Positions 1 through 25,513 of a stretch of DNA of 25,513 nucleotides are shown here, one piece after another. Both the position numbers and the translations under genes were made by a program. The DNA is from a virus. How positions within the stretch are numbered: position 1 is the stretch's first letter; the number at the start of each line of letters is the position of its first letter. The notes beneath the pieces are model-generated. The model ran no database searches. It saw nothing but the letters and a program-made list of their open reading frames with translations, and was not told the origin of the DNA. The stretch lies in the IMG/VR virus record IMGVR_UViG_3300029319_000451, positions 1 through 25,513 of that record. One strand, 5' to 3'.

Positions 1-481
1 CACATGGTATGTTGAATGTCCAACGTGCCTCTAACTCTGCCTTTGCCATGAGGGTTTCGATAGTAATATCATCCCACTCAATATTGAGATTAGGAATAAA
101 GTCATCCCCATATTTCTCTAGCAGGTTACGTAGTTTCTCTAGCGTAGCTGCATCACCATTGACCATGTCAAATCCAATGTTAGCAACGTCCTCGCCCACC
201 ACCTGTTGGAACAGTTTAGATAATACCTCTTGTGCTACATCACTGCCCATAGGCTGTTCGCGTTTGATAGAAGCAAACATAGAAGCATAGGCTTGCTTCT
301 GTGCTGTAGTCAGCGTAGGATTGTTAGATACAAACAGTGCCTCAACTTCATCTGGTGAGACGGTACGCTCGTACCTATCCATAGCTGTATCAATAGCTTC
401 TTTAATTTTACGTGCATCCTTGCTGAACAAACGTGGTGGACACTTGCTACCACGATGCTCGTCATAGAATGACTTATCCAT
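1..481 (-). CDS. DnaB/gp4-type replicative helicase, N-terminal part (cut by left edge)
   Basis: I translated this partial gene by hand. It starts MDKSFYDEHRGSKCPPRLFS and stays open for 160 codons to the window edge, ending in ...EARWTFNIPC. The visible part is an acidic, helical N-terminal region. The Walker A ATPase core would lie beyond the edge, so the helicase call rests on position and on resemblance to N-termini of marine podovirus helicases as I remember them. The ATG sits 7 nt after the primase stop, so the two are co-transcribed. In T7 these functions are fused in one gp4 protein; here they are split. The expected role is unwinding at the phage fork together with the primase. A non-ATPase early protein cannot be excluded from this fragment. 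Confidence 0.6.
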   Translation of the reverse strand, partial: MDKSFYDEHRGSKCPPRLFSKDARKIKEAIDTAMDRYERTVSPDEVEALFVSNNPTLTTAQKQAYASMFASIKREQPMGSDVAQEVLSKLFQQVVGEDVANIGFDMVNGDAATLEKLRNLLEKYGDDFIPNLNIEWDDITIETLMAKAELEARWTFNIPC

Positions 482-488
482 TAGACTT

Positions 489-1256
489 CTAATAATCGAC
501 AATTCCATTTAAGTTCTCCATATCTGTCGGGTTACGATATTTCAAATCATCCTTCAAACGTAGGACACGAACATCGTTTACATGTCCACGTAGTTCCTTT
601 GCCATTTGCAAAGTCTTCGGTAGCGCATCGGGGTCTAACGCTATTACCGCTGTCGAGAACTGTGCAAGATACCCTTTATGCGAATCTTGTAGAGATGTAC
701 CAAGAAGCGCAACCCCGACAAAGGAACCGTAACCAACAACGGCTGCACTCACACAGTCCTCGACAACAACTGCGACTCTACCACAACCAAAATTAAAAGG
801 CAAGCCACTTTTTCCATATCGTTTCCATTTAGGTAAACGCTTACTCAAAGCACGTCCCGTAGCATCTACGATTTTGTTATCGTGCATTACAGGAAACACT
901 ACACGATTTTCTTTTACATCATACATCAAACCTAGTTTCTTTGCATCAAGTCTCCAAGATTCAGCCCAGTGTTGAACTTCTAAACTATATGGAACTACAT
1001 ATTCAGGCAATTCAAACGTGTTTTGAAAAGCAAAATCCTCTGTGTTATTAAAACTGGTACGTATTTCCTCTGCAGTCATGTGTATACGATTGCCACCACG
1101 CACATTACACGTAGCCTTGTAACAATTCCACACAAGAGAACCTAGATTATTGGTTACAGTGAATGTCTTTGTGCCACCACAGTTGGGACAATCCATACGT
1201 TTAGTCTGTCCATTAGGTATATCCATATCACTTATAATGTTATATATATTATTCAT
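489..1256 (-). CDS. DNA primase, zinc-ribbon plus TOPRIM (T7 gp4 primase-like)
   Basis: This 255-aa protein should synthesise RNA primers for phage lagging-strand replication. Residues 23-50 form a zinc-binding module, C23-x2-C26 and C45-x4-C50, like the N-terminal template-reading finger of T7 gp4. A TOPRIM-like core follows: the run VAVVVEDCVSA places a catalytic Glu at E166, and ALDPDA gives the D208-x-D210 metal-binding pair. KDDLKYRNPTDM near the C-terminus fits the third acidic motif. The length matches the primase half of gp4, with no helicase domain attached; the helicase candidate follows as a separate gene. The gap to the upstream integrase is only 26 nt. The ribosome binding site before the ATG is weak (AAGTGAG). 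A promoter-like sequence lies in the end of the integrase gene just upstream. Confidence 0.85.
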   Translation of the reverse strand: MNNIYNIISDMDIPNGQTKRMDCPNCGGTKTFTVTNNLGSLVWNCYKATCNVRGGNRIHMTAEEIRTSFNNTEDFAFQNTFELPEYVVPYSLEVQHWAESWRLDAKKLGLMYDVKENRVVFPVMHDNKIVDATGRALSKRLPKWKRYGKSGLPFNFGCGRVAVVVEDCVSAAVVGYGSFVGVALLGTSLQDSHKGYLAQFSTAVIALDPDALPKTLQMAKELRGHVNDVRVLRLKDDLKYRNPTDMENLNGIVDY

Positions 1257-1282
1257 TATATACTCACTTTCGTTGTCGGCAT

Positions 1283-2161
1283 TTAAGTGCTTTTACCATA
1301 AGATTTACGTACTGTCAAGGCATTATTTGCACTCTCGTACGTATTTTTCATGTACGGTTTTACTGATTGTGGATTGCTGTGTCCTGTAACCGACATAATT
1401 TGTCCCATAGGGACACCAGCTTCAACCATTTGTGTCGTACCTGTCCTGCGTAAATCCATTAGACGTAATTTATCAGGCAGTCCAGCTTCGCGCATGACAA
1501 GCCTACCAGCTTGGCCTAGTCTATCTATACCATAAGGATGGTAGACGCCGTGTACGGGCTTTATTCGGGGCGCAACGTACTGTTGAAAGCCAAACTCTTG
1601 CTCCTGCTGTGTCAGCATTTCAAGCAGGTCATCTTGTATAGGCAAAGTCACCTCTGCCCTACGCTTAGACTGCTCAAGATGTAGCTTACGCCCATCAAAA
1701 TCTATATTGTCCCATGTCAACATACGCATATCACCAAGACGCTGACACCATTCATACGCCATGTGAACTATTAATCCGATACTACGCCACTCAAACTTAG
1801 AGTAAGCAGTGTCAAGGAATTGACGCACATCATCTTCTGTCCACACGACTTTTCGTTGTGGTGGTGTTTTGCGTTTTATGTTTGCAAATGGATTGACGTG
1901 CGTATATTCCATTTCAATAGCGTAGCGAAACAGGATAGATGACACAGTGCATACATGGTTGGCGAGACTGATGCCTCGCACAACCCATCTTTCGTATGCG
2001 TGTTTGGCCTGCTTACTTGTGAGTTCACAAAAATTCACAGAGCCAAAATCGTCCACCATTATACTAAGAAAGTATTGATAGTCTTTCTTAGTTCTGCTTC
2101 GTAACATCTTGAAATCATTGGAATTATAATACTTATCCACAAGATGTTTTACTGTCTTCAT
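1283..2161 (-). CDS. int: Tyrosine-recombinase integrase
   Basis: A 292-aa site-specific recombinase that would integrate and excise the phage at an attachment site. An N-terminal SAM-like core-binding domain spans about residues 1-100. The catalytic domain follows with Arg R141 (CQRLGDMR), Lys K166 (QSKRRAEVTLP), R238 (MDLRRT), His H261 (VTGHSNPQS) and the nucleophile Tyr Y270 (VKPYMKNT). The histidine usually found three residues before the second Arg (HxxR) is Met235 here. The start is supported by GAGGAG five bases before the ATG and a 4-nt ATGA overlap with the preceding gene. The gene lies between DUF932 and primase in the leftward operon, so it may be expressed with replication genes. 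I could not identify an attP core or a repressor next to it. Confidence 0.92.
   Translation of the reverse strand: MKTVKHLVDKYYNSNDFKMLRSRTKKDYQYFLSIMVDDFGSVNFCELTSKQAKHAYERWVVRGISLANHVCTVSSILFRYAIEMEYTHVNPFANIKRKTPPQRKVVWTEDDVRQFLDTAYSKFEWRSIGLIVHMAYEWCQRLGDMRMLTWDNIDFDGRKLHLEQSKRRAEVTLPIQDDLLEMLTQQEQEFGFQQYVAPRIKPVHGVYHPYGIDRLGQAGRLVMREAGLPDKLRLMDLRRTGTTQMVEAGVPMGQIMSVTGHSNPQSVKPYMKNTYESANNALTVRKSYGKST
1290..1318 (-). promoter_or_regulatory. Candidate promoter before primase, with adjoining CATTTAAGTG site
   Basis: Read on the minus strand, TTGACA (1313-1318) is followed by 17 nt and then TAAAAG (1290-1295), preceded by TGG as in an extended -10. Directly downstream at 1280-1289 lies CATTTAAGTG, the same motif that is repeated in the rightward control region around 8.3 kb. 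It overlaps the integrase stop codon. The -10 matches the consensus only 4 of 6, so this may be chance inside coding sequence. Confidence 0.35.
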
Positions 2162-2517
2162 TTCAACTCCTCACATTCTAGTTCATCATAATCATCCTTT
2201 GTTTCCACAAAGCTGTAATCGGATAGCTTGTAGAATTGATTCGTATGGTCATTAACATACTCTCCGTTCCCTAATGAAATATTGGGACGATTAAATATCT
2301 TATGTACATACTCTTCAGGATTTTCACCTCGCTCATAGAAAAATTTATACGTCTTATAATGTTGCCACTGTCTACCTTTCACACCCTTAACCCAATACGC
2401 TGTAGAACATCTTACTGTCCAGTAGTTGAAGCGTGGTAAAAACCACGCCCCATTTAATGTTTTAGGTTCGTCATTATCGTGGAACCTTTTTGTATAAGGC
2501 CAACCATCATCAATCAT
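2158..2517 (-). CDS. Unknown protein, 119 aa, aromatic-rich
   Basis: I do not recognise this protein. It is soluble-looking and rich in Tyr, Trp and Phe (for example WFLPRFNYWTVRC and YKTYKFFYERGE), with an acidic tail ending DDYDELECEELK. It sits between the DUF932 gene and the integrase, overlapping each by 4 nt (ATGA), so it is translated as part of that unit. AAGGAG lies 11 nt before the ATG, slightly far but usable. Position suggests a role linked to integration or early replication, such as an accessory or excisionase-like factor. There is no clear helix-turn-helix or zinc motif to support that. Confidence 0.7.
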   Translation of the reverse strand: MIDDGWPYTKRFHDNDEPKTLNGAWFLPRFNYWTVRCSTAYWVKGVKGRQWQHYKTYKFFYERGENPEEYVHKIFNRPNISLGNGEYVNDHTNQFYKLSDYSFVETKDDYDELECEELK

Positions 2518-3347
2518 GCTGCAATCAACTCCTTAAATGGCTTGCTGTCAATCCACTGGGACACCTTGCTCTCACGCTGGAACATGGACACAGCGTTGGT
2601 ATCCTTGCCAGTGTTACGCAGAGCAAAGCCATTGCGCTCATCAGCATAGCTTGCATAGTTAGTAAACGCAGAATACAAAGCCCAGACATTCTGTCCACGA
2701 ACTGATGCTTCTTGGTTGTACAAGTTAAGCATTTTTTCAGATGTCCTGTCAGACTTGAGTAAAGTCTCAAGCATAGACTTAACGTCACCGACAAACAGAG
2801 GCTTGTTAGCCCAGCCCTGTAAGCGTTCTGACTGTGCGTAGAATGACTGCGTAGATTCACGAAGGTCACGAATAAACCTACCCATGCTAAAGTTAGCAGA
2901 GTTCTTACGCCGTATCTTGTCATGCTCACCACGAATCATACCATTGGTGCAGAAGAAATCTATCGCACCAAAATATGTCTGGTTGGAACAGCTACCATCA
3001 ATACCATGCAAGGCAATAATACGTTGTGCAATGGTGGTGCTGTGCCTGTCTGTCTCAATACGTGCAGTCACATTAGGCAGGGTCATGTCGAGCATAGCCC
3101 ATGCATTATGTCGGGCAATGTTCCACTTCATATTCATGCCCTCACACTCTGCATCGCCAAGGTTCTCTGTGATAGTGTTATGTACACCCTCAAAGAAATC
3201 AGCGTGACTGGCACAGTTGAACGTGTCACCCACCACACCGATATAGTCACCCGTGTTACCGTTGATGACATACTTCTTGTCTCTCACTTTGGTAGGCTCA
3301 AACACAGGCTTGAAGTTAAGGTTGTCTGGTAAAAAATCAAATGGCAT
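2514..3347 (-). CDS. DUF932 family phage/plasmid-like protein
   Basis: This 277-aa protein resembles the DUF932 (phage/plasmid-like) family, which is widespread in phages and plasmids and has no settled function. The C-terminal part carries the typical stretch of small aromatic and charged residues (TNYASYADERNGFALRN then DTNAVSMFQRESK, about residues 225-262). The middle contains HGIDGSCSNQTYFGAIDFFC and the N-terminal part YIGVVGDTF, both in keeping with the family. The length is typical. The start is supported by a strong AAAGGAGAT six bases upstream, and a strong promoter lies 42 bp upstream. It is the first gene of the leftward unit that ends in integrase, primase and helicase. Early expression and a role around replication or host takeover are inferences. 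Confidence 0.8.
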   Translation of the reverse strand: MPFDFLPDNLNFKPVFEPTKVRDKKYVINGNTGDYIGVVGDTFNCASHADFFEGVHNTITENLGDAECEGMNMKWNIARHNAWAMLDMTLPNVTARIETDRHSTTIAQRIIALHGIDGSCSNQTYFGAIDFFCTNGMIRGEHDKIRRKNSANFSMGRFIRDLRESTQSFYAQSERLQGWANKPLFVGDVKSMLETLLKSDRTSEKMLNLYNQEASVRGQNVWALYSAFTNYASYADERNGFALRNTGKDTNAVSMFQRESKVSQWIDSKPFKELIAA

Positions 3348-3388
3348 ATTTATCTCCTTTCATGTCAACTGACGATTATCTTATACAG

Positions 3389-3417
3389 GTTATAGCACAG
3401 AAAAAAATAGGGGTCAA
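3389..3417 (-). promoter_or_regulatory. Strong sigma-70-like promoter for the DUF932-integrase-primase unit
   Basis: On the minus strand TTGACC (3412-3417), a 17-nt spacer and TATAAC (3389-3394) are seen, with TGC just before the -10 (extended -10). The predicted start is about 3382, giving a short leader of about 35 nt to the AAAGGAGAT site and ATG of the DUF932 gene. The spacing and matches are as good as those of the other promoters in this window. Confidence 0.75.
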
Positions 3418-3422
3418 GTGTT

Positions 3423-3626
3423 TTAGAACTTAGTCACTAAAGTGACACCCTCTTTATCTAACTGCCTCATGGCCATGTATTCTTTCCACTTAGCATCTAT
3501 CAGGGCTTGGTCTGCACCTTCAAATATTAAGTCACCATGTTCACGCATAAGCCTACGCCTCTCGTCTGCCACGTGCAACAGTCGTTTGTCACTGGCCTTA
3601 TCTGGGTATATTGGGTCTATATACAT
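3423..3626 (-). CDS. Unknown small protein, 67 aa
   Basis: A small charged, helical protein (MYIDPIYPDKASDKRLL...), with the heptad-like stretch VADERRRLMREHGDLIFEG in the middle. I chose the ATG at 3626 because AAAGGAG lies exactly 8 nt upstream. The in-frame GTG and ATG at 3635 and 3632 touch that ribosome binding site and are unlikely. The gene overlaps the end of the upstream small ORF by 29 nt. It is the last gene before the 3.4 kb promoter, so it ends the upper leftward unit. No family recognised. Confidence 0.65.
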   Translation of the reverse strand: MYIDPIYPDKASDKRLLHVADERRRLMREHGDLIFEGADQALIDAKWKEYMAMRQLDKEGVTLVTKF

Positions 3627-3798
3627 TGTCATCACTCCTTTCTATGCAAAAGCATTGCTGTTGTGGATACTCAAAACTGCGTATAGTAGATTCGTAGTGA
3701 CACTGCGACATCCATGTATGCCCAGACCACACCTCTAGTTCTACGGTATAGGTATTAATCGTGCCTAAACAGGCAAGCACTACTGTTATACTATTCAT
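3598..3798 (-). CDS. Unknown small protein, 66 aa, N-terminal hydrophobic stretch
   Basis: Starts MNSITVVLACLGTINTYTVE. The first 15 residues are hydrophobic with a Cys at position 10, which could be a short signal or lipoprotein-like start, although a basic N-region is missing. Several Cys follow (SQCHYES, QQCFCIE). The ATG at 3798 is chosen because AAAGGA lies 7 nt upstream and because it overlaps the preceding stop as ATGA. A longer reading upstream has no ribosome binding site. No family recognised. Confidence 0.55.
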   Translation of the reverse strand: MNSITVVLACLGTINTYTVELEVWSGHTWMSQCHYESTIRSFEYPQQQCFCIERSDDNVYRPNIPR

Positions 3799-3938
3799 CC
3801 TATTATCCTTTCTATGATACCAGCTATGGCATGATAACCTGCCCAGCCTAAAAATGCAAAGACGCAAAAGAACACGAACATTTCAATGCCATCATGCGTG
3901 AGGTAATAATATTTCACCTTGTGCCAATACTTACTCAT
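3795..3938 (-). CDS. Small single-pass membrane protein, 47 aa
   Basis: Starts MSKYWHKVKYYYLTHDG and has one strongly hydrophobic segment at about residues 20-39 (MFVFFCVFAFLGWAGYHAIA), then a short tail IIERIIG. The ATG at 3938 follows a G-rich stretch and overlaps the upstream stop by 8 nt; the downstream gene overlaps by ATGA. Positive charge before the segment suggests an N-in orientation. The membrane role is unknown. Confidence 0.6.
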   Translation of the reverse strand: MSKYWHKVKYYYLTHDGIEMFVFFCVFAFLGWAGYHAIAGIIERIIG

Positions 3939-4212
3939 GTTCGCCCCCATTGCCTCTGCCAAGCCCACCAAAATACTGTGGCCTACGCTTGGCTGTTTCA
4001 AACACACCTGCCGTAATGAACACACCAGCTATCAGCAGGGCGTGTAGTGCAGCACTGATACCGAACACAACGACAGAGCCTACCCACATAGAAAAGATAA
4101 TGCACCACATCCATGCCAGTATCTGCATGACCATGTGCCTTGTGTTTGTGTCAGGTATATTGGACAGCGGATTGTACCTACTGTCCATGATTAGTTTGTA
4201 TGTGTTACGCAT
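3931..4212 (-). CDS. Two-pass membrane protein, 93 aa
   Basis: Two hydrophobic segments are visible, roughly residues 28-50 (MVMQILAWMWCIIFSMWVGS onwards) and 54-72 (LHALLIAGVFITAGVF), followed by a basic then Gly-rich tail (TAKRRPQYFGGLGRGNGG). The start at 4212 is chosen by analogy with the upstream neighbours, where ATG-x-x-TAA overlaps of 8 nt recur; AGGAG lies 10 nt away. The ATG at 4218 (AGGAG 4 nt away) is a fair alternative. No family recognised. It could be an early inner-membrane protein affecting the host. Confidence 0.6.
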   Translation of the reverse strand: MRNTYKLIMDSRYNPLSNIPDTNTRHMVMQILAWMWCIIFSMWVGSVVVFGISAALHALLIAGVFITAGVFETAKRRPQYFGGLGRGNGGEHE

Positions 4213-4378
4213 CGTCATCAATCTCCTGTATACTTTCTAGCGTCCAGTCATGTCCCTCATCAACTTGCACCCATCCTACACATGATGGTGCTATACTCCA
4301 CGCAGTATGTTCATCAGGTGCTTCAATGGTAGTTTCAAATCCCACATCCATTGTGGCAGTTACTTTGTACTTAGGCAT
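4205..4378 (-). CDS. Small acidic protein, 57 aa, MP[KR]Y paralog
   Basis: Found by reading the minus strand by hand. It begins MPKYKVTATMDVGFETTIEA and ends ...ESIQEIDDDA. It is similar in start, predicted beta-strand pattern and acidic end to the next upstream gene (MPRYLVRIESEVEV...EEIDDA), so the two look like tandem paralogs. GAGGAG lies 7 nt upstream of the ATG. The last codons supply the ribosome binding site and start of the following gene. Function unknown. Confidence 0.6.
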   Translation of the reverse strand: MPKYKVTATMDVGFETTIEAPDEHTAWSIAPSCVGWVQVDEGHDWTLESIQEIDDDA

Positions 4379-4508
4379 CATCAATCTCCTCTATATCAAC
4401 GTCCACACTACCAAAATCAAAGCATTCAATGGCAATACTCTCTGCCTGTGTTTCATCATCTGCCTTTACTTCAACCTCTGATTCTATTCGTACTAAATAT
4501 CTAGGCAT
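4371..4508 (-). CDS. Small acidic protein, 45 aa, MP[KR]Y paralog
   Basis: Starts MPRYLVRIESEVEVKADDET and is strongly acidic, ending DVDIEEIDDA. The pattern (short beta strand, acidic helix with AESIAIE, beta strand) resembles tiny phage proteins that modulate host enzymes, but no family is recognised. Of three consecutive ATG codons, the one at 4508 is best placed, 7 nt after GAGGAG. It overlaps the previous and next genes by 8 nt each. Confidence 0.6.
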   Translation of the reverse strand: MPRYLVRIESEVEVKADDETQAESIAIECFDFGSVDVDIEEIDDA

Positions 4509-4605
4509 CATCATTCTCCTCTTCATATAGACGTAGACAGGCTTGTAAATGTTCCCAATAGTAATATTCATCTGCATCATATAGTATACCGTCAATCTCA
4601 ATCAT
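4501..4605 (-). CDS. Very small acidic protein, 34 aa
   Basis: Reads MIEIDGILYDADEYYYWEHL and ends RLYEEENDDA. Good coding signs for its size: AAAGGAG 7 nt before the third of three consecutive ATGs, an 8-nt overlap with the gene before, and an ending whose codons form the ribosome binding site of the gene after. Tyr, Glu and Asp make up much of it. No homolog known to me. Confidence 0.5.
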   Translation of the reverse strand: MIEIDGILYDADEYYYWEHLQACLRLYEEENDDA

Positions 4606-4837
4606 CATCATTCTCCTTTACAAATAGTTCATGTGGTATCTTGTCCCACTCAGCACGTCTGATACGCCACTTGTCATGCTGAACAGGTGTGCAAAAGCGC
4701 ACCCACTTCCTACCCACCACTACCCACACAAGGCGTGTGCCACATACAGGATAGCGTGTGTCGTATAGGTCACAACGGTATAGCTGGGCATCAGACCACG
4801 TTTTTTCGGTGGGCTTCCAACTAGGTGACAATTTCAT
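4598..4837 (-). CDS. Unknown small protein, 79 aa
   Basis: Starts MKLSPSWKPTEKTWSDAQLY. It has a basic, Trp-rich middle (TRLVWVVVGRKWVRFCTP) and a charged end ENDDD. The ATG at 4837 is preceded by GAAGGAG at 7-8 nt; the open frame extends upstream without a better site. It overlaps the upstream gene by 17 nt. Three Cys are present but no clear zinc motif. Not recognised. Confidence 0.6.
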   Translation of the reverse strand: MKLSPSWKPTEKTWSDAQLYRCDLYDTRYPVCGTRLVWVVVGRKWVRFCTPVQHDKWRIRRAEWDKIPHELFVKENDDD

Positions 4838-5009
4838 AATGGTCTCCTTCACAATGACCATACCAGCCCTCTTCCCACTCATCCAGTTTGTATGGATAGT
4901 CGTAGGGCTGCATTTCATTTACCAATGCTAGCATTTCTTTTATGGTCATGTCAAATAGTTTTCCTGTGTGTATTTCGCGCACAACTATTATTTGGTTTGG
5001 GTCAATCAT
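4821..5009 (-). CDS. Unknown small protein, 62 aa
   Basis: Starts MIDPNQIIVVREIHTGKLFD and is acidic toward the end (DEWEEGWYGHCEGDHYE). The predicted order is beta strand, turn, helix (TIKEMLALVNEM). The start overlaps the upstream stop as ATGA, which implies translational coupling. No family recognised. Confidence 0.6.
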   Translation of the reverse strand: MIDPNQIIVVREIHTGKLFDMTIKEMLALVNEMQPYDYPYKLDEWEEGWYGHCEGDHYEIVT

Positions 5010-5182
5010 AATTGCACCTTTCCATTCTCATTTAATAATACAGATTGCACATTGACACGATAGCCCATCTCACGCAACTCTCGCGCTTTTTCTGTTGCTA
5101 CATAAAGCGAGTGTGTCGCATGATGACACGTCCATCCATCACCTCTATCGTGTGTATAATTAATCAAGAATACTTCGTTCAT
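5006..5182 (-). CDS. Unknown small protein, 58 aa
   Basis: Begins MNEVFLINYTHDRGDGWTCH with an alpha helix in the middle (ATEKARELREMG), suggesting a small beta-alpha-beta fold. The ATG at 5182 is favoured because AAGGA is about 9 nt upstream; an in-frame ATG at 5191 would touch the AAGG. It lies 1 nt after a tiny membrane-protein ORF. Not recognised. Confidence 0.6.
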   Translation of the reverse strand: MNEVFLINYTHDRGDGWTCHHATHSLYVATEKARELREMGYRVNVQSVLLNENGKVQL

Positions 5183-5183
5183 A

Positions 5184-5276
5184 TTATCCATCCTTGTACA
5201 GTTTGTACATTATATAACATATTCCTACCACACATACAAGCAGATAACCGCCAATGAATACATCATCCCACGGCAT
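5184..5276 (-). CDS. Tiny membrane peptide, 30 aa (possible GTG start at 5315 gives 43 aa)
   Basis: Reads MPWDDVFIGGYLLVCVVGIC followed by YIMYKLYKDG: one transmembrane helix flanked by acidic and basic ends, typical of a real micropeptide. It fills an otherwise empty gap in a densely packed strand and ends 1 nt before the next start. Upstream in frame, GTG at 5315 overlaps the preceding stop as GTGA, so a 43-aa form is possible. Neither start has a good ribosome binding site. Confidence 0.45.
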   Translation of the reverse strand: MPWDDVFIGGYLLVCVVGICYIMYKLYKDG

Positions 5277-5311
5277 CTGATTGTATATGCACAGTGCTGT
5301 CAGACACTTAG

Positions 5312-5488
5312 TCACGGGTAACGCTTGCCCATATGTGAGGCTACAGCTTCACTGTCTGACTCTGACAAGTCAAACGCCTTGTTAATAATGGTGACACGCA
5401 TAGATTGTTCTATCATTCTATTACGCTTCCATTCAGGGGCTTTTTTACTCACCTTTTTTATACGCATCTTGCTCGTATTTAATCGCAT
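5312..5488 (-). CDS. Small basic protein, 58 aa
   Basis: Starts MRLNTSKMRIKKVSKKAPEW and is strongly basic in its first half, then acidic (FDLSESDSEAVASHMGKRYP). The ATG at 5488 is preceded by AAAGGA at 8 nt. It overlaps the upstream 53-aa ORF by 44 nt in another frame. The basic face could bind nucleic acid. Not recognised. Confidence 0.5.
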   Translation of the reverse strand: MRLNTSKMRIKKVSKKAPEWKRNRMIEQSMRVTIINKAFDLSESDSEAVASHMGKRYP

Positions 5489-5606
5489 TATTCTCATCCT
5501 TTCGTCTATTGTGTGAACCCTTACCCTTGTTTGGCTTTTCTACTATAGGTCTTCGCCTATTGTATGCCGCCACTGGGTTATGCACTCTTGTTACTCTGAT
5601 AGCCAT
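5445..5606 (-). CDS. Small basic protein, 53 aa
   Basis: Reads MAIRVTRVHNPVAAYNRRRP and continues very basic to EQDAYKKGE. AGAGGT lies 5 nt before the ATG. It sits directly after the 63-aa membrane protein gene with a 3-nt gap. It overlaps the following 58-aa gene by 44 nt. The sequence is probably disordered and nucleic-acid binding; this is inference from charge only. Confidence 0.5.
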   Translation of the reverse strand: MAIRVTRVHNPVAAYNRRRPIVEKPNKGKGSHNRRKDENNAIKYEQDAYKKGE

Positions 5607-5609
5607 GTG

Positions 5610-5801
5610 TTACCTCTTCTCTAGGTTATATGCCACAATGCCCCAGCCTACGACTAGACACCATGCACTGCATCCAAAGAATGTCCATGACAGCCATGTC
5701 ATATGACCTACACCATGTAGCGATAGCATGGCAAGCCCAAAGAATACGCCCACCATTAGCATGGCAATCAAAAACAAGTCTAGCATTTCAAATTTTTTCA
5801 T
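5610..5801 (-). CDS. Two-pass small membrane protein, 63 aa
   Basis: Starts MKKFEMLDLFLIAMLMVGVF with two hydrophobic segments (about residues 7-27 and 38-57, the latter WTFFGCSAWCLVVGWGIVAY) and a basic end NLEKR. GGGAG is 8 nt before the chosen ATG, which overlaps the upstream stop as TGATG. Size and topology match small inner-membrane proteins of phage early regions, but it is not in the lysis cassette, so I do not call it a holin. Confidence 0.6.
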   Translation of the reverse strand: MKKFEMLDLFLIAMLMVGVFFGLAMLSLHGVGHMTWLSWTFFGCSAWCLVVGWGIVAYNLEKR

Positions 5802-5992
5802 CAGTCTATCTCCCAATCTCTCAGAATGTTAATGGCAAAACCACCCACCACTTTCAACTTTTTAACTTGTGTTGCGTTCAAGCATTTTTGTTGCATCAAT
5901 TCATTTACAATGCACCTGCTTTGCCTGTCTTGTGGATAGTATCTGGTTGTCCCGTAGACATCCTTTACGCTAAAGTTTAATAGATTTTCCAT
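5801..5992 (-). CDS. Unknown small protein, 63 aa
   Basis: Starts MENLLNFSVKDVYGTTRYYP. Helical segments follow (RCIVNELMQQKCLNATQVKK), and the protein could be a compact helical domain. The ATG at 5992 has GAGGG 7 nt upstream; a GTG at 5998 overlapping the preceding stop is the alternative. Not recognised. Confidence 0.6.
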   Translation of the reverse strand: MENLLNFSVKDVYGTTRYYPQDRQSRCIVNELMQQKCLNATQVKKLKVVGGFAINILRDWEID

Positions 5993-5994
5993 TG

Positions 5995-6288
5995 TCACGC
6001 CCTCTCAGCTTGTGTTAATTCATACCACCTATTGGCAGCACCTATTATCATGTTGGTATATTTGATAGCATACCCAGTGCCAGCAGTCAAGTCACCCTTA
6101 GTGATTAGGTGTTTGTGCATATGTTGCACGTTGTCCCACTCACTCAATAACCGTTTGCACAATGCGTCATATTCATCATCTGTTAATACTTGCTTATCTT
6201 CCTTGTAGTATAGATAACTACTCATTAGATAGTAAGGCACTAGCCTATTGATAGATAAGTTTTCAATTAGTGTGTTTGCACTATTCAT
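5995..6288 (-). CDS. Small helical protein with a LigA-N-terminus-like motif, 97 aa
   Basis: Residues about 19-50 (PYYLMSSYLYYKEDKQVLTD then DEYDALCKRLL) resemble the first helices of NAD-dependent DNA ligase (adenylation domain Ia, the YY..D.P.ISD.EYD pattern), where the tyrosines and Asp bind the NMN half of NAD+. The rest of a ligase is missing, so this is at most a stand-alone domain Ia-like protein. It starts with ATG overlapping the HhH gene stop (TAATG). The link with NAD or DNA repair is inference; the motif is short and may be only a helical-pair similarity. Confidence 0.6.
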   Translation of the reverse strand: MNSANTLIENLSINRLVPYYLMSSYLYYKEDKQVLTDDEYDALCKRLLSEWDNVQHMHKHLITKGDLTAGTGYAIKYTNMIIGAANRWYELTQAERA

Positions 6289-6887
6289 TATGCACCTACC
6301 ATTACAGCTTGCACGTGAAACTTGCTAACTTTTTGTGCTGTATCCAATGCTTTATTTGCACGATTGCCAGCTACATACTCGCACCATGTATCCCACCAGT
6401 ATTGCGCGCCGCCAGTGTCTCGCGTAAATTGCACATAGTCCGCAATCTTTTTGAGTTTGGTATCACGCTTCACACCCTTGGGAAATTTGAGTGCCGCGCG
6501 TGATAATCCTAATCTGTCACAATTATGGCTATCTATGCACGACACATCTAGCCCCACCATTTGCGCCACAAATGCCGCTTTGACAATGCCAAGGTTTGGC
6601 ACGTTGGTTAGCACATCAATAGCCGCAACCGCATCATTTGTTTTGACAGCCTCTTTAATAGCCGCAAAAATCACGCGCTTATGTTCTTGTAGATACTTAT
6701 AGCCATCACGTTTGTTGCCCCATAGATACTTGCTATTTGCGCCGTTTGCGTCTATGTCCAGCATTTGTGCGTGAGTTGATGTTAGGCTAGCTTGTATCGT
6801 AGTTAATACAAACGTGCCAACACGCGCCAAGTTATCAGGATTTTTAAGCGCAAACTTGGCAATCTTTTTGCAATCAGTCTTGTACAT
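6288..6887 (-). CDS. HhH-GPD-like (DNA glycosylase/endonuclease III fold) protein
   Basis: A 199-aa protein whose centre reads VPNLGIVKAAFVAQMVG (about residues 96-112) followed by CIDSHN (117-122). This resembles the helix-hairpin-helix and catalytic segment of endonuclease III relatives (LPGVGxKTA ... VDTHV). K103 would be near the catalytic Lys and D119 the catalytic Asp. No C-terminal four-Cys iron-sulfur motif is present. The function could be base-excision or host/phage DNA modification, or only a DNA-binding fold. It is preceded by AGAGGTGA with good spacing and a hairpin leader shared with the next upstream gene. I am fairly sure it is a real gene and only moderately sure of the fold. 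Confidence 0.6.
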   Translation of the reverse strand: MYKTDCKKIAKFALKNPDNLARVGTFVLTTIQASLTSTHAQMLDIDANGANSKYLWGNKRDGYKYLQEHKRVIFAAIKEAVKTNDAVAAIDVLTNVPNLGIVKAAFVAQMVGLDVSCIDSHNCDRLGLSRAALKFPKGVKRDTKLKKIADYVQFTRDTGGAQYWWDTWCEYVAGNRANKALDTAQKVSKFHVQAVMVGA

Positions 6888-6917
6888 AATTCACCTCTAT
6901 TGTTGGTTGATAGTGTA

Positions 6918-6960
6918 GTTATGGGGTGCAATGCACCACGATAGCACATTGCACCATAAC
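6918..6960. promoter_or_regulatory. Inverted repeat/hairpin leader before the HhH-GPD gene
   Basis: GTTATGGGGTGCAATG (6918-6933) pairs with CATTGCACCATAAC (6947-6960), 14 bp with a 2-nt bulge. The left arm itself begins a smaller palindrome, GGTGCAATGCACC. It lies 30 nt from the HhH gene start and is followed (minus strand) by AACCAACAAT and AGAGGTGA, a layout shared with the upstream gene's leader. It may be an operator, an RNA leader structure or a weak terminator; no U-run follows. Confidence 0.6.
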
Positions 6961-6961
6961 G

Positions 6962-7117
6962 CTATGCGGCATCACGTTTTGCTTCAAACATGATTGCACG
7001 TTCCTTTTCAATTAACTCACTGATAATGGGCTTTGCATTTACCGTTGTGATAGGTACAAACTGGCCTTGTTTATCACGTGCTACTGATAAGAAACCGTTG
7101 TTTTGTGTTACAATCAT
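6962..7117 (-). CDS. Small protein, 51 aa, first gene of the leftward early arm
   Basis: Reads MIVTQNNGFLSVARDKQGQF then continues to MFEAKRDAA; I found it by hand. A strong AGAGGTGA lies before the ATG. The predicted fold is a beta hairpin followed by an amphipathic helix (IISELIEKERAIMFEAKRD). It sits immediately behind a palindrome that overlaps a promoter -10, so it is likely the first gene made from the leftward promoter, a position where phages often place regulators or host-takeover proteins. Not recognised. Confidence 0.6.
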   Translation of the reverse strand: MIVTQNNGFLSVARDKQGQFVPITTVNAKPIISELIEKERAIMFEAKRDAA

Positions 7118-7146
7118 AATATCACCTCTTTTGATTGTTGGTTACG

Positions 7147-7187
7147 TTATGGGTGTAACATTACACCCCATAATTACACTTTGTCAA
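7147..7187 (-). promoter_or_regulatory. Leftward early promoter with operator-like palindrome
   Basis: On the minus strand TTGACA (7182-7187) is followed by 16 nt and TGTAAT (7160-7165). The -10 lies inside a palindrome, GGGTGTAA-TG-TTACACCC, extended to TTATGGGTGTAA (7147-7158) pairing with TTACACCCCATAA (7161-7173) with one bulge. A repressor bound to this dyad would block the promoter. As RNA the same sequence forms a hairpin in the leader of the 51-aa gene. Confidence 0.6.
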
Positions 7188-7474
7188 ATTATAAATATGG
7201 GCTAGGTGCATGGCATCACTTTTGAAGTGTACACCTCACCCATATTTTGGCAAGGTTGCTGTCTCTATCGGCCATGCATCCATTGGGTTGGAACTTTTCA
7301 GGCATGATTAGTCTCAATAGGTAGCTAACGCATTATTTCTCTTATACGATACTGCTACACCTTGACAGCTTTGGCATGGTCTAGGTTCGGCCTAGTCTGG
7401 TATCCATGTATACCCCACAATTCAACATCTTCTATGAGAGCGCACTATTGCGGCGAGTCGCATTTATTGTTAGC

Positions 7475-7504
7475 AGTCTAAACTTGCAATGTCTGTTTTG
7501 TCAA
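7475..7504 (-). promoter_or_regulatory. Possible weak leftward promoter in the control region
   Basis: TTGACA (7499-7504, minus strand), 18 nt, then TAGACT (7475-7480). The -35 is perfect but the -10 matches only 4 of 6. A transcript from here would run about 300 nt before the next promoter and could be a leader or a small RNA. Confidence 0.3.
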
Positions 7505-7875
7505 TTCCTCTTTTTTTGTTTCAGTCTCATTACGTTAATTCGCATTCAATTTTTAGTCAAGTCTTATTCGGTATTCTGTTTTATTCTGGTAGGCCTAGCC
7601 CTATGTAGCCGTAGCGATTAAGGGTTATCTAGCGTTTATCTTAGCGGCCATGTTGAAACTTGCGTTTGGTCTGGTTATCGCTTCGATGTTTAAAAGACTA
7701 AACCGAAAGCATATGAAATGTAAACCCCTAACTAACATATTGATTTATAAAGATAAAATAGCATTGAGTAAAATAAGCTATTGATTTTATTGAATAATTA
7801 TTTTTAAAAAAAATTAAAAAAGATAAATTTTTTTTTGTATTATATAAGTATGCATATTTTTGAGGGGGTGTAGTG

Positions 7876-7930
7876 TGTAAACATTTACAAACACCGCCAT
7901 GTTGTTTTTGTAAACATTTTATAATTTACA
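7876..7930. repeat. TGTAAACATTT direct repeats with dyad symmetry
   Basis: TGTAAACATTT occurs at 7876-7886 and again at 7909-7919, 33 bp apart (about three helical turns). The first copy is part of the palindrome TGTAAA-CA-TTTACA (7876-7889); the second is followed by TTTACA at 7925-7930. It is flanked by A+T-rich tracts. This suits an initiator or regulator binding site, but only two copies are present. Confidence 0.5.
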
Positions 7931-8080
7931 ACTATAAGCAGCACAATATAAATATAGACTGATACCATAACAGTCTATTTTATTGGCTAAGTTGTTGATA
8001 ATAAATAAAAAAGCATCAATTTTGCTATTATTTTTTTATTTTTTGGCTGATTTGGCGGCATATCTTTTGAAATCAAGAGG

Positions 8081-8107
8081 GTACGGGCAGGACGCCACAC
8101 CCCGTAC
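8081..8107. other. GC-rich hairpin in the A+T-rich control region
   Basis: GTACGGG (8081-8087) and CCCGTAC (8101-8107) form a perfect 7-bp stem with a 13-nt loop. GTACGTACGTA follows directly. Such a GC-rich stem stands out in the surrounding A+T-rich DNA. There is no T-run after it, so a terminator is not supported; a protein-binding or replication structure is possible. Confidence 0.45.
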
Positions 8108-8235
8108 GTACGTATATGTATGTAGAAATACACAGATTAGGAAAATTAAGTGTTAACCACAAGTGCAACTGACAGTTCGCCATACATGAGCAACGCTAAA
8201 TTTACCTCTTTTTAAAAATAATTACGTGATAGGGG

Positions 8236-8264
8236 TTGACATGCTTAAAAAAATATGGTATAAT
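8236..8264 (+). promoter_or_regulatory. Consensus sigma-70 promoter for the rightward arm
   Basis: TTGACA (8236-8241), 17 nt, TATAAT (8259-8264), with TGG directly before the -10. This is a full-consensus promoter with an extended -10. The predicted start is about 8271, giving a leader of roughly 165 nt full of inverted repeats before the first rightward gene. Confidence 0.85.
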
Positions 8265-8280
8265 TATGTATAACTAGACA

Positions 8281-8402
8281 CACTTAAAGTGATTCACTTA
8301 AATGTTTACTTAATAACTCTTAAAAAGACTCTTTAACTATAGACATTTAAGTGTATAGTTAAGAGTTCTTATAAGATTTTCTTTGCTAATACATTTTAAG
8401 TG
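8281..8402. repeat. Four CACTTAAATG-type sites and nested inverted repeats (operator array or leader RNA)
   Basis: CACTTAAAGTG (8281-8291, itself a palindrome), CACTTAAATGT (8295-8305), ACATTTAAGTG (8343-8353) and ACATTTTAAGTG (8391-8402) share one motif in both orientations. The second and third are exact 11-bp inverted copies. TTAACTATA (8333-8341) pairs with TATAGTTAA (8354-8362), and AACTCTTAA (8315-8323) pairs with TTAAGAGTT (8359-8367). The last two pairings compete for the same bases. Confidence 0.7.
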
Positions 8403-8416
8403 ATAGTATTCGTGCC

Positions 8417-8422
8417 TATAAT
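8417..8422 (+). promoter_or_regulatory. TATAAT element just before the first rightward gene
   Basis: A perfect -10 hexamer TATAAT at 8417-8422 with no TTGACA at the right distance. The place of the -35 is occupied by ACATTTTAAGTG (8391-8402), one of the repeated sites. This could be a promoter that needs an activator bound there. Predicted start about 8429, a few bases before the TTG start codon. Confidence 0.35.
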
Positions 8423-8433
8423 TAAAAAAGTTC

Positions 8434-8655
8434 TTGACTTTGGCTAAGAAATCCGTAAAACTATACACAGATAATGTACTTGATGCATTTTATCATGCTA
8501 TTCGTACTAATTCGTTAGACCGTTTACACATACCACACAGCGATGTGTTCTACGTGCGTAGTGCTGTTGAAGCACATTACGGACGTAAGTTTACTTTGAA
8601 GCACGTAGAAGATGCTATGAGGGCTGAAGGGTGGACAGAGAAAGATGAACAATGA
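8434..8655 (+). CDS. Unknown protein, 73 aa, TTG start, first gene of the late arm
   Basis: There is no ATG or GTG in the first half of this frame, and an in-frame stop lies at 8419-8421. Translation therefore must start at TTG 8434 or TTG 8440 (the latter gives (M)AKKSVKLYTDN, a typical start). No Shine-Dalgarno is visible. The protein has helical stretches (VLDAFYHAIRTNSLDRL; SAVEAHYGRKFTLKHVEDAM) that could form a small helix-turn-helix-like domain, so a regulator is possible but unproved. It ends with an ATGA overlap into the next gene. The region before it holds the operator-like array. Confidence 0.6.
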   Translation: MTLAKKSVKLYTDNVLDAFYHAIRTNSLDRLHIPHSDVFYVRSAVEAHYGRKFTLKHVEDAMRAEGWTEKDEQ

Positions 8656-8891
8656 TACCTATTACCTTCTATGTATTTCTATCTGTAATCGTTATGCCAG
8701 ATGGCACACTTAAAAGCTACACGGAAAATGTAGTTGAGTGTCCCACAGAAGAAGCTGTGCTACAGATGCATCAGCATAGATTAGAGAAGGGTGAAATAAG
8801 AGATTGGGCAGCATCTTGTGGCCCAATGACATTAATGTTTAACGAGCCGCCTAAAATACCTGAACCACCTGCAGAGGAGTTGTCTACATAA
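8652..8891 (+). CDS. Unknown protein, 79 aa, hydrophobic N-terminus
   Basis: Starts MIPITFYVFLSVIVMPDGTL. The first 15 residues are hydrophobic without a preceding positive charge, then a soluble part with Cys29 and Cys56 and a Pro-rich end (EPPKIPEPPAEE). It may be exported or anchored, but the MPDGT turn and following strand also fit a small beta protein. Coupled to its neighbours by ATGA and TAATG overlaps. Not recognised. Confidence 0.65.
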   Translation: MIPITFYVFLSVIVMPDGTLKSYTENVVECPTEEAVLQMHQHRLEKGEIRDWAASCGPMTLMFNEPPKIPEPPAEELST

Positions 8892-9193
8892 TGTCTGTCA
8901 AATATCGTGGCATAACATTCCCCGGTTACAACAAACCTATCAAGAGTAATCGTGCGGGTAAAAAGAAAATGGTTCTTGCTAAGAAGGGTGAGACAATTAG
9001 ATTAATTCATTTTGGTGCTACAGGCTATGGTCACAACTATAGTGCTGCAGCCCGTAAGTCGTTCCGTGCTAGACACAAGTGTGATACTGCCAGCGACATC
9101 TTGACAGCCCGATATTGGGCTTGCCGCACACTCTGGGGTGGAGCAGGCGGCAGTACAAAATCATCACCAAAGTCTAGGAAAGGAAAATACTAA
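8891..9193 (+). CDS. Conserved phage protein, 100 aa, with RKSFRARHKCDTA / TARYWACR motif
   Basis: A basic protein with IRLIHFGATGYGHNYSAAAR (about residues 36-55), then KSFRARHKCDTASD and ARYWACRTLW. This RARH-x-C...YW-x-C(R/K) block is shared by many phage proteins of the DUF5872/DUF6321 kind, often virion-associated, as I remember them. The His and two Cys may bind metal. The end (SSPKSRKGKY) is basic and disordered. Lying among basic small genes of the late arm, it is likely a structural or packaged protein; function is not known. Confidence 0.7.
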   Translation: MSVKYRGITFPGYNKPIKSNRAGKKKMVLAKKGETIRLIHFGATGYGHNYSAAARKSFRARHKCDTASDILTARYWACRTLWGGAGGSTKSSPKSRKGKY

Positions 9194-9924
9194 TGGCACT
9201 CCCAGCACTTATACCCGTAATTATGATGGGCGGTAGAATTATTGGACGTATTGCAAGTAAAAGGCTTGCTGGTCAATTAGCAGGTAAATTAGGTAAAGGT
9301 CAAAGAATTGTTAATAAGCCTGCCTCACAAGCAAAAAATGTACCTAATGTAACTAGCGTAAATCAGGCAAGAAATTTAAAACCACCTACAAAGGTAGTAG
9401 GTAAAGGACCAGCACCAGCATCTATTCGGACAGGTGCGCCTAAGTCTCCAAAGAAGCCTTTACGTGCAGACCCTAAAGACCGTATTAGCACCCCAGCAAA
9501 AAAAGCTAAAACAACTGCTACAGGCACATCAACACAGAAGAAAATTGTGGGTGCAGGTCTAACTGCAGCATCGTTATCTGGACTTTTACCTGATAGAAAA
9601 GGTAGTGGTAAGTCACAAGCTGGAACTAAATCAGGACCAAGCACAAAAACAACTGTTAGTGATGCACAAAAAAGGGGACAGGTTAGAAAAAATCAAACTA
9701 CATCAAAGGCAGATAAAAATAAATCAAAAAGTTTTAAAGACTATAAATCTGTGGCAGCAGCACAAAAAGATAACTCTAACTTTTTTATGGGTAGAGATGG
9801 TAAAAAGAAATTAGCTGTCACTGCGGAGCAACTAAAAAAATCTGGACTAAGCCTTAATGCTATGGCAAACAAAGTTCGTGCTGGTTCTAGCATTAAACAG
9901 TTAATAGCTAAGAGGAACAAGTAA
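9193..9924 (+). CDS. Basic, disordered protein, 243 aa, hydrophobic N-terminal helix
   Basis: The N-terminus (MALPALIPVIMMGGRIIGRI) is hydrophobic and Gly-containing, followed by a long Lys/Pro/Ala/Thr/Ser-rich stretch without clear fold (residues about 35-195). A short more ordered end follows (KKLAVTAEQLKKSGLSLNAM). Isoelectric point must be very high. It could coat DNA inside the head or be an ejected protein that inserts in a membrane; both are inference. TAATG overlaps at start and end. The second alanine-rich patch (GAGLTAASLSGLLP) is another weak hydrophobic segment. Confidence 0.65.
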   Translation: MALPALIPVIMMGGRIIGRIASKRLAGQLAGKLGKGQRIVNKPASQAKNVPNVTSVNQARNLKPPTKVVGKGPAPASIRTGAPKSPKKPLRADPKDRISTPAKKAKTTATGTSTQKKIVGAGLTAASLSGLLPDRKGSGKSQAGTKSGPSTKTTVSDAQKRGQVRKNQTTSKADKNKSKSFKDYKSVAAAQKDNSNFFMGRDGKKKLAVTAEQLKKSGLSLNAMANKVRAGSSIKQLIAKRNK

Positions 9925-10340
9925 TGAGCAAACGAGGAGACAAAACTGGTCGCGAGGAACTGCGTAAATTAAAAATTTTAGATATGCAGAAACTTATGAG
10001 TGAACCGGGCCTTACCTCTAGTGAGCGTAAGATGGTACAAGATAAAATTAAAAAGTTAAAAGCTGGGGGCAATCCATTGTCTGCAGAATTTGAACTTAAC
10101 GCGGGGGGCGATGTGACAAAGAAAAAGAAAAAGGTTCCAGTAATAGCTATATCTGTAGGCATGGCTGAAATGCCTAAAGATAAAAAGGGTCCAATGAAAA
10201 TGGCTATGGGTGGCATGGCTAATGGAAAGAAGCATATGTATCTTAACGAAGGTGCATTGGTTACAGAAAATTTAAACCCCGGATTAAAAGCATTAGCTAA
10301 AGAAAGACCAGACGTAGTTAAAAAGATTCTAAAAAAATAA
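9924..10340 (+). CDS. Basic protein, 138 aa, with GGMA and NEGALVTENLNPG motifs
   Basis: Starts MSKRGDKTGREELRKLKILD. A helical N-terminal half is followed by KKKKK, then PMKMAMGGMANGKKHMYLNE and GALVTENLNPGLKALAKERP. The Met/Gly/Lys block resembles the repeats in the 57-aa protein downstream and the GG(L/M) blocks in the 985-aa virion-type protein, suggesting a shared binding peptide. Probably virion-associated. Start and stop overlap the neighbours (TAATG). Confidence 0.65.
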   Translation: MSKRGDKTGREELRKLKILDMQKLMSEPGLTSSERKMVQDKIKKLKAGGNPLSAEFELNAGGDVTKKKKKVPVIAISVGMAEMPKDKKGPMKMAMGGMANGKKHMYLNEGALVTENLNPGLKALAKERPDVVKKILKK

Positions 10341-10489
10341 TGGTTGCTAAAGTATCAACAATAAAACGTAAGATACGTTCAGGCCAAAAGCTAGGCTTTA
10401 GTGAAAGAGCAAGAGCAGTAAACAAAGGATTGTTACCAAGTGTCGCTAAAAAGAATACCAAGAAAAAAGGGGCAACCCGCCGGGTCTAA
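10340..10489 (+). CDS. Very basic small protein, 49 aa
   Basis: Found by hand: starts MVAKVSTIKRKIRSGQKLGF and ends KNTKKKGATRRV. Start overlaps the previous stop (TAATG) and the next gene begins inside it at 10440 in another frame, a 50-nt overlap. Lys and Arg dominate, suggesting nucleic-acid binding. No family recognised. Confidence 0.5.
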   Translation: MVAKVSTIKRKIRSGQKLGFSERARAVNKGLLPSVAKKNTKKKGATRRV

Positions 10490-10742
10490 GAAACACAGTG
10501 ACCTGTACACAGACGAAAACCCTAAAGGTACAATTAAAGGTCTAAAGTTTGCTACAGTCAAAGATGCGGAAGCATCTGTGCGTAAGATAAAAGCATCAGG
10601 ACGTTCACATGCTCACAAGACACAAGCTGCTATCGCTATGGAACAACGAGCCAGAGCAGCGGGAAAAACTGCTGCAGCTAGTGTATACCGCAGGTTCATC
10701 GAATCACAGAAGAAAAAGACCCGTGCATCCCGTAGAACGTGA
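10440..10742 (+). CDS. Conserved basic phage protein, 100 aa (HSDLYTDENPKGTI family)
   Basis: Reads MSLKRIPRKKGQPAGSKKHS from a GTG start, with AAAGGA about 10 nt upstream. The core (LYTDENPKGTIKGLKFATV, then AEASVRKIKASGRSHAHK and AAIAMEQRARAAGK) matches a small protein family I remember from many marine phages, with no known function. It looks like an alpha-helical DNA- or protein-binding unit followed by a basic tail. It overlaps the genes on both sides. GTG start is a little uncertain, but the family usually starts with such a short basic leader. Confidence 0.7.
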   Translation: MSLKRIPRKKGQPAGSKKHSDLYTDENPKGTIKGLKFATVKDAEASVRKIKASGRSHAHKTQAAIAMEQRARAAGKTAAASVYRRFIESQKKKTRASRRT

Positions 10743-11256
10743 TATACGAAAGTGGTCACACGAGTTTCTTGAAAAGCCTAGCAATAAACTCAATGGCCTG
10801 CCACCTTGTCCATATGCGAAGCAAGCATGGCTAGACGATAAAGTTACGTTTAGCATAAACACTGGACTAGATGGGCTGGCAGAAGAAATAAAAAAGTTTT
10901 CTACACACGACTATGATATAGTTATATGGGCAGAAGAAGATATGCCAGAGATGGGCTATCTTGATGGTTGGTGTGATGGCGTAAATGAAGCCATGTCAAT
11001 CGCTGGCATAGATATGCACCTTATGGTATTTCATCCAGACTATGATGCTGAAGAGGCAGGTCTGGACTTTTTAGTAGATGATGGTGTCACAGATGACACG
11101 TTAGAATATTGCATGGTGTTCGTGCAATTACTATCAAAGCTAGACGATGCAGCTTTGAGTTTGGAAAAGTCTGGATACTATAAAGAGTTTCCAGAATGGG
11201 TTTATCAGAGTCTAGTATTAGACAGAAGGAAGTTACGAAATGGTAATGCACGGTAA
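10723..11256 (+). CDS. Conserved phage protein of unknown function, 177 aa
   Basis: I start it at GTG 10723, giving (M)HPVERDIRKWSHEFLEKPS; the open frame reaches back to 10609, but that part overlaps the neighbour deeply and has no ribosome binding site. The N-terminal stretch ends LPPCPYAKQAW, a Cys-Pro-Tyr-Ala motif seen in phage and bacterial unknowns. The remainder is an acidic alpha/beta domain (YDIVIWAEEDM, MHLMVFHPDYDAEEAG) and a helical end. It overlaps the next gene by 17 nt. Function not recognised; its acidic nature contrasts with the basic proteins around it. Confidence 0.65.
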   Translation: MHPVERDIRKWSHEFLEKPSNKLNGLPPCPYAKQAWLDDKVTFSINTGLDGLAEEIKKFSTHDYDIVIWAEEDMPEMGYLDGWCDGVNEAMSIAGIDMHLMVFHPDYDAEEAGLDFLVDDGVTDDTLEYCMVFVQLLSKLDDAALSLEKSGYYKEFPEWVYQSLVLDRRKLRNGNAR

Positions 11257-11413
11257 AAAGAAAATGGCAAAGAAAATGCGGGGCGGTGGTTCTGTAATGC
11301 CAAAGCGGATGGCTGGCGGCGGTATGGCTAAAATGGCTAAGAAGAAAATGCGCGGCGGCGGTATGATGAAAAAGAAAATGATGCGTGGTGGAATGGCTAA
11401 AAAGAAGAAGTAA
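11240..11413 (+). CDS. Lys/Met/Gly repeat protein, 57 aa
   Basis: Found by hand. Starts MVMHGKKKMAKKMRGGGSVM and continues as imperfect repeats of KKKMRGGGM-type units. Only about eight amino-acid types are used; Lys, Met and Gly make up most of it, and there is no acidic residue. AGAAGGAAG is 7 nt before the ATG. The Met/Lys repeats would be highly cationic and flexible: a DNA-condensing, membrane-active or virion-anchoring peptide are possibilities. It shares the GGM(A) motif with the 138-aa and 985-aa proteins of this phage. Confidence 0.6.
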   Translation: MVMHGKKKMAKKMRGGGSVMPKRMAGGGMAKMAKKKMRGGGMMKKKMMRGGMAKKKK

Positions 11414-11414
11414 T

Positions 11415-11636
11415 ATGAAATGGCTAAAATGTTTGCCAGTGTCAAGCTGGATAAAAAGCGTCCGAAACGCAGGCGAGGCGTTCATAAAAAGAATACAAAC
11501 AAGCGTAACAAACCTAAAACCTTTTTTGGTTAAATGTCTTGGTTGGGGTTTACTTTACATGGGCAAACCCTTTACCAAGATAGGTAACTGGTTTTGGAAA
11601 CGCCATCGTGATGTATTAGACAGGAATAAAAAGTAA
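11415..11636 (+). CDS. Small amphipathic basic protein, 73 aa
   Basis: Starts MKWLKCLPVSSWIKSVRNAG and is rich in Trp, Lys and Leu in an amphipathic pattern (FIKRIQ, LVKCLGWGLLYMGKPF, WFWKRHRDVL). The ATG at 11415 follows AAGAAGAAG and the preceding stop. The composition resembles membrane-associating helices. Its neighbours are virion-type genes; no family recognised. Confidence 0.6.
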   Translation: MKWLKCLPVSSWIKSVRNAGEAFIKRIQTSVTNLKPFLVKCLGWGLLYMGKPFTKIGNWFWKRHRDVLDRNKK

Positions 11637-11989
11637 TGCCTAGAGTTGTTGATGGTTCTAAGTTTACAACACTAGGTGTTACTGTTGGTACGGGTGCAAC
11701 TGCATTATACACAGTGCCATCTAATTATGCATCAGTTATACGGCATTTGAGTTTAAATAATAACAATAGTGCAGCAAAGAAAATAACCGCACAATATTAT
11801 GACTCTAAAGCAGCTAGGTATTATTTTTTAACTGAGGACTTGTCTATAGCAGCTAACTCATTTATTAACATAGTTGATGGCAACTTTATTAGTCTTAATG
11901 CTAATGATAAGATTGTATTATCAGCAGAAACAGCAGGAACCATATCTGCATTAATATCTGTTGAAGAATACTATGACCCGAATAGATAG
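11636..11989 (+). CDS. Probable virion structural protein, 117 aa, beta-rich
   Basis: Starts MPRVVDGSKFTTLGVTVGTG. Alternating hydrophobic residues and the pattern ATALYTVPSNYASVIRHLSL ... NNNNSAAKKITAQYYD suggest a beta-sandwich such as those found in phage tail or head decoration proteins. There are no Cys residues. Start overlaps the previous stop (TAATG). The structural role is inferred from pattern and position. Confidence 0.65.
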   Translation: MPRVVDGSKFTTLGVTVGTGATALYTVPSNYASVIRHLSLNNNNSAAKKITAQYYDSKAARYYFLTEDLSIAANSFINIVDGNFISLNANDKIVLSAETAGTISALISVEEYYDPNR

Positions 11990-11997
11990 GATGTAAA

Positions 11998-12219
11998 ATG
12001 GCTCCAAGAAAAAAAGCAACGCCTAAAAAAATGCGTATGTCTAAGGGTGGCTCTACAGTAAACAAAGCGGGTAACTATACAAAACCTGCTCTCAGAAAAA
12101 GAATATTTAACAGAATCAAGGCTGGGAGTAAAGGTGGCGCACCCGGACAGTGGAGTGCTAGAAAAGCTCAGATGACTGCCCTAGCTTATAAAAGGGCTGG
12201 CGGTGGGTACAGAAATTAA
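11998..12219 (+). CDS. Small basic phage protein, 73 aa (GGAPGQWSARKAQ family)
   Basis: Starts MAPRKKATPKKMRMSKGGST and has the conserved end RIKAGSKGGAPGQWSARKAQ followed by MTALAYKRAGGGYRN. The block K-P-x-L-R-x-R...I-K-A-G-x-K-G-G-x-P-G-Q-W-S-A-R-K-A-Q is common in small phage and DUF5872-like proteins. It is probably nucleic-acid binding or virion-associated. It lies directly before the oxygenase gene with an overlap (TAATG). AGGATG lies 5 nt before its own ATG. Confidence 0.7.
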   Translation: MAPRKKATPKKMRMSKGGSTVNKAGNYTKPALRKRIFNRIKAGSKGGAPGQWSARKAQMTALAYKRAGGGYRN

Positions 12220-13304
12220 TGCCACCACGTAATCATAAAGATTGGATAAAAAAACCTAATGTAGAGTATGTAAACTCTCTTATATACTCTGACCGAAGTT
12301 TATATGAGCAAGAGCAAGAAAACATATTTTCTAAAGTCTGGGTTCCTATGTGTCATATCAGTGAGATGCGTAACAAGGGTGACTATAGGACTACAAGAAT
12401 TGCAGACAAAAGAGTTATAGCAATTAACGTAGACGGTGAGAATGTTCAGGCTTATTATAATACTAATGACATCGACCATCGTAAACCTGCTGGAAATATT
12501 ACCTATGATTTTGCTACTGTAGAAACTCCGCTGCATAGCGAAATAAAACACGGTGGCATGGTATGGGTAACACTAGACCCTAACCCAACACAGAGTGTCG
12601 AAGAATGGACATGTGGTGCATTTGATTGTATCGCAGACGCAATTGACACAGAAGAACTAGAAGTATTTCACTATCACAAAGCTGTCATAGACACAAACTA
12701 CAAACTGTGGCACGATACTAATTCAGAGTTCTATCACGACTTTATGCATTACTTTAATCGTGTGTCAGGATTTAATGATGAGTACTTTGCTAGAAAGAAT
12801 ATCCCATTTGATAACGGACACGTCAACGTCAGTAGTTTTACAGTTAACTACGAAGAGTACGATGGTTTTGAAGACAGAGGAGAACTTAGTTTCCCTAACC
12901 TTCCACCTAACCAATGGTATATGGTAGACTTATTTCCCGGCTATAACTTTAACCTACGTGGCAGTGCATATCGCAGTGACAGTGTAACACCACTAGGACC
13001 AAACAAAGTATTGATTGAGTTCCGTGGCTACGGTTTGCGTAGGGACACAAAAGAAGAAAGACAGACACGTATCAAACATCATAATTCTATATGGGGACCG
13101 TTTGGTAGAAACTTACATGAAGACTTGTTAGGTGTCGCAGGTCAAGGCACTACAATGCGAGAAGGAACAGAACCCCGTAATATCTTGCATGGTAGACATG
13201 AGAACAGCACAATACACGATGAAGTAGGTATGAGACACTACTACGCAGAGTGGTCTAAATGGATGCAAGTGGACGCTAGTAACCCGGCACTAGCAGCAGC
13301 GTAA
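12219..13304 (+). CDS. Rieske-type oxygenase alpha subunit lacking Rieske cluster ligands (methanesulfonate monooxygenase-like)
   Basis: This 361-aa protein aligns by eye with ring-hydroxylating/methanesulfonate-type oxygenase large subunits. The N-terminus has FSKVWVPMCHISEM (37-50), as in the family. At the first Rieske motif (normally N-x-C-x-H-R) it has NTNDIDHRK (81-89), so the Cys is missing. The second motif CPYHGW is absent: the sequence passes from AGNITYDF to ETPLHSE. The mononuclear iron site survives: WHDTNSEFYHDFMH gives H173 and H177, with E170 at the bridging position, and NLHEDLLGV gives a carboxylate at E301/D302. Related genes annotated msmA occur in marine phages such as HMO-2011 (from memory). 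Without the [2Fe-2S] centre, electron delivery must differ or the protein has a new role. Confidence 0.85.
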   Translation: MPPRNHKDWIKKPNVEYVNSLIYSDRSLYEQEQENIFSKVWVPMCHISEMRNKGDYRTTRIADKRVIAINVDGENVQAYYNTNDIDHRKPAGNITYDFATVETPLHSEIKHGGMVWVTLDPNPTQSVEEWTCGAFDCIADAIDTEELEVFHYHKAVIDTNYKLWHDTNSEFYHDFMHYFNRVSGFNDEYFARKNIPFDNGHVNVSSFTVNYEEYDGFEDRGELSFPNLPPNQWYMVDLFPGYNFNLRGSAYRSDSVTPLGPNKVLIEFRGYGLRRDTKEERQTRIKHHNSIWGPFGRNLHEDLLGVAGQGTTMREGTEPRNILHGRHENSTIHDEVGMRHYYAEWSKWMQVDASNPALAAA

Positions 13305-13309
13305 AATAA

Positions 13310-13399
13310 ATGACTATTAACCAACCAATGAGGAACAGAGATGATTGCAGAAACCCTTGCGGGTATTGCACTGGTGAAGAGTGCCGTAGATGGTATTAA
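13310..13399 (+). CDS. Possible micro-ORF, 29 aa, with Cys4 motif
   Basis: ATG at 13310, six nt after the oxygenase stop, opens a 29-aa frame MTINQPMRNRDDCRNPCGYC then TGEECRRWY. The C-x3-C-x2-C-x4-C pattern would suit a tiny zinc or iron-binding knuckle. No ribosome binding site is visible, and its second half overlaps the N-terminus of the next gene (13341) in another frame, so the reading may be chance. Confidence 0.3.
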   Translation: MTINQPMRNRDDCRNPCGYCTGEECRRWY

Positions 13400-13814
13400 G
13401 TCTACCATCAATACCGCCAACGATATAGGCGAGATTGCTAAATATGTAGACAATCTGCTTGAGGGTGAAAAACAAGTACAACAACAAAGGGCTAGAAAAT
13501 CAGGGGTCAGTATTGGGGACCAGTTTGGAATAGAGTCAGTAGCCCAAGAAGTAATAGATGCACGTATAGCGCAAGAAAAAGTCAATGAGATGCGTACTTT
13601 AGTGGACCTTCGTTTTGGTCCGGGGACGTGGCAGTCTATAGTAGATTTAAGAAATAAAAGAATTAAAGAAGCGAAAGAAGCTAGAGCAAAGGCTAGAAGA
13701 GAGGCCATACGCCGACAGCAGGAGATGATAGAGAATTTAAAAGTCGCAGCAGGGGTAGGTATAATAGGAGCCGTAGGAATAGGCTTACTTATTTTTCTCT
13801 TGACAATTATGTAA
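13341..13814 (+). CDS. Virion-associated protein with C-terminal membrane segment, 157 aa
   Basis: Starts MIAETLAGIALVKSAVDGIK, an Ala/Val-rich helix. A helical middle follows, then RFGPGTWQSIVDL (about 92-104), a long charged helix full of Arg/Lys/Glu (NKRIKEAKEARAKARREAIR), and a hydrophobic C-terminal helix (AAGVGIIGAVGIGLLIFLLT). I remember this family from cyanophages and other marine phages as an unassigned structural or lysis-region protein. GAGGAACAG gives a strong ribosome binding site. The coiled-coil plus C-terminal anchor also resembles a spanin or ejection protein; not proved. Confidence 0.65.
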   Translation: MIAETLAGIALVKSAVDGIKSTINTANDIGEIAKYVDNLLEGEKQVQQQRARKSGVSIGDQFGIESVAQEVIDARIAQEKVNEMRTLVDLRFGPGTWQSIVDLRNKRIKEAKEARAKARREAIRRQQEMIENLKVAAGVGIIGAVGIGLLIFLLTIM

Positions 13815-13828
13815 GATAATGGTATAAC
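13800..13828 (+). promoter_or_regulatory. Strong sigma-70-like promoter for the DUF5872/lysis block
   Basis: TTGACA (13800-13805), 17 nt, TATAAC (13823-13828), with TGG right before the -10. The predicted transcript start is about 13835, which is the A of the ATG of the next gene, so the mRNA may be leaderless or nearly so. Confidence 0.7.
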
Positions 13829-13834
13829 TTAAAC

Positions 13835-14089
13835 ATGGCACTGGCAAAATCACAACGTAGTCTAAAGAACTGGACAAAACAAAAGTGGAGAACTAAAAGT
13901 GGTAAAAAGTCTTCCGAAACAGGCGAGCGTTATTTACCAACCGCTGCTATCAAAGCGTTATCGCCGCAAGAATACGCAGCTACCACCCGTGCTAAAAGAA
14001 AGGGAACTCGTGCTGGTAAGCAGTTCGTTAAGCAGCCTAAAGAGATATCAAAGAAAACCGCAAGGTTTAGACGAGGAGTAGGAAGCTAA
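13835..14089 (+). CDS. DUF5872-like small basic protein, 84 aa
   Basis: Starts MALAKSQRSLKNWTKQKWRT and carries the family pattern: KSGKKSSETGERYLP, AAIKALSPQEYAATTRAK, KGKQFVKQPKEISKKTARFR. Such proteins are short, basic and widespread in phages and some large viruses; the function is not established. Two conserved features are the WTKQKWRTxSGK start and the KKTARFR end. It begins 7 nt after a strong promoter -10 and has no clear Shine-Dalgarno. It overlaps the holin gene by one base (TAATG). Confidence 0.8.
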   Translation: MALAKSQRSLKNWTKQKWRTKSGKKSSETGERYLPTAAIKALSPQEYAATTRAKRKGTRAGKQFVKQPKEISKKTARFRRGVGS

Positions 14090-14472
14090 TGTGGACAGCG
14101 TTGATAGGTCCGATTGCTAATATAGCAGGAAGTTGGATGGATGGAAAGGTCGAACAGACAAAAGCTAAAGCTAGTGCTAATGTTGCTAGAGCGAAAGCTG
14201 AAGCAACGATTATGGAAAAGAAAGCCACTGGAGAGATTGACTGGGACATTGAAATGGCCCGTTCTTCAGCATCCTCGTGGAAAGATGAATGGCTTGTAAT
14301 TTTGTTTAGCATACCATTGATATTAGCCTTTATCCCCGGCATGGAAGATGTGGTGCGTAATGGGTTTGAACAACTCAACAAAATGCCTGAATGGTATCAA
14401 TATTCCTTGGGAGTTATCGTTGCCGCTTCTTTTGGGGTACGTTCAGCTACAAAATTCTTTGGTAAAAAATGA
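14089..14472 (+). CDS. Holin of three transmembrane segments (GTA holin 3TM family)
   Basis: Forms the inner-membrane lesion that lets the endolysin reach the cell wall. The 127 aa fit the GTA_holin_3TM family: N-terminal WTALIGPIANIAGSWMDG, a charged helix (AKAEATIMEKK) with GEIDWDIEMARSSASSWKDE, then WLVILFSIPLILAFIPGM (about 69-86) and YQYSLGVIVAASFGVRSATK (103-122). Hydrophobic segments lie at about 3-16, 68-84 and 103-118. The lysozyme gene is 390 bp downstream, which supports the call. ATGA overlap with the next gene indicates coupled translation. Confidence 0.85.
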   Translation: MWTALIGPIANIAGSWMDGKVEQTKAKASANVARAKAEATIMEKKATGEIDWDIEMARSSASSWKDEWLVILFSIPLILAFIPGMEDVVRNGFEQLNKMPEWYQYSLGVIVAASFGVRSATKFFGKK

Positions 14473-14675
14473 CATACACTATGGAGAAAATATTAGCATG
14501 GAAAATACTCCCAAGACTGATGATGCTATCAATGACGATAATGAGTTATCAAGTGGTTCAGTGGTTTATGGCTCTGGGTGCAGATGCAACGACACAGCAA
14601 GCTGCGTTTGTATCGACAGTTGTGGGTGCAATGACAGGGGCGTTTGCTGTATGGATGGGACATGAGAACAAATGA
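14469..14675 (+). CDS. Second small membrane protein of the lysis cassette, holin-like, 68 aa
   Basis: Starts MTYTMEKILAWKILPRLMML. Two hydrophobic segments: about residues 14-36 (LPRLMMLSMTIMSYQVVQWF) and 45-63 (AFVSTVVGAMTGAFAVWMGH). It lies between the 3TM holin and a Cys-rich exported protein, sharing 4-nt overlaps with both. Possibly a pinholin, antiholin or second holin. Similar short proteins with TGAFAVWMGHE endings occur in phage lysis regions, from memory. Confidence 0.7.
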   Translation: MTYTMEKILAWKILPRLMMLSMTIMSYQVVQWFMALGADATTQQAAFVSTVVGAMTGAFAVWMGHENK

Positions 14676-14866
14676 CTCACATTATATGGGCGTTGATGTT
14701 AAATGTTTGTTTTGAAAATAGTCAGTGTTTTAGTCAGACCATTCAGTGGTTTGAAAATGAACCTGAGTGTTTAGAGTTTAAAGCCATACATGAATCAATA
14801 CCGCGAGATGGTGATTGGAAAACTGTTGAATATACTTGTGGGATAGTAGGGGCTATTGGTACATGA
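14672..14866 (+). CDS. Small exported Cys-rich protein, 64 aa
   Basis: Starts MTHIIWALMLNVCFENSQCF. The hydrophobic start (IIWALMLNVC) looks like a short signal sequence, possibly a lipoprotein-like one. Cys residues lie at 13, 19, 33 and 56 and could make disulfides in the periplasm. The motif IHESIPRDGDWKTVEYTC recurs, from memory, in unassigned proteins of marine phages. Position between holin and lysozyme suggests a lysis helper such as a spanin component, but it lacks the Pro-rich character of Rz1. It overlaps the lysozyme by 4 nt. Confidence 0.65.
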   Translation: MTHIIWALMLNVCFENSQCFSQTIQWFENEPECLEFKAIHESIPRDGDWKTVEYTCGIVGAIGT

Positions 14867-15348
14867 AATACGATAGACAAGATTTAATTGAAAAACTAAT
14901 AGTTGCCGAAGGTTTGCGCTTACAGGTATACAAAGACACATTAGGAATTGATACTATTGGTATCGGACGAAACCTAGAAGACCGTGGTATAAGCAAGGAA
15001 GAACTTGACTGGATGGATTATCCATCTATTGACCACGTATATGAATGGGGAATAACCGAAGCTGATGCGGTCTATCTAGCAACGAATGACGTACAGATTG
15101 TCGAGGAAGAACTGGTACGTGCGCACCCTTGCGTGGACAGGTTGGACTCTGTACGTCAGCTTATATTGATAGACATGGCATTTAATATGGGGGTTCCTCG
15201 CCTCTGCAAGTTTAAGAAGATGTGGGCTGCTGTAGAATGTGGTGACTATCCAACTGCAGCAAAAGAAATGCTTGACAGCAGGTGGGCAACGCAAGTAAAA
15301 GGCAGAGCTACTAAGTTAGCTAATGCTATGCACAATGGAGAATTTTAA
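14863..15348 (+). CDS. T4-type lysozyme endolysin (GH24)
   Basis: A 161-aa muramidase that cleaves the peptidoglycan glycan strand for host lysis. The active-site region AEGLRLQVYKDTLGIDTIGI matches the T4 lysozyme segment EGLRLKIYKDTEG..TIGIG closely, giving E16, D25 and T31 as catalytic residues. Further matches are DSVRQLILIDMAFNMG (T4: DAVRRAALINMVFQMG) and the C-terminal SRWATQVKGRATKLANAM. There is no signal peptide, so it depends on the holin. The ATG at 14863 overlaps the previous stop as ATGA; an upstream in-frame TTG is not needed. Length is near T4 lysozyme (164 aa). Confidence 0.93.
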   Translation: MKYDRQDLIEKLIVAEGLRLQVYKDTLGIDTIGIGRNLEDRGISKEELDWMDYPSIDHVYEWGITEADAVYLATNDVQIVEEELVRAHPCVDRLDSVRQLILIDMAFNMGVPRLCKFKKMWAAVECGDYPTAAKEMLDSRWATQVKGRATKLANAMHNGEF

Positions 15349-15524
15349 TGGGCGTAGAAACAATTCGTTATAGGTCTAAAAAACAAGGAAGTAAACATGG
15401 TGTTAGAACTGTTGTAGGCACGGACCCTACTAAAAAGACTAGTTTTTTGCCACACACTATTGAGGATAAACTTAATAAAGCAGCAAAAAATTTTGGAAAA
15501 TTTGTAGACAAGATAACTGATTAA
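15348..15524 (+). CDS. Small basic protein, 58 aa
   Basis: Found by hand. Starts MGVETIRYRSKKQGSKHGVR, continues TVVGTDPTKKTSFLPHTIED and ends KFVDKITD with a basic amphipathic helix. Start and stop overlap neighbours (TAATG twice), which argues it is real. It lies between the lysozyme and the small terminase gene. Not recognised. Confidence 0.6.
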   Translation: MGVETIRYRSKKQGSKHGVRTVVGTDPTKKTSFLPHTIEDKLNKAAKNFGKFVDKITD

Positions 15525-15898
15525 TGGCTAGAGAACTTACAGAAAAGCAACAAGCATTTCTAAACGTCCTGTTTGAAGAGGCAGGCGGTGACATGGTGCA
15601 AGCAAAAAAGATGGCAGGATATGCTGACACTTCTAGCACTTCGGAAATTGTTAAAGGTCTTAAAGAAGAAATCCTTGAGGCAACACAAATGTACATGGCT
15701 CGTAACGCGCCGAAGGCTGCGATGGCGATGACAGGTGCATTGTATGACCCGACAGAGTTGGGTATTCGTGATAAGATGTCTGCAGCTAAAGAACTGCTTG
15801 ACCGTGTGGGTCTGGTAAAGACAGAGAAGATGCAGGTAGAAGCTAGTGGCGGCGTTATGCTTATGCCACCTAAAGCACCTGTTGAGGACGATGAGTAG
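15524..15898 (+). CDS. terS: Terminase small subunit
   Basis: A 124-aa DNA-binding subunit of the packaging motor that recognises phage DNA for the large subunit. The N-terminus LTEKQQAFLNVLFEEAGGDM followed by VQAKKMAGYA is the classic TerS helix-turn-helix (Terminase_2-like). A helical oligomerisation part follows (KGLKEEILEATQMYMARNA...KMSAAKELLDRVGLV), and the end is short and acidic. It is located immediately before the HTH gene and TerL. Length is typical of the short TerS class. Confidence 0.8.
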   Translation: MARELTEKQQAFLNVLFEEAGGDMVQAKKMAGYADTSSTSEIVKGLKEEILEATQMYMARNAPKAAMAMTGALYDPTELGIRDKMSAAKELLDRVGLVKTEKMQVEASGGVMLMPPKAPVEDDE

Positions 15899-16292
15899 AA
15901 GCATAGGCAAGTGGAAGCTGCCACAGCCAACAGACATTAAAGAAGAAAACGAATGGATACCCATTCCACGTATTGCACGTACCGTACCATTCGGATATAA
16001 ACAGGATGATGAAGACCCCGACATTCTTCAACCTATACCAATTGAATTGGATTTGCTAGAGAAGGCTAGGTCACACGTAAATCAATACAGCTATCGTGAA
16101 GTAGCAAACTGGTTGAGTACGCAGACTGGCAGATATATCTCGCATGTAGGTTTGAGGAAGCGATTAACGAATGAGCGAAGACGTAAGAATCAAGCTGCAA
16201 GCCTCCGCAAGTGGGCAGAGTATGCGGAAAAGGCAATCGCCAAAGCGGAAGAAATACACACGCAAAGAACAGGTTCCAGAGCCAGCAGCTAA
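15891..16292 (+). CDS. Helix-turn-helix DNA-binding protein of the packaging module, 133 aa
   Basis: Starts MSRSIGKWKLPQPTDIKEEN. An HTH-like unit is visible at about residues 63-88 (SYREVANWLSTQTGRYISHV then GLRKRL), followed by a basic helix (NERRRKNQAASLRKWAEYAE). It may assist TerS in site recognition or be a second small-terminase-like protein. The ATG at 15891 is inside the TerS end (8-nt overlap, ATGAGTAG); an upstream in-frame ATG has no support. Its last 122 nt overlap the start of terL in another frame. The function is inferred from motif and location. Confidence 0.65.
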   Translation: MSRSIGKWKLPQPTDIKEENEWIPIPRIARTVPFGYKQDDEDPDILQPIPIELDLLEKARSHVNQYSYREVANWLSTQTGRYISHVGLRKRLTNERRRKNQAASLRKWAEYAEKAIAKAEEIHTQRTGSRASS

Positions 16293-17730
16293 AGTAAAAG
16301 AAGTTTCATATGAAACACAAAACATAGAAGAACATGCTAATGTGTTGTTCAAGCCAAACCCCGGACCACAGACGGAGTTCTTGGCTGCAAGTGAAAGAGA
16401 AGTTTTGTATGGTGGTTCTGCAGGTGGTGGCAAAAGTTACGCCATGCTTGCAGACCCTCTACGATACATGGGGCATCCACAGTTTAGTGGGCTTCTGCTG
16501 CGACACACCACAGAGGAGTTGCGCGAACTTATATTTAAGTCGCAGGAGTTGTACCCGAAAATCTGGCCCGGTATAAAGTGGTCAGAAAGAAAGATGCAGT
16601 GGACTGCGCCATCTGGTGCAAGGTTGTGGATGTCTTATCTAGATAGGGATGAAGATGTCTTGCGCTATCAGGGTCTGGCATTTAGCTGGATAGGCTTTGA
16701 CGAGTTGACACAATGGGCCACACCGTATGCATGGAATTACATGCGGTCACGTCTACGGTCCACTGCAAGCGACTTGCCAATTTTTATGAGGGCTACGACC
16801 AACCCCGGCGGCAGAGGTCATCACTGGGTCAAGAAGATGTTTATTGACCCTTCATCATATAACAGAGCCTTTGATGCAACCGATATTGAAACAACCGAAG
16901 TCCTACGGTATCCAGCAGGACATAGCAAGGCAGGAAAGCCTTTATTTAAAAGACGATTTATACCCGCAAGACTTTCCGATAATCCATACCTTGCGAAAGC
17001 AGGTGATTACGAAGCCATGCTTCTCTCTCTTCCAGAGCAACAAAGAAGGCAACTTCTTGAAGGTGATTGGGATATTAAAGAAGGAGCAGCCTTTACTGAG
17101 TTTGATAGGCGGGTTCATGTTGTTGAACCTTATCGTATACCTAGTAACTGGGTTAAGTTTCGTGCTTGCGACTATGGCTACGGCAGCTATAGTGGTGTTG
17201 TTTGGTTTGCCGTTGCGCCTTCTGAACAACTTGTGGTATATAGAGAACTCTACGTTTCTAAAGTCCTTGCCACAGACTTGGCAGATATGATTTTAGAAGC
17301 GGAAGCAGAAGATGGTAATATTAAGTACGGTGTTTTGGATAGCTCTTTGTGGCATAAACGTGGCGATACTGGTCCTTCTTTGGCAGAACAAATGATTAGC
17401 AGAGGATGTCGTTGGAGACCATCAGATAGAAGTCGAGGCAGTCGCGTAGCAGGTAAAAACGAAGTGCATCGTAGACTGCAGATAGATGAATTTACAGAGG
17501 AGCCTAGACTTGTTTTCTTTGATACTTGCACACATGTCATATCCCAACTTCCCTCAATACCGTTGGACAAGAAAAACCCGGAAGACATTGACACAAAGAG
17601 TGAAGACCACTTGTATGACGCTCTTAGATATGGTATAATGTCACGACCAAGATTTAGTATATTTGACTACGACCCAATGGGTAGACCCGGTGGCGGTATG
17701 CAAGTAGCAGATGCGACCTTTGGATACTAA
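16171..17730 (+). CDS. terL: Terminase large subunit (ATPase and nuclease)
   Basis: The 519-aa packaging motor. The ATPase half has Walker A GGSAGGGKS (81-89), a Walker B/catalytic pair in FSWIGFDELTQW (D177, E178) and the coupling motif RATTNPGG (207-214). The RNase-H-like nuclease half has D334 (RACDYGY), D390 (GVLDSS) and D483 (HLYDALRYG) as metal ligands. The N-terminus (about 1-45) is basic and overlaps the preceding HTH gene. The ATG at 16171 has AGGAAG 10 nt upstream; no other start exists before residue 18. Length is normal for TerL. Adjacent portal and TerS fit a standard packaging module. Confidence 0.95.
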   Translation: MSEDVRIKLQASASGQSMRKRQSPKRKKYTRKEQVPEPAAKVKEVSYETQNIEEHANVLFKPNPGPQTEFLAASEREVLYGGSAGGGKSYAMLADPLRYMGHPQFSGLLLRHTTEELRELIFKSQELYPKIWPGIKWSERKMQWTAPSGARLWMSYLDRDEDVLRYQGLAFSWIGFDELTQWATPYAWNYMRSRLRSTASDLPIFMRATTNPGGRGHHWVKKMFIDPSSYNRAFDATDIETTEVLRYPAGHSKAGKPLFKRRFIPARLSDNPYLAKAGDYEAMLLSLPEQQRRQLLEGDWDIKEGAAFTEFDRRVHVVEPYRIPSNWVKFRACDYGYGSYSGVVWFAVAPSEQLVVYRELYVSKVLATDLADMILEAEAEDGNIKYGVLDSSLWHKRGDTGPSLAEQMISRGCRWRPSDRSRGSRVAGKNEVHRRLQIDEFTEEPRLVFFDTCTHVISQLPSIPLDKKNPEDIDTKSEDHLYDALRYGIMSRPRFSIFDYDPMGRPGGGMQVADATFGY

Positions 17731-17741
17731 GGAAAAATAGT

Positions 17742-19874
17742 ATGGCTGAAGATGAAATTATGATTGAAGATGATGCTATCGCTCTTGAAGATACAGACGA
17801 TACATCTCAAACTGATACTGACGTAACAAATATTATACCATTTATTATAGATAGGTATAAGCGTTCTGAGGACTACAGGTATCAGGATGAGGAGCGTTGG
17901 TTACGTGCATATCGTAATTATCGGGGTTTATACGGTCCAGACGTTCAGTTTACTGAAGCAGAAAAATCTCGCGTATTTATTAAAGTTACAAAGACTAAAA
18001 CGCTGGCAGCATATGGACAAATTGTAGATGTTCTGTTTGCTAACCAGCGTTTTCCTTTGTCTATAGAGCCTACTGAATTGCCAGAAGGAGTTGTAGCTGA
18101 TGTACATTTTGACCCTAAAGAACCAGAACAATTGCGTAGTGAAACTATGCTTTCAAGTCCCTACGGTTTTGAAGGAGACGGCATGGATTTCCCAGTGGGT
18201 GCAACCGCCCAAAGTCTTCAAGAAAAACTTGGGGTACTGGAAAACAAACTTGAACCAATACAAGATAAACTAAAAGAAGGGCCGGGTAAAACACCTACAG
18301 CTATTGCATTTAGTCCAGCTATGATTGCTGCAAAGAAAATGGAAAAGAAAATTCACGACCAGTTAGAAGAGTCTGGAGCAACTAAACATTTACGTAGTGC
18401 AGCATTTGAAATGGCATTGTTTGGCACAGGTGTGATGAAAGGTCCATTTGCTATAGACAAAGAATATCCTAATTGGGGTGACGATGGTAATTACGACCCA
18501 CTATTTAAAACAATACCGCAAGTAAATCACGTGTCTGTTTGGAACTTTTATCCTGACCCAGACGCTAACAATATGGATGAAGCGCAGTATGTTATTGAGC
18601 GTCACAAAATGTCGCGCACTCAATTGCGTAATTTAAAGAAGCGTCCATACTTTAGAAGTGGTGTTATTGATGAAGTTATTCAGATGGGTGAAAACTATAC
18701 TAAAAAGTATTGGGAAGAAGACTTAACTGACTATGCACCAGAACATGGTATTGACCGCTTTGAAGTTCTTGAGTATTGGGGCATGGTCGATGTTGAGCTT
18801 CTTGAAGAACAGGATGTAGATATACCAAAAGAGTTAAAAGAGTTTGATGAACTGCAGGCAAATATTTGGGTATGTAACAATAAACTTTTGCGTATGGTTC
18901 TTAATCCATTTAAGCCAGCAAAAATTCCTTATTCCGCAGCACCATACGAACTAAACCCGTATTCATTCTTCGGTGTCGGCATAGCTGAAAACATGGATGA
19001 TACGCAGACATTGATGAATGGTTTCATGCGTATGGCTGTAGATAACGCTGTTCTATCAGGCAATTTAATTGTCGAGGTTGATGAAACAAACTTGGTGCCG
19101 GGTCAAGACTTGTCACTATATCCGGGTAAGATATTCCGGCGACAGGGTGGCGCACCGGGCCAAGCTATTTTTGGTACTAAGTTCCCTAATGTAGCACAAG
19201 AGAACATGATGTTGTTTGACAAAGCTCGTGTGTTAGCAGATGAAAGCACAGGCTTCCCATCATTTGCTCATGGACAAACTGGTGTTCAGGGTGTTGGTAG
19301 AACAGCGTCTGGTATATCTATGTTGATGGGAGCAGCGCAGGGTAGCACAAAAACTATAATTAAAAACGTAGACGATTATTTGTTAAGACCTTTAGGCGAG
19401 GGTCTATTTAGATTTAATATGCAGTTTGATTTTGACCCAGAAATTAAGGGTGACTTAGAAGTTAAAGCTCGTGGCACAGAAAGCCTGATGGCAAATGAAA
19501 TACGTAGTCAGAGACTTATGCAGTTTTTGCAAATTGCAAGTAACCCTGCACTCGCACCTTTTGCTAAGTTTCAATATGTAATCCGTGAGATTGCAAAGTC
19601 TATGGACTTAGACCCCGACAAAGTTACTAACAATATGGATGAAGCTGCACTGCAAGCAGAAATTATGAAAGGGTTCCAAACACCAATGACAGAACAACAA
19701 GCACCACCGGGTGCTGATGCTATGGACCCAACAGGTGCAGGTGGCGGTAACATTGGCACAGGACAAGCACCAGTGCCGGGTGAACAAGGATTTAGTGCAA
19801 ATGGACAACAAGGAACTACTCAGCAAGCTCAAGCCGCTGGTCAGCAACAAACGCCAGTGGGACCACTTCAATAA
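17742..19874 (+). CDS. Portal protein (P22/T7-like, long form)
   Basis: Forms the ring at the head vertex through which DNA passes. The 710-aa length, acidic N-terminus, YRNYRGLYGPDVQF start of the conserved core and the central HVSVWNFYPDPDANNMDEAQ, YVIERHKMSRTQLRNLKKRP block fit portals of marine podovirus-like phages. ADESTGFPSFAHGQTG and GRTASGISMLMGAAQ mark the conserved C-terminal core. The last about 65 residues are Gln/Gly/Pro/Ala-rich and disordered; a 69-aa gene overlaps this part in another frame. AAGGA sits 9 nt before the ATG. It lies directly after terL. Confidence 0.88.
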   Translation: MAEDEIMIEDDAIALEDTDDTSQTDTDVTNIIPFIIDRYKRSEDYRYQDEERWLRAYRNYRGLYGPDVQFTEAEKSRVFIKVTKTKTLAAYGQIVDVLFANQRFPLSIEPTELPEGVVADVHFDPKEPEQLRSETMLSSPYGFEGDGMDFPVGATAQSLQEKLGVLENKLEPIQDKLKEGPGKTPTAIAFSPAMIAAKKMEKKIHDQLEESGATKHLRSAAFEMALFGTGVMKGPFAIDKEYPNWGDDGNYDPLFKTIPQVNHVSVWNFYPDPDANNMDEAQYVIERHKMSRTQLRNLKKRPYFRSGVIDEVIQMGENYTKKYWEEDLTDYAPEHGIDRFEVLEYWGMVDVELLEEQDVDIPKELKEFDELQANIWVCNNKLLRMVLNPFKPAKIPYSAAPYELNPYSFFGVGIAENMDDTQTLMNGFMRMAVDNAVLSGNLIVEVDETNLVPGQDLSLYPGKIFRRQGGAPGQAIFGTKFPNVAQENMMLFDKARVLADESTGFPSFAHGQTGVQGVGRTASGISMLMGAAQGSTKTIIKNVDDYLLRPLGEGLFRFNMQFDFDPEIKGDLEVKARGTESLMANEIRSQRLMQFLQIASNPALAPFAKFQYVIREIAKSMDLDPDKVTNNMDEAALQAEIMKGFQTPMTEQQAPPGADAMDPTGAGGGNIGTGQAPVPGEQGFSANGQQGTTQQAQAAGQQQTPVGPLQ

Positions 19875-20010
19875 ATATTTAGATGCTTTAATTGAACAAC
19901 AGCATCGTACATTAGAACAGGGTGATAACACCGTATTAATGCATCGTGCGCAAGGGGCTATTGCGGTGTTGCGTAATATCCAAACATTAAGAGATGCAAT
20001 TAATGACTAA
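19801..20010 (+). CDS. Small helical protein, 69 aa, embedded in the portal 3' end
   Basis: Starts MDNKELLSKLKPLVSNKRQW; helical, with IEQQHRTLEQ and AQGAIAVLRNIQTLRDAIND. This type of protein is a regular follower of portal genes in related phages, as I remember it. The ATG at 19801 lies 74 nt inside the portal gene; AAGGA is about 10 nt upstream. The open frame extends further back, but the upstream part has no ribosome binding site. It may work in head assembly or completion. Confidence 0.7.
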   Translation: MDNKELLSKLKPLVSNKRQWDHFNKYLDALIEQQHRTLEQGDNTVLMHRAQGAIAVLRNIQTLRDAIND

Positions 20011-22960
20011 TCCCCAAAGAAGAACCAAAGGCGGCGAAAGACAAAGGACAGAGGGTAGTGTTGCTTTAAAAGACATGGCTCAGTTTGGAGCAGAATCTAT
20101 ACCGGGAGTTGGTGAGGTACTAGCTGCAAAAAGAGTTGGTGATGCCATAGAAGAAAAAGACTATGTAGGTGCTGGCATAGAAGCTGCTGCAGGTCTAGTG
20201 GGTCTTGTTCCGGGTGTGGGAGACTTAGCTGCTAGAGGCATTAGAAAGTTTCGTAAAACACGTAAAGCATACAAGTTATTTGTAAAGGGTGAGGATGGAG
20301 AACTATATCCTTTATTTGTTGATGCAAACCAACCTGTAAAAAAAGGAGAGTTTTTAGAAGCTAACTTTCCAGATGTAGCATTTAAAGGAAAGCGTAGTGC
20401 TACGTCAAAGGAAAGTTTTTATGTGCCAACTAAGGGTGCAAAAAGAAGTAAGGGAGAAAAACCAAAAAACACAGGCACTCCTATAATGATACCAGATGAG
20501 GAGACTCGTCAGAAATTAATTGATTCTGGTTTTATAACAGATAGAGCAAAAAGAACAAAAGAAGCTCCCTTTGGAAAAGTAACAGCAGTAGCGGCTCGTC
20601 CGGGTTGGCACTCAAGTCAAATGCCAGTAGCTACACATCTAGGACCAGAAGATTTAAAAATAACAAAAAAGGAAGCTGAAAAACTTTTAAAAGCAGGTGT
20701 TGCTCCAGAAGCTATTATAAAGAAAAAAAATCAGTATTCTGTAAAAAGAAGAGCAGAAGACCAAGTATTTGCTGAAGTAGAAATGGCTGATGATGTTGAT
20801 TATCAATCAATGTTGGCAGCAGAAGGTAAAACAGATATTAACGATAGAGTGCCTAGAGGTGGTAGCTATCGTTATTCAGATGGACAGGCTGATAGCGACC
20901 AATGGATTGTCGGCGGTGACATGAAAGTAAATAGAGAGCTTAGTAGAGAAGAAGCTAGAAAATTACAAGAAGAATTGGGTGTTAAAGATTTACCGTATAG
21001 AGATGAAGTAGAAGCCATATTAGGCAGACAATTTGAATTTAACGAAGGTGGTTTAGCCATGTTTCAAGGTGTAGATGACTATATGCTGTCACAGACAGAA
21101 CCAGAAAAAATGATGAAGCCTAAAGAGTTGATGATGGACAAGGGCGGCATGGCAGAACAAATGGAACTCTTTGAGCCAGTAACACGTGGCTTTCAAGAAG
21201 GTGGCCTTAAAGATGAAGGTGGCAAAACAGACCCTGTGTCTGGCAACGAAGTGCCACCCGGTTCATTGCGTAAAGAAGTGCGTGATGACATTCCTGCTCA
21301 ACTTAGCGAAGGCGAGTTTGTTTTTCCTGCAGATGTAGTGCGTTATATCGGTCTTGAAACATTAATGCGTATGCGCCAAGAAGCAAAGCAAGGCTTGGCA
21401 CAGATGGAAGCTATGGGTCAGATGGGTAATAGCGAAGAGGCTACCATGCCAGATGATTTGCCGTTTGACATGTATGACCTTGAAGTAGAAGATGACGGAC
21501 TAGAGATGCAAACAGGTGGTATGGTTACAACGCCTATGTCTACAGCTATGGGTGCTACAACTACGGGGGGTTCATATAATCCTGCGACTAATCAATTCCA
21601 GCCATTTAGTGGCGGCATGGGTTCAACTCAACCACAACCATTAGGCACAGCATTTGCAGCACCTACTGCCGCTTCTACTGCATATAGCCCACGACTAGGC
21701 GGTACATTATTTACACCTACTACTCCTGAAGTTCAGTATCAACAACCTACATTGTATGGCACAACTGGATTTGGACCAGAGGGGGTAGAGTTTGAGGATG
21801 TTACATATGTAAATGAACAGGGACAAATAATTAAATTTAAGCGTAACAAACAGACAGGGCAGTTACTTGATTTAAATGGTAATCCAGCAGTAGTGCCTGA
21901 AGGTTACACAGAAGAAATTAAAGAAGAAGAACAAGTACAAACAACCGCACCTACAACAGGCGTACGCACTCAAACAACAAGAGTTAGGGATGACGATGGT
22001 CGTGAGGACGAAACTGGAACTACGGGGGCTACTTTAGCTTTTGGAGGCACTAAAGGAAGAAGGTCTTCAGGATTTGGTGGAGATGAAGTTATAGATGCGA
22101 TGAAAGGTTCTTTATCTTTTGCAACAACTACAATAGACCCAAGAACAGGTGTGGCAAAACGAGATATGCTTAGTAATCCATATGGATTTAGCCAACAACT
22201 AGCTGGAAGTGCGCTTGATGTTGTTTCTGGTGGCAGAGCAGGACAACCTCTTAGTTTACGAGATAATCAAGTAGGTATATTAAATGAAGATAAACGAGGA
22301 ATTAGAATGAATGGTAATTTAGTCAGTAATGCTACAATTACTTTTGAACCTGAAGTATATAATACTGTAGTGACACGTTCAGGAAAAAGTAAAGTTACAA
22401 GGCGTCAAGAACTTGCAAATACAGTAAAATCAATAGGCAGTCTTTATGGTAAAGAGTATAGGGGTGAAATGTCGTATAGAGAGGCAAAGGATTTAGCTGA
22501 TGCATTTTCTGATGGAAGGGGTAATGTAGATGTAGAAACATTAGAAGAAGTCTATGGAAAAGGCTTCTTAGACAGAATAGACGGTAATTCCAGCGAAGAT
22601 AGACAGTTTGCTAGAGAAGTAGGACGGTCTATGGATGAAATAGCTAGTGGTCTTAAAGGAATGACACAAGCAGAAAAAGATAGATTCAAAGGTTTGATGG
22701 ATGGTTCTATAAGCCCAGATACTGGACCCGATGGAAGACCTTCTGCACCTTCTGCACCCTCTAAGCCAGAGGACTTTGGCGCAATGTCACCTGAAGACCT
22801 TGCTGCAAGTCTTGGCGGCGGCGATGGCGGCGGTAGCCAAAGTGATGATATTGGTGGTGGAATGCAAGACGATTTTGACAGAGGTATTGATGGACCCGGT
22901 ATGAAATCTGGCGGTCTAGCCAAACAGATGAAGCGCAGTGGATTAGCTTCTAAAAAATAA
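20003..22960 (+). CDS. Large multidomain virion-type protein, 985 aa
   Basis: Parts in order (about): 30-80, Ala/Gly-rich hydrophobic region with two PGVG elements (ESIPGVGEVLAAKR, GLVGLVPGVGDLAARG) that looks able to insert in membranes; 88-342, a conserved domain containing YKLFVKGEDGELYPLFVDAN, FYVPTKGAKR, VAARPGWHSSQMPVATHLG, DQWIVGGDMKVNRELS; 345-445, FNEGGLAMF, KGGMAEQMEL, EGGLKDEGG, then PPGSLRKEVRDDIPAQLSEG and EFVFPADVVRYIG; 490-650, Thr/Gln/Pro-rich linkers; 690-880, another domain; a Gly/Asp-rich end KSGGLAKQMKRSGLASKK. I remember similar proteins in marine phages between portal and scaffold, probably packaged or ejected. The start at 20003 overlaps the previous stop by 8 nt. Confidence 0.7.
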   Translation: MTNPQRRTKGGERQRTEGSVALKDMAQFGAESIPGVGEVLAAKRVGDAIEEKDYVGAGIEAAAGLVGLVPGVGDLAARGIRKFRKTRKAYKLFVKGEDGELYPLFVDANQPVKKGEFLEANFPDVAFKGKRSATSKESFYVPTKGAKRSKGEKPKNTGTPIMIPDEETRQKLIDSGFITDRAKRTKEAPFGKVTAVAARPGWHSSQMPVATHLGPEDLKITKKEAEKLLKAGVAPEAIIKKKNQYSVKRRAEDQVFAEVEMADDVDYQSMLAAEGKTDINDRVPRGGSYRYSDGQADSDQWIVGGDMKVNRELSREEARKLQEELGVKDLPYRDEVEAILGRQFEFNEGGLAMFQGVDDYMLSQTEPEKMMKPKELMMDKGGMAEQMELFEPVTRGFQEGGLKDEGGKTDPVSGNEVPPGSLRKEVRDDIPAQLSEGEFVFPADVVRYIGLETLMRMRQEAKQGLAQMEAMGQMGNSEEATMPDDLPFDMYDLEVEDDGLEMQTGGMVTTPMSTAMGATTTGGSYNPATNQFQPFSGGMGSTQPQPLGTAFAAPTAASTAYSPRLGGTLFTPTTPEVQYQQPTLYGTTGFGPEGVEFEDVTYVNEQGQIIKFKRNKQTGQLLDLNGNPAVVPEGYTEEIKEEEQVQTTAPTTGVRTQTTRVRDDDGREDETGTTGATLAFGGTKGRRSSGFGGDEVIDAMKGSLSFATTTIDPRTGVAKRDMLSNPYGFSQQLAGSALDVVSGGRAGQPLSLRDNQVGILNEDKRGIRMNGNLVSNATITFEPEVYNTVVTRSGKSKVTRRQELANTVKSIGSLYGKEYRGEMSYREAKDLADAFSDGRGNVDVETLEEVYGKGFLDRIDGNSSEDRQFAREVGRSMDEIASGLKGMTQAEKDRFKGLMDGSISPDTGPDGRPSAPSAPSKPEDFGAMSPEDLAASLGGGDGGGSQSDDIGGGMQDDFDRGIDGPGMKSGGLAKQMKRSGLASKK

Positions 22961-23031
22961 TCCATAATATGTTGGCTACCTAATCCCCCACCCCGGCGTG
23001 GCTACGGTTGGCCCCAACGAGGAGAAGTACA

Positions 23032-23907
23032 ATGGCTGAACAAGCTACAATTATGGCTGAAGAAATGAAGCCCGAAAAGAAAGTTGCGTTTGCAAATCGT
23101 AAGTACACTAACGAAGAAAAACGCAAAATGGAAGAAGAAGAACTAGAACAGTTGATGAAGGAGCAGAAGGGTGAAGTAGAGCAAGAAGCTGCTGAACCAG
23201 AAGAAGAACCTAAGAGCGCAGAAGAAAAAACATTTAAGAAGCGTTACTCTGACTTGCGTAGACATCAACAGCAACAGGCTGAAGAGTTTAAAAAAGAAAT
23301 AGAAGCTCTTAAATCTCAACTAAGCCAAGCTGCACAGAAAGAAATGAAACTGCCTAAGTCTGATGAAGACATCGAACAGTGGGCAGCAGACTATCCAGAT
23401 GTAGCAGCTATCGTTGAAACAATTGCTATGAAAAAGGCACGTGAGCAATCTACTGCCCTTGAAGAAAGAATGAAAGCAATTGATGAGTTGCAGTCTAGTG
23501 CTACTAAAGAAAAAGCTGAAGCAGAACTAATGCGTATACACCCTGACTTTGGTGAGATACGTGACAGTGATGAGTTTCACGACTGGGCAGAAGAACAGCC
23601 TAAGTGGGTACAAGATGCGCTGTATGACAATGACAATGACGCACGTTCTGCTGCTAGAGCCATTGACTTATACAAAGCTGATATGGGTATTAAAAAAGAT
23701 AAACCTAAATCAGATAAAGCTGCAGCTAAATCTGTATCAACAAAAGACTCAAGAAGTAAGCCACAACAGGATGAAACTTCTACATATATAAAAGAGTCAG
23801 AAGTACAGAGAATGTCTGCACAAGAATATGAAAAGCATTCTGATGAAATCATGGAAGCTATTCGTTCTGGTAAGTTTGTATATGATGTAAGCGGTTCTGC
23901 ACGATGA
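23032..23907 (+). CDS. Capsid scaffolding/assembly protein
   Basis: A 291-aa, highly charged protein, almost all helix and coiled coil: acidic/basic heptads at about 25-110 (EEKRKMEEEELEQLMKEQKG...RRHQQQQAEEFKKEIEALKS), a more folded part DIEQWAADYPDVAAIVETIA, and DFGEIRDSDEFHDWAEEQPK. A basic disordered part and a short end (EIMEAIRSGKFVYDVSG) follow. This matches podovirus scaffold proteins and the location before the capsid gene. The ATG at 23032 has GAGGAGAAG upstream with good spacing, preferred over an upstream TTG. It overlaps the following oxygenase gene by 4 nt. Confidence 0.82.
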   Translation: MAEQATIMAEEMKPEKKVAFANRKYTNEEKRKMEEEELEQLMKEQKGEVEQEAAEPEEEPKSAEEKTFKKRYSDLRRHQQQQAEEFKKEIEALKSQLSQAAQKEMKLPKSDEDIEQWAADYPDVAAIVETIAMKKAREQSTALEERMKAIDELQSSATKEKAEAELMRIHPDFGEIRDSDEFHDWAEEQPKWVQDALYDNDNDARSAARAIDLYKADMGIKKDKPKSDKAAAKSVSTKDSRSKPQQDETSTYIKESEVQRMSAQEYEKHSDEIMEAIRSGKFVYDVSGSAR

Positions 23908-24572
23908 GTATCATATATAAACCACAAAAAGAAATGGAACTGTTTGCCCCTTTCGGTCCAACTATGGGATACTATCGTATGCCAGATGAGTTAGTCGAAA
24001 GTCTAAATAGCAAAATGTCTGATAGACTAGAAGACTACTCAGACAATTTAGTGGGCAAAGTAAAAGCAGAGTTAGCATTTGATGATGAAATAATAAAAAT
24101 TGCACAAGAGGGTTTGGGACAATTTGTAGGTAAATACCAAGCCTATTCAGAAATACGAAACTCTCTTGGTGCAAAATCATTAGATGTAGAAAATTATAAC
24201 TATGGACTGCAGGTAATTTCAGGTTGGTTTGTTAGACAATTTGAAAACGAATACAACCCGTTACATATACACACAGGGTCGAGATTATCTTGTGTGGGTT
24301 ATCTGCAGCTACCTGAAGGTATAGAGGAAGAGTGGGAAGAGGACTACAAAGACCATCATCCTGCTAATGGACACATACAGTTTGCATCAGGCACACCATC
24401 AGGATATACCTGCACAAACTTTGTAGTCAAACCCCAAGTAGGTGACTTCTATGTGTTTCCTTCACAACTATTTCACTGCGTATATCCTTTCTACACAAAG
24501 GGTGAGCGTAGGTCTTTCAGCATGAATATGAACTTTATTGAAGTGCCGAAAGAAAAAAGTGTTGACAAATAG
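23904..24572 (+). CDS. 2-oxoglutarate/Fe(II)-dependent oxygenase
   Basis: A 222-aa jelly-roll oxygenase. FENEYNPLHIHTGSRLSCVG (113-132) gives the first iron-binding motif HxH (H121, H123), as in the 2OG-FeII_Oxy_5/TIGR02466 style rather than the common HxD. GDFYVFPSQLFHCVYPF (180-196) gives the distal His H191. ERRSFSMNMNF (201-211) gives the Arg that would hold 2-oxoglutarate (R203). Such phage enzymes may modify proteins or nucleic acids; the substrate is unknown. The gene sits between scaffold and capsid, translated by ATGA coupling, so it is made with the head proteins. The capsid promoter overlaps its last codons. Confidence 0.82.
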   Translation: MSIIYKPQKEMELFAPFGPTMGYYRMPDELVESLNSKMSDRLEDYSDNLVGKVKAELAFDDEIIKIAQEGLGQFVGKYQAYSEIRNSLGAKSLDVENYNYGLQVISGWFVRQFENEYNPLHIHTGSRLSCVGYLQLPEGIEEEWEEDYKDHHPANGHIQFASGTPSGYTCTNFVVKPQVGDFYVFPSQLFHCVYPFYTKGERRSFSMNMNFIEVPKEKSVDK

Positions 24573-24589
24573 TTATATATCAGTATAAC
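24562..24589 (+). promoter_or_regulatory. Strong promoter upstream of the major capsid gene
   Basis: TTGACA (24562-24567), 16 nt, TATAAC (24584-24589). The -35 lies in the last codons of the oxygenase gene. The predicted start is about 24596, giving a long leader of about 170 nt that contains the hairpin at 24602-24633 before the capsid ATG. It fits the need to make capsid in excess. Confidence 0.7.
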
Positions 24590-24601
24590 TATAGTCAGAT
24601 T

Positions 24602-24633
24602 AGTGTAACTTTATTGCGCAACATTGTTACACT
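24602..24633 (+). promoter_or_regulatory. Hairpin in the capsid mRNA leader
   Basis: AGTGTAAC (24602-24609) and GTTACACT (24626-24633) form a perfect 8-bp stem; the loop contains the palindrome TTGCGCAA. It starts about 6 nt after the predicted transcript start, as seen in 5'-stabilising hairpins. There is no T-run, so a terminator is unlikely. Confidence 0.55.
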
Positions 24634-24635
24634 GA

Positions 24636-24719
24636 ATGTCGCAAACAGCAAAGTCTTACGGATTACCTGAAGACCTTGGCCTGACCCGTACAGTCACACC
24701 CAAGCAAATCAGCCTCTAA
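24636..24719 (+). CDS. Possible micro-ORF, 27 aa, in the capsid leader
   Basis: ATG at 24636 opens MSQTAKSYGLPEDLGLTRTV then TPKQISL and a stop. The codon use is similar to the neighbours, and the frame fills an otherwise empty leader. There is no Shine-Dalgarno because the hairpin stem ends 2 nt before the ATG. It could be a leader peptide or chance. Confidence 0.25.
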   Translation: MSQTAKSYGLPEDLGLTRTVTPKQISL

Positions 24720-24769
24720 TAGTCTTGTGAGTTTGCATCTGTAAAATAATGCTAAACGGAGATTTAATC

Positions 24770-25513
24770 ATGGCATTTACTACTGCTGCTGGTTATGGTA
24801 ATCTTCCTAATGGTAATTTCTCTCCCATTATATACAGCAAACAGGTGCAGCTTGCTTTCCGCAAGGCATCTATTGTTGAAGCAATCACCAATAATGACTA
24901 CTTTGGTGAAATCGCGCAAATGGGTGATTCCGTTAAGATTATCAAAGAACCGGAAATCACCGTTAAGGAATATGCACGTGGTACTACTATCACGCCGCAA
25001 GACCTTGACGATGAAGATTTCAACCTTGTAATTGACAAAGCTAACTACTTTGCATTTAAGGTTGACGATATCGAAGAGGCACACTCACACGTGAACTTCC
25101 AATCTTTGGCAAGTGACCGTGCTGCGTATCGCCTCGCTGACCAGATGGACCAAGAAGTTCTTGGCTATCTGTCAGGCTTTAAGCAATCAGCTATTCATGG
25201 CGCACCTAACACTGTTAACACAACTGTTAATGGTAGCAAGGCTGTAACCAGTGCTTCTGGTGGTGCTAACCTAGTTGGTGCTGAATTGCTTGCGTCTATG
25301 TCTTTGGACGCATCTGACTTTACTAATACATCAGGTTCTGCAGGTTCTGCAAACAACTGTATTGGTATTGAGCCACGTGCAGGTGGCGCAACGGCTGCTA
25401 AGTCCAGCACTGCTGGTAACGCATTCCCGCTGCAAATCATTGCACGTATGTCACGTCTGATGGACCAACAAAATGTTGATACCCAAGGACGCTGGCTCGT
25501 TCTTGACCCAGTT
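24770..25513 (+). CDS. Major capsid protein, N-terminal 248 aa (cut by right edge)
   Basis: The main shell protein. Starts MAFTTAAGYGNLPNGNFSPI. Read by hand, since no stop occurs before the edge. The sequence IYSKQVQLAFRKASIVEAIT, DYFGEIAQMGDSVKIIKEPE, YARGTTITPQDLDDEDFNLV and KANYFAFKVDDIEEAHSHVN is typical of the N-terminal arm, E-loop and P-domain start of podovirus major capsid proteins (HK97 fold). Gene order (scaffold, oxygenase, capsid) and the strong promoter support it. ACGGAGA lies 7-8 nt before the ATG. The C-terminal part of the fold is outside the window. Confidence 0.88.
   Translation, partial: MAFTTAAGYGNLPNGNFSPIIYSKQVQLAFRKASIVEAITNNDYFGEIAQMGDSVKIIKEPEITVKEYARGTTITPQDLDDEDFNLVIDKANYFAFKVDDIEEAHSHVNFQSLASDRAAYRLADQMDQEVLGYLSGFKQSAIHGAPNTVNTTVNGSKAVTSASGGANLVGAELLASMSLDASDFTNTSGSAGSANNCIGIEPRAGGATAAKSSTAGNAFPLQIIARMSRLMDQQNVDTQGRWLVLDPV

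Follow-up and report, generated by a model that had tools for sequence, protein, structure and literature searches.

The window, by which we mean the whole stretch of 25,513 bases analysed here, is collinear with the SAR116 phage HMO-2011. Its leftward genes code for a primase, an integrase and other proteins, while the rightward genes code for a 71-aa protein, a set of small proteins, a Rieske-type oxygenase alpha subunit, a lysozyme, the terminase, the portal and head proteins. The oxygenase gene (12219-13304), a ring-hydroxylating oxygenase alpha subunit of family PF00848, lies where HMO-2011 has its methanesulfonate monooxygenase gene and is an auxiliary metabolic gene. On the minus strand, positions 5995-6288 code for a 97-aa protein that is a stand-alone domain: of NAD-dependent DNA ligase it matches the N-terminal NAD+-binding domain (PF22745) and nothing else. 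On the same strand, a perfect GTCACTTTAGTGAC palindrome at 3390-3440 shortly precedes a leftward TTGACC...TATAAC promoter-like site. Another inverted repeat, the long hairpin TTATATAACACTT...AAGTGTTATATAA, lies between early genes of CRP-1 (990-1035) and CRP-345 (about 810-860), with a related, diverged counterpart in HMO-2011 near 1205-1245.

The rightward genes are preceded by a promoter and a leader in which we recognise the following features:

8236-8264, plus strand: sigma70 promoter TTGACA-17-TGnTATAAT, 12 of 12 consensus positions matched, TGn present
8281-8291, symmetric: dyad site 1, CACTTAAAGTG, directly past the presumed transcription start
8295-8304, plus strand: dyad site 2, CACTTAAATG, left arm of an 11-bp pairing, 13-14 bp from site 1
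8344-8353, minus strand: dyad site 3, CATTTAAGTG, with its strong half towards the gene; forms the right arm of the 11-bp pairing
8376-8391, plus strand: conserved spacer block TTTTCTTTGCTAATAC, seen in the leader alignment and the leader listing
8392-8402, minus strand: dyad site 4, CATTTTAAGTG, where the aligned relatives have CACTTTAAGTG or CAGTTTAACTG
8440-8652, plus strand: first gene, coding for the 71-aa protein, with a TTG start in the window and ATG in most relatives

From its sequence, this promoter would start transcription near 8271 and may be the main or late promoter of the phage; among the relatives, TTGACA is present in 59 of 65 and TATAAT in 60 of 65. Upstream of it, at 8123-8166, there is a conserved element, ATACACAGATTAGG...AAGTGTTAACCACA, and GTGTTAACCAC precedes the promoter in 42 of 59 relatives and is also present in CRP-1 and CRP-345. 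This element might be an origin, a part of a leftward promoter or an att site. We also considered TTTTCTTTGYTAATAC and ACTCTTTAAC as possible boxA-like sequences.

The preliminary description of this leader had reported three long pairings, 8295-8305 with 8343-8353 (11 bp), 8333-8341 with 8354-8362 (9 bp) and 8315-8323 with 8359-8367 (9 bp). In all three the arms are indeed exact reverse complements, and the two 9-bp pairings are mutually exclusive, as 8354-8362 overlaps 8359-8367. Such repeats are far in excess of chance: in the 159 bases of the region, perfect inverted repeats of 9 bp or more number five against a mean of 0.24 in dinucleotide shuffles, a number reached by none of 1000 shuffles, and only 1.9% of the shuffles contained one or more of at least 11 bp. 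What had been overlooked is that both arms of the 11-bp pairing belong to copies of one near-palindrome of the type CACTTAA(A)GTG, which is repeated at least four times in the window leader (8281, 8295, 8344 and 8392) where 0.10 would be expected. Because a palindromic site is complementary to every other copy of itself, the RNA pairings follow from the sites. In one of the four the strong half faces the promoter, in two it is opposite and one is symmetric, and the 11-bp pairing arises because the window, unusually, has two sites in the rarer orientation. One of these is site 3, at whose place most relatives have CACTTAAATG or CACTTAACTA; its flanks TTAACTATA/TATAGTTAA (8333-8362) make up the second pairing of the preliminary description. 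Site 1 is identical, at the same position, in most close relatives in the leader alignment.

The array extends well beyond the window. We counted 65 leaders, with three more set aside for their diverged promoters or motifs, and found 238 dyads of the form CAnT-N1-4-AnTG against 11.3 ± 3.2 (sd) in shuffles, counts that are not independent, as the leaders are related. The site is a near-palindrome of 10-12 bp, CACT-N2/3-AGTG, with a total length of 10 or 11 bases and rarely 12, and the array of such sites immediately follows a near-perfect sigma70 promoter. The centre of the first dyad lies mostly 19-26 bases past the -10 box. From one dyad to the next the distance is mostly 12-15, 32-34 or 45-51 bases, 12-15 being the commonest. 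The sites are strongly oriented, with CACT on the promoter side only in 101 cases and on the gene side only in 11. In the HMO-2011 genome there is a single cluster of dyads, at this place only.

Distant relatives, as defined by the first-gene protein, keep an array in the same place but built of other motifs. De novo dyad counts gave CACT-N3-AGTG (60 vs 0.4) for class A, TACT-N3-AGTA (76 vs 2.0) for class B, and both ACAT-N2-ATGT (26 vs 0.8) and AGTT-N1-AACT (45 vs 1.4) for class C, and in the same counts control dyads showed no enrichment. The motifs of the distant groups can also be written TACT-N3-AGTA and ACATTAATGT/AGTTnAACT; the regular expressions for class C are crude, and with them the CRP-2 array was weakly detected genome-wide. 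A finer drift is seen between leaders L249 and L251 (76% DNA identity over 2.1 kb), where several sites have been altered alike, from CACT to CAT(A/T), a concerted change that would be as expected for a changed trans-acting binder. A second promoter is frequent in leaders of classes B and C. Many leaders that are of class C or resemble that of CRP-9 have a dyad between the -35 and -10 boxes of this second promoter or over its -10 box. CRP-13 and CRP-9 carry in addition a second array in the left operon, ahead of genes unrelated to that of the first-gene protein. In CRP-13 (3398-3550) this array is made up of TACT..AGTA dyads; it follows a TTGACA box near 3398 and precedes an unrelated 70-aa gene, and no full sigma70 match was found there. 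In CRP-9 it lies at about 5160-5270.

We propose that the leader is probably an operator array, acting in repression or as a roadblock, for a phage regulator of the rightward operon. Each operator would be a 10-12 bp near-palindrome with half-sites CACT/AGTG, occupied by a phage-encoded, probably dimeric DNA-binding protein. Once bound, this protein would block transcription from the very strong promoter upstream, which is of the host-sigma70 type, either at initiation or early in elongation, and the block would set the timing or the level of expression of the operon, that is, of the first gene, the small genes, the oxygenase, lysozyme, terminase, portal and coat. Both the binding of a protein to the array and the repression that would follow are read from the sequences. 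Repeated dyads at or overlapping a promoter, as in phage repressor operator clusters in general, were found. Some observations count against operators: dyads vary at their centre (total length 10, 11 and sometimes 12 bp), whereas a rigid dimer would not usually allow this; the strong orientation would be needless for a purely symmetric operator; and many relatives' leaders fold somewhat better than controls in which the sites are kept.

This last observation bears on the RNA switch, the first of the two functions suggested in the preliminary description, in which the leader transcript would refold among mutually exclusive stems and so set readthrough into the operon. In its favour are the long exact pairings and the folding of 8271-8440, more stable than dinucleotide shuffles (z -2.6, and z -1.9 in a second run on the window leader), as well as that of the relatives' leaders, which beat plain shuffles with a mean z of -2.15. 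However, when the dyads were kept and only the spacers shuffled, the window leader gave z -0.26 and 111 of 300 controls folded as well, so that the sites alone fully reproduce its stability. For the relatives (44 leaders) the mean z against such controls was -0.97, a residue possibly due to imperfect sites having been shuffled; any extra structure in some of them would be weak. The pairings, moreover, vary in an alignment of 15 related leaders: the near-identical relative (L117) keeps the 11-bp and the first 9-bp pairing while the third is broken (7/9), and in the others they are down to 8-10/11, 3-5/9 and 4-5/9. In these aligned leaders pair counts revealed no covariation above letter shuffles, and RNAalifold no pair showing compensatory change. 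Read as RNA, the third base pair of class-A dyads is a pair in 112 cases, a mismatch in 113 and a wobble in only 6, mismatches far outnumbering wobbles at a paired position. The plus strand of the leader has no terminator-like hairpin that could serve as an intrinsic terminator, and Rfam gave no match in the window at gathering score. With neither covariation nor the site-preserving folding controls in its support, we consider the switch very unlikely and have dropped it; the operators, the other function suggested at the outset, are well supported by the relatives.

A different role for the transcript would be that a phage RNA-binding protein reads oriented CACUUAA repeats in the nascent RNA, for antitermination or translational control. 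The bias of orientation relative to transcription, the presence of sites in the transcribed leader and their variable spacing all fit such a protein, but the dyad symmetry is kept, and in classes B and C dyads lie within the -35/-10 elements of promoters, although an upstream promoter may transcribe them. DNA stoperators, too, show a bias of orientation (PMC9283540), and we regard reading at the RNA level as quite unlikely. We are still more sceptical of iterons of a replication origin, or a packaging site, in the divergent intergenic region. AT-rich repeats do adjoin the strong promoter, and the cumulative GC skew of HMO-2011 has its minimum at 53-54 kb, where the array is located; yet divergent gene orientation also yields such a skew, the second arrays of CRP-13 and CRP-9 precede an unrelated gene, and dyads sit within promoters.

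The operator reading has precedents. The OL and OR regions of lambdoid phages are groups of several pseudo-symmetric operators at strong phage promoters, with a type-specific sequence that defines immunity groups. The array shares with them the several sites, their pseudo-symmetry, the strong promoter and the type-specific sequence. Its sites, however, are 10-12 bp long, number as many as seven or so and lie for the most part past the transcription start, and the adjoining gene codes for no recognised CI or Cro protein. MetJ binds met boxes, tandem short palindromes of 8 bp. Tandem short palindromes about 12-13 bp apart are also what we see here, but the met boxes are shorter and a ribbon-helix-helix protein was not found. 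The closest known analogue is the set of operators and stoperators of mycobacteriophage L5 and its Cluster A relatives, short sites present several times per phage and mostly oriented with transcription, whose consensus differs among related phages and tracks phage divergence (PMC6550527, PMC9283540). Orientation along transcription across the 65 leaders and type-specific drift are shared with that system. The L5 sites, in contrast, are asymmetric, 13 bp long and more than 20 over the genome, whereas ours are near-palindromes grouped at a single promoter (in two clusters in CRP-9 and CRP-13), and no homologous repressor was recognised. An L5-type repressor has an HTH and a stoperator domain; the window proteins scanned with Pfam and PHROG included no repressor.

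What protein could bind the array? CRP-1 (class A), CRP-2 (class C), and CRP-9 and CRP-13 (class B) have a common isolation strain, FZCC0023 (PMC6918029, PMC8528129). Different motifs in phages of one host strain make a host-encoded binder unlikely, and the binder is therefore probably encoded by the phage. No DNA-binding regulator was recognised with Pfam and PHROG in most of the window proteins and ten HMO-2011 proteins. A weak candidate is the 71-aa first-gene protein, which would then regulate its own operon as a special case of the operator reading. Its gene is the first of the operon throughout the group and is highly conserved, three helices are predicted, and the divergence of the protein parallels the motif class. 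It belongs to no known family, however; two structure predictions are of low confidence (pLDDT 55 and 61), neither Foldseek (PDB, BFVD) nor VIA-align found anything useful beyond its own family, and a profile search of PDB sequences gave a chance match only. Also against this candidate, nearly identical leaders are followed by proteins with divergent helices 2-3 (L116/L001, leaders 97% and helices 61% identical; L016/L024, 93% and 52%), while L249, L251 and L253 have similar proteins and different motifs. Taken together, autoregulation by this protein seems unlikely. In the same two pairs, the C-terminal half of the protein comes in two interchangeable forms, HYGRxFTLKHVEDAMRAEGW or KFxPRxFTLKETEDYMRLEGW, although the leaders are near-identical, which suggests recombination inside the 71-codon gene.

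Among marine viruses, phages of the HMO-2011 type form a dominant and broadly distributed group (PMC9038755). The open-access literature that we searched on them makes no mention of a promoter or repressor. We put forward, tentatively and as a possibility about which we have more doubt than confidence, that in these phages the promoter of the morphogenesis operon has oriented operator arrays on which a small phage DNA-binding protein of no known fold acts, with a specificity split into incompatible, immunity-like classes that share one host, a system undescribed in that literature. The conserved, class-specific array would give a direct handle on the control circuit of HMO-2011-type phages: it may be used as bait for the regulator, to predict cross-regulation among phages that share a host, and to find out if those members of the group that bear an integrase are truly temperate.
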